This document shows, piece by piece, positions 1 through 64,000 of a stretch of DNA of 64,000 nt. The stretch spans positions 2,265,980-2,329,979 of the forward strand of contig NZ_GL892076.1 in the NCBI RefSeq assembly GCF_000213975.1. Reading direction: 5' to 3'. Made by a program: the position numbers and the translations under genes. The DNA comes from Centipeda periodontii DSM 2778 (GTDB lineage Bacteria; Bacillota; Negativicutes; Selenomonadales; Selenomonadaceae). The stretch's first letter is position 1, and the number at the start of each line of letters is the position of its first letter. The notes below the pieces were generated by a model. The model worked only from the letters and a program-made list of their open reading frames with translations, was not told the origin of the DNA and did no database searches.

Positions 1-77
1 CCCCCGCCAGAGCGGGGGAAGTGGCGAGCGTAGCGAGCCGATAGGGGCGTTCATGCAACAGTCCCTTATTATTTTAG
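1..77. repeat. Right end of a G+C-rich palindromic intergenic repeat (type 2)
   Basis: The first 70 or so bases match the right end of the larger element at 36356-36661: the same CCCCGCC-agag-GCGGGG hairpin, the same GTGGCGAGCGTAGCGAGCC block, and the same end reading GTTCATGCAACA followed by a CCCTT stretch. The rest of this copy lies outside the window. It sits downstream of the DUF819 gene, whose stop is at 94. Confidence 0.75.
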
Positions 78-93
78 CAAGAGCACAATGATC

Positions 94-1266
94 CTACTTA
101 AACATTTCCATTGTATGGGCGACGAGGATGCCGAACGGCGTACCGATGACATAGCCCATCAGCGCCATCAGAATGCCGACGGGGATGAGCGAGCCGGAGT
201 ACGTGCCTGCGAGCACGGGCGCAGACGCCGTGCCGCCGATGTTCGCGAGGGAGGCGACGCACGCCGTGAACATGTCGAGCTTGAAGATGCGTGCAAGGAA
301 GAACATGAGCGTAAAGTGTACGCCGAGGATGATAAAGCCCGTCAGGATCCAATAGGGCGCATCACCAAGTTCGAGCAGGGATGCACGCGAGGCGAGCAGT
401 GCGATGACGGAGTAAAGCAGGACATTCGACATCTCTGCCGAACCCGCCACGCGCCCGAGCGGCGAGACCGCACCGATCAGTCCGAGCACCGTGATAAAAA
501 GGATCGTCCACGTCGCCTTGTCGAAAAACGGTACGGCGGCGTTCAGCATCTTGCCGACGTTTGTACCGACCGCCGAAACAATGAGTGCCGTGCCGAGGAG
601 CAGTATAAGACTCTGAAACGTGATCGTGCCCGTGTTCAGCTTTGCGTCCTCCTCGAGGCTGCGCGACACGGCATCGAGCTGCGTCGTGTCCGCCTTGTTC
701 CAGCGGTTGAAGCGCGGCGCGAGCGTGATGAGCCAGAGCAGGAACATGACCCAGATGGAGTAGTCGATCGAGTCAACCACGAGCGCATAGCCCATATCCG
801 CCTCCGACACACCGAGCGCCGCCTGCACGGCGACCATGTTGCCCGAGCCGCCGAGCCACGAGCCGCAGAGCGCACCGAGTGCCATCCACGAGTCAGCGCC
901 AATGAATCCCTTCATCACAAGGAAGGCAACAATGAATCCAATCATGATGGTAATCGACGCGGAGAAGAAGCCGAGCAGCATGCGCGGCCCGAGTTTCAGC
1001 ACCTTGCGGATGTCGCAGCGCAACAGCATCGTGAAGACCATCGCGTACGTCAGCGAGTTCTTGAGCGCACCATACGCCGGCTTCGTCGCCGCCATATCCC
1101 ACGTACCGACCGTGCAGAGCAGCATGGAGATGAGGTAAACGAGCACGACGGCAGGCAAATAGCGGAACAGCGCCCACCCCGTCCCCTTTTCGAGCGTCAC
1201 CAATGCGCCTGCAAGCAGGATGAGCACGGCGACATAGGTAAATCCATCCGTAATCATAAAATCCAC
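94..1266 (-). CDS. DUF819 family membrane protein (YjcL-like)
   Basis: A 390-residue, almost entirely hydrophobic protein with about ten or more membrane-spanning segments. It shows the two glycine-rich signatures typical of DUF819: one near residues 135-150 with GSWLGGSGN, and one near residues 340-355 with ANIGGTASAP. The family is a predicted inner-membrane transporter of unknown substrate; the duplicated glycine motifs suggest a two-fold pseudosymmetric carrier. The start is an ATG preceded by AAAGGAGTGG. It is transcribed divergently from the dipeptide epimerase gene, so a role in peptide or amino-acid handling is conceivable but only inferred. Confidence 0.85.
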   Translation of the reverse strand: MDFMITDGFTYVAVLILLAGALVTLEKGTGWALFRYLPAVVLVYLISMLLCTVGTWDMAATKPAYGALKNSLTYAMVFTMLLRCDIRKVLKLGPRMLLGFFSASITIMIGFIVAFLVMKGFIGADSWMALGALCGSWLGGSGNMVAVQAALGVSEADMGYALVVDSIDYSIWVMFLLWLITLAPRFNRWNKADTTQLDAVSRSLEEDAKLNTGTITFQSLILLLGTALIVSAVGTNVGKMLNAAVPFFDKATWTILFITVLGLIGAVSPLGRVAGSAEMSNVLLYSVIALLASRASLLELGDAPYWILTGFIILGVHFTLMFFLARIFKLDMFTACVASLANIGGTASAPVLAGTYSGSLIPVGILMALMGYVIGTPFGILVAHTMEMFK

Positions 1267-1324
1267 TCCTTTGTTGCAAATACATCATCTGTAACAGGAT
1301 AATTCCTTGAAGAATGACAATGTT

Positions 1325-1354
1325 GATTATATAATAAAGCAATGAGATAACACA
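1325..1354 (-). promoter_or_regulatory. Candidate promoter for the DUF819 gene
   Basis: Read on the minus strand, a TTGTGT hexamer is followed after 18 bases by a perfect TATAAT, about 60 bases upstream of the ATG. The 161-base divergent region otherwise shows only the strong AAAGGAGG ribosome-binding site of the plus-strand epimerase gene. Confidence 0.4.
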
Positions 1355-1427
1355 ATGGACTTCTGCCCTAAAATGTGAACATTTATGAAAGAATTCTGTA
1401 TACCAAAGGAATCAAAGGAGGATTTCT

Positions 1428-2516
1428 ATGAAAATCACAAAGGTCGAACTCGGAATGCTCTCCGTCCCCCTGCGCGTACCATTCAAGACCGCACGTCGGC
1501 GCGTGGACAGCGTGGAGGATGTCATCGTCCTCATCCGCACGGATACGGGAGCGACGGGCTACGGCGAAGCACCGCCGACGGGCGTCGTCACAGGCGACAC
1601 GACAGGCGGCATCATCGACGCGATCCGCACACATCTTGCGCCGTTGCTCATCGGGCGCGAGGTGAGCGAATTCGAGGATTTGATTCAATCCGTGCAGACG
1701 GCGCTCATTCACAATTCTTCGGCAAAGGCAGCCGTCGACATGGCGCTCTACGATCTCTACGGACAGCTATGGAACATTCCCGTGCACAAGCTGCTCGGCG
1801 GCGCAAAGGACGGCATTGTCACAGACATCACAATCAGCGTGAACGATCCGGAGGAGATGGCACGCGACGCGCGTGACGCGATTCGACGCGGCTATGACAC
1901 CCTCAAGATCAAGGTCGGCGTCACCCCCTCGCTCGATGTCGCACGACTCGCCGCCGTGCGTGAGGCAGTCGGCAGCAATGTGCGCATCCGCATCGACGCA
2001 AATCAGGCATGGAAGCCGCGCGAGGCAGTACGCATTCTCGCGCAGATGGCAGAAAAGGGACTCGACATCGAACTTGTCGAGCAACCCGTCGCCGCTGCGG
2101 ATATCGAGGGACTTGCCTATGTTACACGCGAAAGCGACATTCCCGTCCTTGCCGATGAGGCGGTATTCTCCCCCGCCGATGCCCTACGCATCATGCAGCT
2201 GCACGCCGCTGATATGGTGAACATCAAACTCATGAAATGCGGCGGTCTCTATCCGGCACAGCAGATCGTTGCGGCGGCGGAGATCTACGGTATGGAGTGT
2301 ATGCTCGGCTGTATGCTCGAAGCGAAGATCTCCGTCAACGCCGCCGTCGCCCTCGCCTGTGCAAAGAAGATTGTCACGCGCATCGATCTCGACGGTCCCG
2401 TACTTTGCAGCGAGGATCCGATTGAGGGCGGCGCCGTGTTCAACGAAAAGGACATTACTGCGTCCACAGCACCGGGTCTTGGTATTCGCGGTGTTGCGGG
2501 TCTGCGGATGCTGTGA
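1428..2516 (+). CDS. Dipeptide epimerase (L-Ala-D/L-Glu epimerase type, enolase superfamily)
   Basis: A full-length (362 aa) muconate-lactonizing/mandelate-racemase-like enolase superfamily member. The active-site layout of dipeptide epimerases is visible: KxK at residues 160-162, DAN metal ligand at 190-192, Glu218, Asp243-Glu244 and the second base Lys267. Such enzymes interconvert L-Ala-D-Glu and L-Ala-L-Glu, letting cells recycle murein peptides. Substrate specificity cannot be settled from sequence alone; related epimerases act on other dipeptides. ATG start with AAAGGAGGA seven bases upstream. The next gene follows within ten bases and is probably co-transcribed. Confidence 0.85.
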   Translation: MKITKVELGMLSVPLRVPFKTARRRVDSVEDVIVLIRTDTGATGYGEAPPTGVVTGDTTGGIIDAIRTHLAPLLIGREVSEFEDLIQSVQTALIHNSSAKAAVDMALYDLYGQLWNIPVHKLLGGAKDGIVTDITISVNDPEEMARDARDAIRRGYDTLKIKVGVTPSLDVARLAAVREAVGSNVRIRIDANQAWKPREAVRILAQMAEKGLDIELVEQPVAAADIEGLAYVTRESDIPVLADEAVFSPADALRIMQLHAADMVNIKLMKCGGLYPAQQIVAAAEIYGMECMLGCMLEAKISVNAAVALACAKKIVTRIDLDGPVLCSEDPIEGGAVFNEKDITASTAPGLGIRGVAGLRML

Positions 2517-2526
2517 GGGGATGTTC

Positions 2527-3087
2527 ATGAGTACATCGACGAATTTTGCCGTCGGCGAACCGTTTCCTCTGCCCATTCTGGCGCAGGCAGACGGAGGAAT
2601 GTTCCATGTGGACAAGAATGGCATGATGTTCCTGCTCCAGCTTTCACGCACGGATGCCATCGCCGTCGAGGCATTTCGCACGGGTGAGATCGCGCTTGCG
2701 GTGACGGAGATTGACGGCGTGCTCTTCCTCCTCTACCGCATCGACGGCATCTTCAAGGACGGTTGGGGCGACGCGCCGCTCTCCCTCTCCCTTGTAAAGG
2801 AGGATCTGCTGCCGGATGAGGACAGCCTTGCCGATCCGACCATACACCTCTATCTTGTCGACACGAAACTGAAAATCCTGCTCGCACAGAGAACGGCAAG
2901 CATCCCCGAGGATTTTGCCGAGATCATCCGAAAGAATATCCGCGTACAAAAAGAAGCGCCGCTCTCGGCGCTTGCATTTCAAAAGAAGGTCGCTGCAATC
3001 TGGGCAGAAAAGTCCGCCGCCGATTTGCGCGCGATGGCAAGTGCGACGCATGTACTGCCGATGGCGCTCGGAAATACCGTACATTAG
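2527..3087 (+). CDS. Hypothetical protein following the dipeptide epimerase
   Basis: A 186-residue soluble protein that I do not recognise; no signal peptide, membrane segment or catalytic motif is obvious. It is acidic in the middle and helical-looking at the C-terminus. Two ATGs occur at 2521 and 2527; GAGGGG ends at 2520, so the second has normal spacing and is preferred. It starts ten bases after the epimerase stop, which suggests one operon. A strong hairpin follows 60 bases after the stop. Confidence 0.65.
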   Translation: MSTSTNFAVGEPFPLPILAQADGGMFHVDKNGMMFLLQLSRTDAIAVEAFRTGEIALAVTEIDGVLFLLYRIDGIFKDGWGDAPLSLSLVKEDLLPDEDSLADPTIHLYLVDTKLKILLAQRTASIPEDFAEIIRKNIRVQKEAPLSALAFQKKVAAIWAEKSAADLRAMASATHVLPMALGNTVH

Positions 3088-3148
3088 CTGACAAAAGATG
3101 CGCCAAGACAGTACTGCATGCCGCATATGTATATACACATGAAAGATG

Positions 3149-3198
3149 CTGCTGCATGAAGTTTGACCTAGGAGCAGGTCAAACTCTTCATGCAGCAG
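3149..3198. terminator. Long inverted repeat between convergent genes, probable bidirectional terminator
   Basis: Arms 3149-3169 and 3176-3198 pair over about 21 bases with a two-base bulge and a six-base loop (AGGAGC/AGG region). A TTCCTTTT run follows on the plus strand. It separates the unknown gene at 2527 from ahbB, which converges on it. The outer bases resemble the ends of the type 2 repeat at 36356. Confidence 0.7.
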
Positions 3199-3204
3199 TT
3201 CCTT

Positions 3205-3696
3205 TTAGTCATCCTCGCTAAAATATCGCATCGAGGTCTTTTTCCATTCTTTCTTGGTGTAGAGCATGCGGCGCTCCTCGATGCCAGTCGAGGCGGCGAG
3301 CTCCGCTGCAATCTCCTCACACTCTTCACGGCTGTAGCCGTGGATCATCGTATAGAGGTTGTACTGCCAATCGTCCGTGCGGTTGCGGTCGTAGCAATGC
3401 GAGACGCGCGGATGCTCCGCCATACGCTTTGCGACCTCGTCCACGCGCCCATCGGGCACGTTCCAGACACACAGGCAGTTTGCAGTAAAGCCCACCTCAC
3501 GATGACGCAGAACGGCGCCCATCTTGCGAATCTTTTTCTCCTCACGCATGGCGGTGATATGCGTGAGAAGTTCCTCCTCCGTAATGCCGATCTCTGCCGC
3601 AAGCGCCTTATAGGGCTCTGCAACAAGCGGAAACTCGCCCTGCAAAAGGCGGACAATCTTTCGATCAAGTTCACTGATCTCTATCTCTTCGGTCAT
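3205..3696 (-). CDS. ahbB: Siroheme decarboxylase subunit AhbB (Lrp/AsnC-like fold)
   Basis: An AsnC/Lrp-type protein: an N-terminal helix-turn-helix (about residues 5-55) and a C-terminal RAM-like domain. It is followed on the same strand after, and paired with, a paralogue of the same architecture. Tandem pairs of this kind are AhbA/AhbB, which remove two acetate carboxyls from siroheme to give didecarboxysiroheme in the alternative haem/d1-haem route. The WNVPDGRVDEV and HCYDRNRTDDWQYNLYTMIHG region is characteristic. ATG at 3696 is preferred because GAAGG lies eight bases upstream; a GTG at 3720 overlapping the ahbA stop is the alternative. A plain Lrp regulator is less likely given the pairing. 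Confidence 0.8.
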   Translation of the reverse strand: MTEEIEISELDRKIVRLLQGEFPLVAEPYKALAAEIGITEEELLTHITAMREEKKIRKMGAVLRHREVGFTANCLCVWNVPDGRVDEVAKRMAEHPRVSHCYDRNRTDDWQYNLYTMIHGYSREECEEIAAELAASTGIEERRMLYTKKEWKKTSMRYFSEDD

Positions 3697-3716
3697 AGTT
3701 CGATACCTTCCAACGG

Positions 3717-4175
3717 TCACACGAGTTTGAACTGCACGTTGATCTTGTAGCGCTTATTCGCCTTGAGGCTCATCAGGTGCTCCACGCCCGGCAGCGCGGC
3801 GACGTCGGCGAGGATCTTTTCCTCCGCACGACGCGACGGCGTCAGGAGTGTGAACCAGAGGTTGTACTTCCCCTCGCGCTCGTAGTTGTGGGTCGCTCCT
3901 ACATAACGGTTGACCGCCTGCACCACGTCCGCAAGATGGTCCTCGGCAACACGCAGCGCGATGAGCGTGCCGTGGTAGCCGAGCTGTTCCGAGTTGAAGA
4001 AGGTGCCGATCCGCCGGAGGTACCCCTCATATTTCAACGCATTCAGACGGCTGAGCACATGTTCCTCCGTGGTCTCCAGCATTTCGCCCAAACGCGCAAA
4101 CGGCCGTGAACACAGTGGCAGGTTGCCCTGCAGCAGGTTCAGCAGCCGCTTGTCAAAATCTGTAAGTGGATTCAC
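3717..4175 (-). CDS. ahbA: Siroheme decarboxylase subunit AhbA (Lrp/AsnC-like fold)
   Basis: A 152-residue protein with an N-terminal winged helix and a C-terminal RAM-like domain containing HNYEREGKYNLWFTL, the stretch corresponding to the haem-precursor pocket in this family. It is immediately upstream of ahbB, with 20 bases between stop and the preferred ahbB start. In Bacillus the same position, just after the lon-engB cluster, is occupied by hem genes, which supports a tetrapyrrole role here. The gene has its own leader of about 120 bases after engB. Confidence 0.8.
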   Translation of the reverse strand: MNPLTDFDKRLLNLLQGNLPLCSRPFARLGEMLETTEEHVLSRLNALKYEGYLRRIGTFFNSEQLGYHGTLIALRVAEDHLADVVQAVNRYVGATHNYEREGKYNLWFTLLTPSRRAEEKILADVAALPGVEHLMSLKANKRYKINVQFKLV

Positions 4176-4293
4176 GATAACATCCCCCTAATACACAGAC
4201 AACAGTCCTTCTTTCTGCCGATCGTGCACCTGCCTTGCTCATGGGCGGATATTCGGACACAGAAAGATGAACCAGCTTCATTTCTTTCTGTGC

Positions 4294-4917
4294 CTATTCT
4301 ACCAGATACTCCTTCATCACGTCAAGCAATTCGCGGCGTCCTTCATTTTTCGGCGATGCGTAGGGGAGAATCGTGAGTTCGGGCACGCCGAGCGCTTTCT
4401 GCATCGCCGCAATCTGTGTGCGGCGCGCATTCCTTCCGATCTTGTCCGCCTTCGTGGCGATGACGAGCACGGGGATGTCATGCTCCAAAAGCCAGTCAAA
4501 CATCCTGCGGTCGGATTCCATCGGTGTGTGCCGAATGTCGAGCAGGAGGCAGACGAAGCACAGTTCTTCGGCGCAGAGGAAATATTCTTCGATAAACTTC
4601 GCCCAGACCTTTCTGCTCGCGCGCCCGACCTTTGCATAGCCGTAGCCCGGCAGATCGACGAGGTGGACGGAATGCCGCTCCTCGCCTCCGTCGATCTTGA
4701 GGATGAGTTCGTAAAAGTTGATCGTCTGTGTCTTGCCCGGCTTCGAGGAGACGCGCGCGAGCTGACGGATACGCGTGAGCGAGTTGATGAGTGAGGATTT
4801 CCCGACATTCGAGCGCCCGATAAAGGCGACGGCGGGACGCCGCTCCTCGGGATACTGGTCACGCCGCACGGCAGAGGCGAGATAGGTTGCTTTCGTAACG
4901 ACAACGGGCTCTGTCAC
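4294..4917 (-). CDS. engB: Ribosome biogenesis GTPase EngB/YsxC
   Basis: A TRAFAC GTPase of the EngB (YihA/YsxC) family needed for 50S subunit assembly. The P-loop GRSNVGKS is at about residues 34-41, the G3 motif DLPGYG and G4 motif TKAD are intact, and the length (207 aa) is normal. Start: GTG at 4917 is preferred over GTG at 4923 because AGGAGG lies seven bases before the former and only one base before the latter. It is the last gene of the tig-clpP-clpX-lon-engB series, 11 bases after the lon stop. Confidence 0.92.
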   Translation of the reverse strand: MTEPVVVTKATYLASAVRRDQYPEERRPAVAFIGRSNVGKSSLINSLTRIRQLARVSSKPGKTQTINFYELILKIDGGEERHSVHLVDLPGYGYAKVGRASRKVWAKFIEEYFLCAEELCFVCLLLDIRHTPMESDRRMFDWLLEHDIPVLVIATKADKIGRNARRTQIAAMQKALGVPELTILPYASPKNEGRRELLDVMKEYLVE

Positions 4918-4928
4918 AGGCACACCTC

Positions 4929-7243
4929 CTAATTATACAGCGCAATCTTGAGCACCTCGTCCATATGTGCAACGGGTACGAACTCGAGAGAGGATCGGAC
5001 AACATCGGGGATATCCTCGATGTCGCGCTCATTCTCCTGCGGCAGGACGATGGTCTTCATTCCCTCGCGATAGGCGGCAAGTGTCTTTTCCTTGAGCCCG
5101 CCGATCGGCAGGACGTTACCGCGCAGGGTGATCTCCCCCGTCATGGCAACATCGGAGCGCACCTTGCGCCCAGTGAGCGCCGAGATCATCGCGGTCGCCA
5201 TCGTAATGCCGGCAGAGGGACCGTCCTTCGGGATCGCGCCCTCGGGCAGATGGATGTGGATGTCGTCTTTTCGTAGAAGTCCTCGGCGAGATGAAGGACG
5301 CCCGCACGGCTGCGTACATACGAAAGCGCCGCCTGTGCCGACTCCTGCATGACCTCGCCGAGCTGTCCCGTGAGGATGAGTTTGCCCTTCCCGCGCAGGA
5401 TGTTGACCTCCGTGCGCAGCACATCGCCGCCGACCTCCGTCCATGCGAGTCCCGTCACGACGCCGACAAGCGGCTTCTTCTCCTGCTTTGCCGCGTGATA
5501 CTTCGGGCGCTCGAGGAAGTCCGCGAGATTTGCCTTTGTCACGGAAATCGGCGGCTTCTCATCGGCAACGATCCTGCGCGCCGCCTTGCGGCAGATCTGT
5601 CCGATCACGCGCTCGAGTTCACGCACGCCCGCTTCGCGCGTGTAGGAGCGGATGATCTCGGGCCAGACACCCGCGCTCACACGGATGTCCTTTGCCTTGA
5701 GCCCGTTCTGCGTGCGCTGACGCGGCAGGAGGTGACGCCGAGCGATCTCGATCTTCTCGAGTTCGGTATAACTTGAGAGGTTCAGGATCTCCATGCGGTC
5801 GCGCAGGGGGGCGGGGATCTTGGCAGGGTTGTTCGCCGTCACAATCCAGAATACGCGCGAGAGGTCAAACGGCAGCTCGACAAAGTGATCGCTGAACGTG
5901 CAGTTTTGTGCAGGGTCAAGCACCTCAAGGAGCGCCGCCGACGGGTCGCCGTGGAAGTCCATTGCGATCTTGTCGACCTCATCCAAAAGAAATACGGGGT
6001 TCCGCGTGCCCGCACGGCGAATTCCTTCGAGGATGCGCCCCGGCATTGCGCCGACATAGGTACGCCTGTGCCCGCGAATCTCCGCCTCGTCGCGGATGCC
6101 GCCGAGCGAGATGCGGATGAACTTGCGCCCCATCGCGCGTGCAATCGACGCGCCGAGCGATGTCTTGCCGACGCCGGGCGCGCCGACGAGGCAGAGAATC
6201 GGTGCGCTCTGCTCGGGCGCGAGCCGCCGCACGGCAAGGTAGTCGAGGATGCGCTCTTTGATTTTCTCAAGCCCGTAGTGATCGTGTTCAAGCACCGTCT
6301 GTGCCTGTGCCATGTCGACGTGCTCCTCCGTCATCTCCGACCACGGCAGCTCGATGAGTGTGTCAAGGTAATTGCGGATAACGCCGACCTCGGCGCTCAT
6401 CGCGTGGCTCATGTCAAGGCGATGAATCTCGCGCTCAATGGTCTCGCGCACGGCATCAGGGAACTCCTTCGACGCAAGAGCCTCACGATAGCGATCCACC
6501 TCGGCAGCCTTGTCCGCATCCTCCCCAAGCTCTTTGCGGATCGCCTTGATCTGTTCGCGCAGGTAGAAATCGCGCTGTACCTTGTCCATCTGCTTGCGCA
6601 CGCGGCGGTTGATCTCATGCTCGATCCCCATGATGTCAAGCTCATGCATGAGCGCCTGATAGAGGCGCTCGAGGCGCGCGCGCACGTCAATGGCAGCAAG
6701 GAGCTCCTGCCGCACCTCATGTCGGAGGCTCAGATGGCTCGCGATGATGTCCGCGAGGCGTCCCATATCCTCCATGATGGAGATGGATACAAGTGCTTCG
6801 GGCGGAATCTTGTGCGAGAGCTTCACCCATTCCTCGAACTTACTCGTGACACCGTGCACGAGCGCCTCCATATTCTTGTTCGGCGCCTCGTCCTCTGCCT
6901 CCGCGACCTCATGCACATCTGCCTCGGCATAGGTATCGCCCTCGCGGACGGCAAGGATCTCCGCGCGTTTCTGTCCGTCAACGAGAATGCGCAGCACGCC
7001 CTCGGGCATGCGCAGGAACTGGCGAATCTCCGCAACGGTTCCGACATCGTAGAGATCGTCCGACGTCGGGTCATCATTCTCCGGATCCCGCTGCGCCACG
7101 ACGAGGATTTGGCTGTCGCCCGCAATGGCGCTCTCGATGGCGGCGACCGAACGATCGCGGCCGACGTCGAGGTTGACCATCATGTGCGGATAGACCACCA
7201 GACCGCGCAGCGGGAGCAGTGGAAGCGTTCGTTTTTCGGACAT
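4929..7243 (-). pseudogene. lon: ATP-dependent protease Lon, frameshifted as read
   Basis: A Lon homologue with N-terminal LAN domain (starts MSEKRTLPLLPLRG), a central AAA+ module with Walker A GAPGVGKTS, and a C-terminal serine-lysine protease domain. The reading frame from 7243 breaks near 5268-5271, just after residues LAEDFYEK. The remainder, including the catalytic Ser of DGPSAG and the Lys of GGLKEK, continues in another frame to 4929. Restoring one A in the coding-strand A-run at 5268-5271 gives one protein of about 770 residues, the normal family length. All conserved motifs survive, so a base-call error is as likely as a real lesion. ATG at 7243 is chosen for AAGGA six bases upstream. 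Confidence 0.85.
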
Positions 7244-7312
7244 CGTATTTCCTTCCATCTCTATATGAAAAAAGGAGCACCGCAACGCAGGCTCCTTTCG
7301 TAACGTATCATC

Positions 7313-8578
7313 TTAGTTGGCAGCTGCCATCTTCTGCACACCGGCACCGTCAATGGTCAGAATGGGGTCGCTGTGATTCGCGACGACATCCTTCGTGACC
7401 TGACACGCCGTTACGCCCTGAATCGACGGCACCTCGTACATAACGTTGCGCATGATGCCCTCGATGATGGAGCGCAGTCCGCGCGCCCCCGTCTTGTGCG
7501 TGAGCGCTTCCTTCGCGATGAGATGCAGTGCATCATCCTCAAAGGTGAGACGTACGCCGTCGAGCTCCAAGAGTTTCTGGAACTGCTTGACGAGCGCATT
7601 CTTCGGCTCGGTTAGGATGCGTACAAGTGCCGCCTCGTCGAGCGAGTTGAGCGTCACGACAACAGGGAGGCGCCCGATGAACTCGGGGATCAGACCGTTC
7701 TTCATCAGATCCTCGGGGATCACCTTGCTGAGCGATTCTCCGACGGAAACACGCTTTTTCGAGCGCACCTCGGCGCCAAAGCCCATCTGTTTCTTGCCAA
7801 GACGCGACTCGATGATCTCCTCAATGCCGTCGAACGCACCGCCGCAGATGAAGAGAATGTTCGTCGTATCAATCTGCAGCAGTTCCTGCTGGGGATGCTT
7901 GCGTCCGCCCTGCGGCGGCACAGATGCCGTCGTCCCCTCAAGAATCTTGAGGAGCGCCTGCTGAACGCCCTCGCCCGAAACATCGCGCGTGATGGAGGGA
8001 TTCTCCGACTTGCGCGCGATCTTGTCAATCTCGTCGATGTAGATGATGCCGCGCTGCGCCTTTTCGATGTCGTAGTCTGCCGCCTGAATCAGCTTCAGCA
8101 GAATGTTCTCGACATCCTCGCCGACGTAGCCCGCCTCCGTGAGCGAGGTCGCGTCCGCAATCGCAAACGGCACGTTCAGGATGCGCGCGAGCGTCTGTGC
8201 GAGCAACGTCTTGCCGCTGCCCGTGGGTCCGAGCATGAGGATGTTGGACTTGCGCAGTTCGACGTCCTCGTTCTTCCCCTGCCCCACATTAATACGCTTG
8301 TAGTGGTTGTAGACGGCGACGGACAGAGATTTCTTTGCCTCGTCCTGCCCAATGACATATTGGTCGAGAATATGGCGGATTTCCTTCGGTTTCGGAACAT
8401 CCTTAAGTCCGACTTCAACGTCATCGCTGAATTCCTCTGCTATGATCTCATTGCAGAGTTCAATGCATTCATCGCAGATATAGACACCGGGTCCTGCTAC
8501 GAGCTTGCGCACCTGCTCCTGCGTCTTGCCGCAGAAGGAGCATTTGAGCTGTCCCTTGTCTTCCTCTCCAAATTTCAT
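7313..8578 (-). CDS. clpX: ClpX, ATP-binding unfoldase of ClpXP
   Basis: A 421-residue AAA+ unfoldase. The N-terminal zinc-binding domain has Cys13, Cys16, Cys35 and Cys38; Walker A GPTGSGKT and Walker B IDEIDK follow. The IGF-type loop for docking to ClpP is represented by the KQMGFG segment. ClpX recognises and unfolds tagged substrates and feeds them to ClpP. It lies 14 bases downstream of clpP and upstream of lon in the same orientation, so all are probably one transcription unit. Confidence 0.96.
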
Positions 8579-8592
8579 CGCGTCACACCCCC

Positions 8593-9204
8593 TCAGCCTT
8601 TATTCTCTGCGGGTGCAGCCTTGGGACGGGTAACGACCTCGTCGATCAGCCCGTATTCCTTGGCTTCCTCTGCCGACATAAAGTTGTCGCGCTCCGTGTC
8701 GACGTTGATCTTCTCGGGATCCTGCCCCGTGTGGCGTGCCAAGATATTGTTGCCGACCTCGCGCAGACGCAGAATCTCCTTTGCCTGAATCTGGATATCG
8801 GTCGACTGTCCCTGCGCACCGCCGAGCGGCTGGTGGATCATGATGCGTGCGTGCGGTAGCGCATAGCGTTTCCCTGCAGCTCCCGCCGTTAAAAGAATGG
8901 AGCCCATGCTCGCTGCCTGCCCGATGCAGATTGTCGAAACATCCGGCTTGATGTACTGCATCGTGTCGTAGATGGCAAGACCTGCCGTCACGACGCCGCC
9001 CGGACTGTTGATGTAGAGATGAATGTCCTTATCGGGATCCTCGGACTCAAGGAAGAGCAGCTGTGCCACAACAACGTTTGCCACACTGTCGTCAATCGGT
9101 CCACCCAAAAAGATGATGCGTTCCTTGAGCAGGCGGGAGTATATATCGTAGGCACGCTCTCCGCGGCTCGAGTTCTCCACCACCATTGGTACATAATAAC
9201 TCAT
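8593..9204 (-). CDS. clpP: ClpP, proteolytic subunit
   Basis: A 203-residue ClpP serine peptidase. The catalytic Ser99 sits in GQAASMGS and His124 in ARIMIHQP; an Asp follows in the C-terminal third. The glycine-rich loop NSPGG and length are standard. It assembles as a tetradecamer with ClpX or ClpC, both encoded in this window. ATG start with GGGGAGGA upstream; the gene follows tig closely. Confidence 0.96.
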
Positions 9205-9228
9205 ACGTTCCTCCCCACAGGGGATCCC

Positions 9229-10518
9229 TTATGCCGTGATATTGTCCACGATGAACTGCGCTGTCTTCTTGCGCAGAACGGTCGCGGCGAGGTCACTGAC
9301 ACGCCCCTGCTCCTTGATGATCTTCTGAACCTGCTTCGGCGTCGCACCGTAGGAGAGAGCCATCGCATAGACTTCCTGGTCGAGATCCCTTCCCTCAACC
9401 TTGATCCCCTCAGCCTTTGCGACCTCTTCGAGCATGAGATCCGTGCGGACGTTCTTCTCCGCCGTTTCGCGATACTCGTCACGGATGCGTGCCATGTCGA
9501 GGCCCGCGTACTGGAGATACTGCTCGAGGCTCATACCCTGCTGCTCGAGGCGCATCGCCATCTCCTGAATCATCGCCGTGATGCGGTTCTCGACCATGAC
9601 CGGCGGAATCTCCATCGTGCAGTTATCCGTCGCCATGTCGATCGCCTTCGTACGGCGGTCGGTCTCCGCCTGACGCTCTGCGCTCGCCTGCAGGTTCTTG
9701 CGGATGTCCTCACGCAGTTCTGCGAGCGTTTCGAATTTGCTTGCCTTCTTTGCAAACTCGTCGTTCAGCTCCGGCAGCTCGCGCGACTTGATGCTGCGGA
9801 CCGTGCACTTGAACAGCGCCGGCTTCCCCTTGAGGTTCTCCGCATGGTACTCCTCGGGGAATGTGACGTTGACCTCGCGCTCCTCACCGATCTTCGCGCC
9901 GATGAGCTGATCCTCAAAGCCCGGAATGAAGCTGCCCGATCCGATCTGGAGCGGATAGTCCTCCCCCTTGCCGCCCTCGAATGCCTCGCCGTCGACGAAG
10001 CCCTCGAAATCGAGCGTTATAAAGTCATCGTTCTTGACTGCGGCATCTGCCGGCGCGTCCACGAGCGTTCCCTGATGCTGACGCATGCCCTCGATCTGAC
10101 GATCGATCTCCTCGTCCGACACGGAAACCTCGGGTTTCTCCACCGTCAGCCCCTTATAGTCGCCAAGCGTAACCTCGGGGCGCTGCGTGAACTTCGCCGT
10201 AAAGACAACATCCTTGCCCTCCTCGAGTGTGACGATATCGATCTCGGGGCGCGTCACAGGCTCCATGTTCTGCTCCGTCAGAGCATCTTCGAACGCCTGC
10301 TGGGCAACGTCCTCAAACGCCTCCTGCAGAATCGCATCCTTGCCGACAAAGTTCTCGACAATCTTGCGGGGTGCCTTGCCCTTGCGGAAGCCGGGGATGT
10401 TCACACGTCCCGCAATGCGCTTTGCCGCACCGTCCGTCGCCTTTTCCAACTTCGCCTGTTCAACTTCAATCGTCAGAGTGACCTCGCGGTTCTCACCATG
10501 CTCTGCCGTAACCTTCAT
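9229..10518 (-). CDS. tig: Trigger factor, ribosome-associated chaperone and PPIase
   Basis: A trigger factor with the N-terminal ribosome-binding domain containing the GFRKGKAP signature, a central FKBP-type PPIase domain (DFEGFVDGEAFEGG) and a long helical C-terminal domain. It captures nascent chains at the exit tunnel. The start is ATG at 10518 with an AGGAGG about 12 bases upstream; an in-frame TTG at 10530 directly abuts the AGGAGG and is rejected. First gene of the clp/lon series, with a leader of about 100 bases. Confidence 0.95.
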   Translation of the reverse strand: MKVTAEHGENREVTLTIEVEQAKLEKATDGAAKRIAGRVNIPGFRKGKAPRKIVENFVGKDAILQEAFEDVAQQAFEDALTEQNMEPVTRPEIDIVTLEEGKDVVFTAKFTQRPEVTLGDYKGLTVEKPEVSVSDEEIDRQIEGMRQHQGTLVDAPADAAVKNDDFITLDFEGFVDGEAFEGGKGEDYPLQIGSGSFIPGFEDQLIGAKIGEEREVNVTFPEEYHAENLKGKPALFKCTVRSIKSRELPELNDEFAKKASKFETLAELREDIRKNLQASAERQAETDRRTKAIDMATDNCTMEIPPVMVENRITAMIQEMAMRLEQQGMSLEQYLQYAGLDMARIRDEYRETAEKNVRTDLMLEEVAKAEGIKVEGRDLDQEVYAMALSYGATPKQVQKIIKEQGRVSDLAATVLRKKTAQFIVDNITA

Positions 10519-10622
10519 TGTATGAAACAACCTCCTGCTATTTTCCTATGGAAGCATGGGCTTTCGCCATGCTCCTCGCAAGGCGGACATGCAAAGAGCG
10601 CAACGTCCGCGATTCTATTTGT

Positions 10623-10651
10623 ATCGTATCACAAAAACGCCAAAATGACAA
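10623..10651 (-). promoter_or_regulatory. Candidate sigma-70-type promoter for tig-clpP-clpX-lon-engB
   Basis: On the minus strand TTGTCA (10646-10651) is followed after 17 bases by TACGAT (10623-10628). It lies about 105 bases upstream of the tig start. The leader between them contains a hairpin with arms AGCATGG and CCATGCT that may stabilise the transcript. Confidence 0.55.
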
Positions 10652-10667
10652 GCGAGTGAACGCCCTC

Positions 10668-11255
10668 TTATTTCAGCAACTCCGTCATACGCGGGAGCGG
10701 CTCCGAGAGATCCATATGCCCCGAAAGCGTCTCAACGGGTGCGCCGTTGATGAGAATGCGCACCTTCTGCACCTCCGGGAAATCCGTCAGCGTGTTCACG
10801 ATCGAGCCGATGAGCATTTCCTCGCCCGTCGATCCTCCGCTGAAATTCTGCTGCATTTCCTTTGAGAAATCCACTGTGGCGACGCCGTCCTTCACCACAA
10901 CACTGCGAAGCTTTGCCTTTTTCGGGATGACATTCGTCTGATCCTTCTCCTTCGTCCCGGTCATGAGGGACTTCAGCGCCGCCGTATACACATCGTCCTT
11001 CTCGGTGTTCACCGTGCGGCTGACGGCGACGAGCCCCATCCCGTCACTCTTTGCATAGTAGACGTTCACCTTGCGCTCCTTCGGTGCCGTCGTGGTAGGA
11101 GGAGCATCCTTGTCCTTTGTCTGCTGCTCCGTCTGTGCTGTGCTCCCCGGCTGCGCCCCCTTCTGCTCCTCTGTACATCCCGCTGTCAACGCAAGAACAG
11201 CAGCGCAGGCAAGCGCGGCAAATATGTATGTGATCGTTCTCCGTTGCATGATCAT
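10668..11255 (-). CDS. GerMN-domain lipoprotein
   Basis: A 195-residue predicted lipoprotein with signal peptide and lipobox LTAGC (Cys near residue 27), a Pro/Thr/Gln-rich linker, then a GerMN (sporulation/spore germination) domain ending in LSEPLPRM. In non-sporulating diderm Firmicutes such proteins are thought to act at the cell envelope, often beside amidases. Here the start overlaps the stop of the amidase gene by four bases (ATGA), so the two are translationally coupled. The exact function is unknown. Confidence 0.8.
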   Translation of the reverse strand: MIMQRRTITYIFAALACAAVLALTAGCTEEQKGAQPGSTAQTEQQTKDKDAPPTTTAPKERKVNVYYAKSDGMGLVAVSRTVNTEKDDVYTAALKSLMTGTKEKDQTNVIPKKAKLRSVVVKDGVATVDFSKEMQQNFSGGSTGEEMLIGSIVNTLTDFPEVQKVRILINGAPVETLSGHMDLSEPLPRMTELLK

Positions 11256-12343
11256 CTCTCGTTTTCTCCTTCCTCACCAAAATAACGCTCAATGGCATGG
11301 AAAAGTGCCTGTGCAAGTTTCTCCTGATAGTCCGCGTTCGCAAGCAGTGCCTCCTCATCGGGGTTCGAGAGGAAGCCGAGCTCCACAAGGGAGGCAGGGA
11401 TTTCGGTATGCCGCAGAACATAGAAGCGCGCGTATTTGACACCGCGGTTGTGAAGCCCGCCCGCCGCCGCAAGTTCCTCGTTGAGGAGCGCTGCGAAGCG
11501 TTCGTCTGCATCCGTCTTGGGATAGTAGTAAGTCTCCATGCCGTGCGCGTCGGGATTCGTAAAGGAATTGCAGTGCACGGAGAGGAAGAGCTCCGCCTCC
11601 GGGTGCGTAAGACTTACATCGACGCGTGCCTGAAGCTCCTGCGGTGCCGAACTGCCTGCATGGGATACATCCACATCCTCCGTGCGCGTCATAACGACCT
11701 CAGCACCCGCACGCCGCAGGAGTTCCTCTGTACGCAGGGAAACGGCGAAGGCAACATCCTTCTCGCGTATGCCCGTGTAACCGACTGCGCCCGAGTCGCT
11801 GCCTCCGTGCCCCGGATCAATGACAACCGTATGCCCGCGTGCGGGACTGGGCGGTGCAGGCGGTAGCGGCGCAAGGAGATCGATCACGAGATACTCCTTT
11901 ACCTTTCCATATGGATCACCGGGCATCGTGTAGATGCGGTAGGCATCCGCATGGGAAAGGGGCTCTGCCGCATGGATCGTGAGAAGAATACCACTCTTCT
12001 CTTCCGCCGTCATGGTGATTTTATCCGCAATCGCTCCATTGGGAACGTATTCCTGCGGGAATTTCTTGTCGATCTTCACATCCTCGAGTGCAACGCGCAG
12101 CTCGTTTTGTTCATTCGCCATGATTGCATAGGAAAGATCTGTGCGGTTCGTTCCGATCTGAATGCGTACGGCTTCCCGTCCGTCAATCTCGAGTGCATGG
12201 CTCTCAATGCTTATAAGGCGATACGTCTTTCCCTTCGCCTCGCCTGTGCCGGTCAAAAAAAATGTACAAAAACAGACAAAAAGCGCTGCCACGGTGAGCA
12301 GCGTCCTCGTCCCGCGAAATTCATTCCACGATGTCAAGGCCAA
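11252..12343 (-). CDS. N-acetylmuramoyl-L-alanine amidase (AMIN plus Amidase_3)
   Basis: A secreted murein amidase: an N-terminal signal/anchor, an AMIN-like beta domain (about residues 40-150), and a C-terminal zinc amidase domain. Zinc ligands and catalytic Glu are visible in VIDPGHGG, REKDV, SVHCNS and LVELGFLSN. It cleaves the bond between MurNAc and L-Ala in peptidoglycan, typically at the septum. TTG at 12343 is preferred because GGAGG lies five bases upstream; a GTG at 12349 touches the GGAGG. It is coupled to the GerMN gene downstream. Confidence 0.88.
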   Translation of the reverse strand: MALTSWNEFRGTRTLLTVAALFVCFCTFFLTGTGEAKGKTYRLISIESHALEIDGREAVRIQIGTNRTDLSYAIMANEQNELRVALEDVKIDKKFPQEYVPNGAIADKITMTAEEKSGILLTIHAAEPLSHADAYRIYTMPGDPYGKVKEYLVIDLLAPLPPAPPSPARGHTVVIDPGHGGSDSGAVGYTGIREKDVAFAVSLRTEELLRRAGAEVVMTRTEDVDVSHAGSSAPQELQARVDVSLTHPEAELFLSVHCNSFTNPDAHGMETYYYPKTDADERFAALLNEELAAAGGLHNRGVKYARFYVLRHTEIPASLVELGFLSNPDEEALLANADYQEKLAQALFHAIERYFGEEGENER

Positions 12344-12356
12344 TAACACCTCCGTT

Positions 12357-12557
12357 TTATTGTTTCAAGAGTTCCAGCGCCTCAGCTTCGGCAGCCTCCG
12401 TGGCTGCCGCGTCGCGCTCCATCGAAATCGTCAGATAGTCTCCCTCGGAAATATCCGCAGGAAGAAAGCTGCGCGGAAAATTTACTTTTTCCATCGCATC
12501 GCCCAACAGGAGAACAGCATATTTCCCTTCAAAGCGATCCAGATAAGCAGAGATCAT
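12357..12557 (-). CDS. DUF3006 domain protein
   Basis: A 66-residue small protein beginning MISAYLDRFEGKYAVLLL, which matches the DUF3006 pattern; the C-terminal half is an alanine/glutamate-rich helix. DUF3006 genes commonly sit next to secreted ComEC-like metallo-beta-lactamase proteins, as here: its start overlaps the stop of that gene by four bases. Function unknown. Confidence 0.75.
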   Translation of the reverse strand: MISAYLDRFEGKYAVLLLGDAMEKVNFPRSFLPADISEGDYLTISMERDAAATEAAEAEALELLKQ

Positions 12558-13462
12558 TGTTTCTCCCCCCGTTCGGGCGTAATCTTGTATGTTTTACCAT
12601 CGCTCGTCACGGTGATCGTTCCATTCTCTGCCGTCACATAGATGGGAATATTCAGCGCATGGTACTTCTTCATCGTTTCCTTGTGCGGGTGCCCGTAGTC
12701 GTTGTTCACCCCGCAGGAGATGAGCGCCGCCTCCGGCTTCACCGCACGCAGAAAGTCTGCCGAAGAGGATGTCTTGCTGCCGTGGTGACCGGACTTTAGG
12801 ATTTTGCTCTGCACGTTGGCAGAGTCTCCGGCAAGAATCGCCTGCTCTTCCTTCTTCTCCGCATCACCTGTCAGCATCATCGTAAAATCGCCAAAGACGA
12901 GCCGTCCGACCACGGACTCATTGTTCGGATCGTGCTTATACCCCTTGACATTGCCCTCTTTGACGAGTTCCGCCGAAGGACCGAGTACCTCGAACACGGC
13001 GCCGCCGCCAAGGTCGATGCGATCACCCGCAACGAGTCCCTTGCGCTCGATCTTCTTCTCCTTGAGCTTTTTCACATAGCCGAGAAAGAGCTTCGAGGTC
13101 GAAGGCATGCCGTTGTCATAGACCATACCGACGGGATACTCATCGAGCAGAACATCCATGCCGCCGATGTGGTCGGCGTGCGGGTGCGTGAGGATGATTG
13201 TGTCAATCTTCTTGACATCCGCCTTTTTCAGCTCCGTACGCAGCTTGTCTCGCTCATCCACATCGCTCGTATCCACAAGGACAGTCTTCTCCCCCGTCTG
13301 AATGAGGATGGAGTCGCCCTGCCCGATGTTCAACACCTTGACCGTGATCGTGCCCTCTGTGGTATGTGCCGCATCGGAGGCAGGCGCAGAACTACAGCCC
13401 GCAAGCAGATGTGCCGCGAGGAGCAGTGCCCCCGCAAGGACGGACAGAATCCACCGTTTCAT
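12554..13462 (-). CDS. ComEC/Rec2-type metallo-beta-lactamase-fold lipoprotein
   Basis: A 302-residue protein with a lipoprotein signal (lipobox LLAGC) and one metallo-beta-lactamase domain. The metal-binding motif THPHADHIGG and downstream His (SGHHGSKTSS) match the extracellular hydrolase domain of ComEC, but the membrane channel domains are absent. ComEC-like domains are believed to act on DNA or nucleotides at the surface; for stand-alone lipoproteins this is not established. ATG at 13462 chosen over the TTG at 13468 because of GGGAG six bases upstream. Confidence 0.82.
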   Translation of the reverse strand: MKRWILSVLAGALLLAAHLLAGCSSAPASDAAHTTEGTITVKVLNIGQGDSILIQTGEKTVLVDTSDVDERDKLRTELKKADVKKIDTIILTHPHADHIGGMDVLLDEYPVGMVYDNGMPSTSKLFLGYVKKLKEKKIERKGLVAGDRIDLGGGAVFEVLGPSAELVKEGNVKGYKHDPNNESVVGRLVFGDFTMMLTGDAEKKEEQAILAGDSANVQSKILKSGHHGSKTSSSADFLRAVKPEAALISCGVNNDYGHPHKETMKKYHALNIPIYVTAENGTITVTSDGKTYKITPERGEKQ

Positions 13463-13484
13463 GTGCAACTCCCTTCCCTACAGT

Positions 13485-14819
13485 TTACGAACGCAGTGCC
13501 AGATTGATCAGGAATGCGATCGACACGAGATACATAATCCAGCTGATCTTCTTATACTGTCCCGCAAAGAGTTTCATCACCGTATAGCTGATGAAGCCAA
13601 ACGCGAAACCGTTTGCAATACTCGATGTGAGCGGCATCATGATGATCGTGAGGAATGCCGGCAGCGCATTCGTAAAATCGGAGAAGTCGATCTTGCCGAC
13701 CTCGGACATGAGCAGCGCGCCGACGAGAATCAGCGCGGGTGCCGTAGCGAACGCGGGCACGAGTCCGATCAGCGGCGTAAAGAGCAACGCCGTGAGGAAG
13801 AGCATACCCGCCGCGACCGCCGTGAGCCCCGTACGTCCACCGGAAGCAATGCCCGCCGCACTCTCGATGTAAGACGTGACCGTCGACGTGCCGAAGACCG
13901 CAGACACCATCGTGCCGACCGCATCCGTCGTCAGCGCCTTGTCGATGTTCTCAATATGCCCATCGGGCTTCACCATCTTTGCCTTTGTCGTGAGGCCGAT
14001 CAGGGTTCCCATGTTATCAAAGAGCTCGACGACCGTAAACGTAAAGATGATGGAGACAAGACCGTAGTTCCACGCCCCCGCAAGATCCAGCTGACCGAAC
14101 GTCGCGCCCATATGCGGGAGTGAGGTGCTGATAATATCGCCGAATCCCTGCGGTGCAGGCGTCATGCCGAACGCCATCGCGAGAATCGTGGTGACGAAGA
14201 TGCCGATCAGGATCGAACCGTGCACATTGCGCGCCATCAGTGCCGCCGTAAAGAGCAGCCCGAAGAGCGAGAGCAGCGTCGTCGGCGCGGTCACATGACC
14301 GAGCGCGACGTACGTCGCGGAGTTCTCGACGATCAGCCCCGTTCCTTTGAGACCGATGAATGCGATAAAGAGTCCAATGCCGACGCTGATCGCAAGCTTC
14401 AGATCGCGCGGCACAGCGTTGATGATCGCCTGCCGAATGCCGCCGACCGTCAGGATGAGGAAGAGCACGCCCGAGAAGAACACCGCACCAAGCGCAACCG
14501 TCCAGTGCAGTCCCAGCACGCCGCAAACGTAGTAGGCAAAGAACGCATTGAGACCCATGCCGGGCGCGAGCGCGACCGGATAGTTCGCAAAGACGCCCAT
14601 CGCGAGTGATGCGAGCGCTGCAATCCAGATCGTCGAGGCAATCGCCGCGTCCTTCGGAATCCCCGCATCCGCAAGGATGTTCGGATTGACAAAGAGGATG
14701 TACGCCATCGCGATGAATGTCGTCAGCCCCGCGAGCAGTTCCGTGCGGACGGACGAGCCCTTTTCCCGCACCTTGAAATACCGCTCAACGAACGACGGCG
14801 GCGTTCCCTGCATCTCCAT
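13485..14819 (-). CDS. Hypoxanthine/guanine permease, AzgA/PbuG-type (NCS2)
   Basis: A 444-residue NCS2-family carrier with about 13 membrane segments. The N-terminal GLTTFIAMAYILFVNP and the central TKAKMVKPDGHIENIDKA stretch are hallmarks of the AzgA-like purine branch (adenine, guanine or hypoxanthine with protons) rather than the uracil/xanthine branch. ATG start with AAGGAGAT upstream. Only 68 bases separate it from the 3' end of tRNA-Ser; no purine riboswitch is seen there. Confidence 0.88.
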   Translation of the reverse strand: MEMQGTPPSFVERYFKVREKGSSVRTELLAGLTTFIAMAYILFVNPNILADAGIPKDAAIASTIWIAALASLAMGVFANYPVALAPGMGLNAFFAYYVCGVLGLHWTVALGAVFFSGVLFLILTVGGIRQAIINAVPRDLKLAISVGIGLFIAFIGLKGTGLIVENSATYVALGHVTAPTTLLSLFGLLFTAALMARNVHGSILIGIFVTTILAMAFGMTPAPQGFGDIISTSLPHMGATFGQLDLAGAWNYGLVSIIFTFTVVELFDNMGTLIGLTTKAKMVKPDGHIENIDKALTTDAVGTMVSAVFGTSTVTSYIESAAGIASGGRTGLTAVAAGMLFLTALLFTPLIGLVPAFATAPALILVGALLMSEVGKIDFSDFTNALPAFLTIIMMPLTSSIANGFAFGFISYTVMKLFAGQYKKISWIMYLVSIAFLINLALRS

Positions 14820-14887
14820 AGAAGCATCTCCTTATCGGCATCATCATTCCAACAACAAAAAAACCCGACGCAGGCCAGGTATAAAAA

Positions 14888-14978
14888 TGGCGGAGTGGGA
14901 GAGATTCGAACTCTCGCAGCGGTTACCCACTCTAACGATTTAGCAAACCGTCCTCTTCAGCCTCTTGAGTACCACTCC
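14888..14978 (-). tRNA. tRNA-Ser(GCU)
   Basis: Read on the minus strand: acceptor arm GGAGTGG pairs with CCACTCC, followed by an encoded GCCA end. The D-loop, anticodon loop with GCT, a long variable arm typical of class II tRNAs and the T-arm with GTTCGAATC are all present. Length 91 including CCA. It reads AGC/AGU codons. Confidence 0.95.
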
Positions 14979-15012
14979 ATATTCACTTTTCGCTTTATCT
15001 GCGACACGGGAT

Positions 15013-15041
15013 ATATTAACAGAACATATGAAGGTTGTCAA
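15013..15041 (-). promoter_or_regulatory. Strong promoter for tRNA-Ser
   Basis: A consensus TTGACA (15036-15041), 17-base spacer and TAATAT (15013-15018) on the minus strand lie 35 bases upstream of the mature tRNA 5' end. The rest of 14979-15264 holds a short hairpin with an A-rich flank and the lysR promoter. Confidence 0.8.
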
Positions 15042-15211
15042 GAAAAAAATGAAAAACCCCCGCAAGAACACCACTTCTTACGAGAGGCTTCATCTTTTGT
15101 GATACCTGTTTCGGCTCACGATTGCCTGTACATAGTATAACACAATGCATCTAGAATTTCAGGATCCACAGTAAAAATATGAAAAATCCGTATAAAAATA
15201 CGTTATCTACA

Positions 15212-15240
15212 TTGTATATATATTTTTTCCAAGATATAAT
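15212..15240 (+). promoter_or_regulatory. Promoter for the LysR-type regulator
   Basis: TTGTAT (15212-15217), 17 bases, then perfect TATAAT (15235-15240), 24 bases upstream of the ATG. A GAAAGGA ribosome-binding site follows. Confidence 0.65.
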
Positions 15241-15264
15241 AGATATACACGAAAGGAATACTTT

Positions 15265-16155
15265 ATGGAACTTGCACAATTAAAATACTTTCAAGTAATG
15301 GCGAATATACGTCACTTTACACGCGCGGCGCGCATGCTCGATGTAACGCAGCCCGCGCTCAGCCGCTCAATGGCAAAGCTCGAAAAGGATCTCGATGTTC
15401 CCCTCTTCAAACGAAGTGAGGGCGAGATCGAACTGACGCCGGAGGGCGAGCGCCTGCTGCGCCGTGTGGATCGGATCCTGCGCGAGGTCGACAGCGCCCG
15501 CGAGGAGGCGAGCAATGCACATGCGGAGGTGTCAAAAGAATTCCGCCTCTCCTTCATCCATTCACTTGGCAGCTATGCTCTGCCGCACATTCTGCAGGAC
15601 TTTCGTGCGCTCTATCCCGACATCCGCATTCAGCTCAACCAGCAGGACTCGGCAGCACTTGCACTGCAGGTTGCTGCGGGTGAAACGGATCTCTGCCTCT
15701 GCTCTACGATCCCGACGACGGAGTACAGCGCGTGGGTCTATCTTTGGTCGGAGGAGCTCTTCGTCACCGTACCGCTCGGACATCGGTTTGCGGAGCGGGA
15801 GAAAATCAATCTGCAGGAGCTTGAGGATGAACCGCTGGTCGCGATGAAGAGCAGCTACAGTCTGCGCATTCTCGTCGATCAGTTCTTTGATCTTGCAGGA
15901 ATCCATCCCGAGATCACGTTCGAGGGGGACGACGTGTCGACGATCTCGGGGCTTGTCGCGGCAGGGCTTGGCGTCAGTCTGCTGCCGAAGCTCGCAGGCG
16001 TCGAACATCCGGAGCTGCGCTATATCCCTGTTTCATTCCCGATCTGCAAGCGTGCGGTCGGCATCGCATGGAACACACAGCGGCAGCTCCCCCCTGCCGC
16101 CATCTGTTTCCAACAGTTCCTGATCCGCCGCTTTGACAATACGATGAAAAAATGA
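15265..16155 (+). CDS. LysR-family transcriptional regulator
   Basis: A 296-residue LTTR with an N-terminal winged helix (about residues 1-60, with the FTRAARMLDVTQPALSRSMAKLE signature) and a C-terminal periplasmic-binding-like effector domain (about 90-290). The target and effector are not evident: neighbours are tRNA-Ser upstream and a convergent small gene downstream, with no obvious divergent target operon. A strong terminator follows directly. Confidence 0.92.
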   Translation: MELAQLKYFQVMANIRHFTRAARMLDVTQPALSRSMAKLEKDLDVPLFKRSEGEIELTPEGERLLRRVDRILREVDSAREEASNAHAEVSKEFRLSFIHSLGSYALPHILQDFRALYPDIRIQLNQQDSAALALQVAAGETDLCLCSTIPTTEYSAWVYLWSEELFVTVPLGHRFAEREKINLQELEDEPLVAMKSSYSLRILVDQFFDLAGIHPEITFEGDDVSTISGLVAAGLGVSLLPKLAGVEHPELRYIPVSFPICKRAVGIAWNTQRQLPPAAICFQQFLIRRFDNTMKK

Positions 16156-16157
16156 TC

Positions 16158-16208
16158 AAAAAAGCCCCCGTGAAGATTCAGCACGTTGAATCTTCACGGG
16201 GGTTTTTT
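16158..16208. terminator. Bidirectional intrinsic terminator
   Basis: A 16-base perfect stem (16165-16180 with 16187-16202) and a six-base loop, flanked by A6 on the left and T6 on the right. It serves the convergent LysR gene and the gene at 16207-16620. Confidence 0.95.
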
Positions 16209-16620
16209 ACGCTTGAATGTCTATGTTCTTTCCGAGATTCTGTACCGGATGACTGGTCGCATATGCCTGTTTGACCTGCTGCATGATCTCATGCGTCACC
16301 TGTCCGCCGATCTGCTGTGCCTCACGGTTCGAGCGCTGGAACACGCTTGTTCCAAGACGCTTCGGATCCATGTTCTCTGTGGATTTCTGCGTGGCACGGG
16401 ATGCGCTCTGCGCCCCGTCCTGAACGACACGGTTTTGCGTCTGATGAAACGGTCCCTTTCCGATCTTCGTTCCTGTGCCGAAGTTCGAGCCGCCCGTAAC
16501 GGCTGCGACCTCCTCCATCTTCGCATGCGTCACCTGTCTGCCGATGCGCTGTGCCTCACGGTTCGAGCGTTGGAACACGCTTGTGCCGAAGCCACCACTT
16601 CTGAGTGCCGGTATTGCCAT
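16207..16620 (-). CDS. Hypothetical protein with a duplicated 27-residue module
   Basis: A 137-residue glutamine- and arginine-rich protein with no signal or membrane segment. Two copies of a module beginning GTSVFQRSNREAQ and ending in QVTH plus a short helix occur, about 80 residues apart; the DNA of the copies is nearly identical over about 70 bases, indicating recent duplication. ATG at 16620 is chosen for GGAGGG seven bases upstream. It follows flgD by 139 bases in the same orientation. I do not recognise the family; association with the flagellar genes is only positional. Confidence 0.7.
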   Translation of the reverse strand: MAIPALRSGGFGTSVFQRSNREAQRIGRQVTHAKMEEVAAVTGGSNFGTGTKIGKGPFHQTQNRVVQDGAQSASRATQKSTENMDPKRLGTSVFQRSNREAQQIGGQVTHEIMQQVKQAYATSHPVQNLGKNIDIQA

Positions 16621-16758
16621 AATGGTTCCCTCCATTTCATAATTACCCCATTCTCCTTTGGGATATTGCATTTATATTATAATGGATGAAGAAACTTTGT
16701 GCAAGTATAAAATACCGCCGAAGGAATTCTTCGGCGGCATCTCATATGATTCGTTTGT

Positions 16759-17298
16759 TTAGGATCCTGCCTTGAGACGACCAACGCGCACAATCTCGGA
16801 TACCTGAACCTGATACGGCTTGCCGTTCACATCCGCGATCACACTCGGCTGACCGTCGGTGATGCTGACACCGATGATCTTGCCCTCGTAGCTCTGCGTC
16901 TTGACCTTTCCGTCACTGTCCTTCACAGGCTTTCCGTCTTCGCCCTTGACCACGGTATTCCACTGGACAGGCTGTCCGATCATACCGCTCAGCTGTCCGA
17001 TGAGAACGGAGGAGTTGATGTTGTCAACGATCTTCGATACATTCTCAAGCCCCTTGGAAACGTTCGTCATCTGCTCAAGTGCAGAGAACTGTGCAAGCTG
17101 CGAGAGATACTCGCTGTTGTCCTGCGGATCGAGCGGATCCTGATACTTCATCTGCGTGACGAGCAGCTTGAGAAACGCGTCCTTACCAAGCGCGTCATTC
17201 TTCTTGTCTTTTGCCTTTGCCTGATTCTGTGCTGCCTCATAGTCCGACAGCTTCTGCACGACGCCGCCGACGTTGATTGTATTCAGTGGATTTGCCAC
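16759..17298 (-). CDS. flgD: Flagellar hook assembly protein FlgD
   Basis: A 179-residue hook-capping protein. The N-terminal conserved block with AFLKLLVTQMKYQDPLDPQDN and LAQFSALEQM (about residues 40-80) is diagnostic of FlgD, and the C-terminal part is a beta-rich domain. FlgD caps the growing hook. The start is a GTG at 17298 with GGAGG seven bases upstream. It follows fliK by 22 bases, matching the usual fliK-flgD order. Confidence 0.93.
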   Translation of the reverse strand: MANPLNTINVGGVVQKLSDYEAAQNQAKAKDKKNDALGKDAFLKLLVTQMKYQDPLDPQDNSEYLSQLAQFSALEQMTNVSKGLENVSKIVDNINSSVLIGQLSGMIGQPVQWNTVVKGEDGKPVKDSDGKVKTQSYEGKIIGVSITDGQPSVIADVNGKPYQVQVSEIVRVGRLKAGS

Positions 17299-17320
17299 GA
17301 TAGTTCCTCCTCAATGCGCT

Positions 17321-19024
17321 CTATACGCGATAGTCTACGCCTTCCGCACCAACACTGCCGCCGGTTTCCTCCGCCGCAATCGGCGCAAGCCCATCGATCT
17401 CATCGAGATAGTCGTCGGCGTCGCCGCGTGCATAGACCTGCTGCGCTCCATTGTGCTGACCGCTGCTCTGCTGCCACGCTTCCTGCCCCTGACTCTGCGG
17501 CATCTGCCCGTCCGCGAGCCCCGCATAGACGCCGACGCGGTCGATCTTGATCCCCTGATTGTTCAGTTCCTGTCGGAGCTGGACGAGGGAGTTTTCGATT
17601 ACATTGCGCACATGGGCATTATCGCTGTGGAATGATGCCTGCACGGCACCATCTGCACCAACTGCAACGCGCAGGGTAAGCTCACCGAGATGTTCGGGAC
17701 GCAGACGGATGACCATCTGTGTATCGGTAAGTGTGCGCAGGAGTCTTGCCTGCTCCACAATCTGACGCGGGATCTCATAGTCGGGCTGCGGACGCTGTGC
17801 TTCGTGTGTTGGTTCAGGAGTAACGACCTCCTGTGCGGGAGCCATGCTTGTCTGTGCCGCAATCGGCTGTGCCGGCTGCGGTGTGGTTTCCGCCCCCCGC
17901 GTAGGAACCTCAAAGGGCAACGTCGTCGTCATGCGAGCAGTTTGCTGTCCGCTCTGCATGGGCTGCTCTTCCTGTCCCGCTGCATCACCCTGCGAAGCAT
18001 CATGGCGCATCGTGCGCTGAGCCAGTACGGTAAGCGGGTTCGCTGCCTCGGCACCATCTTCAACGATCAGATTTTCACCGACAAGCTGCGCCCCAGACTT
18101 TCCTTGCGCCGAAGACAAGGGCTCTGCCTGTGCGCGCAGGATCGGAGCCGCGACATTCTCCATTGCTGTCTGTGCTCCTGCCGCCGTATTCACAAGGGCA
18201 GCTGTCTCCACTGTTCCTGCCGAAGTTTGTCCGCGAAGCATTGCCGTAGCATTCATGACAGGCGTCTGTTCACTCGTCAAAGGAGCATCCGGATTCAATG
18301 CCGTGCTCTGTTGAGAGGACAACGCAGTCAAGCGCAGGACCTGCGGTACCGCCCCAAGATCCTGCGGCATTCGTGTGCTCTGTACTGCCGCACTCGGATT
18401 TGCGGCTGCCCCCTCCTCGGTAAGCGCAAGAAAGACGTTACCGTTCTCCTCTTCCGTAAGGGGCTGCCCGGCAAGCGCAAGGAGGAAATTACGGCTCTTA
18501 ATGCCCTCCTCCGGCAGCTGCTGCAGGAGGCTGCGCACTGCACTCTGCAGCTTTGTGTCACCGAGCTGATCTGCCGTCAACTCATAGCGCTGAAGGATCT
18601 CCATGAGCGCAGAGTCCAGTCCCTCGTTGACATCGGAATCCACAGGCGCCGCATCTGTATTCACCACTGCCGCGACTGCTGCGGCAACACTTGAAGCTAC
18701 GCTGTCATCTGTGGATGATATTTTCTTCTCCGCGCCTGTCTTCGGTCCCTTCGCTGTCACATCCTGTGTGTCCTGCGACAGCGCATTGCTCTCCACCTGC
18801 GGCACCTTCGTCTGTGTCGTGCTTGTGGGTGCTTTGCGCGTCTGTGTCTTTGCCGCTCCTGCATCCATTCCCTTTTGCAGTGCGCCAAACGTATCGCTGA
18901 ACGAATTCTTCCCTGAGGTTGCCTGCGCACGATTCCCTGCAGATCCGGTGCGTCCCTTCGGCGCTCCTGTCCCCGCAGAGATCCCATCTGCTGTCGATAC
19001 AGCCATGAGATTATTTGCATTCAT
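17321..19024 (-). CDS. fliK: Flagellar hook-length control protein FliK
   Basis: A 567-residue protein with a long low-complexity Ala/Gln/Thr-rich N-terminal region and a conserved C-terminal domain (about residues 440-510) containing LRPEHLGELTLRV and LRQELNNQGI. FliK measures hook length and switches export specificity through FlhB. The disordered ruler-like N-terminus is normal for the family. Upstream is radA in the same orientation, with only 41 bases between. Confidence 0.9.
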   Translation of the reverse strand: MNANNLMAVSTADGISAGTGAPKGRTGSAGNRAQATSGKNSFSDTFGALQKGMDAGAAKTQTRKAPTSTTQTKVPQVESNALSQDTQDVTAKGPKTGAEKKISSTDDSVASSVAAAVAAVVNTDAAPVDSDVNEGLDSALMEILQRYELTADQLGDTKLQSAVRSLLQQLPEEGIKSRNFLLALAGQPLTEEENGNVFLALTEEGAAANPSAAVQSTRMPQDLGAVPQVLRLTALSSQQSTALNPDAPLTSEQTPVMNATAMLRGQTSAGTVETAALVNTAAGAQTAMENVAAPILRAQAEPLSSAQGKSGAQLVGENLIVEDGAEAANPLTVLAQRTMRHDASQGDAAGQEEQPMQSGQQTARMTTTLPFEVPTRGAETTPQPAQPIAAQTSMAPAQEVVTPEPTHEAQRPQPDYEIPRQIVEQARLLRTLTDTQMVIRLRPEHLGELTLRVAVGADGAVQASFHSDNAHVRNVIENSLVQLRQELNNQGIKIDRVGVYAGLADGQMPQSQGQEAWQQSSGQHNGAQQVYARGDADDYLDEIDGLAPIAAEETGGSVGAEGVDYRV

Positions 19025-19065
19025 CTACACATCACCTCTTCTACTTGTTTATCGAAAGGAATTCG

Positions 19066-20454
19066 TCATTTCTTAAATGTTTTTTCCCTGGGCATGGCGC
19101 ATTTCAGCGCGTCACTGATGGTCTCCGCACCGAAGAGTTCCATGTCCGTGAATTTCCCTTCGAGCTGCCGATAGTTCTTCATGGGAAGGAGCGCCGCTTT
19201 GAAGCCAAGCCGCCGTGCCTCGGCGACGCGCAGTTCTGCCTGTGAGACGGCACGCACCTCGCCCGAGAGTCCGACCTCGCCGCAGACAACCATGTGCGGG
19301 CGCGGCAGGCGATTCGCGAAGCTGGATGCCATCGCAACGCTGAGCGCAAGATCGGCGGCGGGTTCGTCGAGGCGGATGCCGCCCGCAACCTTGACATAGA
19401 CGTCGGCGGCACCGATCGGCAGCTTCACACGCTTTTCGAGCACGGCGAGGAGGAGCTGGATGCGCTTCACATCCACGGAGTCTGCCGTCCTTCGCGGCGG
19501 CTGATACGGGGTTGGCGCGACGAGCGCCTGCACCTCGACGAGCAGCGGACGCGTCCCCTCAACGGTCGGCACGATGATGGAACCGCTCTCCATCGCACGC
19601 TCCGAGAGGAAGAGTTTTGACGCATCGGGCACGTCGACGAGCCCGACATCGCGCATCTCGAAGAGACCGAGCTCGTTCGTACTGCCGAAGCGATTCTTCA
19701 CGGCACGCAGCACGCGGTACTCTGCGTTGCGTTCCCCCTCGAAGTAGAGCACGGTGTCGACAATGTGCTCGAGGACGCGCGGCCCTGCGAGGCTCCCCTC
19801 CTTCGTCACATGTCCGATGACAAAGACCGCGATCCCCGCCGTTTTTGCGACGCGCATGAGCTCCATCGCGCACTCACGCACCTGTGAGACACTGCCCGGT
19901 GCACTCTCGATGTCGGGGCGATACATGGTCTGGATGGAGTCGATGATGAAGAGCGCAGGTCTCTCACGTTCCACATGAGCGCAGATCGTGTCGAGATTTG
20001 TCTCACTGACGACAAGCAGATCGTCCGCGATTGCCTGCAGGCGATCTGCGCGCATGCGAATCTGTCGCGCACTCTCCTCGCCTGTCACATAGAGGACGCG
20101 GTGACCCGCGCGCGCAATATCCGCCGAGACACGCAGCGTGAGACTCGACTTGCCGACACCCGGATCGCCGACGATGAGCACCATCGATCCGGGGATGACG
20201 CCGCCGCCGAGCACGCGGTCGAGCTCGCCCGAGCCGGTGGAAAAGCGCGGCAGATCCTCCACGGCAATCTCAGCGATGGGCTGCGGACGCTCCGCATTCC
20301 CCGCACCGACACCTCTGCGCTCCGCTGCAGGAGGAGCTACAATCTCCTCCACCATCGTATTCCACGCGCCGCAGCCGGGGCATTTCCCCATCCACTTCAC
20401 GGTGTCATAGCCGCAGTTTTGGCAGACGTACGCGGTCTTTTTCTTCTTTGCCAT
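19066..20454 (-). CDS. radA: DNA repair protein RadA/Sms
   Basis: A 462-residue RadA: N-terminal zinc finger CxxC...CxxC (C10QNC and CPGC), RecA-like ATPase with Walker A GDPGVGKSSL, the RadA-specific KNRFG motif, and a C-terminal Lon-protease-like domain. It drives branch migration of recombination intermediates. Its position after clpC, in the ctsR-mcsA-mcsB-clpC-radA order, is the same as in Bacillus. Confidence 0.95.
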   Translation of the reverse strand: MAKKKKTAYVCQNCGYDTVKWMGKCPGCGAWNTMVEEIVAPPAAERRGVGAGNAERPQPIAEIAVEDLPRFSTGSGELDRVLGGGVIPGSMVLIVGDPGVGKSSLTLRVSADIARAGHRVLYVTGEESARQIRMRADRLQAIADDLLVVSETNLDTICAHVERERPALFIIDSIQTMYRPDIESAPGSVSQVRECAMELMRVAKTAGIAVFVIGHVTKEGSLAGPRVLEHIVDTVLYFEGERNAEYRVLRAVKNRFGSTNELGLFEMRDVGLVDVPDASKLFLSERAMESGSIIVPTVEGTRPLLVEVQALVAPTPYQPPRRTADSVDVKRIQLLLAVLEKRVKLPIGAADVYVKVAGGIRLDEPAADLALSVAMASSFANRLPRPHMVVCGEVGLSGEVRAVSQAELRVAEARRLGFKAALLPMKNYRQLEGKFTDMELFGAETISDALKCAMPREKTFKK

Positions 20455-20469
20455 AAAATCCCCAAATAA

Positions 20470-20494
20470 AAGGGACTGTCTGTTACAGTCCCTT
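20470..20494 (-). terminator. Hairpin between the 49-aa ORF and radA
   Basis: AAGGGACTGT and ACAGTCCCTT pair perfectly around a five-base loop. On the minus strand the flank is TTTATTTGGGG, a weak U-tract, so this may attenuate read-through into radA. The stop codon of the 49-aa ORF lies inside it. Confidence 0.5.
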
Positions 20495-20632
20495 CCGTTT
20501 CCAATTTGTCAGCGCCCGCACAAGAGCACGCACGAGCCAGTAGAGCGACCATCCCAGATTGAGGAGAAAGTCTCCCGCGCGCGCGCCTGGTTCCTTTGGA
20601 GCCAGCACATTACGCCGCGCATCAAACCTCAT
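20483..20632 (-). CDS. Possible 49-residue membrane peptide between clpC and radA
   Basis: An ATG at 20632 overlaps the clpC stop and opens a 49-codon frame ending TAA at 20483. The product has a basic N-terminus, a hydrophobic stretch FLLNLGWSLYWLVRALVRAL (about residues 22-41) and a basic tail, like a single-pass membrane peptide. The ribosome-binding site is weak (GCAGG). No family recognised; it could be a chance frame. Confidence 0.4.
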   Translation of the reverse strand: MRFDARRNVLAPKEPGARAGDFLLNLGWSLYWLVRALVRALTNWKRKGL

Positions 20633-23132
20633 GATAGGATGCCTGCTTCTCGCTTTTGTCACGCTTGTTTCGGCTCGTGTCTTTCTTTACGAAATCCAGC
20701 CCGTCACCCGCCTTGCGCACGGAGATGACATCCCCCGCCGTAAAGTCGCGTGCAAGGATGCGCTCGGCGAGTTCATCCTCGATGTTCTTCTGGATGGCAC
20801 GACGCAGAGGTCTTGCTCCGAATTTGACATCCGTCCCCTTTGAAATGAGCACGCGTTTCGCTGAGGGGCTAATCTCGATGTTAAGCTCCTGCTCGGCAAG
20901 GCGCGCCTTCACATCGCGCAGGAGGATATCCACGATCTTCGTGAGCTCCGGCTCGCCGAGCGCGTTGAAGACGATCATATCATCCACACGGTTCAAGAAC
21001 TCGGGGCGGAAAATCTTCCGCACCTCCTCTATGACGCGCTTCTTTGCACGCTCCTCATCCGTGCCCTTCGCCTGCTGCCCGATGGAAAATCCGATCGAGC
21101 CGGTCGTCGAGCGCAGATGGTTCGCGCCCGCATTCGATGTCATGATGATGATCGTGTTGCGGAAATCCGTGACCAAGCCCTGCCCATCCGTAAGCCGTCC
21201 GTCCTCAAGCACTTGCAGGAGCATGTGGAATACATCGGGATGTGCCTTCTCCACCTCGTCAAACAGGATGATGGAGAACGGTTTCTTGCGCACGGCATCC
21301 GTGAGCTGACCGCCCTCCTCATAGCCAACATACCCCGGAGGCGCTCCGATGAGACGTGACGTCGTATGCTTCTCCATGTACTCGGACATATCGAAGCGGA
21401 TGATCGCCTCCTCCGTGCCGAACACAGACTCGGCAAGAGCGCGTGCAAGTTCCGTCTTGCCGACGCCTGTCGATCCGAGGAAGAGGAAGGAGCCGATCGG
21501 ACGGCGCGGATCCTTAACCCCCGCACGGGCACGCCGCACCGCCTTGGAGACCGCGCGCACCGCCTCATCCTGACCGATGACACGACGGCTGATGTGCTTT
21601 TCGAGAGCGAGCAGACGGTCAGACTCCTTCGTCGCAATGCGCTGTACGGGAATTCCCGTCCACTGCGCTACAACATCCGCAATATCGTCCTCCGTGACGA
21701 CAATCTCCGCGCGCTGATCTCTGCCGTGACGCGCCGCGTCGAGTTGGGCACGCAGTTCCTGCTCGCGGTCACGCAGCCGCGCCGCCGCCTCATAGTCCTG
21801 ACCGCTGATCGCTGCATCCTTTTGCTTTACAATCTCGGCAATTTCTGTACGCAGACCCGTGATCTGGTCGGTGTCGCCGATATTCTTCATGCGCACACGA
21901 GATGCTGCCTCATCCATCAGGTCGATTGCCTTGTCCGGCAGACAGCGATCCGTGATGTAGCGCTTCGAGAGGCGCACCGCCGCGCGAACGGCGGCATCCT
22001 CAATGCGCGCACGGTGGAACTCCTCGTATTTACCGCGCAGCCCGCGAAGAATCTTCTCTGCATCCTCCTCGCTCGGCTCTTCCACCATGACGGTCTGGAA
22101 GCGGCGCGCGAGGGCGCTGTCCTTGGCGAAGTACTTCTTGTACTCGCTGAGTGTCGTCGCGCCGATGATCTGCATCTCCCCGCGTGCAAGGGCGGGTTTC
22201 AGAATATTCGCGGCATCGAGTGAGCCTTCCGCACCACCGGCGCGGATGAGTGTATGGATCTCGTCGATGAAGAGGATGATATTCTTCGCTTTGATGATAT
22301 CATCCACAACGTTCTTGAGACGCTCTTCGAATTCTCCGCGGTACTTCGTTCCCGCGACGAGCGCCGTCATGGAAAGCGTGACGACACGCTTGTCTTCGAG
22401 CAGGAACGGCACCTCGCCGTCCGCGATGCGTTGGGCAAGGCCCTCAGCAATGGCGGTCTTGCCAACGCCTGCCTCACCGAGGAGGATGGGATTGTTCTTC
22501 GTGCGCCGCGCGAGAATCTGGATGACGCGGTCGATCTCCGAACTGCGGCCGATGACGGGATCAAGCCCTCCGCTGCGGGCAACTCCGATCAGATCGCGCC
22601 CGAATTTTTTGAGTGAGGCGGGAAGCCCCTTGCCCTTGGCATCCCCCTTGGCGGGCTTCCTGCGCGGAGATTTCTCCTTGGACTCCTCCGCATTGCTCAT
22701 GCGCTCGAGAACCTCGCTCTGCAGTTCCTCGATGTCGACATCCATGTCTTCGATCGTATGGACTGCCGTGCCATCCGACTCCGTGAGCAGACTGAGCAGA
22801 ATATGCTCGGTCGTCACAAAGGAACGTTCCTCGCGTGCAGTATCAATCGCCCCCTGCATGACACGCTGGGCACGGCGCGTATAGTACGGGACATCCTCGG
22901 CTGGGTGCAGGACATCCTGAAACCCGTCCGAGCTGCGGATCACCTGCTCCGCACTGTCATAGTCCACGCCGAATTTATCGAGCACCTCCGCTGCGATTGT
23001 GTCACGCATATGTAATATTCCCAGCAAAAGCTGACCGGTTCCGATGTACCCCTTGCCGCGCCGCTGCGCGATATACTGTGAAAACTCTACGGCTTTGATC
23101 GCCGCCTGTGTAAAAAATTGACGGTAGTTCAA
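20622..23132 (-). CDS. clpC: ClpC, Hsp100 unfoldase of the CtsR regulon
   Basis: An 836-residue class I Clp ATPase: N-terminal double Clp repeat (about 1-145), AAA1 with Walker [10 protein letters not shown], a UVR-containing middle domain (about 410-440), AAA2 with GSTGVGKTE, and a ClpP-loop region. The start is TTG at 23132: GAGGAGGGGG lies five bases upstream, and the encoded [11 protein letters not shown] aligns with the family N-terminus. The longer upstream frame would overlap mcsB and is rejected. Functions with McsB-phosphorylated substrates and ClpP. Confidence 0.93.
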
Positions 23133-23145
23133 GCTGTCCCCCTCC

Positions 23146-24216
23146 TCATCCCTGCGTTCGATATTTTTGTAAGATCGCGCGCACACGCGAGGCGCGTATG
23201 GCGCTGATTTCCCCCGTGGATAAATTTTCGTTTTCTGCCATGTACCGAAGATGACCATCGCGTGCTGCAACGATGATCTCGGCGTAGCAGTCCGGCATTA
23301 CCTCTGTGATGATCCCCCGGTCGATGCCGTAGCGTACGCGCGAAACAAGAGCAAAGAGCTCCTGCTCCGTCAGTGACCTCGCATAGGATAGAATGCCAAA
23401 CGAGCGCCACACGCCATCGTCGATGCCGTCCTTCCCGAAGTAGGAAAGTGCCTTGCGGGCGCGCCGCTCGTGTGCGACGATCTCCCCCACAGTGGTCTGC
23501 AGATTCTCGATCATCTCCGCCTCGGAATAACCGAGCGTGAGCTGATTGGAAACCTTGTAGAGATGTGCGCCCTCGCCAATCCCCTCAAGCGGGTGCACTC
23601 CCAGTCCCAACTGCGGCGATGTGTTGACAATGTTCTCGATGTTGCGCGTATAGACGAGCCCCGGCAGATGGAGGATGACAGAGGCGCGCAGACCCGTTCC
23701 AAGATTCGTCGGATATGCCGTCAGATACCCCATGGTCTCGTCAAAGGCAAGATCCAGACGCTCCTCGATGTAGTCATCCACACGTGACGCCGTTTCGAAA
23801 GCCTCGGTGAGCGAAAGTCCCGGCGTCATCGACTGGATGTGCAGATGATCGTCCTCGTTGACGAGGATGCTGATGCGCGTGTCCGCACTGATGTATGCCA
23901 TCCGATACGGAAGTGCCTCGGCAAATTTTTCGCTGATGAGTCGTTTTTCAATCAGCACCTCACGCTGGAGCGCACTCAGCTGATCCATCGCAATGCGGTC
24001 AAACGGCTGTCCGAGCTCGGTATCCATGTCTGCAAGAGCAGCATCCAACGTCTGTTGAATCTCTGCCAACTGACCGAGATCAGCGCGTCCCGGAAACGGC
24101 AGCCCCACCAGATTGCGTGCGAGACGCACACGGCTCGAGAGCACTACATCGCTGTCCGCGCCCTGCGTACCGAACCACGAAAGGCACCCGCTCCGCAGGA
24201 GCTCGTCAACTGCCAT
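23146..24216 (-). CDS. mcsB: McsB protein arginine kinase
   Basis: A 356-residue ATP:guanido phosphotransferase-fold kinase that phosphorylates arginines to mark proteins for ClpCP. The SSRVRLARN motif (about residue 29) and the NxxDHLHIQ and AYPTNLGTGLRASV blocks are typical. ATG at 24216, with GGAGGC eight bases upstream, gives the normal length and overlaps the end of mcsA by 11 bases, implying coupling. Confidence 0.93.
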   Translation of the reverse strand: MAVDELLRSGCLSWFGTQGADSDVVLSSRVRLARNLVGLPFPGRADLGQLAEIQQTLDAALADMDTELGQPFDRIAMDQLSALQREVLIEKRLISEKFAEALPYRMAYISADTRISILVNEDDHLHIQSMTPGLSLTEAFETASRVDDYIEERLDLAFDETMGYLTAYPTNLGTGLRASVILHLPGLVYTRNIENIVNTSPQLGLGVHPLEGIGEGAHLYKVSNQLTLGYSEAEMIENLQTTVGEIVAHERRARKALSYFGKDGIDDGVWRSFGILSYARSLTEQELFALVSRVRYGIDRGIITEVMPDCYAEIIVAARDGHLRYMAENENLSTGEISAIRASRVRAILQKYRTQG

Positions 24217-24736
24217 AGGACTGTGCCTCCATCTGACGTTCCAGACCGCGAATGCGATCGCGGTACTCCGCCGCCTTCTCATACTCCTCGCGCGCCACCG
24301 CCTCCTTTAGACGGGCGCGCAGCTGCTCCACCTCCTGGCGCAGCATGATGGAACTCCCCGAACGGCGCGGAATCTTACCGCGATGAACACTCGAGCCGTG
24401 AATGCGCCGCAGAAGCGGCGTGAGCTCATGGTGGAACGTCTCATAGCAGACGGAGCAGCCGATCTGCCCCGTCTGCGGAAAATCCTGAAATCTCATGCCA
24501 CAGTTCGGGCATGTGATGTGCGGTGCATCCTCTTCAGCGGAACTCTCCTGCTGATTGCTGCCGAAGATCCCCTTGAGGAAGTCCTCTGCCGACACATTTT
24601 CCTGCTGTGCACGGAGAATCGATGCCCCATAGCGCGCTGCACAGCTCATACATATATTCTTTTCACTCCGACCGCCGGGACCGATCTGCACAATGTGCAC
24701 AATCGCGTCATTGCGGCCGCATTCCTCACAGATCAT
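24206..24736 (-). CDS. mcsA: McsA, zinc-binding activator of McsB
   Basis: A 176-residue protein with CxxC pairs near the N-terminus (CEEC, CMSC) and centre (CPNC, CSVC), and a C-terminal UVR motif (EEYEKAAEYRDRIRGLE). McsA activates the McsB kinase. Adjacent to ctsR and mcsB as in other Firmicutes. Confidence 0.9.
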   Translation of the reverse strand: MICEECGRNDAIVHIVQIGPGGRSEKNICMSCAARYGASILRAQQENVSAEDFLKGIFGSNQQESSAEEDAPHITCPNCGMRFQDFPQTGQIGCSVCYETFHHELTPLLRRIHGSSVHRGKIPRRSGSSIMLRQEVEQLRARLKEAVAREEYEKAAEYRDRIRGLERQMEAQSYGS

Positions 24737-24794
24737 AGATATGCCTTTCCGTCCAGTCTCAAAATTTGACTCCGTTTTTATCTATATCGAACAA

Positions 24795-25247
24795 CTATCG
24801 AAAATTCTCCAGTGTCAACATCATCGTCTTCAGCATCTGGACGCGCTCCTTGGCGGCGAGTGTCTCCGAGTGAAAGAGTCCCGTCACCATCTGCATGAGG
24901 AGCGCGGCCTCGCGTGTCTCCACCATCCCGTGCTGGGCAAGGTAGCGTACCATCGACTGCACCGTTTCCATGTCGGTGTCTTCGTTGAGCTTCGACAGCA
25001 TATCCTGATAGACGAGATCCCGCAGCGGCACCTGCACAATGCGGATGAATCCGCCCAGCCCGCGCCGCGACTCAACAACGAATCCCTTATCCTGTGTAAA
25101 ACGCGTGGAGAGCACATAGCTGATCTGCGACGGTGCGCATGAAATCTCATCCGCAATATCCGTCCGACGCAGCTCCACCTGACCATCCTGACGCGTGGCG
25201 AGCTGACGAAGGATGTAGGACTCGATCATATCGGCAATGTTGCTCAT
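24795..25247 (-). CDS. ctsR: CtsR, repressor of class III heat-shock genes
   Basis: A 150-residue CtsR with the winged-helix DNA-binding part (IADEISCAPSQISYVLSTRFT) and the glycine wing RRGLGGFIRI that recognises its operator, followed by the C-terminal helical dimerisation domain with the McsB-sensitive region. First gene of the ctsR-mcsA-mcsB-clpC unit, and probably autoregulated. Confidence 0.95.
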   Translation of the reverse strand: MSNIADMIESYILRQLATRQDGQVELRRTDIADEISCAPSQISYVLSTRFTQDKGFVVESRRGLGGFIRIVQVPLRDLVYQDMLSKLNEDTDMETVQSMVRYLAQHGMVETREAALLMQMVTGLFHSETLAAKERVQMLKTMMLTLENFR

Positions 25248-25289
25248 CGTATCACCTTCTCCGATAGTTCCTTAATTGTGCTTTTCCTT

Positions 25290-25318
25290 ATTATATTTGA
25301 TTTTTTGACTTTTGGCAA
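25290..25318 (-). promoter_or_regulatory. ctsR promoter with candidate CtsR operator in the spacer
   Basis: On the minus strand: TTGCCA (25313-25318), 17 bases, TATAAT (25290-25295). The spacer contains AGTCAAA followed by a second TCAAA, a degenerate version of the tandem GGTCAAA heptads bound by CtsR; the second half does not keep consensus spacing. Confidence 0.65.
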
Positions 25319-25320
25319 GT

Positions 25321-25476
25321 ACCAATTACTAAGTCTGTCAGCATTGGCGTAGATTTTTTCGTCCGAACGAGGACGCAAACCGGACAGAGATAGGTGCTCT
25401 ATGGAAGATCGAGGGTGAGGTGCGGGCAAAAAAGATGCGCCAAGATGGCAGTGCTGAATTTACCAGTGCTTCCCTA
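25321..25476. repeat. MITE-like palindromic repeat, type 1, copy A
   Basis: Aligns by eye along its length with copies at 36674-36838 and 61575-61743: shared blocks GTCNGNATTGGYGNAGATTTTTT on the left, AAACCGGAC in the middle, and AAAAAGATGCGCCAAGATGG and CTGAATTTACCAGTGCTTCC on the right. The left end is the most diverged. It sits between the ctsR promoter and the small gene at 25585. Confidence 0.75.
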
Positions 25477-25519
25477 AGGCAACGGTTGTTCGGCTTCTCC
25501 GAAAAATCTGTAAAAGAAC

Positions 25520-25548
25520 AGGACAGCGCGCAAAAAATATGCTATAAT
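25520..25548 (+). promoter_or_regulatory. Candidate promoter for the 66-aa gene
   Basis: A perfect TATAAT at 25543-25548 with AGGACA 17 bases upstream, ahead of the AAGGAGGGC ribosome-binding site. Confidence 0.5.
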
Positions 25549-25584
25549 GATTCTATTGGTTATTGTGTTTAAGGAGGGCTTTTC

Positions 25585-25785
25585 ATGGATTTTGAAGCAT
25601 TGGTCAAGGCAAAATTTGATGAAGCATATGCAGCATCGGAGCATCCGAAAAAATTCTTCCTCACGGAGAACGGACGCGGCGTCGTCGATGGTGGTGAGAT
25701 GTATAATGCGCTGCTCAAGGACGTGCTTGACGTTGTTCAGAGAGCCGTTGTCGGGATTCTGAAGGACAGTCATCATACACATTGA
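25585..25785 (+). CDS. Small acidic protein of unknown function
   Basis: A 66-residue protein with a strong ribosome-binding site (AAGGAGGGC), its own promoter and its own terminator, so it is very likely expressed. It is predicted helical and has no membrane segment; the end is histidine-rich. No family recognised. It is flanked by repeat copy A and the sucrose operon. Confidence 0.7.
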   Translation: MDFEALVKAKFDEAYAASEHPKKFFLTENGRGVVDGGEMYNALLKDVLDVVQRAVVGILKDSHHTH

Positions 25786-25791
25786 AAACCG

Positions 25792-25843
25792 GATACAACA
25801 AAGAGGGGCGACTGCAACCACACAGTCGCCCCTCTTTGTTGTA

Positions 25844-25846
<3 letters not shown>
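25792..25846. terminator. Bidirectional intrinsic terminator
   Basis: A stem of more than 20 pairs (25792-25814 with 25823-25846) around an eight-base loop, G+C-rich in the middle with A- and T-rich outer parts. It ends both the 66-aa gene and scrB; the scrB stop lies in its last bases. Confidence 0.92.
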
Positions 25847-29181
<3,335 letters not shown>

Positions 29182-29233
29182 CTAGTAAAATTGCCGCAAT
29201 GGAATCTCCCCATACCTCTTTCAGATTCCTTTC

Positions 29234-29268
29234 AGTGAAAGTGTACTAATTTCCTTTTCACTTGTCAA
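29234..29268 (-). promoter_or_regulatory. scrAB promoter with palindromic operator candidate
   Basis: Minus strand TTGACA (29263-29268), 17 bases, TACACT (29240-29245). Half-sites AGTGAAA (29234-29240) and TTTCACT (29256-29262) form an inverted repeat straddling the core promoter, suitable for a repressor. No LacI- or antiterminator-type regulator gene lies next to the operon. Confidence 0.6.
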
Positions 29269-29289
29269 TGCAGGAAGATGCGAAAAGAT

Positions 29290-29318
29290 TTTACAATGAG
29301 AAGTGCTTGTGGTAGAAT
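29290..29318 (+). promoter_or_regulatory. Promoter for the glucitol-type IIA gene
   Basis: TTTACA (29290-29295), 17 bases, TAGAAT (29313-29318). It lies 54 bases upstream of the ATG and divergent from the scr promoter. Confidence 0.65.
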
Positions 29319-29371
29319 GATTTTAAGGAATCGTTTGGATTTTCGGATGTCCATCCGGGGAGGCATTACAA

Positions 29372-29734
29372 ATGAGCGTAAAATATGAAGTCACGGTCAC
29401 TACCATCGGCAAGCTGGCGCGCAAATTCCTCGAAACCAACAACAGCGTCATCCTGTTGGACGAGGGTGCACACCCGAACCTTGCCGAAATGGTCATCGAG
29501 CACACGCCGGGGGAGCTTGTAAGCGATATCGCCGCCGGCGATACACTCACGATTGGAAAGCAGAAGTACAAGGTAGTGCGCGTCGGCGAGAATGCAAACG
29601 ACACAATCCGTGAGAGTGGACACTGCACTCTCCTCTTCAACGCAAAGGGCTCCATGCCCGGACAGATCGAACTCGAGGGCAGTATTGTTCCATCGCTCTC
29701 GCAGGGACTGAAATTCAGCTTCGCAGGGAAATAA
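29372..29734 (+). CDS. Stand-alone PTS glucitol/sorbitol-type IIA protein
   Basis: A 120-residue protein similar throughout to the IIA component of glucitol/sorbitol PTS (GutB/SrlB): TTIGKLARKF near the N-terminus, the HPNLAEMVIEH and TLTIGKQKYKVVRVGENAN blocks, ending in LKFSFAGK. There is no IIB/IIC glucitol gene nearby, so it may serve a distant permease or be regulatory. GGGGAGG ribosome-binding site; own promoter and terminator. Confidence 0.8.
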   Translation: MSVKYEVTVTTIGKLARKFLETNNSVILLDEGAHPNLAEMVIEHTPGELVSDIAAGDTLTIGKQKYKVVRVGENANDTIRESGHCTLLFNAKGSMPGQIELEGSIVPSLSQGLKFSFAGK

Positions 29735-29747
29735 ATTAACTCTCTAT

Positions 29748-29785
29748 AGAAAAAGCACTCGTGCATTGACAGGAGTGCTTTTTCT
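29748..29785 (+). terminator. Intrinsic terminator after the IIA gene
   Basis: AGAAAAAGCACTC (29748-29760) pairs with GAGTGCTTTTTCT (29773-29785), with a 12-base loop. Confidence 0.85.
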
Positions 29786-29809
29786 ATTATAACGGGAAAA
29801 ATATCCTCA

Positions 29810-29861
29810 GGAGTTACTGATAAGTTCAGCGCCATCATCTTGGCGCATCTTTTTGTTTGCC
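29810..29861. repeat. Partial end of the type 1 repeat (copy E)
   Basis: Reads TTACTGATAAGTTCAGC then GCGCCA-tcatct-TGGCGC and a T-run, matching the reverse complement of the right end of the type 1 element. It stops exactly at the pilC stop codon. The small hairpin plus T5 could act as a plus-strand terminator. Confidence 0.65.
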
Positions 29862-31072
29862 TACATCAAGGCATCCATCATATCGAAGATTGGCAGAAGG
29901 ACGGAGAGGACAACAAAGAAAATGACGGACGCAATGATGACAATCATCACGGGCTCGGCAAGTGCCTCCATCCGTACGGCATATGTGCCCGCTCTGCGTT
30001 GGCAGTAATCTGCCGCATGCTGCAGAAGGCGTTCAAGATCACCCGCAGCCTCACCCGCTGCAAGCATGCCGCGCAAAAGCGGCGGCAGATAGGGTTCCCG
30101 CACGATTACCTGTGAGAACGTACGCCCCTCGATCAATCCTTGCTCCATCCGCGCAAGGTGATGTGAAAGCGCACGATTCCCCGTCACGGAGCGCGCAAGT
30201 CCGACAGCACGATCCAGACGAATGCCGCTATAAAGGAGGATGGCAAGAGTTCGCAGAATCATCTGCCAAGAAGCATGACACAGGAATGTCCCGAGCACGG
30301 GAATGTGCAGAAGGATTGTATCAACGCAGAGACGCAGGCGTGGCATGCGAAGCATAAGTGTTGCGGCGAGGGCAATGGTGAGCAAAAGTGCGCCAATCAG
30401 CTCGGGCTGGCGTCCGACCGCATCCGACACTCCCAGCAGGATCTGCGTCGGCAGCGGCAGTTCCACGCCGAGATCACGCAGAAGCGCAGCAAAGATCGGC
30501 AGGACAAACACCGTCATGAGCAGAACAGAAAATATGGTCGCCGCAAGCAGAAAGAGCGGATAGGCGAGTGCACTGCGCAAGGATTCGCGCAGCGTGTGTG
30601 CCTCGGTGAGCACGGCAGCCGCCTCCCCTAGGATCGCATCGAGCGTCCCACTCTCCTCCCCTGCGTGCACCATCCCGATCAGACTTTTGGGAAACACCTC
30701 TTCCTGCATCTCCATTGCCTGTGAGAGTGCCATCCCCTGCAGGACTGCCGTGTGCAGTGCTGTAAGGCTTTTCCTGTAAGAGGGATTCTGCGGCACTCCC
30801 TCAGCAAGTCGTGCCAATGCTTCGTGGACAGGCAGACCTGCCCTCAGGAGCACCGCCAACTCCTGCAGGAACGCAATTCGTGCCTCGTCTGACATTCCTC
30901 GGCGCAGGTGCAGTGCCGTCGGCAGATGAAACTCTCGCCGCTCACGGATATCGATCGCAATCTTTCCCTCTGCCGCGAGTGCACGTGCAGCAGCAGGCGC
31001 AGAGTTAGCGGTCATTGTCCCACGCATATCCGCACCGTCTATCGTGCGCGCACGGTACGAAAATTTCCTCAT
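29861..31072 (-). CDS. pilC: Type IV pilus/type II secretion inner-membrane platform protein PilC
   Basis: A 403-residue PilC/GspF protein with two tandem F domains (about 60-190 and 265-390) and three membrane segments. The LRAGLPVHEAL and HAGEESGTLD motifs and their second-repeat equivalents (YSGIRLDRAV, AAGEAAGDLE) are visible. It forms the platform for PilB and PilT. Its ATG overlaps the pilT stop (ATGA). Confidence 0.9.
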   Translation of the reverse strand: MRKFSYRARTIDGADMRGTMTANSAPAAARALAAEGKIAIDIRERREFHLPTALHLRRGMSDEARIAFLQELAVLLRAGLPVHEALARLAEGVPQNPSYRKSLTALHTAVLQGMALSQAMEMQEEVFPKSLIGMVHAGEESGTLDAILGEAAAVLTEAHTLRESLRSALAYPLFLLAATIFSVLLMTVFVLPIFAALLRDLGVELPLPTQILLGVSDAVGRQPELIGALLLTIALAATLMLRMPRLRLCVDTILLHIPVLGTFLCHASWQMILRTLAILLYSGIRLDRAVGLARSVTGNRALSHHLARMEQGLIEGRTFSQVIVREPYLPPLLRGMLAAGEAAGDLERLLQHAADYCQRRAGTYAVRMEALAEPVMIVIIASVIFFVVLSVLLPIFDMMDALM

Positions 31073-32064
31073 ACGATCATGCCCTTTGCCCTGAGTGCAG
31101 CCTCTGCCATCTCTGCCGTCTGCATCCCCTGCCCCGCCCCGCTCATCATTACGGAATCCAGCTGGCTATAATTCCCCTGCCGCAGGATATTCCGCACCGC
31201 AGTCGTCACACAGAGTGCCTCGAACGCGGCGACACGCCCTCCGCCCACCCGCGGCAAAAGACATTGGGCGAAGATGCCTGTCAGGACATCGGCAAATTGT
31301 CCGCGCACGGCATCCCGCACGTCCGACGGGAACATACTCTCCACGCGTAGTGCCGTCTCCGCCGCACCGCGCGTATGGAGAGTTCCCAGCACAAGCACGC
31401 CCGTCGTTGCCGCCATCAATGCAGCCTCCATCGTTGCACGGTCACGGATCTCCCCGATGAGGAGAATGTCCGGATCCTCGCGGAGGGCAGCACGTATGGC
31501 GTCAGGATACGCAGAAAAATCACGCCCTGCCTCTCGTTGACTAAGAAAGGCACGCGCGGGTGGAAAAATATATTCGATCGGATCCTCTAGTGTGATGATG
31601 TGCACACCGCGCGTCTGATTGATGACCTCGATCAATGCGGCGAGTGTCGTTGTCTTACCCGCCCCCGTTGCACCACAGATGAGCGCCAGTCCGTCCCGTG
31701 CCTCAGCAATCGCACGCAGAGCCCTCGGCATTCCGATCTCCTTCGGAGTCAATATACGTTCGGGCAGAAGGCGCAGTGCAATCCCGATACCGCCGTGCAT
31801 GCGATAGGCATTGCCACGAAAGCGCCGCCCTGCGTACTCCCAAGCAAAATCCACATCGCGCATACGAAGCTCTGCGTGCTGTTCCTCAGTGAGCATTTCA
31901 TGTAGCAGTCGCATGATTTGCTGCGGCGTTGGAGTGCACTCCTCCAGCACAAGAGCTCCGTCAACGCGTATCTGCATACACTGATGCGGCGCTACATGAA
32001 GATCGGAAGCCTCTGCAGCAATCATACGGCGCAAAACATCCCCCATCATCGCTCCCTCATCCAT
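31069..32064 (-). CDS. pilT: Pilus retraction ATPase PilT
   Basis: A secretion ATPase with an N-terminal PAS-like half, Walker A GATGAGKTTT, Asp box, Walker B ILIGEIRD and His box GTLHTRGA. ATG at 32064 overlaps the pilB stop by eight bases; a second ATG pair six codons in has GAGGGAG in front and could be used instead. Drives pilus disassembly for twitching or DNA uptake. Confidence 0.88.
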   Translation of the reverse strand: MDEGAMMGDVLRRMIAAEASDLHVAPHQCMQIRVDGALVLEECTPTPQQIMRLLHEMLTEEQHAELRMRDVDFAWEYAGRRFRGNAYRMHGGIGIALRLLPERILTPKEIGMPRALRAIAEARDGLALICGATGAGKTTTLAALIEVINQTRGVHIITLEDPIEYIFPPARAFLSQREAGRDFSAYPDAIRAALREDPDILLIGEIRDRATMEAALMAATTGVLVLGTLHTRGAAETALRVESMFPSDVRDAVRGQFADVLTGIFAQCLLPRVGGGRVAAFEALCVTTAVRNILRQGNYSQLDSVMMSGAGQGMQTAEMAEAALRAKGMIV

Positions 32065-33301
32065 AGAGTGCTCTCCCCACCTCCGCAAGCGTTGTCTCCC
32101 CCGCACACGCCTTTGCTGCACCGTCCTGCCACAGCGTCTCCATGCCGTCCTTTACGGCTGTCTGCCGCAGAGATTCTTTATCGCATCCGGCAAGGATTGC
32201 GGCACGAATTGACTCCGATATGGGGAGCACCTCATGAATCGCCATGCGCCCGCGGTAGCCTGTCCCATGACAATGCGAACATCCTCGTCCACGCATGAGA
32301 GTCATCCCCTCATGATAGATCTCGCCCAGCTGCACAGCCTCGCGCGAACCAGCCGGAACATCATACTCCTCGGAACAGCGTTCACATACGCGCCGCACAA
32401 GGCGCTGCGCAATCACCCCCGAAAGTGTTGCTGTGAGCAGATAGGGCGGAATCCCCATCTCAATCATACGAAAGACAGCTGAGACTGTATCCTCCGTATG
32501 GAGTGTGGAGAAAAGCGCGTGCCCCGTGAGTGCGATACGCACCGCCATCTCCGCTGTTTCCCGATCGCGTATCTCACCAAGCAGGATCTTCTGTGCATCC
32601 TGTCGGAGTGCTGCGCGAAGCCCCGCGACAAAGGTCAGTCCAGCCTCCGGATTCACCTGAAACTGGCTGATCCCGTCAATCCGTCGCTCCACAGGATCCT
32701 CGAGCGTCATGATGTGGCAGCTGGGATCGTTCAGCGCCGAGAGCGCCGCGTAGAGCGTTGTCGTCTTGCCCGAGTTCATCGGACCGCAGAGGAGTAGAAG
32801 CCCTGTCGGGCGGCGAATCAACCGCTCGAATATCTCCTGATTGCGCGGCGTGAAGTCCAGCTCCTCACAGCCGAGAAAGCACTCCGATGCGTCCATGATG
32901 CGCACGACCATGCGCTCACCGTCCACCACAGGAAGAACCGCGACACGCATATCGATCGAACGATCGCCGGAGCGATAGCGGATCTGTCCGTCCTGTGGCC
33001 GATTGCGCTTCGCCGTGTCGATGCCCGCCATTACCTTCAGACGCGCGATGATGACCGGGGCAAGCTCCGACGGAAACTGAATCGGACGCTCGCGCAGCAT
33101 ACCGTCCACACGTATGCGAATGCGGAGTTTGCCGTCCATCGGCTCAAGGTGGATATCCGTTGCCTCCTCCGCGAGCGCCGTATCCAAAATGGCATTGACA
33201 AGGGCAATGACCTGACTGCCGCGCGCCTCTCCGTCAGACACACCGCGACGCAGCTCGCGAACGGCCTCAGCAATGAGGCGCTGTGCCGCCCCCCGCTCCA
33301 T
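32057..33301 (-). CDS. pilB: Pilus extension ATPase PilB/GspE, short form
   Basis: A GspE/PilB ATPase of about 414 residues. Walker A is GPMNSGKTTT and Walker B ILLGEIRD, the His box is STLHTEDT, and a tetracysteine zinc site follows (CERC...CSHC). Typical PilB has about 550 residues because of an N-terminal MshEN/N1 domain; here the protein begins almost directly at the N2 domain. Start uncertain: ATG 33301 or GTG 33310. Coupled to pilT and truA. Confidence 0.85.
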   Translation of the reverse strand: MERGAAQRLIAEAVRELRRGVSDGEARGSQVIALVNAILDTALAEEATDIHLEPMDGKLRIRIRVDGMLRERPIQFPSELAPVIIARLKVMAGIDTAKRNRPQDGQIRYRSGDRSIDMRVAVLPVVDGERMVVRIMDASECFLGCEELDFTPRNQEIFERLIRRPTGLLLLCGPMNSGKTTTLYAALSALNDPSCHIMTLEDPVERRIDGISQFQVNPEAGLTFVAGLRAALRQDAQKILLGEIRDRETAEMAVRIALTGHALFSTLHTEDTVSAVFRMIEMGIPPYLLTATLSGVIAQRLVRRVCERCSEEYDVPAGSREAVQLGEIYHEGMTLMRGRGCSHCHGTGYRGRMAIHEVLPISESIRAAILAGCDKESLRQTAVKDGMETLWQDGAAKACAGETTLAEVGRALYG

Positions 33302-33306
33302 ACACC

Positions 33307-34107
33307 TCACATCCTTCCATCGTCCTCGTTTCCATAATCCACACGGAGGAGATAAAGTCCGCAGGCAGGTGCTGTCGGACTTGCTAACCGCCTGTCACAT
33401 GCAGCAAAGATTGCAGCGAATCGCTCCACCGAGATGCGGCCGAGCCCAACGTTTACGACCGTGCTCATGATGTTGCGCACCATGTGATAGAGGAAGCCGT
33501 TGCCATGCAGATAGCACGAAAAACGCCCCGCCCCCTCCTCATCCAGTCGGATCTCGTCGAGTGTGCGCACGGGCGACATCGGTGCTCCGCCCGCCGCGCG
33601 AAACGAAGAGTAGTCATGTGTCCCGACAAGCATAGAAAGAGCTGCACGCATGGCGGCGTGATCGAGGGGGCGAAAGATCTGCCACGCATAATTGCGCGTA
33701 AAGGGATTCGGTATCGTGCACTCCTCCAAACGATAGGCATACGCCTTACCCGTCGCCGCATGACGCGCACTGAAATCCCGCTGCGCTTCCCAAGCCTTTG
33801 TAACGACAATATCCGGCGGCAGGAGACCATTCACGGCGCGCGGTAAACGCTCCACCGGAATGCGCCCATCCGTAAAGAAGTTCACCACCTGCCCATAGGC
33901 GTGCACGCCCGCATCCGTACGTCCCGCAGCAGCGAGCTCCACCTGCTCCCCGCAAACCTTCGCAAGAGCGCGCTCAAGCACATTCTGGACGGCGACCACG
34001 GGCGGCGTCTGCCGCTGAAATCCATGATAATTCGTCCCGTCATAGGCGACCGTCAGCACAAGATTGCGCGCACGCGCCTTCATCACTGCCACGTTTTCAG
34101 GGCGCAA
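33307..34107 (-). CDS. truA: tRNA pseudouridine(38-40) synthase TruA
   Basis: A 266-residue TruA with the catalytic Asp in AAAGRTDAGVHA, the YDGTNYHGFQRQ motif near the start and GNGFLYHMVRNI towards the end. It makes pseudouridine in the tRNA anticodon arm. The TTG at 34107 has GGAGGG seven bases upstream, inside the end of ecfT, and is preferred; ATG at 34083 is the alternative. Confidence 0.9.
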   Translation of the reverse strand: MRPENVAVMKARARNLVLTVAYDGTNYHGFQRQTPPVVAVQNVLERALAKVCGEQVELAAAGRTDAGVHAYGQVVNFFTDGRIPVERLPRAVNGLLPPDIVVTKAWEAQRDFSARHAATGKAYAYRLEECTIPNPFTRNYAWQIFRPLDHAAMRAALSMLVGTHDYSSFRAAGGAPMSPVRTLDEIRLDEEGAGRFSCYLHGNGFLYHMVRNIMSTVVNVGLGRISVERFAAIFAACDRRLASPTAPACGLYLLRVDYGNEDDGRM

Positions 34108-34912
34108 TGGGCAGCCCTCCGAGACTCACGGCACAAATTCCCACTGCACCGATTACAAATACCGCGATCGCCGCATAGTCGAGGCGCCCTGTGCGCAGCT
34201 CCTTCATCTGCGTGCGCCCCTCGCCGCCGCGATAGCAGCGCGCCTCCATCGCAAGTGCCAGCTCATCCGCACGGCGAAATGCCGAGAGAAAGAGCGGCAC
34301 GAGGATGGGCACAACCGCGCGCAGGCGCTGCACAATGTTCCCGCGCTCAAAGTCTGCGCCGCGTGCCTTCTGCGCCTTCATAATGCGATCCAGCTCCTCA
34401 AGCAGCGTCGGCACAAAGCGCAGAGCAATCGTCATCATCATCGAGAGCTCATGCACCGGCACACGGAGGCGGCGCAGCGGCGAGAGCAGCGCCTCAAGTC
34501 CGTCCGTCAGCCGCAGCGGACTCGTCGTCAACGTCAGCAGCGTGCTGAGGAGAATGAGCAGTACAAGGCGCAGACCGATGTACGCACCGCGCGCAATCCC
34601 CTCCCATGTCGCCGTGAAGGGACCAAGGCGGAAGACTTCGGTGCCCGGAGTCATAAAGAGATGCACGCCGAACGTAAAGAGCACAATCCAGAGAATCGGT
34701 CGGATCGAACGCAGCTGCATTCCGAGCGGCACCTTGGAGAACACCATCAAAAGAGCAACACTCACAGAGAGCACAGCAAAGCCTGTCACATTTTCCACAA
34801 AGAAGATGAGCAGGAGAAAGAAAAAGAGCAGAACAATTTTCACACGCGGATCCATGCGGTGCAAAAACGAATCCCCGGGCAGATAGCGTCCGATCTGTAT
34901 ATCATTCAGCAA
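34097..34912 (-). CDS. ecfT: Energy-coupling factor transporter T component (EcfT)
   Basis: A CbiQ/EcfT-family membrane protein (about 271 residues). It has five or so membrane segments and the coupling motif KARGADFERG (and AMEARCYRG later) that docks the ATPases. It couples EcfA1/EcfA2 ATPases to vitamin-binding S components. Start: TTG at 34912 (MLNDIQIGRYLPG) with GGAAG nine bases upstream; TTG at 34918 is alternative. No ecfA genes are adjacent, although ecfA1-ecfA2-ecfT-truA is the usual Firmicute order. Confidence 0.85.
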   Translation of the reverse strand: MLNDIQIGRYLPGDSFLHRMDPRVKIVLLFFFLLLIFFVENVTGFAVLSVSVALLMVFSKVPLGMQLRSIRPILWIVLFTFGVHLFMTPGTEVFRLGPFTATWEGIARGAYIGLRLVLLILLSTLLTLTTSPLRLTDGLEALLSPLRRLRVPVHELSMMMTIALRFVPTLLEELDRIMKAQKARGADFERGNIVQRLRAVVPILVPLFLSAFRRADELALAMEARCYRGGEGRTQMKELRTGRLDYAAIAVFVIGAVGICAVSLGGLPIAP

Positions 34913-34936
34913 GAACAATCACTTCCATTTTCATTT

Positions 34937-34961
34937 TTAGGGAATCACTGATAAATTCGAA
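34937..34961. repeat. Solo terminal repeat of the type 1 element (copy F)
   Basis: TTAGGGAATCACTGATAAAT matches the terminal inverted repeat of the type 1 element without any interior. It lies in the leader of ecfT, between its probable promoter and start. Confidence 0.6.
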
Positions 34962-34970
34962 TTTAGTTTC

Positions 34971-34979
34971 ATTATAACA
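34971..34979 (-). promoter_or_regulatory. Extended -10 promoter candidate for ecfT
   Basis: TGTTATAAT on the minus strand (TG-N-TATAAT); no good -35 is seen. Confidence 0.45.
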
Positions 34980-35018
34980 TTAAAGACCATCTTTTTCATT
35001 TCTTTTTCTCAACCGGTA

Positions 35019-35027
35019 TGTTATAAT
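35019..35027 (+). promoter_or_regulatory. Extended -10 promoter candidate for the EAL-HDOD gene
   Basis: TGTTATAAT on the plus strand, again TG-N-TATAAT without a clear -35, about 95 bases before the ATG. The leader contains a GATATC...GATATC inverted repeat. Confidence 0.45.
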
Positions 35028-35120
35028 GCCTTTGTATTATGGTGTTATAAATATATCTTTCGAAGGATATCTCAACGAAGATATCATGGCAATGGAACAT
35101 ATATAGAGAAAGGTTCTCCT

Positions 35121-36344
35121 ATGGAAGAAGTATTCATCGGTCGACAGGCCATACTCGATCAGCAGAAAAAAGTGTACGCATACGAAATTCTTTTCCGCAA
35201 CGGACTCAAGAATGCCTTTGATCCGACTCTTGATGGCAATGTGGCGACGCAGAGCGTCATGGTCGGTGCAATGCTCGACTTTGGCATGAAAAAACTGGTC
35301 TCGAACAGGAAGGCATTCATCAACTTCACTGAACAAAATCTGTTGAATCGTGCACCAAAACTCCTCCCACCGGAAAATGTTGTCGTAGAGATTCTGGAGA
35401 CCGTACATCCAACGCCGGAAATTTTGGAAGCCGTGCGGGATCTGAAGGAGGCGGGTTATAAGATCGCCCTTGACGACTTTGTTCTCCTGCCCGGCTACGA
35501 ACCGCTCATTAACATGGCAGACATCATCAAGGTAGACTTTCGTATCACGGAAAGCCCCAAAGAGCGCAAGAAAATGCGCGAGATTCTGCCCAAACACGTT
35601 CGTCTGCTCGCGGAAAAAATTGAAACTGAAGAGGAATTCCGACAGGCATGCGATTTTGGCTACGTCCTGTTCCAAGGCTATTTCTTCTGTAAGCCGGCAA
35701 TCCTGCATCAAAAGAAATTGACAAGCAACGCCCTTTCTCGTATGCGTCTTCTCAAAGAAGTCAATCGGCAGAATTTTGATTTCTCTGCCATCACCGGAGC
35801 CATCTCCTCGGATACTACCCTTGTCCACAAACTGCTCACCTACATCAATTCGGTCGGTATCGGTCTCACAAATCATGTTTCCAATTTGCGTCAGGCAACG
35901 GTGCTGCTTGGTGCCGGCGGTGTACGTCGCTGGGTAACGCTCATCAGTCTGCAGACCTTTTCCGAGGACAAGCCATCCGAAGTCTTTACCCTCTCGCTCA
36001 TACGTGCGAAGTTCTGCGAGCTCATTGCTGAGGATCTCAAGAGTCCCAAACTGACGCCTGACACAGGCTTCCTGCTTGGGATGTTCTCCCTCCTCGATGT
36101 TCTGCTCAGTCTGCCCATGGATGAGGTACTGAAAGAAGTTGCTCTCGCGGATGATCTCAACGATGCGCTGCTCGGTGAGGACAACGATCTGCGCTGTGTG
36201 CTCAATCTCGTCATCGCCTACGAACAGGGCGACTGGGAGAAAGTCATTGCCTCCTGTGATCAGCTGCATGTCGCTCCGGAACGCTTGAAGCCAAAGTACG
36301 ATACTGTACTGGAGTGGTACAATATGTTGCAGCGTATCGACTAA
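35121..36344 (+). CDS. EAL-HDOD signalling protein (YuxH-like)
   Basis: A 407-residue protein: an N-terminal EAL-like domain (about 1-200) and a C-terminal HDOD domain (about 205-400). The EAL signature is altered (YEILFR at 21-26), while EILE and LDDF motifs remain, so c-di-GMP hydrolysis may be reduced or lost; several YuxH-type proteins are degenerate. HDOD domains are regulatory helical modules. ATG with AGAAAGG upstream. It is flanked downstream by a type 2 repeat and then an HD-GYP gene, making a small signalling locus. Confidence 0.85.
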   Translation: MEEVFIGRQAILDQQKKVYAYEILFRNGLKNAFDPTLDGNVATQSVMVGAMLDFGMKKLVSNRKAFINFTEQNLLNRAPKLLPPENVVVEILETVHPTPEILEAVRDLKEAGYKIALDDFVLLPGYEPLINMADIIKVDFRITESPKERKKMREILPKHVRLLAEKIETEEEFRQACDFGYVLFQGYFFCKPAILHQKKLTSNALSRMRLLKEVNRQNFDFSAITGAISSDTTLVHKLLTYINSVGIGLTNHVSNLRQATVLLGAGGVRRWVTLISLQTFSEDKPSEVFTLSLIRAKFCELIAEDLKSPKLTPDTGFLLGMFSLLDVLLSLPMDEVLKEVALADDLNDALLGEDNDLRCVLNLVIAYEQGDWEKVIASCDQLHVAPERLKPKYDTVLEWYNMLQRID

Positions 36345-36355
36345 ATCATAAGAAA

Positions 36356-36402
36356 AAGGGGCTGTTGCACGAAGCTAAAACTTCGTACAACGCCCCTTCT
36401 TT
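36356..36402 (+). terminator. Terminator hairpin for the EAL-HDOD gene
   Basis: AAGGGGC-GTTG-ACGAAG pairs with CTTCGT-CAAC-GCCCCTT around a six-base loop, followed by CTTT. It lies 12 bases after the stop. Confidence 0.7.
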
Positions 36403-36661
36403 GTGCCCCTTCCACCGCTTACGCGGTCCCCCTTCCCCGTCAAACGGGGAAGGCTAGAATTGCATCTTAGCTTCCCCCGCCAGAGCGGGGGAGCGGTCAA
36501 CGTCATCCGCGCGTCTGCATCCTTCGGATTTGACTTGCGGGACGTTTTCCCATACGACCTGTTACCTGATCAGCTGCGCCCTATGGGCTTGCTTCTCGGA
36601 CAGGTCAGTAAGTGGCGAGCGTAGCGAGCCGATAGGGGTGTTCATGCAACAACCCCTTTTT
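36356..36661. repeat. G+C-rich palindromic intergenic repeat, type 2 (full copy)
   Basis: About 305 bases with ends AAGGGGCTGTTGCACGAAG and, inverted, AAGGGGTTGTTGCATGAAC. It contains several nested hairpins: CTTCCCC/GGGGAAG, CCCCCGCC/GCGGGGG and the GGCGAGCG-TAGCGAGCC block. Compared with the copy at 1-77, this one carries about 120 extra bases between the GCGGGGGA hairpin and GTGGCGAGCG. The left end (36356-36402) also forms the terminator for the EAL-HDOD gene. Confidence 0.8.
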
Positions 36662-36673
36662 TGCGCAGAATTT

Positions 36674-36838
36674 TAGGAATCGCTGATAAAATGAAGTCCG
36701 TCAGATTGGCGCAGATTTTTTCGTCCGATTGAGGCAGCAAACCGGACGCATAGTCAAAGCTATGTGGAGGATTTGCTAACGAAAAGCGGACAAAAAAGAT
36801 GCGCTAAGATGGCGTGGCTGAATTTATCAGTGCTTCCT
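36674..36838. repeat. MITE-like palindromic repeat, type 1, copy B
   Basis: Starts TAGGAATCGCTGATAAAAT and ends with CTGAATTTATCAGTGCTTCC, which are imperfect inverted repeats of each other. The inner arms GATTGGCGCAGATTTTTT and AAAAAAGATGCGCTAAGAT also pair. The right end touches the stop codon of the HD-GYP gene, and the left end follows the type 2 repeat by about 12 bases. Confidence 0.8.
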
Positions 36839-37894
36839 TTACTTCGGATTGTACTCCACAATCGTAATCTTCTTGTTCTCGTTGAGATCGATCACCTCAT
36901 CCTCCGAGATCGTGACAATCGGGAGCGGCACAACACCGTGCGGATATGCCGTGATCGTACCCTCACGATGATTGCTGAGGAGGACACGCGAGCCGAGGAA
37001 GGCGTTTTTGATATTCGTCAGCACCGGGATGCAGACCTCAGGATCAAGTGCCGTATACATCTGGCTCGCAATCTCCGTCACAGCGTCGAACGGGGTGCGG
37101 CGCGGATATCCCTCACGCTCGATCGTGATATTATCGTAAAGATCGGCAACAGCAACAATGCGCGCATAGAGATGAATGTCCTCCCCCTTGATGTTAAAGG
37201 GGAATCCACTCCCGTCCATCCGTTCGTGGTGTTGGAGCGCCGTGAGGCGCACGCCCTCTGTCAGTCCTGCGACATTGTTGAGAATCTGCGCCCCATCCAC
37301 CGTATGTTGGACATACCGCTCGTAGTCCTCTCCCTTAAGAGTATCGATATTCTTTTCGAGCAGACGCTGATCGAATTTCGACTTTCCAATATCATGCAGA
37401 AAGCCTGCGAGCACAATATCCTTTGCTGTCTCACGATTAATCTGCATCCACTTGGCAAAAACACCCGCGAGGATCGAAACACGAAGCGAGTGATTATAGA
37501 TGTCACTCGCCAAATGATTGATCTCGTTCAGATAGTCGATCGCCCCGCTGCGGCGCGAGAGCGGCAGCAGATCGGCCTGCACCATCTCATTCGTCTCGGC
37601 AACAGGCACATTCCCCGTCTTCTTTGTCTCTTCAAAGATCGACTGGGCCGTCCCAACCACATTCTCATACTGCTTGATAAACAGATTGCTGCGCGAGAAG
37701 ATCGGAGAACGTTCCTCTTTGAGCTCATTTTCGTCCTTGATGTAGACAACAGGGATCTTCAGAAACTTGAGGCGCGTGATATGCGCCGCAGTAAGCTCAG
37801 TATTCTCCGATACGACAACCATTCGTTTGGCATTGACGATCGTTCGCGCAAGTATCATTCCATTTTCAAGATCGTCCACGGATATTGCACGCAA
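36839..37894 (-). CDS. HD-GYP domain phosphodiesterase
   Basis: A 351-residue protein with an N-terminal domain of about 115 residues and an HD-GYP domain. Metal ligands are H135, H167-D168 of HDIGK, and HHERMDGSGFP at 222-232, the signature of c-di-GMP-hydrolysing HD-GYP enzymes. The later GYP element is altered, so activity needs testing. The TTG start at 37894 is supported by GGGAGGG six bases upstream. It has a 170-base A+T-rich leader without a clear promoter. Confidence 0.87.
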   Translation of the reverse strand: MRAISVDDLENGMILARTIVNAKRMVVVSENTELTAAHITRLKFLKIPVVYIKDENELKEERSPIFSRSNLFIKQYENVVGTAQSIFEETKKTGNVPVAETNEMVQADLLPLSRRSGAIDYLNEINHLASDIYNHSLRVSILAGVFAKWMQINRETAKDIVLAGFLHDIGKSKFDQRLLEKNIDTLKGEDYERYVQHTVDGAQILNNVAGLTEGVRLTALQHHERMDGSGFPFNIKGEDIHLYARIVAVADLYDNITIEREGYPRRTPFDAVTEIASQMYTALDPEVCIPVLTNIKNAFLGSRVLLSNHREGTITAYPHGVVPLPIVTISEDEVIDLNENKKITIVEYNPK

Positions 37895-38064
37895 GATAAG
37901 CCCTCCCTCGATACATGCTCTTGATTTCGCACGAAACTATTGCACCTATAAATATTTCGACCTTTATGAAAAAAACCCTGCCTCCATAAAATAAAACTTG
38001 ACTTTACATTAAACATTTTTCTACTTTGAGCAAAGGTACGCTATTTCCCGATATGTAAGCCTTT

Positions 38065-38130
38065 TTAGGAAGCACTGATAAATTCAGCCGCGCCATCTTG
38101 GCGCATCTTTTTGCCCGCTTTTTGTCGCGC
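38065..38130. repeat. Partial type 1 repeat (copy D), right end only, inverted
   Basis: Begins TTAGGAAGCACTGATAAATT and continues through the GCGCCA-tct-TGGCGC hairpin and T5, as in the right ends of copies B and C, then stops at phage-like sequence. Confidence 0.75.
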
Positions 38131-38334
38131 AACGCCGGACTTTGCCGACTGTACGCCGATCACAGAGTCAATGCCACTCATGCGGTACATCTCGCGGATG
38201 AGGCGATCAATCTGCTCCGTGAGCACCTGCGCAGGCGCAGCGTCGGGCGCGATAAAGGCGGGCGGGTGCTGACTCTCGGGCGGGTAGATGAGCATGTTAT
38301 TTGTGCCGATCGTAATATCCGCCTTGCCGCTCAC
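38065..38334 (-). pseudogene. Remnant of a phage structural (portal-like) gene truncated by a repeat
   Basis: An 89-codon frame. Its first 68 or so residues resemble part of a tailed-phage portal protein (SGKADITIGTNNMLIYPPE and TEQIDRLIREMYRMSGIDS), with no start region or C-terminal half. The last 20 codons run through repeat copy D. No ribosome-binding site and no other phage genes nearby. The portal assignment is by recollection of family style and moderate; that it is a fragment is clear. 38335-38469 holds nothing recognisable. Confidence 0.5.
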
Positions 38335-38469
38335 AACGCCACCTTTTTTCCCATTTTCTCAGGCTTCGCTCGGGCTTCGTTCACAGTTCGGAATCAAATT
38401 CTCCTCGTTTGCCATATGACACGTTCACCACCTGCCTTTGATTTACAAAGAAAGCATTTCAAAAAACTA

Positions 38470-38498
38470 TTGACCTCCATGTGTATAATGCGTATAGT
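38470..38498 (+). promoter_or_regulatory. hicAB promoter (locus 1)
   Basis: TTGACC (38470-38475), 17 bases, TATAGT (38493-38498), followed by GAAGGAGGG and the hicA ATG. Confidence 0.7.
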
Positions 38499-38520
38499 AT
38501 AATTAGAAGGAGGGCAAACG

Positions 38521-38702
38521 ATGAGATTCAAGGAACTTGAACGCATCATCAAGAAGGACGGTTGGTATCTGGACAGCTCCAACGGCTCGCATATGCACTA
38601 CAAGCATAGAGAGAAAAAGGGAAAGTCACGATACCGAATCATCCCGGCGACCTCGACCCGAAAACTGTCAAATCTGTCTTGCGGATGACGGGCTTAAAAT
38701 AA
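38521..38702 (+). pseudogene. hicA: HicA-type mRNA interferase toxin, frameshifted as read
   Basis: The frame from 38521 gives a HicA N-terminus (MRFKELERIIKKDGW) with the catalytic His24 in NGSH, but shifts after KHREKKGK. The correct C-terminus (VTIPNHPGDLDPKTVKSVLRMTGLK when read one base on) ends at 38702. One A missing from the A-run at 38622-38624 explains the 182-base length. Restored, it is a 60-residue dsRBD-fold toxin. Good ribosome-binding site and promoter remain. Either inactivated toxin or base-call error. Confidence 0.8.
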
Positions 38703-38729
38703 AGCCCGTCTCCAAAAGGAGGCTTTTAT

Positions 38730-39149
38730 ATGAACCTCGTATATCCCGCCGTATTTTATCCTTGTGAAGTGAACCCTGGCTTTACCGTCGTTGTCCCCGA
38801 TTTGCCCGGCTGTATCAGCGAAGGGGACAACCTCACCAACGCCATCGCAATGGGCGAGGATGCCGCATCGGGCTGGATTCTTGGCGAACTTGAGGACGGC
38901 AACGAAATCCCGCCCGCAAGCAACATCAAAGACATTCAACCCGACCCCGAAATCGGCGAGGGCTTCGTCTCCCTGCTCTCTCTCGACATGGACGCATACG
39001 CCGCAAAGTACGGCAGCAAGTCCGTCCGCAAAAATCTCACCATCCCCGCATGGCTCAACACCTTCGCCGAAGCAGAACAGCTCAATATCTCCAAAGTCCT
39101 GCAGGACGCGCTTACCGCTCTTTACGAGAAAAAGGCAGCTCTTGCATGA
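38730..39149 (+). CDS. hicB: HicB-type antitoxin
   Basis: A 139-residue HicB: N-terminal partial RNase H-like fold (YPAVFYPCEVNPGFTVVVPDLPGC) and C-terminal DNA-binding segment with VRKNLTIPAWLN. It neutralises HicA and autoregulates the operon. It lies 27 bases after hicA, and AAAGGAGG precedes its ATG. It is intact although its toxin partner is broken as read. Confidence 0.9.
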   Translation: MNLVYPAVFYPCEVNPGFTVVVPDLPGCISEGDNLTNAIAMGEDAASGWILGELEDGNEIPPASNIKDIQPDPEIGEGFVSLLSLDMDAYAAKYGSKSVRKNLTIPAWLNTFAEAEQLNISKVLQDALTALYEKKAALA

Positions 39150-39162
39150 CACATGATCTGCT

Positions 39163-39185
39163 GCCCGCCCGTGTGGCGGGTTTTT
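39163..39185 (+). terminator. Terminator after hicB (locus 1)
   Basis: CCCGCC and GGCGGG pair around CGTGT, followed by T5. A second hairpin, GGACAC/GTGTCC, lies about 50 bases further on. The rest of 39190-39340 shows nothing else. Confidence 0.8.
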
Positions 39186-39342
39186 CATATCGTCCGCACA
39201 TCCGCCTCCTCTACAACAAAAAAGGACACCGCCGCAGCCGTGTCCTCCCCCTCCTATGTTCCCTCTCCTTACTCCACGAGAAAAGTCGCCTCGATTGAGA
39301 CGGCTTCCGCTTGCAAAGCGCAAAGCCCGTTGAAAATTTTAC

Positions 39343-39372
39343 TTGACTTTATTTTAATCTATACCGTATAAT
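39343..39372 (+). promoter_or_regulatory. Promoter for the amino-acid ABC transporter
   Basis: TTGACT (39343-39348), 18 bases, TATAAT (39367-39372), 54 bases before the ATG. Confidence 0.7.
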
Positions 39373-39425
39373 ATCACACGTTAGCACTTTATCTTATTAA
39401 AGCAACGGTAAGGGGAGATACAACA

Positions 39426-40232
39426 ATGAACTGGAAAAACATTTTCGCGGGTGCGGCGGTCATGGCTCTCTCTGCAGCCCTCCTCACAGGCTGCGGCGGA
39501 AATCAGAAAGTGGTCTCGACGGACAATGCAGCAGAAATGGGAAAAATCATCGTCGGACTCGACGACAACTTCCCGCCGATGGGCTTTAAGAATGAGAAGA
39601 ACGAGATTACCGGCTTCGATGTCGACCTCGCGAAGGAGGCAGCGAAACGTCTCGGACGCGAAGTCGAGTTCAAGGCGATCGACTGGTCGAGCAAGGAGGC
39701 GGAGCTCAAGAGCGGACGCGTACAGATCCTCTGGAACGGTCTCGACATCACCGACAAGCGCAAGGAGAACATGCTCTTCTCCAAGCCCTACATGGACAAC
39801 CGTCAGATCATCTTCGTGAAGAAGGGCAATACCGCTGTCACGGATGAGAAGAGCCTTGCGGGCAAGACCGTCGGCACGCAGAGTGCGGGTACTGCCGAAG
39901 AGTACATCGACGCAACCGATTTCTACAAGAACGAGGTCAAGGAGGTCAAGAAGTACCCCGACTACGTCGCGGCATTCATGGATCTCGAGAACGGACGTCT
40001 CGATGCGGTCATTGGCGATGAGATTGTCGGTCGCTACTACATGAGCAAACATCCCGAGGAGCTCGAAGCGCTCGACATTGTGGTCGGTCCCGTGAGCGAG
40101 TTCGGCATCGCGTTCGCGAAGGACAACACCGTCCTACAGGGCGAGGTGCAGAAAGTCATGGATGAGATGAAGGCGGACGGCACGATGGCGAAGGTTTCCA
40201 ATGAGTGGTTCGGCAAGGACATTACGAAATAA
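39426..40232 (+). CDS. Polar amino-acid ABC transporter substrate-binding lipoprotein
   Basis: A 268-residue SBP_bac_3-type binding protein with a lipoprotein signal (LLTGC, Cys23). The IVGLDDNFPPMGF opening and TGFDVDLAKEAAKRLG block are typical of the polar amino-acid (cystine, glutamine, arginine) family, as is WSSKEAELKSGRVQILWNGL. First of a three-gene uptake operon. Exact ligand cannot be read from the sequence. Confidence 0.9.
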   Translation: MNWKNIFAGAAVMALSAALLTGCGGNQKVVSTDNAAEMGKIIVGLDDNFPPMGFKNEKNEITGFDVDLAKEAAKRLGREVEFKAIDWSSKEAELKSGRVQILWNGLDITDKRKENMLFSKPYMDNRQIIFVKKGNTAVTDEKSLAGKTVGTQSAGTAEEYIDATDFYKNEVKEVKKYPDYVAAFMDLENGRLDAVIGDEIVGRYYMSKHPEELEALDIVVGPVSEFGIAFAKDNTVLQGEVQKVMDEMKADGTMAKVSNEWFGKDITK

Positions 40233-40245
40233 ATAAGAGAAAAGA

Positions 40246-40272
40246 GGGCTGCCGATGCGGCAGTCCTTTTTT
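40246..40272 (+). terminator. Intercistronic terminator/attenuator
   Basis: GGGCTGCC pairs with GGCAGTCC around a short loop, followed by T6. It lies between the binding-protein and permease genes, and would make the former more abundant than the membrane components. Confidence 0.75.
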
Positions 40273-40290
40273 CCTGCTAGGATGAAATCA

Positions 40291-40935
40291 ATGGATAAAA
40301 CACTGGATACGATACTGCTCATGCTCGAGGGATCTACCATCACCCTCGAGATTTTCTGTGTCACACTCGCACTCTCCCTCCCGCTCGGACTCTTTGCCGC
40401 GCTCGGGAGGCTTTCGCGTTTTCGGCTGCTCAGCCGTCTACTCGAAATCTACATCTGGATCATGCGTGGCACACCGCTGATGCTCCAACTGCTCTTTGTT
40501 TACTTCGCCCTGCCGATGGTCGGCATCCTGCTGCCCGACATTGCGGCGGCACTCCTCGCCTTCGTCCTCAACTACGCCGCCTACTTCGCGGAGATCTTCC
40601 GCTCCGGCATACAGGCAGTCCCGCGCGGACAGTTCGAGGCGGCACGCGTTCTCGGCATGAGTACCCCACTCACCATGCGGCGCATCGTCCTGCCGCAGGT
40701 GCTACGCATCACCCTGCCCCCCGTCAGCAACGAGACCATCAACCTCGTCAAGGACACCTCCCTCGTCTACATCCTCGCCATGAACGACCTCCTGCGCGTT
40801 GCGCGCACCATCGTTCAGCGCGAGTTCGACATGACTCCCTTCCTCATTGCCGGCATCTTCTACCTCGCGATGACCGCCGTGCTCACCTATGGATTCAAGA
40901 AACTGGAGGCGCACTATGGCAGATACGAAAGCTAA
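40291..40935 (+). CDS. Polar amino-acid ABC transporter permease
   Basis: A HisM/GlnP-type permease of 214 residues with about five membrane segments. The EAA loop is seen in [24 protein letters not shown], and the family stretch [10 protein letters not shown] is present. ATG at 40291 with AGGA eight bases upstream; the frame extends upstream into the terminator hairpin and that start is rejected. Confidence 0.9.
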
Positions 40936-41698
40936 CGAGATCATGCTCTCCATGCGCGACATTCACAAATCCTTTGGCGCGCTTGGCGTCCTGCGCGGCA
41001 TCGACCTCAGCCTCGCGCGCGGTGAGGTGCTCGCCATCATCGGCTCGTCCGGCTCCGGCAAATCCACCCTGCTCCGCTGCATCAACAAACTTGAAACCAT
41101 TGATCGCGGGGAGATTACCATCCGCGGGGAAAAACTCTGTTGGACGAAAGACGGCGAGACCACGGCGACCTATGCGAGTACATCGGACGTACGACGCATC
41201 CTCATGTCCACAGGCATGGTTTTTCAGCAGTTCAACCTCTTTCCCCACATGACCGTCATCGAGAACCTCATCGAGGCGCCCTGCCATGTCAAGGGCATGA
41301 AGAAGGATGAGATTCTCCCCTACGCGCGCGAACTCCTCGCGAAGGTCGGGCTCTCCGATCGCGAGAACTACTACCCGAGCCAGCTCTCCGGCGGACAGCA
41401 GCAGCGCGTTGCCATCGCACGCGCGCTTGCCATGAAGCCCGACATCATGCTCTTTGACGAGCCGACCTCCGCACTCGATCCCGAGCTGACGGGCGAGGTA
41501 CTCCGCACCATGCGCGCCCTCGCCGCCGAGCGCATGACCATGATCGTCGTCACACATGAGATGGCGTTCGCCCGCGAGGCGGCAACCAATGTCATCTTTA
41601 TGGAAAACGGCGTCATCGTCGAGCAGGGCGAGCCGCAGACATTTTTTCGTGCACCGAAAGAGGAGCGGACACGGGAGTTTCTGCGGAATATGCTATGA
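40916..41698 (+). CDS. Polar amino-acid ABC transporter ATP-binding protein
   Basis: A 260-residue ABC ATPase: Walker [11 protein letters not shown]-loop [12 protein letters not shown], signature LSGGQQQR, Walker [13 protein letters not shown] and switch VTHEM. The ATG at 40916 lies inside the permease gene (20-base overlap), with TGGAGG six bases upstream. A short insertion ([20 protein letters not shown]) between Walker A and Q-loop is a mild peculiarity of this branch. Confidence 0.93.
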
Positions 41699-41714
41699 TA
41701 TTTCTCCAATGGTA

Positions 41715-41723
41715 TGGTATAAT
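41715..41723 (+). promoter_or_regulatory. Extended -10 promoter for the three small genes
   Basis: TGGTATAAT (TG-N-TATAAT) at 41715-41723, 45 bases before the DUF2442 gene; no clear -35. Confidence 0.5.
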
Positions 41724-41767
41724 AGAACTATTCAAAATTCCTCCTCTGCAATAAAGGAGCACATATC

Positions 41768-42010
41768 ATGCTACAGCCAAAAGTACTCGATGTACAGCCC
41801 CTTCCTGATTATAAATTGCTGCTGCTCTTTGAGACAGGCGAGAAGAAAGTTTTTGATGTAATGCCGTACATCAAAGGGTCATGGTACGAAAAGCTAAAAG
41901 TTCCCGCTGTTTTTCAAACAGTTCATGTATCAGGTGCTACAGTTACATGGGCAGATGGGCAGGACATTGCCCCACACGAGCTCTATGACAATTCTGTACC
42001 TGCTGTTTGA
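41768..42010 (+). CDS. DUF2442 domain protein
   Basis: An 80-residue protein matching DUF2442 in style: PKVLDVQPLPDYKLLLLFETGEKKVFD, a central helix, and VTWADGQDIAPHELYDNS at the end. The family is often found beside DUF4160 or toxin-antitoxin genes; no such partner is here. AAAGGAG ribosome-binding site. Followed at once by two more very small genes. Confidence 0.75.
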   Translation: MLQPKVLDVQPLPDYKLLLLFETGEKKVFDVMPYIKGSWYEKLKVPAVFQTVHVSGATVTWADGQDIAPHELYDNSVPAV

Positions 42011-42028
42011 TGAAAAAGGAGGAATCTC

Positions 42029-42205
42029 ATGTCCGCACAGATTATAGACCTCAACCGCATCAAGGAGCTTGAGATAGACGAGCTCATCGACATCTTCAAC
42101 GAGATGATCAAGGAAGCGCCCGCACTGGGAATGCCCGAGGTCGCCGCAATGGTACAGGAGGCCAAAAAGGATATTTTGAAGACCGTTATTAAAGGAGAAT
42201 CGTAG
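42029..42205 (+). CDS. 58-residue hypothetical protein
   Basis: A short helical acidic protein (starts MSAQIIDLNRIKELEIDEL) with AAAAAGGAGG upstream of its ATG and 18 bases after the DUF2442 stop. No family recognised. The codon usage and strong ribosome-binding site support a real gene. Confidence 0.6.
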   Translation: MSAQIIDLNRIKELEIDELIDIFNEMIKEAPALGMPEVAAMVQEAKKDILKTVIKGES

Positions 42206-42252
42206 AACATCGTTGTAGATTTGTGATAATACTCCATTTGGAGGAATCCATC

Positions 42253-42435
42253 ATGACTACATGGTCAGAGTTCTTGGAAGAACAGCTAAAAGATCCTGAG
42301 TTTAAGCGGGAGTATGATGCACTCGAGGGTTGGTATCAGGAAGAACTTGCGCAGCAGCGTGCACTGAATCGCGATAATAACGGTTCTGCTTCCCCTGCTT
42401 CAGATCACAATGCGCCACGTATAGCCTACGCCTAA
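42253..42435 (+). CDS. 60-residue protein resembling the N-terminus of an XRE-type antitoxin
   Basis: Begins MTTWSEFLEEQLKDPEFKREYDAL, which is how many HigA/XRE-type antitoxins begin, but no helix-turn-helix follows: the remainder is polar and ends ASDHNAPRIAYA. It may be a truncated antitoxin or a small protein in its own right. GGAGGA lies seven bases before the ATG. Confidence 0.55.
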   Translation: MTTWSEFLEEQLKDPEFKREYDALEGWYQEELAQQRALNRDNNGSASPASDHNAPRIAYA

Positions 42436-42459
42436 GGGAAAACATCTATTGGAATACCA

Positions 42460-42506
42460 AACAGGGCAGATACAGAGGTGATGAGCCTCCGTATCTGCCC
42501 TGTTTT
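42460..42506. terminator. Bidirectional terminator between the small genes and the A+T-rich cassette
   Basis: An approximately 18-pair stem (42460-42478 with 42486-42503) with one mismatch, T4 on the right and A-rich sequence on the left. The DUF6259 gene stop falls in its edge. Confidence 0.88.
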
Positions 42507-44264
42507 ATTCTTCTCCTTGAAGTTTCAAGCAAGTAACTTCTCCCGCATCAATTGAAATCTTTACCTGCTTTATCCCCTCCCCTATGATTTTATCGCTCCA
42601 TACATCATAAACGTCCATCGGCTTTGAAAAGGAAAACACCTTATATTTTCTGCTCTTTGATGCGTTATAAAGTGTCCAAAGCGTTGCTTCTTCATCTATG
42701 AATGAATTAACGCATATTCCTTCTGGATCGTAATATAGCAATGGAATACAATTTTCGGATCTAAATTGTCTGTTCTGTTTCAAAATACGATAAATTTTTC
42801 GCAATAAAAACAAAAATTCTGAGCTAAACCATTTTTCATCATTGACGTTACCAGAAATCCAAATTCCTTGTCCGTTAAAAAATATAAGTTTTAGACTCTG
42901 TATATCGTTTCCGATGGGCTCATCACATCGAATAATGACAAATTGACGAAAGAGAGGAAATGCAAAACGCGTTAAGTTAATAATCCCTTTCCCATAGGTG
43001 AGTGATGCTTGTTGATACATGATGGTGTTATCTACAGGAAAATACTCTGTTAAAACAGAAGTGTTTAATGATCCTAAACTTTTCAGAAACATTCTCTCTC
43101 CATCCAACTGCGTTTCCGCACAATGTTGATGCGCATTGTTATGACATGAGTACTGAATCCCACAGCCATACTCATCAATGTAAACAGCATCGGGATTTAA
43201 CTGTTGAATTGCTAATTTTATCTTGTTATATAGAGCCTGATGCCATTCTTCAACCCTCGGGCAACACGTCCAAAAAGCCGCTCCAACATAAGAATATATT
43301 TTTTCTTGGCATTCATTACTTGCCATATACGCCCTTTCAATCGCCCCAAGCGCGACGATTTGCTGATAAGATAACCTTCAAAATATAATCCTGTTCGTAC
43401 ACCTTTGCTTCTCAAATATTGAAAACCTGCGGCAAGACGCCAGCTGCCGCCAAGATACGCCCATGGCATGTAATCTCCTACACGTCCGCTTTCTGGGGTT
43501 TGCCCCCAATCAAATAACTGAACATAATCAACGCCGCCCAAAGCCTTCTGATCTTCCTGTAGCTTTTCCTCAATGCAATAGTTCCCGGACTTTTTCTCAA
43601 AAATCCCATCATCATAGTTCTCATGTAAAAACCATTGACGAAAAACATATGAATTTTGCAGCCAAATAGGTGACACTGCACCGCTCAAATGACGTTTTTC
43701 CCACAGTTGACGATAAAGGCATAAACTTTCATGCCAATCTCCATCACGAATATCAAGCACTATCTGCAGAACAAGTATATCTTGAGGAGAAATCTCTCCT
43801 TGATAGTATATCTTCGCGTAAATTTCTCCATCGCTCGTTTTGTTGAGATAAAACCTCTTCCGATCTTGTGTTTCATCTAACGAAACAAGGGTTAGCACGC
43901 GTCCTCCTACACCAAAGATACTAAGAAATTGCATAGGAAACCAAGTGCTATATTCAAGGTCATATTCTGCACAATCCGATGAAATAAACGGTTCAAGCGA
44001 TGGAAAACAGTATTTCCAGTTTTCTTGTTTTAACACTTTTAAGGAGGGAAATGTCACCGTAAAGTTTTGCTTTCTCTTTGTAGTGTTTTCCTTCCTTAAC
44101 TCAAGTAATACTGCAGTATCAGAAAAACGGTGAACACGCACTTCCCCTCCATGTTCAACGAGTTGGCAAAATCGACTAATTTCTCCTATGCATTTATCAT
44201 TGAGGACAATCAATTGTTCATCTTGAAAAGCCATAAAGAATGATTTATTTTCTATCTTTTTCAT
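42505..44264 (-). pseudogene. DUF6259 glycosidase-like protein, frameshifted as read
   Basis: Two overlapping frames together make one protein of about 586 residues. The upstream frame (44264 to about 43305) has a beta-rich N-terminal part and the start of a TIM-barrel-like domain (VDYVQLFDWGQTPESG, SKGVRTGLYFEGYLIS). The downstream frame (to 42505) continues with FWTCCPRVEEWHQAL and NPDAVYIDEYGCG, the barrel acid motif of DUF6259. Adding one A to the coding-strand A6 run at 43299-43304 joins them. Likely acts on glycans, substrate unknown. Last gene of the A+T-rich cassette; start overlaps the 85-aa gene stop. Confidence 0.7.
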
Positions 44265-44518
44265 TTTTCTAGATGGCTTTCACGAACTAATACGATGTTC
44301 TTATAAGCATCACGCGTACGTTTTCCCATTTGATACTTAGCATTTGTTTCTTCAATGAATTGCATATATGAAGGAAATTTTCTTGGGTCTACATACGTCA
44401 AAAAATAAACAAATCGTGCCCATTTTACACGAATATGCCATGGCATCCAGCATAGAGAAAACATGCTAATGATTATTCCAAAAACTCGTATTCCAAAAAA
44501 TTTGATTGCTTTTTTCAC
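44261..44518 (-). CDS. 85-residue protein of unknown function in the glycan cassette
   Basis: Starts MKKAIKFFGIRVFGIIISM: a hydrophobic N-terminal half (one or two membrane-associated segments to about residue 45) and a basic hydrophilic C-terminal half. Lies four bases after the glycosyltransferase stop, and its stop overlaps the DUF6259 start (ATGA). No family recognised. Tight packing suggests a product that works with its neighbours. Confidence 0.7.
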   Translation of the reverse strand: MKKAIKFFGIRVFGIIISMFSLCWMPWHIRVKWARFVYFLTYVDPRKFPSYMQFIEETNAKYQMGKRTRDAYKNIVLVRESHLEK

Positions 44519-44522
44519 GGTT

Positions 44523-45497
44523 TTATACCTCCAATAGCTGTCGCACAGCTTTCATCGCATCTCTATTATTTTCTTCTCTAATTCTTTTAGCTGTTTCAAC
44601 TGCCTGCACGGATGCATTCTCATAAACTTCATCGTTATCTACAAGTTCGAGAATGGCGCTTGCTATTTTTTCTGCATCATTAAAGTCTACTATCTTGGTA
44701 GCAAATGGGACAGTTGTCGAAGAAACAGTCGGTGTTCCATGTATCATATGCTCATAAATAATGTACGAGAATGTTTCTGAGTACGATACTTGGAGACCGA
44801 TATCCATTTGTTCTAAAATTTGATGCATCTCAGAGTTACTGCATTGTGGATGAAGAACAAACGGAAAATTCATATTGCTCAACAAGGAAAGTGTATTATG
44901 GTATACTGAGTTCATTTTAGATTCTAACAAATGAAGTTCAATGGGTAAATACTTATACAGAATACTACATGCAGTAATCTGCGTCATTATATTCTTAAAT
45001 GGACGATATGCACAAAACAACGCTATGCGGATAAAATCATGATTTCGTTTTCTCTTTCTCGGCTTTATTATGGAATTGTATGTATTGGGGAGATAGATCA
45101 CATTGGCTTTCGCATACGAAAGAAAGCCCACCACCTCATAACAGCAGGGATTTGCAAGAAAGAATCGAGGATGCGATATTTGTAAATATTCCTGAACATT
45201 GTCAAATGCCTCTTCTTCTACCTGCAAAAACGAAATTGTAGAATGAATAACGAGGCATACTGTACATCCTATTTCCAATAGTTGCTCTATACAGCCACGC
45301 CTGAAAGTCGGAGCTTGGAGTAAAACAACATCAACAGGGTTGCATTTTACATATGAAAGTAAATCCTCATCATTTTGATAACCATACGAATGACACAAGA
45401 TGCCTTCTGAATGTATGAGGTTCTCCAAATGATAATTTGATACCTTCACCCCCGTATCAAATCCAAAATCCCGATACAGCATTAATATTTTTTTCAT
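44523..45497 (-). CDS. GT4-type glycosyltransferase
   Basis: A 324-residue protein with two Rossmann-like halves and a C-terminal GT-B pattern: IALFCAYRPFKNIMTQI, LLESKMNSVYHNTL, QMDIGLQVSYSETFSYIIYEHMIHGTPTVSS, where the Glu of YSETFSYIIYE corresponds to the EX7E sugar-nucleotide site. It begins MKKILMLYRDFGFDTG. Sequence diverges considerably from common GT4 enzymes, so donor and acceptor are unknown. ATG at 45497 overlaps the PP-loop gene stop by four bases. Confidence 0.78.
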   Translation of the reverse strand: MKKILMLYRDFGFDTGVKVSNYHLENLIHSEGILCHSYGYQNDEDLLSYVKCNPVDVVLLQAPTFRRGCIEQLLEIGCTVCLVIHSTISFLQVEEEAFDNVQEYLQISHPRFFLANPCCYEVVGFLSYAKANVIYLPNTYNSIIKPRKRKRNHDFIRIALFCAYRPFKNIMTQITACSILYKYLPIELHLLESKMNSVYHNTLSLLSNMNFPFVLHPQCSNSEMHQILEQMDIGLQVSYSETFSYIIYEHMIHGTPTVSSTTVPFATKIVDFNDAEKIASAILELVDNDEVYENASVQAVETAKRIREENNRDAMKAVRQLLEV

Positions 45498-46243
45498 AGT
45501 TTTTCTCTCAATGCACGATCTATATACTCTCGTATGAATGGCAATTTTTTCGCAATCCATTTTTTTGATACCTCAATGTAGGCTTGCTTTCCTTTCAGAG
45601 GTAAATAATAACACCGCAAATACAAATTATGGAATTGTCCTCCGCCAATACACCTTGGCTGTTCTTCATAAAAAGGGTTGTCCAAGGCATTTTTCTCATT
45701 ATATTCTTCTAAAAGAACTTCCGATGATGTTTTCTGATGCAAGAGAGGTGTGTGATAGGAAATTCCGTATTCTTTGTAAAGCTGACGAACCATATCAACA
45801 GCCCATTCCTGCTGAAACAGATCAAAGCCGGTAAGCTCATTTACACCATCCGCTGAGTTACCAACTCCATTGATCTTGCAAAATATAATCGTGTTTGCGT
45901 GATGAGATAATCTACATGATGGACAAAATGTTGCCGCATTATATGTTTTGAATTGGATAAGATCATGGAAATAATTTTTTTGTACCAGATCTCTAAGTAA
46001 TTGGTTCGTATCCAGCAGGTGGTGGTTTATCCTCGCTTTTTTCCTAAAGTACTCTTCCAGCTTCTCTACGTTTTTGTAAACTTTATCTATATCTGTCATC
46101 AAGTCCGTCTGAAATGTCAATAAATGCAACGTCTTCATCTGATATTTCTCTATCAAATGAATTGCTGTCAATGTAGAATCGCGCCCGCCCGTAAACTGCA
46201 AAGAGCAGCTGTTTTCTTCATTCATGCTAGAATATTGTTCCAT
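45494..46243 (-). CDS. PP-loop (N-type) ATP pyrophosphatase-like protein
   Basis: A 249-residue protein with the PP-loop FTGGRDST at 17-24 (compare SGGxDS), a CPSC pair at 107-110, and a C-terminal CIGGGQFHNLYLRCYY segment. PP-loop enzymes adenylate a substrate (as in QueC, TilS and sugar amidotransferases) before attack by N or S. With a glycosyltransferase downstream, activation of a sugar or glycan precursor is possible, but this is inference. ATG at 46243 with AAAGGGA eight bases upstream. First gene of the cassette. Confidence 0.75.
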   Translation of the reverse strand: MEQYSSMNEENSCSLQFTGGRDSTLTAIHLIEKYQMKTLHLLTFQTDLMTDIDKVYKNVEKLEEYFRKKARINHHLLDTNQLLRDLVQKNYFHDLIQFKTYNAATFCPSCRLSHHANTIIFCKINGVGNSADGVNELTGFDLFQQEWAVDMVRQLYKEYGISYHTPLLHQKTSSEVLLEEYNEKNALDNPFYEEQPRCIGGGQFHNLYLRCYYLPLKGKQAYIEVSKKWIAKKLPFIREYIDRALREKL

Positions 46244-46308
46244 AGAATTTATCCCTTTCTCTCGCGCGTACATCGTACGCACTTATCCACAGATTCTCTC
46301 TGTCTTTT

Positions 46309-46337
46309 ATGTTAGCACTTTTCACCCCCCCCGTAAA
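46309..46337 (-). promoter_or_regulatory. Candidate cassette promoter with a G8 run in the spacer
   Basis: Minus strand TTTACG (46332-46337), 17 bases, TAACAT (46309-46314). The spacer begins with seven of eight consecutive G (C8 at 46325-46332 on the plus strand). Changes in run length would alter the -35/-10 spacing. Confidence 0.45.
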
Positions 46338-46351
46338 GACGTTGGCGATAC

Positions 46352-46380
46352 AAAAAAAGAGCAGAGATAGTCTGCTCTTT
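46352..46380 (-). terminator. Terminator of the ula operon
   Basis: AAAGAGCAGA pairs with TCTGCTCTTT around a short loop, followed on the minus strand by a T7 run. It separates ulaF from the A+T-rich cassette. Confidence 0.88.
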
Positions 46381-46398
46381 GGATGATTCGTATGTGTA

Positions 46399-47097
46399 TT
46401 ACTTCTTCTGCCCGTAGTAGGCGTTTGCGCCGTGCTTGCGGAGGAAATGTTTGTCGAGGAGTGTCTGCTGCATTGCCTGCACGCCCGGCATGAGCATCTC
46501 GGTGTGGAACGCCATCATGGCGACCTCCTCAAGAACGATGGCGTTGTGCACGGCATCAAAGGGATCTTTGCCCCAACAGAACGGGCCGTGATTCTTGACG
46601 AGGACGGCGGGGACGTGGTCGGGGTTCAGATGTGCCTTTTCAAAGCGCTCGACAGCGACCACTCCCGTGTTGTACTCGTAGCCACTCTTGATCTCCTCCT
46701 CGGTCATATCACGTGTGCACGGAATCTCGCCGTAGTAGTAGTCGGCGTGCGTTGTCCCGTAGGCATGCACACCACACCCCGCCTGTGCAAACAGGGTTGC
46801 CCAGCGCGAATGCGTGTGCACGACGCCGCCGATGTTCGGGAATTTCTGATAGAAAATGCGATGCGTCTCGGTGTCCGAGGACGGATTCAGATCTCCCTCA
46901 ACGCGCTTGCCGTCGAGATCGACGACGACCATATCCGACGGCTTCATTTCATCGTACTCCACACCCGACGGCTTAATGACGAAAAGCCCCTTTTCGCGGT
47001 CGATGCCCGACACGTTCCCCCATGTAAACGTCACGAGATGGTGTTTCGGCAGAAGCATATTCGCCTGATAGACCTGCTCCTTAAGTTGTTCCAGCAT
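46399..47097 (-). CDS. ulaF: L-ribulose-5-phosphate 4-epimerase (UlaF/AraD family)
   Basis: A 232-residue class II aldolase-fold epimerase. Zinc ligands are in HTHSRWA and the later [10 protein letters not shown]; the N-terminal TWGNVSGID and [11 protein letters not shown] blocks are diagnostic. It converts L-ribulose-5-phosphate to D-xylulose-5-phosphate. Its place after ulaE and the ula PTS genes makes UlaF more likely than an arabinose enzyme. Confidence 0.88.
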
Positions 47098-47109
47098 ACT
47101 GTTCCCTCC

Positions 47110-48159
47110 TTAGGTCAGTTCGTAGCGCGCGATCTCGTCGATCTCGCGATTCGTCGCGATGAGGATGTCCTTGCCCTCGTAGACATAGTGCAGGACATTC
47201 GCCGCGCCGCAGCCACGATCGAGTTCCTGCGCGACATAGCCCTTGCCCTCCTCATAGGTAAAGGCGAGGAGCAGCCGTTCGCCCTTGCGGTGTCCGAGAA
47301 TCCACGTCGGTTTTCCGCAGATCATGCCGCCAAAGATGGCGTGGAGGAATTCGAGTTTTTCAGGATAGGTGTAGACGAGCGTGAATTTCCCGTTCTCCTG
47401 CTTGTAAATGTTGATCGTGTCGCCGTGGAACGGCGCGATCGTACACAGCTCCTCCACGCCGTCCCCATCGAGATCAAGCAGCAGGCCATCACTCGCCGCA
47501 TCGGAAATGAGTTCGTCGATGCACCACGCATCGCCCTCCTCCGTTGGCGGGTAGAAGCGGAACACGCCGTTGTCCGTCGATACGATGCTGCTCATCGCGC
47601 CGCTCTCATCGACGTGACGATAGTAGCCGTGGTTCTTGAGCAGCCCCTCCTTCAGGATCTCGAGCTGCAGCTGGTTCTCATCGTTATACGACGAGAGATC
47701 GGCGGGCAGTTCTGCGGCAAAAACTCTGCCCGCGAAGCGCCAGTCCTCCTTGTACTCATGCCCTGACTTCAGCGCACAGGCGATGAGATAGTTCCGTCCA
47801 CCCGACTGCAGGATGTCGAAACGATGGACAAAAGGCAGGTCGCAGAGCGTCCGCACCTCCCAATCATCTTTTCCGCGCGGAGTAACGATGACAATGGATG
47901 CCTCCTTGCCGTCATTCGGTGAGTAGAACTTGCGCGTGGCAAGGAACTGCCCATCCGTGCCCGGAACCTGCACCATCGTCATGACACCTCCGGGTCCCTC
48001 CCAGACGGTCTCCTCGATGTCACCGTCGAGGTTGATAAGGTAGCACTTGTCCACCTTTTCCGCTGCGCAGAGGAAGTGCCGCGTGCCCTTGTAGTTCAGC
48101 ATGGTAAGTGAGTAGCATTTGGCAAGTTCGCCAATGATCTTCTTCTTTACATTCAGCAT
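47110..48159 (-). CDS. Unknown protein embedded in the ula operon (FG-GAP/VCBS-like)
   Basis: A 349-residue soluble protein without signal peptide. It has recurring beta-propeller-like segments and one LDLDGDGVEEL motif (about residue 227), as in FG-GAP/VCBS calcium-binding repeats. It sits between ulaE and ulaF with short spacers and good ribosome-binding sites, so it belongs to the operon. No counterpart in the classical ulaABCDEF set is known to me, while UlaD (3-keto-L-gulonate-6-phosphate decarboxylase) is missing here. Replacing UlaD is only speculation. Confidence 0.65.
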   Translation of the reverse strand: MLNVKKKIIGELAKCYSLTMLNYKGTRHFLCAAEKVDKCYLINLDGDIEETVWEGPGGVMTMVQVPGTDGQFLATRKFYSPNDGKEASIVIVTPRGKDDWEVRTLCDLPFVHRFDILQSGGRNYLIACALKSGHEYKEDWRFAGRVFAAELPADLSSYNDENQLQLEILKEGLLKNHGYYRHVDESGAMSSIVSTDNGVFRFYPPTEEGDAWCIDELISDAASDGLLLDLDGDGVEELCTIAPFHGDTINIYKQENGKFTLVYTYPEKLEFLHAIFGGMICGKPTWILGHRKGERLLLAFTYEEGKGYVAQELDRGCGAANVLHYVYEGKDILIATNREIDEIARYELT

Positions 48160-48171
48160 ATTGTTTCCTCT

Positions 48172-49020
48172 CTACTCTGCTGCCGCATCGAGTGCGCGGC
48201 GCAGGAATGTATTGGCAAAGGCGAGGTCAGCTTTCCAATCCGCGCTTCCTATGTACCAGAACTCGCCGACATAGCGTCGCACGCCGAGTGCCCACGCCTT
48301 CCGTGCGATGGCGTCGAAATCGACGTGCCCCGTTCCAAACGGAATTTCACGATACTTCCCGGGCACAGTCTCCTTCAGATGCAATGCGACCATGTGACCG
48401 CGTCCCGTCTCCATATCATCGAGCACACTCTTGCCGTAGATGAGCGCGGCATTCGTCAGATTGCCGCTGTCAGGGTAAACGCCGAGGTAGGGCGAGTCCA
48501 CGAGGTCGACGTAGTGCATCGCCTTTTCGACCGTATCCATAAACGGCGTCTCCATCGTCTCAAAGCCGAGCTGCACGCCGCTGCGCGCCGCAAGCAGTGC
48601 AGACTTCGCGAGATTGCGCGCAAACGCCGCACGCGTCTCCTCTGTGCCCTTGTCGTAGTAGACATCGTAGCCTGCGAGCTGAATCGTCCGAATTCCGAGC
48701 TCTACCGCAAGGTCGATGGCGTCTGCCATGATCTCTATGCTCCGCACCTGCTTCGCAGGATCGGGACTCCCAAGCGGATATTTTCGATGTCCGCTGAGAC
48801 AGATTGAGCCGAACAGGATCCCCGTCGTGCGCATCGCAGCGCGGATCTCCTCCATCTCCGCCGCACTCATATGGAGACGCGCGAGCTTTTCGTCCGTTTC
48901 GTCAATGCTCATCTCCACATAGTCAAAGCCCGCCTCCTTCGCAGCGGTCAGCTTCTCGCGCCATGTGAGCGCAGACGGCATGGCCTTTTCATAGAGTCCG
49001 AGCTGATAGCTTTTTCCCAT
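48172..49020 (-). CDS. ulaE: L-xylulose-5-phosphate 3-epimerase UlaE
   Basis: A 282-residue AP-endonuclease-2-like TIM barrel epimerase, with LGLYEKAMP at the start, SICLSGHRKYPLGS, LAGYDVYYDKGTEETR and the metal-site residues in GFETMETPFMDT, YPDSGNLTNA and HLKET. It converts L-xylulose-5-phosphate to L-ribulose-5-phosphate for UlaF. Confidence 0.92.
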   Translation of the reverse strand: MGKSYQLGLYEKAMPSALTWREKLTAAKEAGFDYVEMSIDETDEKLARLHMSAAEMEEIRAAMRTTGILFGSICLSGHRKYPLGSPDPAKQVRSIEIMADAIDLAVELGIRTIQLAGYDVYYDKGTEETRAAFARNLAKSALLAARSGVQLGFETMETPFMDTVEKAMHYVDLVDSPYLGVYPDSGNLTNAALIYGKSVLDDMETGRGHMVALHLKETVPGKYREIPFGTGHVDFDAIARKAWALGVRRYVGEFWYIGSADWKADLAFANTFLRRALDAAAE

Positions 49021-49082
49021 AATTGCCCCCGTTCATTTGGAAAAAAGAGGAGCCACCGCCGGCGACTCCCCTCTCGTATGAT

Positions 49083-49361
49083 TTACTTAATGCCGGCAGC
49101 CTGAATCTTTTCCTCCATCTCGCCCTCGGACAGGAGATTCTTCAACCCGATGACGACTGGCTTCGTCCCCTTGAACGTGTCCACGAGCGATGCCGAGCAA
49201 AAAACAACATCGTAGTTGTTCGCCTGTGACTTCGCATCACCGACGTTCGTGTGATAGACCTCTGCATCAATGCCGAGCTTCTTGAAGACCTTCGCGAGCT
49301 TCATTTTGATAATCTGCGAGGATCCCATACCGCTGCCGCATGCTGCAATGACTTTCAACAT
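49083..49361 (-). CDS. ulaB: PTS ascorbate-specific IIB
   Basis: A 92-residue lactose/ascorbate-type IIB with phospho-Cys8 in AACGSGMGSSQ. AAAGGAG upstream of the ATG. It transfers phosphate from UlaC to the incoming ascorbate through UlaA. Confidence 0.92.
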   Translation of the reverse strand: MLKVIAACGSGMGSSQIIKMKLAKVFKKLGIDAEVYHTNVGDAKSQANNYDVVFCSASLVDTFKGTKPVVIGLKNLLSEGEMEEKIQAAGIK

Positions 49362-49400
49362 TTTAATGCACTCCTTTATAGTAAATACAACAGACTGACC

Positions 49401-50888
49401 TTAGTCGATAACCACCTTGTCCACAGGCACGCCCTGCTTCTTCGCCATGACTTCCTTGTATTCGTCGAAGTCCTCGGCGATGAGGAAGTAGGTGTCTTTA
49501 TTGCGCCGGTAAATGATCTGTGGAATGGTGAGCAGAATGATGACCACCACTGCAACGCCGACATACTGGAAGTTGTTCATGATGACGCCGATGAACGGCC
49601 AGATCGTATCCCAGTCAAAATTTCCGTGCCAGCCGCCGAACATCCCTGTCGTGAAGTAGTACGCTGCAAAGCCGCCGCCGAGCACCTGGATCATGCCACT
49701 GAAGAACGGGATGATCGCCGCCGCGCGCACGCCGCCGAGACGGTTTGCAAAGACGGCAAAGGTCGCGTTGTCGAAGAAGAGCGGTACGAATCCGCTGATG
49801 ATGAGGATCGGACTCTCAAAGACAATCAGACCGATAATCGCGAGAAATTGACCGAACGCACCAAAGAGAAAGCCGAACGTCACAGCGTTCGGATGACCGA
49901 AGCCGTAGGTCGCTGCACAGTCAACCGCAGGCACGGAGCCGGGCAGCAGCTTCTCGGAGATGCCTTGGAACGAGTTGGTCAGCTCCGAGACGAACATACG
50001 GACGCCGAGCTGCAGGATCGTGAGGTAGACGGCGAAGTTGAACGATTTTTCAACAATATAGAAGACAAAATTCTGCTTCTCGCTGAACCCCTTGTCGATC
50101 TGGTGCATGAGATCCGCACCGAGAATCGAGATGATCGCGCCGAAGAAGAATGTCATGAGAATACCGGTCGCAACGACATTCTCGTTGAAGATGGAGAGGA
50201 AGCCCGGCAGTTTCAGATTCTCAAGCGACTTCTGCGGATTGCCGATCTTCTTGGCGAGCTTCGAAACGAGGAAGATGCCAAACATCTGTTGATGACCTGT
50301 CGCAAAGCCACCGCCCTCGGTGAGCTTCGCCACAGGCTCGACGGTGAGGTTCGAGGCGACCGACCAGTAGGTACCGAGCAGGACGCCCAGCATGAGCACA
50401 ACACCCGGATCCTGCAGTTCGGGGAAACAGAAGAGGACGAGCCAGAGCGCTGTCGAGGACTGCTGCACCATGACGTGCCCCGTGATGAAGAGCGTGCGGA
50501 TCTTCGTATACCTGCGCAGCATGACGAGCAGGATGTTGATGGCAAACGCGATCAGGAGCACCATCATCATCATCGAGAACGAGCGTCCGATGTGTTCCAC
50601 GCTCATCTGCGCCGCCGCCTGCCCGAAATATGGGTCGATGACCGCTGCCGAAAGGTCAAAGCGATCCTTCAGCCCTGCCAGCACCGGACGGAAGTTCCCA
50701 ACAAGTCCGCTCGATGCAACCATCAGGATCATGTAGCCGACGACCGCCTTGATAAAGCCCGCTATGCATTCGTAGATGGGTTTTTTCAGAAGAGCGTAGC
50801 CGACAAAGACGATGAAGCCGATAAAGAACTGTGGCTTCGTGAGGATGTTGTTCTGGAAGAATTCCCAGACAGACAATACAATTTCCAT
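49401..50888 (-). CDS. ulaA: PTS ascorbate-specific IIC (UlaA/SgaT)
   Basis: A 495-residue membrane carrier with about 11 membrane segments, of the UlaA fold distinct from the glucose superfamily. It brings in L-ascorbate as the 6-phosphate. Family motifs GATYWSV-like (LLGTYWSVASN), GGGFATGHQQMFG and AATYGFGHPNAVTFGF are visible. The neighbouring IIB and IIA support the assignment. Confidence 0.93.
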   Translation of the reverse strand: MEIVLSVWEFFQNNILTKPQFFIGFIVFVGYALLKKPIYECIAGFIKAVVGYMILMVASSGLVGNFRPVLAGLKDRFDLSAAVIDPYFGQAAAQMSVEHIGRSFSMMMMVLLIAFAINILLVMLRRYTKIRTLFITGHVMVQQSSTALWLVLFCFPELQDPGVVLMLGVLLGTYWSVASNLTVEPVAKLTEGGGFATGHQQMFGIFLVSKLAKKIGNPQKSLENLKLPGFLSIFNENVVATGILMTFFFGAIISILGADLMHQIDKGFSEKQNFVFYIVEKSFNFAVYLTILQLGVRMFVSELTNSFQGISEKLLPGSVPAVDCAATYGFGHPNAVTFGFLFGAFGQFLAIIGLIVFESPILIISGFVPLFFDNATFAVFANRLGGVRAAAIIPFFSGMIQVLGGGFAAYYFTTGMFGGWHGNFDWDTIWPFIGVIMNNFQYVGVAVVVIILLTIPQIIYRRNKDTYFLIAEDFDEYKEVMAKKQGVPVDKVVID

Positions 50889-50913
50889 TCCCCTGCCTCC
50901 TTATGGCTGAATC

Positions 50914-51360
50914 CTATTCCTCAATCGCACGCAGGTCTTCGGGCGTTTTTGCCGCAAGAAGCTTTGCGACAATTGTTTCATCCGACAGGCACTCCGAGAG
51001 TTCCATCAGATTTTGGATGTGCTCCTCGTCGTCCGCTGCCGCAAGGACAACGAAAATGCGTGCGTCATGCTCCCCGTCCTCATGGAAACGTACGGGCTTT
51101 TCGGTCTTCATGAAGCACATTGCCGTATGGTTCACGCCGCGCCCGCGCTCCGCGTGCGGGATGCAGATGTCGGGGGCAATCACGATGTAGGGGCCGAGCT
51201 CCTCCACCTTTTCGATGATAAAGGAGGCATACTCCGGCTCGATGCTACCGTCCGCCTCGAGTGGTGCGCAGGCGGCGCGGATCGCATCTCGCCAGTCGTC
51301 AAAGCCCTCGTGGAACGAATAGTGTTTCTGTGCAACAAATTCCTTGAACAATACTGTCAC
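50914..51360 (-). CDS. ulaC: PTS ascorbate-specific IIA
   Basis: A 148-residue mannitol/fructose-type IIA with the phosphorylated His69 in CIPHAERGRGV. It passes phosphate from HPr to UlaB. Start uncertain: GTG at 51360 or TTG six codons... upstream spacing favours either weakly (GAGGG is eight bases before a TTG at 51351). Confidence 0.88.
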   Translation of the reverse strand: MTVLFKEFVAQKHYSFHEGFDDWRDAIRAACAPLEADGSIEPEYASFIIEKVEELGPYIVIAPDICIPHAERGRGVNHTAMCFMKTEKPVRFHEDGEHDARIFVVLAAADDEEHIQNLMELSECLSDETIVAKLLAAKTPEDLRAIEE

Positions 51361-51368
51361 CCTCTCTC

Positions 51369-52472
51369 TTACAGACAGGAACGGAACGGAATGTTCTGCG
51401 GATGCTCGAAGCAGTCTTCGAAGCCGCGGCGATGATGATAGTAGATCTTGTCCTTGTCCTGCGGATAGACATAGCGACCGCCGACCTGCCAGAAGAACGG
51501 ATGGAACCCATACTCGTTGCGATCCTTCTTGAAATCATAGATGAGCTTGATCTCATCGCAGTCCGCCTGGAAGTTCGACCACACATCCCAGTGGATCGGA
51601 CAGACCACCTTGCATCGCAGATTCTCTGCCATGCGCAGGATGTCAATGGAGGTCATCTTATCCTGCATGCCGATCGGATTCTCACCGAACGAACCAAACG
51701 CGACGTCAATGTCGTAGTCCTTGCCATGCTTTGCGAAGTAGATCGAGAAGTGAGAGTCGCCCGAATGGTAGATGTTGCCGCCTGGCGTCTTCAGGAGATA
51801 GTTGACCGCCTTCTCATCCATATCCGTCGGACACTTGCCTGTCAGTTCCTCCCGATCGGGTCCCGTCGAATCCGTCGTCACGATGCAGGTACGGTCAAAG
51901 CTGTCAAGCGCGATGATCTCAATATCCTTGATCTTGATGACATCGCCCGGCACAACCGTGCGGCACCGCTCTGCAGGTACGCCCCATTTGATCCATGTCT
52001 CCACGGACTTTTTCGGACCAATGAAGGGAACCGGAATGTCCCTGCCGTCCTCGTCTGTCGTCGTCATGCCGCTCTGAATGACGTGCGCCGCCCACTCTGC
52101 CGACATGTGATCCTGATGATAGTGCGTTGCCAAAACCGCATCCACATGCTTGAACGCGAACGGATCGATGACGAAGGGGACGTTGCGCAGATTCGGCTGC
52201 ATGTTGCGACAGCCGCACATATTCGCCATCTGATGACCGACCGCCATCTTGCCGTTGCCGTGCGTGCGCTTGCCATTGCCACACCAGAGGTCGACCGTCA
52301 AATTCGCGCCGCCGGGGGTCTTGAACCAGATTCCTGTACAGCCGAGCCACCACATAGCGACCTGCCCCTGCGGAACCTCATAGCCCTCGATCTCCTCGAC
52401 CAGCCATGTCCCCCACTCGGGAAACGTGTTCATGATCCAGCTCTCACGCGTCATGTCTGATACCTTGCTCAT
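51369..52472 (-). CDS. ulaG: L-ascorbate-6-phosphate lactonase UlaG
   Basis: A 367-residue metallo-beta-lactamase-fold lactonase. The metal site THYHQDHMS, later His in YHSGDSHFS and HWD, and the N-terminal [11 protein letters not shown] and WWLGCTGIW blocks identify UlaG. It opens L-ascorbate-6-phosphate to 3-keto-L-gulonate-6-phosphate. First gene of the operon, with AGGAGGAG upstream of the ATG. Confidence 0.95.
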
Positions 52473-52546
52473 AATGCTCCTCCTATTTGCTCATTGAATT
52501 ATAAAACATAGCTTTGTGGAACTTTTATGTCATTATATCACCATTT

Positions 52547-52657
52547 TATGCTCATTTCAAGTATTTTTATGGAAGATAATTATTTTCATCATGCGTTATA
52601 CGTTCATTTTTTATTTTAACGGTTGATTCCTTTTCGATTTTTGATATAATGAGCATA
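52547..52657. promoter_or_regulatory. Divergent ula control region with paired operator motif
   Basis: The decamer AATGAGCATA occurs at 52648-52657, overlapping the -10 of the regulator, and in inverted orientation (TATGCTCATT) at 52547-52556 on the ulaG side. The spacing of about 100 bases would suit looping by a DeoR-type repressor. The 243-base intergenic region is very A+T-rich. Confidence 0.5.
52623..52650 (+). promoter_or_regulatory. Promoter of the DeoR-type regulator
   Basis: TTGATT (52623-52628), 16 bases, TATAAT (52645-52650), 66 bases before the ATG at 52716. Confidence 0.65.
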
Positions 52658-52715
52658 TCAAATACGATAAGCATATTTTATGAGAAAATATCTCAAATAT
52701 AGAAAGGAATATGTA

Positions 52716-53513
52716 ATGAAAAGCAGCAAAGCCGTCATATACAGACGTCAGCAAAACCTCCTGAAGCTCCTACAACGGGAGAAGACCATTGAGGTGGAAA
52801 GCGCCGCACAGGAACTCGGTGTCTCGCCCACAACGATACGGCGCGATCTGCAAGAATTCTCAAAGCAACGGCTAGTCACACGTTTTCATGGAGGGGCGCA
52901 GCTGATCGCGGGCACCTTACAAGAAGAGGATCCCCCCGAGAACGGAGACCCGAAAGCGCGCATCGACCGCAGCCAGAAGGAAGCCATTGCCCGCCGTGCT
53001 GCCGAGCTCATCGAAGACGGCGATACCATCTTTATGAACTCGAGTTCGACCACGATGCTGCTTCTCGACTACATCAAGGACAAGCGTGTCATTATCGTGA
53101 CGAACAACAGCCACGTCATCGGCTACCCGCACGCCCCATCTGTGACGATCATCCTGACGGGCGGGGAGATCTATGAGCGGCGGCAGTCGCTCGTCGGGGA
53201 TTTTGCTCTCCAAACACTCAGTAAGATCAATGCGAACAAAACGTTCCTTGGCGTCTCCGGGATCAACGCGAAAAGCGGCATAACAACCTCAGTGTTGCCG
53301 GAAACCGCCATCAACGAGATGATGATGCGACACTGTCAGGGCAACTGCTATGTGCTTGCCGCGCGCGGTAAGATCGGGCACACGCACAATTTCCGCTCCG
53401 GCAGCATCCGCCATGTCCATACACTTATTACCTGCAATGGTGCGGATGCGGATGCCCTCGCCGAGATTGCTGCTACAGGCATACGCGTCATTGAAGTTGA
53501 GGAGAATATCTGA
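52716..53513 (+). CDS. DeoR-family repressor, probable ula regulator
   Basis: A 265-residue DeoR protein: N-terminal winged helix with SAAQELGVSPTTIRRDLQEF, the following RFHGGAQL hinge, and a sugar-phosphate-binding ISOCOT domain (FMNSSSTTMLLLDY, TGGEIYERRQSLVGDFA). UlaR proteins belong to this family, and L-ascorbate-6-phosphate is the known inducer there. Divergent from ulaG. ATG at 52716 with AAAGGA seven bases upstream. Confidence 0.88.
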   Translation: MKSSKAVIYRRQQNLLKLLQREKTIEVESAAQELGVSPTTIRRDLQEFSKQRLVTRFHGGAQLIAGTLQEEDPPENGDPKARIDRSQKEAIARRAAELIEDGDTIFMNSSSTTMLLLDYIKDKRVIIVTNNSHVIGYPHAPSVTIILTGGEIYERRQSLVGDFALQTLSKINANKTFLGVSGINAKSGITTSVLPETAINEMMMRHCQGNCYVLAARGKIGHTHNFRSGSIRHVHTLITCNGADADALAEIAATGIRVIEVEENI

Positions 53514-53532
53514 AGAACTACACGAAAGCACG

Positions 53533-53569
53533 AAAAAACTCGCCTTGCATAACGCAAAGCGAGTTTTTT
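53533..53569. terminator. Bidirectional terminator
   Basis: AAAAAACTCGC (53533-53543) pairs with GCGAGTTTTTT (53559-53569); an inner TTGC/GCAA extends the stem. It ends the regulator gene and the convergent MATE gene. Confidence 0.88.
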
Positions 53570-53591
53570 GATGGATCGAATGCACCACGGC

Positions 53592-54935
53592 TCAGGACGC
53601 ACACCGCAATGTCTTCTCCGTCCAAAAATACGCGATCACAACAGGAATTGCCGCGCCGATCCATGCGAGTGGATTCGCCAGACACGCGCCGAGGAAGCCG
53701 AGGGGCGCGCAGAGGAGGAGCGCCGCGCCCGTGCGCATGATGAGCTCCATCGCGCCCGCAATGGTCGGAACGACGCTCTGCCCGAGTCCCTGCAGGACGT
53801 TGCGATAGACAAGCAGGAGTGCGAGGATAACGTAGCACGAACCATTGACGATGAGGTAAGTATGCCCGTAGGCGATGACCTCCGCAGCCCCCGCCGCATC
53901 CGCACCGACGAACAGTTCGAGGAAGAATGTGCCGAACGCGATGAGGAGGACGCCGATGCCGACGGCAAACGCCATCGACATTTTGAGGCACGCGCGCACG
54001 CCTATGCGAATGCGCTCGTATTTCTGCGCGCCGTAGTTCTGCGCCGTGTACGCCGCCATCGCGTAGCCGAACGAGAGCATGGGCATAACGGCGACAGCGT
54101 CGATCTTCTGCGTCGCTGCGTACGCTGCAACGGGCAGTGCACCGAGGTTGTTCAGTGCGACTTGCAGGATAATCGCACCGATGGCGATGACGGAGGACTG
54201 AAACGCCATCGGCAGCCCCATGTGCAGATGTGCCATAAGGACGAAGGTGTTCGGCTTCCAGTCCGAGAGGTGCGTATGGAGCGCAGGCACACGTCGCCGT
54301 ATATAGATCCAGAAGAGGAGCGCACCGATGCCCTGTGAGAAAACCGTCGCAAGCGCCGCGCCCGGGATTCCCCAGCCGAGTACGAGGATGGCAATCGGCT
54401 CGAGTGCAACATTGATTGCGAGCGTGACGGCGAGCAGAATCGTCGGCATCTTGCTGTCACCGAGCGCACGGATGAGGCAGTTTTGCATGTAGAGCAGGAG
54501 AAAGATGATAAGTCCCGCAAAGATGATCGAGATGAAGTCATACGCTCCGTCCAAAATCTCGGGCGGCGTTTCCATCAGCACGAGCAACGTGTGCGTGAGC
54601 GGCAAGACGATTACGGTGAGTGTGAGTGTCACGGCAACGCCGAGTAGAATGCACGCCGCAGCACTCTGCCGCACGCCCCGCCGATCACCCGCGCCGAACC
54701 GCTGTCCCGTGTAGATCGTAACACCCGTACAGAACCCCATGATAAAGCCGAGCGTCAGGAACATGAGGCTGCCCGTGCAGCCGACCGCCGCGAGCGCGTT
54801 CACCCCAAGGAAACGTCCGACAATGAGCGTATCAATAAAGGCATAGAGCTGCTGCATCATATTGCCCGCGACAAGCGGCAGGGCAAAGAAGAAGATGAGC
54901 CGTGTCGGATCGCCCTCCGTCATGTTCTTCGTCAT
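53592..54935 (-). CDS. MATE-family efflux transporter
   Basis: A 447-residue protein with 12 predicted membrane segments in two MatE repeats. The start MTKNMTEGDPTRLIFFFALPLVAGNMMQQLY and the QNYGAQKYERIRIG block are typical of the DinF/NorM-like group that exports drugs or cationic metabolites with Na+ or H+. Substrate unknown. Coupled by a four-base overlap to the upstream YdcF-like gene. Confidence 0.9.
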   Translation of the reverse strand: MTKNMTEGDPTRLIFFFALPLVAGNMMQQLYAFIDTLIVGRFLGVNALAAVGCTGSLMFLTLGFIMGFCTGVTIYTGQRFGAGDRRGVRQSAAACILLGVAVTLTLTVIVLPLTHTLLVLMETPPEILDGAYDFISIIFAGLIIFLLLYMQNCLIRALGDSKMPTILLAVTLAINVALEPIAILVLGWGIPGAALATVFSQGIGALLFWIYIRRRVPALHTHLSDWKPNTFVLMAHLHMGLPMAFQSSVIAIGAIILQVALNNLGALPVAAYAATQKIDAVAVMPMLSFGYAMAAYTAQNYGAQKYERIRIGVRACLKMSMAFAVGIGVLLIAFGTFFLELFVGADAAGAAEVIAYGHTYLIVNGSCYVILALLLVYRNVLQGLGQSVVPTIAGAMELIMRTGAALLLCAPLGFLGACLANPLAWIGAAIPVVIAYFWTEKTLRCAS

Positions 54936-55690
54936 TCGAGGTACCTCGTCACAAAGATGCGCAGCTTCTCTTGGAGATAGACCGTATTTGTGAGAAGTGC
55001 CCCCGCGTTTGGTGCAAACTTGATGAGATAGATCTGCGGATCGCCGCTCACCCAGAAATCCGTCGGATACGGTGTCACCGTAACCCCCTCCTTCTCGAAA
55101 TTCAGCACGGCACGCGGCAGGTGGAACGCCGAGGTCACAAGGATCGGCTGTGTGAAGCCCTCACGCCGCAGAATCTCCGCCGAATAGCGCGCATTCTGCC
55201 CTGTCGTGAGACTGTTCCCCTCCACATAGATCATTTCATCGGGCACGCCGAGCGAGCGCAGGACGCGCCGCGCAATCTCCGCCTCTGAGCCGGTGTCGCT
55301 GAACACCTGCCCGCCCGAGAGCAGGATTGGCAGACGATGGATGTGATAGAGCCGCAGCACTGTGAGGAGCCGCGACGACGGACTCTGCGCGAGCATCCCC
55401 ACACCATCCACATCCTGCACCTCTGCGATCGCCCCGCCACCGAGCATGACGATCACATCCCCCTGCGCTTCCGCAGGCACATCATATGTCCGCTCAAGGT
55501 CTCCCATCAGACGATCAGCAACCGCTCCGATGGAGAGCAGATAGAGCGCAAGAACAAGTGCTGTGAGCGCTCCTGCCGCACGATGTTGGTGTCGTTTTTT
55601 CCAGAGATAGACGGCAATCCCGAGCATTGCGAGAATAAAGATCCCCGGCGGGAGTATCCATGCCGCACCGAATTTCAAAATATAGATCAA
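54932..55690 (-). CDS. YdcF/SanA-like DUF218 membrane protein
   Basis: A 252-residue protein with two N-terminal membrane segments (about 5-30 and 38-60) and a DUF218 domain. Family motifs: IVMLGGGA, LLSGGQVFSDTGSEAEIARRVL, GNSLTTGQNARYSAEIL and LVTSAFHLPRA. DUF218 proteins (ElyC, SanA, YdcF) are linked to envelope integrity and undecaprenyl-linked steps. The 55691-55871 gap upstream holds no recognisable element. Confidence 0.88.
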   Translation of the reverse strand: MIYILKFGAAWILPPGIFILAMLGIAVYLWKKRHQHRAAGALTALVLALYLLSIGAVADRLMGDLERTYDVPAEAQGDVIVMLGGGAIAEVQDVDGVGMLAQSPSSRLLTVLRLYHIHRLPILLSGGQVFSDTGSEAEIARRVLRSLGVPDEMIYVEGNSLTTGQNARYSAEILRREGFTQPILVTSAFHLPRAVLNFEKEGVTVTPYPTDFWVSGDPQIYLIKFAPNAGALLTNTVYLQEKLRIFVTRYLE

Positions 55691-55871
55691 GTATCATCAG
55701 CCCTGTCAAAACACAATACAACACATCAAAAATAATCCAAACCTCGTATCGTTACGCAATTTTGCACAGATATGAGGTGCGTGTGCAACGAATCATATTA
55801 TAGGATATTTTAGGGAATTTTTGTAGGCATCACAAACAAAAGAAATAGAAAATGGCATACCACAGGCTTAT

Positions 55872-55901
55872 AAAAAGAGCACCTTTTCAGATGCTCTTTT
55901 T
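55872..55901. terminator. Terminator after hicB (locus 2)
   Basis: AAAAAGAGCA and TGCTCTTTTT pair around a ten-base loop, so it works in either direction. It lies 50 bases beyond the hicB stop. Confidence 0.8.
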
Positions 55902-55950
55902 CATCTTGATTTTCTGTTTGACACACCCAACCCAAACACTGCTTCCATCT

Positions 55951-56265
55951 CTATGCCAGTGCTGCAAGCTGCTCGCGCGCAATAGCTATGTCTCGACACC
56001 GTCTCTCATAGATTTGTCGGTCAAACTCCACGAGCGTAACAAAGCAATCGGTATATGCAGAGGTGTCAATGTCGTTGACGTTACGCGCAGGTGGATAATC
56101 TCTTTCCGACACCCCCTCAAGCATACATCCGATCGCATCCTGCGCCATCCACATCGCCTGTTCCAAGGTTCTTCCCTCCGTGAAGCATCCCTCAATATCG
56201 GGGACTGTCACAGTATAACCGCCCTCTTCGGCAGTCTCGAACACCGCCGGATAATAATGCTTCAT
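55951..56265 (-). CDS. hicB: HicB-type antitoxin (locus 2)
   Basis: A 104-residue HicB with the N-terminal YYPAVFETAEEGGYTVTVPDIEGC fold and LEQAMWMAQDAIGCMLEG helix. The C-terminus is shorter than that of locus 1 and lacks the LTIPAWLN-type DNA-binding end, so autoregulation may differ. ATG at 56265 with GGAGGAG nine bases upstream. Confidence 0.85.
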   Translation of the reverse strand: MKHYYPAVFETAEEGGYTVTVPDIEGCFTEGRTLEQAMWMAQDAIGCMLEGVSERDYPPARNVNDIDTSAYTDCFVTLVEFDRQIYERRCRDIAIAREQLAALA

Positions 56266-56308
56266 TTCCATCCACTCCTCCAAACAGGATGATTCCAAGA
56301 ATCCATTG

Positions 56309-56500
56309 CTATATAAGACCTGCCTGTTTCAAAATCTTATGCTCCAATCCCTTCCCCAATGTACCCGCGTGAATCGGAACAACTGTTGTTTTTCGTGTCA
56401 GTGGATTCCACATCTTTTGATGCGATCCGGAACTTGATACGGCTTTGCAAAATCCATTCTTCTCCAGCAGCCGTATCATTTGCCTCGCAGTCATCGGCAT
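56309..56500 (-). CDS. hicA: HicA-type mRNA interferase toxin (locus 2)
   Basis: A 63-residue intact HicA: MIRLLEKNGF, catalytic His27 in SSGSHQKM, and the C-terminal GTLGKGLEHKILKQAGL. It degrades mRNA when not bound by HicB. GGGAGG lies eight bases upstream of the ATG. Gene order toxin-antitoxin is as in locus 1. Confidence 0.88.
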   Translation of the reverse strand: MPMTARQMIRLLEKNGFCKAVSSSGSHQKMWNPLTRKTTVVPIHAGTLGKGLEHKILKQAGLI

Positions 56501-56561
56501 CCCAACCGCCTCCCATCACAAATTATACGGTGTGCAGATAGGAGCGTCAACATCCTTTCAC

Positions 56562-56582
56562 CAATTTATCAGCGATTCCCTA
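56562..56582. repeat. Solo terminal repeat of the type 1 element (copy G)
   Basis: TTTATCAGCGATTCCCTAA, inverse of the type 1 left end, with no interior. It lies about 125 bases upstream of the cupin gene. The leader beyond it also has an AACGAAG/CTTCGTT hairpin at 56631-56663. Confidence 0.6.
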
Positions 56583-56707
56583 ATTACAAAAAAGGAAAAT
56601 ACGCTTCCGTCGCGAATATTTAGAATATATAACGAAGCACGTTTTTCTGCGCGCTTCTTCGTTCATTCTATCAAAATCTGTGTCAAATTACAAAGGAGAG
56701 TTTATTC

Positions 56708-57052
56708 ATGGCAATCATCGAATCCGAGCACATCGATGCCGAGAAGCGCTTTGGCGGAAACGGTACAATCCACATTCAAAAGCTCCTCCGTCCGACCGAA
56801 CTCGATGGCAAATGCGCGATGTACGCGCGCGTGACGATCCCGCCGCACGCGTCGATGGGCGTGCACAAACACGAGGGCAATACGGAGACCTATTACATTC
56901 TCTCCGGACGCGCACGTTACAACGACAACGGCACGGAAATCGAGATTGGTCCCGGTACGACGACGTTCTGCGGCGACGGAGAGGTACACGCCATTGCCAA
57001 CGCCTCCGAGACCGAGGATCTCGTCTTTATGGCGCTGATTATCAATAAGTAA
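56708..57052 (+). CDS. Single-domain cupin protein
   Basis: A 114-residue cupin_2 barrel. The metal motif is PPHASMGVHKHEGNTETYYILSG-like (His residues and Glu spaced as in G(X)5HXH(X)3-4E(X)6G), with the second motif GDGEVHAIAN. Small cupins may be isomerases, dioxygenases or binding proteins; nothing nearby indicates which. AAAGGAG ribosome-binding site. Confidence 0.85.
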   Translation: MAIIESEHIDAEKRFGGNGTIHIQKLLRPTELDGKCAMYARVTIPPHASMGVHKHEGNTETYYILSGRARYNDNGTEIEIGPGTTTFCGDGEVHAIANASETEDLVFMALIINK

Positions 57053-57061
57053 ACACGAACA

Positions 57062-57099
57062 AAAAAGTCCACAGCGGAGTATTTCCGTTGTGGGCTTTT
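57062..57099. terminator. Bidirectional terminator
   Basis: AAAAGTCCACAGCGGA pairs with TCCGTTGTGGGCTTTT (two G-U pairs) around a five-base loop. It lies between the cupin gene and the convergent ABC permease gene. Confidence 0.85.
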
Positions 57100-57117
57100 C
57101 GCATTTGTTGAGGAATC

Positions 57118-58332
57118 TCACTCATACCGCAGCGCATCAATCGGATCCAGCCGCGCCGCCTTGCGGGCGGGGTAGATGCCGAAGAAGAGACCGATGCCGA
57201 CGGCAAAGGAGAAGGAGACGAGGATCGGCAGGAACTCGATGGTGGTGGTAAGCCCGCCAAACGAACCAATCAGTTTGGAGAGCGAAACGCCGAGCGTGAT
57301 GCCGATCACGCCACCGACGATGCCGATGACCATGGACTCGATCATGAACTGCATGAGCACATTCGAGGATGTCGCGCCGAGTGCCTTGCGGATGCCGATC
57401 TCGCGCGTGCGCTCAGTGACAGAGACCATCATGATGTTCATGATGCCGATGCCTCCGACAAGCAGCGAGATGCCCGCAATCGATCCGAGGAGCAGCGTGA
57501 GCATATTTGTATTTTCTGTAAAGCTCTCCATGAGGCTCGTCATATTGCGAACGGTGAAATCGTCCTCTGCTCCGTGATGAATGTGGTGCCGCTGACGCAG
57601 CAGATTCTCAACGTCTGCCTGCACCTGATTCATCCGCTCGGGACTCGATACCTGTATGCTGATGGCTTGGACATATGTAATGGCAAGCATACGCTCCTGT
57701 GCCGTCGTGATTGGGATATAGATCACGTCGTCCTGATCCTGCCCGATGGACTGCCCCTTCTCCGCCGTCAGTCCGATGACCTTGAACGGCTGATTGTGGA
57801 TGCGGATGTTCTTGCCGATGGGGTTCTCCGTCCCAAAGAGATTGGAGGCGACGGTCGGTCCGATGACGGCGACACGACTGCGCTTTGCCATATCGTTTGC
57901 TGTGATAAAAGACCCGTTCTCGACTTTGAGAGAGCGGATCTGCATCAGCTCCGGCGAGACTCCCTCCACTGTCGTATTCCAGTTGAGATTCCCGTTCACG
58001 ACCTGATAGGCACCGGAGACCGAGGGGGATACGTAGTCAATCCCTTTGATCTTGCTCTCAATCGCCTTGGCATCATCGTATTTCAGCGACTTGCGTGAGC
58101 CCGCCTTGCCGCGCACACCGCCTGTATTCGCGGAGCCGGGCATAACGATAAGCATGTTCGAACCGAGGCTCGCAAAGGAGTCCGCAACGCTCGTACGCAC
58201 GCCCATACCGATGGAGACCATGGCAATGACCGCGCCCACGCCGATGATGATGCCGAGCATGGTGAGGAGGGAGCGGAGCTTGTTCGCGAGCAGGGCGTTC
58301 ACCGCCATGCCGAAGCATTCCTTAAACAACAT
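57118..58332 (-). CDS. MacB-type ABC permease (FtsX/MacB_PCD)
   Basis: A 404-residue type VII ABC permease: one N-terminal membrane helix, a large periplasmic domain (about 45-280), and three C-terminal helices with [28 protein letters not shown]. With the adaptor and TolC-like genes upstream it should form a tripartite pump acting on periplasmic substrates such as peptides or antibiotics. ATPase and permease are separate polypeptides, unlike E. coli MacB. Overlaps the ATPase gene by 11 bases. Confidence 0.9.
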
Positions 58333-59035
58333 CCATCACCACCCCCTTCCCCTCATCGCGCGTGATCCTGCCATCGCGGACGAGCAGCTGACGACTCGCG
58401 CGCAGGGCGATCTCCGGTTCGTGCGTGACGAGGATGATCGTGTGTCCCTTCTCGTGCATACGCACAAAGATATCCATGATCTCCTTCGTGGACTTCGTAT
58501 CGAGATTGCCCGTCGGCTCATCCGCCATGATGATATGCGGGTCGTTGACGAGGGCACGGGCTATTGCGACACGCTGACGCTGACCGCCCGAGAGTTCGTT
58601 CGGCAGATGCGCCCCACGATCAGAAAGCCCCACGGCGGCAAGCATCTCCTGTGCCCGCTCCATGCGCTCGCGTCGCCCAACACCTGCATAGACGAGGGGC
58701 AGGGCGACGTTGTCGAGCGCGGAAATGCGCGGGAGCAGGTTGAAATTCTGAAAGACGAAGCCGATCTTCTTATTGCGCGTCGCAGCAAGGGCATCATCAC
58801 TGAGACCTGCGACCTCCGCGCCGTCGAGTTTGTACGATCCTTCGCTCGGTCGATCCAGGCAGCCGAGGATGTTCATAAGCGTGGATTTTCCGGAACCGGA
58901 CGGACCCATGAGCGCGGCAAACTCGCCGCGCCCGATCTCGAGGTCGATGCCGTCCAGTGCAGCAAGCGTCTCGCCGCCGATCCGGTAGAGCTTGCGGATC
59001 CCATGCAGACGGATGGTCGGTATTTTCTGTTCCAC
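58322..59035 (-). CDS. MacB/LolD-type ABC ATPase
   Basis: A 237-residue ATPase: Walker [12 protein letters not shown]-loop [12 protein letters not shown], signature LSGGQRQR, Walker [13 protein letters not shown] and VTHEPE. This belongs to the LolD/MacB class. GTG at 59035 is preferred because AGAGG lies eight bases upstream; the GTG at 59044 has no spacing. Confidence 0.9.
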
Positions 59036-59051
59036 TGCGATCACCTCTGCA

Positions 59052-60158
59052 TCAGAACGGCGGCGGTCCGCCCGCGTGCATACTCATCGGAACGACCTTT
59101 GCCGTGTAGGTGCTGACGACGCGCTCGCCCTCGCTGAGCCCCGAAAGGATCTCGACGTATTCATCGCTGTAGATGCCCGTCTCGACGTAGCGCGTCTCCT
59201 GCGTGCCATCCTCCTGCAGGACGAGGACATAGGATCCCGCTGCGTCCGTCTTGAGCGTGGAGAGCGGTACGACAAGCGCATCGTTGCGATCCGCTGTGTT
59301 GATGACGACGCGTGCCGTCATCGCGGGCAGCAGGAGATTCTCCGGATCGTCCACATCGAGCGTCACATAGTAGTAGATGACGCTCGTACCCGATGCGGCG
59401 GACGAGGCGGACGAACTTGTATCCCAACTGTTCGTCACGTCGGTCTGCGAGATCTTCGAGACGCGTGCCGTAAATTTCTTATCCGTAAAGGCATCGACGG
59501 TAAACGTCGCCTCCTGCCCGATACGGATATTGCCGATGTCGGTCTCGTCCACCTTCGCCTTGATCTGCTTCTTCGAGAGGTCAGCGATGCGCATGATGAC
59601 GGTCGGATTGTCCGAGCCCTGCACCGCCATTGTCCCTGCTGTCTTTGGCTCGCCGACGACAACGCCCGAAATTGGTGCGGTGATGATCGTCTCATTCGCA
59701 TCGGAGTTTGCTTCTTCAAGGGTCGACTGTGCCGTATCGTAGTTGTATTCCGCATCCTCAAGATCGGATTTGGACTTCGCGCCGATGCTCTCAAGGTAGC
59801 TCATACGGTTGTACTTTGCGCGCGTATTCGTCACGCGATACTGCGCCTGATCGCGTTTCGCCTCATAGTCCTTCCCATCGAGCGTTGCAACCACCTGCCC
59901 CGCCGTGACGGTATCGTTCTCCTTGACGAGAACGGAGCTGATGCGCGCCGTAATCTTCGAGCTGACCTCCACCGAGTCCACGGGGCGGATCGTCCCCGTC
60001 GCCTCGACAGTCGACTTGATGTCCATACGCTGCACTGTCACCGTCTCGACGGTCTGTGCCATCTTTTCCGCCGCACTCGATTCCATGTACCAATACACGC
60101 CGCCCGCGATCAACACCGCCGCCAGTACACCGATGCCGATGATTGTCCTTCGTTTCAT
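59052..60158 (-). CDS. MacA-type periplasmic adaptor (HlyD/RND membrane-fusion family)
   Basis: A 368-residue adaptor with an N-terminal membrane anchor ([19 protein letters not shown]), split lipoyl domain ([13 protein letters not shown]... and [11 protein letters not shown]), an alpha-hairpin and barrel and membrane-proximal domains. It bridges the ABC permease to the outer-membrane channel. A Ser/Ala-rich insert ([10 protein letters not shown], about 250-262) is unusual. Adjacent to the TolC-like gene without spacing. Confidence 0.9.
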
Positions 60159-61559
60159 TTACTCCACCGCCTTCGCCGCAGCATCCGTACCGCCCTCAAT
60201 GTATGCTGCCTGTGCCGCCGCACGCTCCTCAGCGGTCACGGTGGGAAGCCCCTCCGCTGCCGCGCGCTCGCTGTCCGTCAGCGCCACCCCCATCAAATTC
60301 TCGACCTGCGCACGGCAGCGTGCATAGTCATAGCGTGCACTGATGGCATTCGTCTCGGCAGATGCGAGCGCCGTCTGCGCGTCAATGATATCGAGCAGGA
60401 TGCCCTCGCCCGCGCGATAGCGCTCATTCGCAATGTAGTAGTCCTCGCGTGCCTGTTTGACCGCATCCCCCGTCGAGGAAAAGCGCTTTTCCGCCTCACG
60501 CATGTTGAGGTATGCCTTGCGGAGGTCGAGGTCGATCGCCTCCTCCTCCTTTTTCACGTTCAGCAGTGCGGTGTCGCGCTCCGCCTCCGCCGCCTCAATC
60601 GCACCGCGCGTGACGCCGCTGTCAAAGATATTCCAGCTGACGCCGACCGAGGCGGACACATCCGAACCCGTATCATGACGCGGACGGAACTGACTCGTGA
60701 GCCCCGTACCGAGGGTGAGACTGACGGTAGGTTTCTTCCCTGCCCGTGCACTTTCAACGGCAAGTTCACGCTGACGCAGTTTCGCACGCGTCACCTCAAG
60801 ATCGAGGCGGTTGCGATGCGCATAGGAAATTGTATCGTCCATCGAAGTCTCAAACGGCTGATAGATGACCTCCGTCGTGAGTGTCAGCGGCTCTGCACGG
60901 TCAATGTTCATCAAATTGCGCAGTGTCGCAACATTCACCTCATAGGTATTCTCTGCTCGAATGAGTTCCTGCCGTGCGTTCGAGAGTTCTACGGATGAGC
61001 GGAGTACATCAATTTTTGCCTGTGCGCCTGCATCATAGAGCGCCGTGACATTCTTCAGATGCGCGTCGTATTTATTCACCGTGTCACGCTGCACCTCGAT
61101 CTTCTTGGCTGCCTCCACGGCGTTCCAGTAGGCGGCGATCACCTCGTATTTCAGATCCTCACGCGCGCGCTCGGTCGTGAAGCGTGCAGCACGCGCACCG
61201 ATCTCACCCGAGGCGATATTCGCCTCATTCGCGCCGCCGCTGTAGAGTGGCAGACGAGCCGAGACGCTGAGCGAATTGCTCGTCTGTGCATCCTCGTCTC
61301 TCGCCTTGCTCGTGCGCAGTGTATCACTCGCCTCTGCAGAGATGCTGTTCTTGCCGCGCGCCTGTTTCAGCGCGGCATCTGCCGACCGCTCGCCCGCCTG
61401 CGTGACGCGCAGTCCCGTATTTGCAGAGAGCGCCCGATCAATCGCCTCGGCGAGGGTGATACTCATCGCATGTGCGGGAAGCGGCAGAGAGAGTACCGTG
61501 CTCAACGCGAGTGCGGCAAACGCACGGTGACAGCATCTTCTGCGCCGTTGATAAACCAT
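60159..61559 (-). CDS. TolC-family outer-membrane channel
   Basis: A 466-residue protein with a signal peptide (cleavage near AHA-MS) and two OEP repeats of long coiled helices and beta strands. It is direct evidence for an outer membrane. First gene of a four-gene efflux operon (channel, adaptor, ATPase, permease). AGGAGG precedes the ATG. Confidence 0.9.
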   Translation of the reverse strand: MVYQRRRRCCHRAFAALALSTVLSLPLPAHAMSITLAEAIDRALSANTGLRVTQAGERSADAALKQARGKNSISAEASDTLRTSKARDEDAQTSNSLSVSARLPLYSGGANEANIASGEIGARAARFTTERAREDLKYEVIAAYWNAVEAAKKIEVQRDTVNKYDAHLKNVTALYDAGAQAKIDVLRSSVELSNARQELIRAENTYEVNVATLRNLMNIDRAEPLTLTTEVIYQPFETSMDDTISYAHRNRLDLEVTRAKLRQRELAVESARAGKKPTVSLTLGTGLTSQFRPRHDTGSDVSASVGVSWNIFDSGVTRGAIEAAEAERDTALLNVKKEEEAIDLDLRKAYLNMREAEKRFSSTGDAVKQAREDYYIANERYRAGEGILLDIIDAQTALASAETNAISARYDYARCRAQVENLMGVALTDSERAAAEGLPTVTAEERAAAQAAYIEGGTDAAAKAVE

Positions 61560-61574
61560 AAAGTCCTCCTAAAT

Positions 61575-61743
61575 TAGGGAATCGCTGATAAAATGAAGTC
61601 TGTCAGATTGGTGCAGATTTTTTGTCCTGCCAAGGAGACAAACCGGACGCATAGCAAAGGCTATGTGGAGGATTTGTCGACACAGGCAGGGCGAAAACAG
61701 ATGCATCAAGATGGCAGTGCTGAATTTATCAGTGCTTCCTTAG
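61575..61743. repeat. MITE-like palindromic repeat, type 1, copy C
   Basis: Begins TTAGGGAATCGCTGATAAA and ends GAATTTATCAGTGCTTCCTTA; about 16 of the outer 20 bases match as an inverted repeat. The inner arms also pair. It lies just upstream of the TolC-like gene, between its start and the ctpA terminator. Confidence 0.82.
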
Positions 61744-61760
61744 GCATTTCGTCCATATAA

Positions 61761-61817
61761 CAATGCGCCCATGCTAACGCAGGGGCGCTAAGTCCCTCTT
61801 AGAGGGTTATTATTTTT
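61761..61817 (-). terminator. Possible terminator region after ctpA
   Basis: Minus strand: a CCCTCTAAGAGGG palindrome shortly after the ctpA stop, and then GCGCCC...GGGCGC followed by ATTGTTAT. Neither has a long U-tract, so the call is tentative. Confidence 0.4.
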
Positions 61818-61820
61818 TCC

Positions 61821-62966
61821 TTAGAGAGACGGATGCTCCTCCAAGTATTTTTTTGCTGCCTCGAACTGCACATCGCTCGTGTCCTGTGGGCTGCGCGCAA
61901 CGACGATATCGGGGGTGATGCCCGTGCCGTCGATGGAGCGACCGTTCGGCGTCACATACTTTGCGATCGTGAGTTTCAGCCCGTCCTCGTGGAACAGCGG
62001 AATCACCGCCTGCACAGACCCCTTTCCATAGGAGGTCGTACCGATGATCGTGCCCGCGCCCGTATCCTGCAGAGCTCCCGCGAGAATCTCCGAGGCGCTC
62101 GCACTGTTCTCGTCGATGAGCACAGCAAGGGGATATTTCCGCTCGCCGAGCGAGGAGCGATAGACCTCCTCGCCGCCATCGCGGTCAATGACAGAAACAA
62201 TCCTGCCCGCAGGGACGACTTGCTCAGCGACCGCGACACAGCTCGTGATCAGCCCGCCGGGGTTCTCGCGCAGGTCGATGATGAGCGCGGTCATGCCCTC
62301 GCCGCCGAGGCGGCTCATCTCACGCGAAAATTCCTCACCCGTGTGCTCGGCAAAAGAGCCAATACGAATGTAACCGATCGTTGTGCCCTCAACCATCGTA
62401 CCGCGCACAGACGCCACCTGTATAACGTCACGCGTAATTGTATACTCCTGCTCTGCACCATCGCGCAGAATGCGCAGGACAACTTGCGTCCCCGCCTCGC
62501 CGCGGATGCGCAGGGCGACCTCCTCATTTTGCATCTCGCTCGTCGGCGTACCGTCCACGGCGAGGATCTCATCGCCCGCGCGAAGTCCTGCCGCCTCACC
62601 CGGCGTGCCCTCAAGCACGGAGATGATCTTTACAACATTGTCCTTGAATCCCATCGTCACGCCAATGCCGCCGAATGAGCCCTCCGTGTGCTGACGCAGT
62701 TCCTTGAACATCGAGGGCGGCATGTAGACGGAGTGTGGGTCCTTAAGCGATGCAACCATGCCCTCAATCGCACCGTCGATGAGCGCGGTCGTATTCGGTG
62801 CGTTGACGTAGCGCGCCTGAATGAATTTCATCACGCCGAAAAAGCGCAGGGCATCATCCGCATACAGCCCCGTCGAGCGCAGGAAGGCGCCCACCGCGAA
62901 GACGGTCAGCATGCTCCCGAGGAGTGCGGACAGGATGACGATGGAAATGAGTTTTTTTCTGTTCAT
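61821..62966 (-). CDS. C-terminal processing protease CtpA (S41)
   Basis: A 381-residue periplasmic protease: N-terminal membrane anchor, PDZ domain (about 100-180, GGIGVTMGF and GLRAGDEILAVDG) and S41 peptidase domain with catalytic Ser in ENSASASEI and Lys in TTSYGKGSVQ. Cleaves unfolded or tagged envelope proteins and can process murein hydrolases. It follows the EnvC-like gene by 12 bases. Confidence 0.92.
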   Translation of the reverse strand: MNRKKLISIVILSALLGSMLTVFAVGAFLRSTGLYADDALRFFGVMKFIQARYVNAPNTTALIDGAIEGMVASLKDPHSVYMPPSMFKELRQHTEGSFGGIGVTMGFKDNVVKIISVLEGTPGEAAGLRAGDEILAVDGTPTSEMQNEEVALRIRGEAGTQVVLRILRDGAEQEYTITRDVIQVASVRGTMVEGTTIGYIRIGSFAEHTGEEFSREMSRLGGEGMTALIIDLRENPGGLITSCVAVAEQVVPAGRIVSVIDRDGGEEVYRSSLGERKYPLAVLIDENSASASEILAGALQDTGAGTIIGTTSYGKGSVQAVIPLFHEDGLKLTIAKYVTPNGRSIDGTGITPDIVVARSPQDTSDVQFEAAKKYLEEHPSL

Positions 62967-62978
62967 ATGCCCTTTCGT

Positions 62979-64000
62979 TTATAAGTAGGCAAGCGGGTTG
63001 ACCGGCTCGCCGTTGACGCGCACTTCAAAGTGGCAGTGCGGGCCCGTGGAGTTGCCCGTCGAGCCGCACTCGGCAATCAGCTCACCCTGCGCGACACTCT
63101 GCCCGGTGCTTACGTCAAGCGCCTGACAGTGTCCGTACAGCGTTGAGATTCCACCGCCGTGATTGATGATGACGGCGTTACCGTAACCCGAGATCCAGCC
63201 TGCATACTCGACCGTCCCCGCCTGCGCCGCATAGATCGGATCACCGTAGTCGCCGCCAATGTCGACGCCGCTGTGGAAACGCTGCGCCCCCGTGATCGGA
63301 TGCGTGCGCCAACCGAAATCCGATGTGATCGATCCCGCGAGCGGCCAGATCATCGCGCCCGATCCCTGTACGGGGAGATTACTCAGACTGCTACGCTGCA
63401 GCATGCGCGTGATGCGTTCCGATGCCGCGCGGGACTCGTCCTGCTTGCGGTCGATCGTTGCCTTGTCATACTTCATCTGGTCGATGAGCGCCTGCTGTGC
63501 CTCGATCTTATCTTCCATCGCAAGCCGTGCCTCACGCGCCTTCTTCTCGAGCGGCTCCTGTGCCGCGCGATCCTTCTCGAGCTCCTCCTTGAGTGCGCGC
63601 ATTGCATTGCGCTCGTTGAGCACCTCATGTACGAGATCATAGTCCTGCTTGATGACGCGCTTGAGGAGATCCATGCGCGTCAGGAAGTCCGAAAAATCCT
63701 TTGCACCAAAGAGTACATCGACGTATGAGATCTGTCCGTTGATGTAAATATCGCGCACGCGCCGCCCCAGCACCTCACTCTTACGGTCATAGTCACGCTC
63801 CGTGACCACAAGTTTTTCCTCGTTCTCCTCAAGTCGTTCGAGGGTTGCATCGAGCTCGGCGCGGCGTGCCTTGTGCTCAGCGATTGCCGCATCCGCCTGT
63901 TCGTCCAGAATACGCTTCTGTTCGGAGAGCGAGTCGATTTTGCCCGCAAGCTCATCGCTCTGCCGCCCGAGCTCCTGCACCTGCGCGTCGTAGCTGTCAC
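62979..64000 (-). CDS. EnvC/M23-type murein hydrolase activator, 5' end outside the window
   Basis: The last 340 residues of a protein with a long N-terminal coiled coil (about the first 200 visible) and a C-terminal LytM/M23 domain: HSGVDIGGDYG, TLYGHC and GPHCHFEVRVNG. The frame runs on past 64000 without a start. M23 ligands appear mostly intact (HSGVD, HCHFE), so it could be an active endopeptidase. Position before ctpA is a common Firmicute arrangement. Confidence 0.88.
   Translation of the reverse strand, partial: DSYDAQVQELGRQSDELAGKIDSLSEQKRILDEQADAAIAEHKARRAELDATLERLEENEEKLVVTERDYDRKSEVLGRRVRDIYINGQISYVDVLFGAKDFSDFLTRMDLLKRVIKQDYDLVHEVLNERNAMRALKEELEKDRAAQEPLEKKAREARLAMEDKIEAQQALIDQMKYDKATIDRKQDESRAASERITRMLQRSSLSNLPVQGSGAMIWPLAGSITSDFGWRTHPITGAQRFHSGVDIGGDYGDPIYAAQAGTVEYAGWISGYGNAVIINHGGGISTLYGHCQALDVSTGQSVAQGELIAECGSTGNSTGPHCHFEVRVNGEPVNPLAYL

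Follow-up and report, generated by a model that had tools for sequence, protein, structure and literature searches.

6-Thioguanine is a natural antimetabolite whose sulfur is inserted by YcfA (Erwinia amylovora) and TgsB (Staphylococcus chromogenes), and it is from this compound that the sulfur-inserting YcfA/TgsB clade is known; the S. chromogenes 6-thioguanine cluster also includes a PLP cysteine desulfurase. PP-loop proteins are likewise part of phosphorothioation systems, and the N-acetyl sugar amidotransferases WbpG and WbuX, whose partners are a glutaminase and a cyclase, have the PP-loop fold in common with them. 6-Thioguanine is reported to suppress the growth of Staphylococcus aureus (PMC7994395) and has been called a virulence factor of E. 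amylovora (PMC6225789); the latter report also gives residues for comparison, namely Cys102 and Cys199 in MnmA and, in TtuA, three Cys that bind the cluster. Here we analyzed a 64-kb stretch of the genome of Centipeda periodontii DSM 2778 (the window), in which a gene for a PP-loop protein lies on the minus strand together with genes for a GT4-type glycosyltransferase (GT), an 85-aa protein, and a DUF6259 protein (Table 1).

Table 1. Features of the cassette and its borders in the window
Feature	Position	Strand	Details
Terminator-like hairpin	42452..42512	-	dG -37.9 kcal/mol, z -9.3; conserved in three same-genus genomes (L040, L041, L042)
DUF6259 second piece	42505..43298	-	other frame; conserved IDEY motif
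Cassette borders	about 42510-42515 and 46278-46283		minus-strand genes
Run of six A, DUF6259 frame lost	43299..43304	-	from alignment with the intact L004 protein
DUF6259 first piece	43299..44264	-	up to the frame break
85-aa basic protein	44261..44518	-	one hydrophobic segment, about residues 5-25
GT4-type glycosyltransferase, 324 aa	44523..45497	-	EX7E motif E241/E249
PP-loop protein, 249 aa	45494..46243	-	GTG start at 46282 possible; TGGRDS, C107xxC110, C122, C198
DnaA-box-like 9-mer TGTGGATAA	46283..46291	-	just downstream of the -10; exact match to TTATCCACA
Promoter-like element TCTTTAC-G8-...-TAACAT	46309..46339	-	pattern match; 17-base spacer, 8-G run 46325-46332

Borders, composition, and relatives of the cassette

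The four genes are closely coupled: ATGA overlaps of four bases each join the PP-loop gene to the GT gene and the 85-aa gene to the DUF6259 gene, and the gap from the GT gene to the 85-aa gene is also four bases. Their G+C content is 33–40% (26–38% at third positions) versus 57–59% (75–77%) in araD, the next gene upstream, and the ABC-transporter gene, which bears out the sequence-only reading of one coupled unit of foreign composition. That reading had also claimed a sharp fall in base composition against both flanks. The fall is clear relative to the araD, upstream, and ABC-transporter genes, but on the other flank a small DUF2442 gene (41768–42010) is low as well (G+C 44%, third-position 38%), so the A+T-rich stretch and the cassette do not have precisely the same limits.

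The borders were derived from comparison with same-genus genomes. A strong hairpin common to three of them marks the downstream border, whereas the upstream border is a promoter/leader, also common to same-genus genomes, that follows the araD terminator and precedes the cassette; of the two junctions proposed to be terminators, only the downstream one is of that kind. The slot between promoter/leader and terminator is occupied by an AAA-ATPase/Sel1 operon in three of the four same-genus genomes examined, and the cassette is missing from 13 same-genus genomes; one promoter and one terminator here enclose two unrelated operons in alternation.

All four genes recur, in unchanged order, in the genome of an uncultured member of the Selenomonadales (L004), with protein identities of 62% (PP-loop), 52% (GT), 62% (85-aa protein), and 42–48% (DUF6259 pieces). 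Synonymous sites between the two cassettes are saturated (pS 0.76–0.85) and pN is 0.24–0.42, so the cassette proteins are under constraint. The L004 cassette has a G+C content of 34–36%, whereas the 499 bases that precede it have 43% and its downstream flank has 61%; the cassette is thus A+T-rich in both hosts. Among 380 genomes of the class, the PP-loop gene was found in these two alone, and both carry all four genes in order; the outcome named beforehand as refuting the cassette, homologues that never occur together, was thus not observed.

Relatives elsewhere are few. A first profile search of genome contigs returned none, and a second returned L004 as the sole match. No relatives were found in viral contigs (two PP-loop alignments, GT and 85-aa alignments), and phage records likewise had none for the PP-loop protein and the GT. 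Among plasmid records there were five distant matches to the PP-loop protein, of which three were examined, and one distant DUF6259 match, and no match to the GT or to the 82-aa protein of L004. A wider PP-loop profile (A4) run against 398 genomes of the phylum matched the window and four other proteins, three of them MnmA-like and one QueC-like by eye. Taken together, the cassette is real, sharply bounded, conserved as a unit, and rare.

Proteins encoded by the cassette

Three of the four proteins were assigned to families; the 85-aa protein is without a known family. The PP-loop protein had been framed as a relative of QueC or WbpG. Its profile matched YcfA in the PDB (7.7e-7), and hhalign against TgsB-type proteins gave 98.6% (E 1.1e-15) over columns 11–172 of 249, leaving the C-terminal third unaligned. 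The corresponding values were 42% for MnmA-like proteins, 54% for a QueC-like protein (L021), and 0.6% for E. coli K-12 TtcA, the last two being single-sequence comparisons, so that the hhalign values are not quite like for like with those for YcfA/TgsB. The TGGRDS-type loop and a central Cys are invariant in a five-row alignment and align with YcfA too; this Cys (C122 here) is presumably the catalytic one in YcfA/TgsB. By sequence, then, the PP-loop protein is nearest to YcfA/TgsB among the proteins compared. The NCBIfam models for WbuX (TIGR03573; 18.5 bits, cut-off 203.2) and QueC (TIGR00364; 12.8 bits, cut-off 150.3) both scored below their cut-offs, and because YcfA/TgsB is closer, the QueC/WbpG framing is unsupported; QueC identity was set aside on the same hhalign and model scores. 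The best Pfam match is DUF7411 (PF24167), a family of PP-loop-like proteins, where the window protein falls below the cut-off (21.4 vs 28.7 bits) and a Staphylococcus TgsB-like protein passes (29.7). The tRNA thiolation enzymes MnmA, TtuA, and TtcA have a PP-loop core and a CxxC with a later Cys, as in the window protein, and the spacing of C107xxC110 and C198 is similar; however, their profile match to it is weak or absent, and membership in this group was rejected. Structure prediction, which the sequence-only reading had suggested, gave a poor model (mean pLDDT 50.6). YcfA chains head its PDB fold list (E 1.2e-3, TM about 0.3; none at E <= 0.001), which, since the model is weak, is mere agreement with the sequence result. 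A literature search on 9KQ6 found no paper.

The EX7E motif marks GT4 enzymes; it is present in the C-terminal half of the GT as E241-x7-E249 in SETFSYIIYEHM, and the L004 GT has it too. Against Pfam, the window GT lies just under both cut-offs (Glyco_trans_1_4, 26.4/27; Glycos_transf_1, 24.3/26.4), whereas the L004 GT is above that of Glycos_transf_1 (35.9/26.4) and just under that of Glyco_trans_1_4 (26.3/27). The GT also matches the phage glycosyltransferase profile phrog_2170 (E 2.3e-10). With a limit of E 0.1, a profile of the 85-aa protein hit 27 of the 189 genomes of the family; the two cassettes matched strongly (8.4e-55 and 1.1e-52), the third-best match had E 0.007, and we treated the hits in the remaining 25 genomes as noise.

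DUF6259 (PF19773) comprises glycosidase-like barrel proteins, but the window copy is broken. Rather than the single gene and intact step first supposed, it consists of a 348-aa frame (44264–43218) and a 273-aa frame (43326–42505) that part at the A-run, whereas the L004 protein is one continuous frame of 600 aa. The last cassette step thus appears, from the sequence, to be damaged in the window genome. Both window pieces score below the PF19773 cut-off of 28.7 (24.8 and 19.6 bits) and the L004 protein passes (51.8). The assignments of the GT and of the DUF6259 protein seem correct, although the window copies fall just short of the cut-offs. The DUF6259 gene is the least conserved of the four. 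Its L004 product is weakly similar to Cwp19 (E 0.043) and GHL15 (E 0.0069, below cut-off); the DUF6259 protein has no signal peptide, its predicted structure is poor (mean pLDDT 32.5), and no paper naming DUF6259 was found in the literature collection searched.

A G-run promoter-like element upstream of the cassette

The 8-G run of the promoter-like element is the only run of at least seven G or C in the 64-kb window; a general sigma-70 scan did not include this promoter among its predictions. Just downstream lies an exact match to TTATCCACA, which we take to be the DnaA-box consensus. Similar G-run promoters occur in 15 of 189 family genomes and in 6 of 30 genera, and so not throughout the family, with 27 matches in all; this count retains two matches that we regard as fortuitous (those in L071 and L072, with a spacer of 13 and an antiporter-like frame that starts 11 bases on) and a third that is perhaps so (L064: spacer 14). 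A DnaA-box-like 9-mer lies downstream of about half of them, and its offsets are mostly fixed. Elsewhere these promoters precede secretion and glycan-type genes, among others, including glycosyltransferase and methyltransferase genes.

The run is G6, G7, or G8 among the 27 matches, and one near-identical promoter has a run of 6 or 7 in three genomes. In the phase-variable porA promoter of Neisseria, as in those of fetA and opc, a homopolymer likewise lies between the −35 and −10, so that spacer length follows run length (PMC2791445); the DnaA-box-like 9-mer, present at about half of the promoters described here, is a difference. The G6–G8 run lies inside the spacer, and its length therefore alters spacer length; the promoter type may be a phase-variation system in Selenomonadaceae. 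Literature searches found no paper on Selenomonas phase variation by homopolymeric runs and nothing to the point on the porA poly-G spacer, and none naming "DnaA box" was among the matches listed for DnaA box, phase variation, and poly-G. Because no match to the G-run promoter occurs in L004, where the cassette is intact, switching would be a property of the slot, not of the cassette.

Proposed pathway and comparison with known systems

We propose, with a probability of roughly 0.43, that the cassette is a horizontally acquired four-gene pathway for a modified, membrane-linked sugar compound, with its last step damaged here. The four genes sit between promoter/leader and terminator in place of the operon of three same-genus genomes. 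The PP-loop enzyme would use ATP to activate a carbonyl or hydroxyl on a small, probably nucleotide-linked substrate and then insert sulfur (or nitrogen); the GT4 enzyme would attach a sugar to this product or transfer one together with it; the 85-aa protein may anchor the enzymes at the membrane; and the DUF6259 barrel protein would trim or rearrange the glycoside inside the cell, to give the modified, membrane-linked sugar compound. Expression in the window is perhaps switched by the length of the promoter G-run. The cassette is known from two genomes only, and among its four genes is none for nucleotide-sugar synthesis, a polymerase, or a flippase. The accessory surface-glycan or glyco-metabolite system suggested earlier is compatible with these data and becomes somewhat likelier in the window because the promoter type often precedes secretion and glycan-type genes elsewhere, but L004 lacks that promoter.

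The adjoining GT4 gene and the genes that follow this promoter type elsewhere would also suit a WbpG/WbuX-like PP-loop enzyme that makes an amide or amidine of a sugar or acid, as part of an ordinary surface-polysaccharide decoration module, and there is a weak WbuX match (residues 14–114 of the 262-aa form, E 0.0011). We regard this as doubtful: beyond a possible sugar context and the PP-loop fold, the model score is far from its cut-off, a 643-aa frame elsewhere in this genome scores slightly higher and WbuX was set aside on that ground, the YcfA/TgsB match is longer and stronger (WbuX itself being outside the hhalign comparison), and the cassette has no glutaminase or cyclase partner genes. 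The frame break raises a further reading, that of an import that lost its last gene and is perhaps functionless as a whole in this strain, in line with the intact L004 copy, the absence from same-genus genomes, and the low conservation of DUF6259. We consider this rather unlikely: the three remaining genes have open frames that are conserved in L004, and a lone break might stem from an error in sequencing or have arisen recently. It is highly improbable that the cassette serves nucleic-acid thiolation or defence, in the manner of DndC/SspD, instead of making a glycan or metabolite. PADLOC matched the PP-loop protein weakly to SspD (residues 15–71, E 4.2e-4) and RT_UG35 (E 0.0014), but the SspD match spans only the ATP-binding stretch and was rejected for that reason; the GT, the 85-aa protein, and the L004 DUF6259 protein had no PADLOC match, no Dnd/Ssp partner was found among the cassette proteins scanned, and the partners are instead a glycosyltransferase and a glycosidase-like protein. 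The absence of relatives from the viral contigs and phage records likewise argues against it, notwithstanding the phrog_2170 match of the GT.

A bolder form of the proposed pathway, which we consider very unlikely, would have a YcfA-like enzyme with an added Cys site (possibly Fe-S or zinc) thiolate a nucleobase, nucleotide sugar, or lipid head, the GT4 enzyme glycosylate it at the membrane, and the intracellular glycosidase-like protein release or activate the product; in the family, accessory pathways of this sort would be inserted into slots behind a G-run promoter with its DnaA-box-like element, and surface and competition genes would then switch at random, tied to the replication cycle.

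On all three plasmids examined (of the five matching records), NUDIX, HAD, and EamA/DMT genes adjoin the PP-loop relative, and a PLP gene is annotated in one (L006), a second (L007) having only a DUF6024/aminotransferase-like gene and the third (L005) none; in contrast, the four genes of the window and L004 cassettes include no NUDIX, HAD, exporter, or PLP cysteine desulfurase gene. With these partner genes absent from the four-gene set, we can only guess that the atom inserted is sulfur. Like YcfA and TgsB, the window protein has a TGGRDS loop and a DG motif, and its C122 aligns with C113 of YcfA; unlike them, it has the extra C107xxC110 and C198 and a different C-terminal third, at about 25–27% identity. 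If a distant member of this clade does work together with a glycosyltransferase and a small membrane protein, the product would probably belong to an undescribed class.

The cassette and its second carrier

The cassette is a rare, conserved four-gene unit that occupies a slot between a promoter and a terminator, and its last gene is broken in the window. The PP-loop and glycosyltransferase (GT) genes, and likewise the 85-aa and DUF6259 genes, share ATGA overlaps, and four bases separate the GT gene from the 85-aa gene. The cassette genes have a G+C content of 33–40% versus 57–59% in three flanking genes, and a third-position G+C of 26–38% versus 75–77%, which bears out the sharp compositional drop described in the sequence-only reading; the exception is a small DUF2442 gene (41768–42010), which is also low (44%; third position, 38%). 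That reading had also treated the four genes as one coupled set. The order, overlaps and four-base gap agree with it, but the DUF6259 gene is split into a 348-aa and a 273-aa frame, which separate at a six-A run (43304–43299) and each match their own half of PF19773, both below the cut-off.

Features of the cassette locus and of the alternative operon
Feature	Position	Strand	Basis
PP-loop, GT4-type glycosyltransferase, 85-aa and DUF6259 genes, in this order	window 46243 to 42505	minus	
Promoter, TCTTTAC-G8-TGAAAAGTGC-TAACAT	window 46309-46339	minus	conservation, pattern match
DnaA-box-like 9-mer	window 46283-46291	minus	match to DnaA box consensus
Alternative slot operon (AAA-ATPase, ~370-aa protein, Sel1-repeat protein)	L040 3483-8481; L041 3755-8768; L042 2650-9117		

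In protein searches, the PP-loop sequence matched two of the 189 genomes of the family and none of the 13 other same-genus genomes listed; among 398 genomes of the phylum, the window was the single match. A PP-loop profile matched 2 of 380 genomes of the class, probably Negativicutes. The second carrier is contig CAMVIO010000128.1 of an uncultured Selenomonadales (L004), which belongs to genome G136, frames and places being identical. All four genes, whose co-occurrence had been proposed as a check, are found together there in the window order, and DUF6259 is a single 600-aa frame. Identity between window and L004 is 62% for the PP-loop protein, 52% for GT, 62% for the 85-aa protein and 42 and 48% for the pieces of DUF6259. 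Synonymous change has reached saturation (pS 0.76–0.85), while pN stays at 0.24–0.42, with the smallest values for the 85-aa and PP-loop genes. The L004 cassette is A+T-rich too (G+C 34–36%); G+C is 43% over the 499 bases preceding it and 61% on its downstream side. Because the same set and order occur in L004 amid neighbours that, as far as they were read (a 92-aa frame upstream and WYL-domain genes downstream), do not resemble those in the window, the four genes appear to move jointly, as judged from two genomes.

A variable slot and its G-run promoter

The borders were mapped by DNA comparison with four of the 13 same-genus genomes. In L040 (G025) and L041 (G034), the stretch homologous to the window ends at 42509 and 42515, restarts at 46283 and 46278, and reaches 46357 and 46363, respectively; L042 (G029) is consistent with this (42459–42506 and 46305–46380). 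Between these borders, all three loci carry the alternative operon, whose three proteins were not found in the window; its Sel1 part is split over two frames in L041, and L042 has an additional transposase-like frame. The ~370-aa protein has no Pfam match, and a small Cys-rich frame lies ahead of the operon. The left shared part consists of promoter and leader, and the right part is a hairpin (−37.9 kcal/mol, z −9.3). L025 (G028) carries araD in the corresponding position (DNA 87.5%), with different small genes after it. By this comparison, the locus is a variable slot whose coding part, flanked by promoter and terminator, is taken up by the cassette. Since the cassette is rare and of distinct composition, we infer that it displaced the AAA-ATPase/Sel1 operon, not the reverse. 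G025, G034 and G029 lack the araD region that adjoins the cassette in the window (46400–53530) at this site; there, the MATE-type efflux gene (window about 53530–55690) comes directly instead.

The promoter G-run is the sole run of at least seven G or C in the 64 kb. The window promoter was not among the calls of a general sigma-70 scan, so its activity is predicted from conservation. The pattern TCTTTAC-G6+-TAnnAT gave 27 matches, which are not independent (some are orthologues), in 15 of 189 family genomes and 6 of 30 genera, with 16 in genus g23; the reversed pattern gave none in the same 189 genomes. G136, the genome with the intact cassette, has no match. The run comprises 6 to 8 G, and the spacer length varies along with it; between G174 and G175/G176, which are different species, the promoter and the following 27 bases are identical except that the run has either 6 or 7 G. 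In 14 of the 27 matches, the 60 bases after the −10 contain a 9-mer that differs at no more than one position from the DnaA box consensus TTATCCACA, compared to 1.07% for control windows (n = 1118) and 1.88% for shuffled sequences (n = 5400). Its distance behind the −10 is mostly fixed (offset 9 or 17 in 12 of the 14), and both orientations occur.

Ten first-downstream proteins, picked from the 27 matches for variety and scanned against Pfam, include three ShlB/FhaC-type transporters, two glycosyltransferases (GT9 and GT2), two methyltransferases and one hexapeptide transferase; the other two had no Pfam hit, one being lipoprotein-like by eye. The AAA/Sel1 operon also stands behind a G6–G8 promoter. 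Similarly placed homopolymers, between −10 and −35, occur in Neisseria porA, fetA and opc, where they are thought to change sigma-factor binding (PMC2791445; for PorA also PMC3639595). The window promoter and the 26 further matches may form a phase-variable regulon.

Encoded proteins and a proposed pathway

GT contains an EX7E motif and matches phrog_2170, a profile of phage glycosyltransferases (E 2.3e-10), with no PDB relatives at E up to 0.1. The 85-aa protein is basic with a single hydrophobic stretch, and family scans gave no accepted family. The DUF6259 protein is probably intracellular, because its N-terminus is not strongly hydrophobic; its weak matches to Cwp19 (E 0.043) and GHL15 (E 0.0069) are compatible with a glycosidase-like barrel. 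The PP-loop profile has one PDB match at E up to 0.1, 9kq6 (E 7.7e-7), labelled in the fold listing as YcfA of Erwinia amylovora, and C122 of the PP-loop protein lines up with C113 of YcfA. Profile comparison gave 98.6% for TgsB-like proteins, 54% for one QueC-like protein, 42% for MnmA-like proteins and 0.6% for one TtcA.

We infer that the cassette encodes an accessory pathway, in which the YcfA-like enzyme would use ATP to activate a small substrate so that sulfur or nitrogen can be inserted, GT would make a glycoside at the membrane, and the DUF6259 protein would process it; in the window, the promoter ahead of the cassette may switch. Sulfur is preferred because of the PP-loop family, and the partner genes give no such support. 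The cassette genes include no desulfurase gene; housekeeping desulfurases exist in cells. The glycan idea of the sequence-only reading holds as a broad frame, whereas its comparison enzymes for the PP-loop protein (QueC, WbpG and sugar amidotransferases) give way to YcfA/TgsB.

TgsB-like proteins from Staphylococcus, Alicyclobacillus and Vibrio plasmids show about 25–27% identity in alignment with the PP-loop protein, and their genes stand beside NUDIX, HAD and EamA/DMT genes. The S. chromogenes cluster is reported to make 6-thioguanine, with TgsB predicted to transfer sulfur (PMC7994395), and gene order suggests that plasmid cluster L006 is this cluster. A Vibrio coralliilyticus plasmid (L007, 7031–10780) carries a YcfA-like gene alongside fused NUDIX-HAD, DUF6024 and EamA genes, annotated as hypothetical proteins and possibly a 6-thioguanine-type cluster in Vibrio; on an Alicyclobacillus acidoterrestris plasmid (L005, 6986–9696), NUDIX, DMT transporter and HAD genes accompany a YcfA/TgsB-like gene and possibly form another such cluster with it. 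C107, C110 and C198 are common to the window and L004 PP-loop proteins but missing in the YcfA-like rows. Since MnmA uses two cysteines and TtuA holds a [4Fe-4S] cluster by three (PMC6225789), these additional cysteines might provide a second site for sulfur or a metal.
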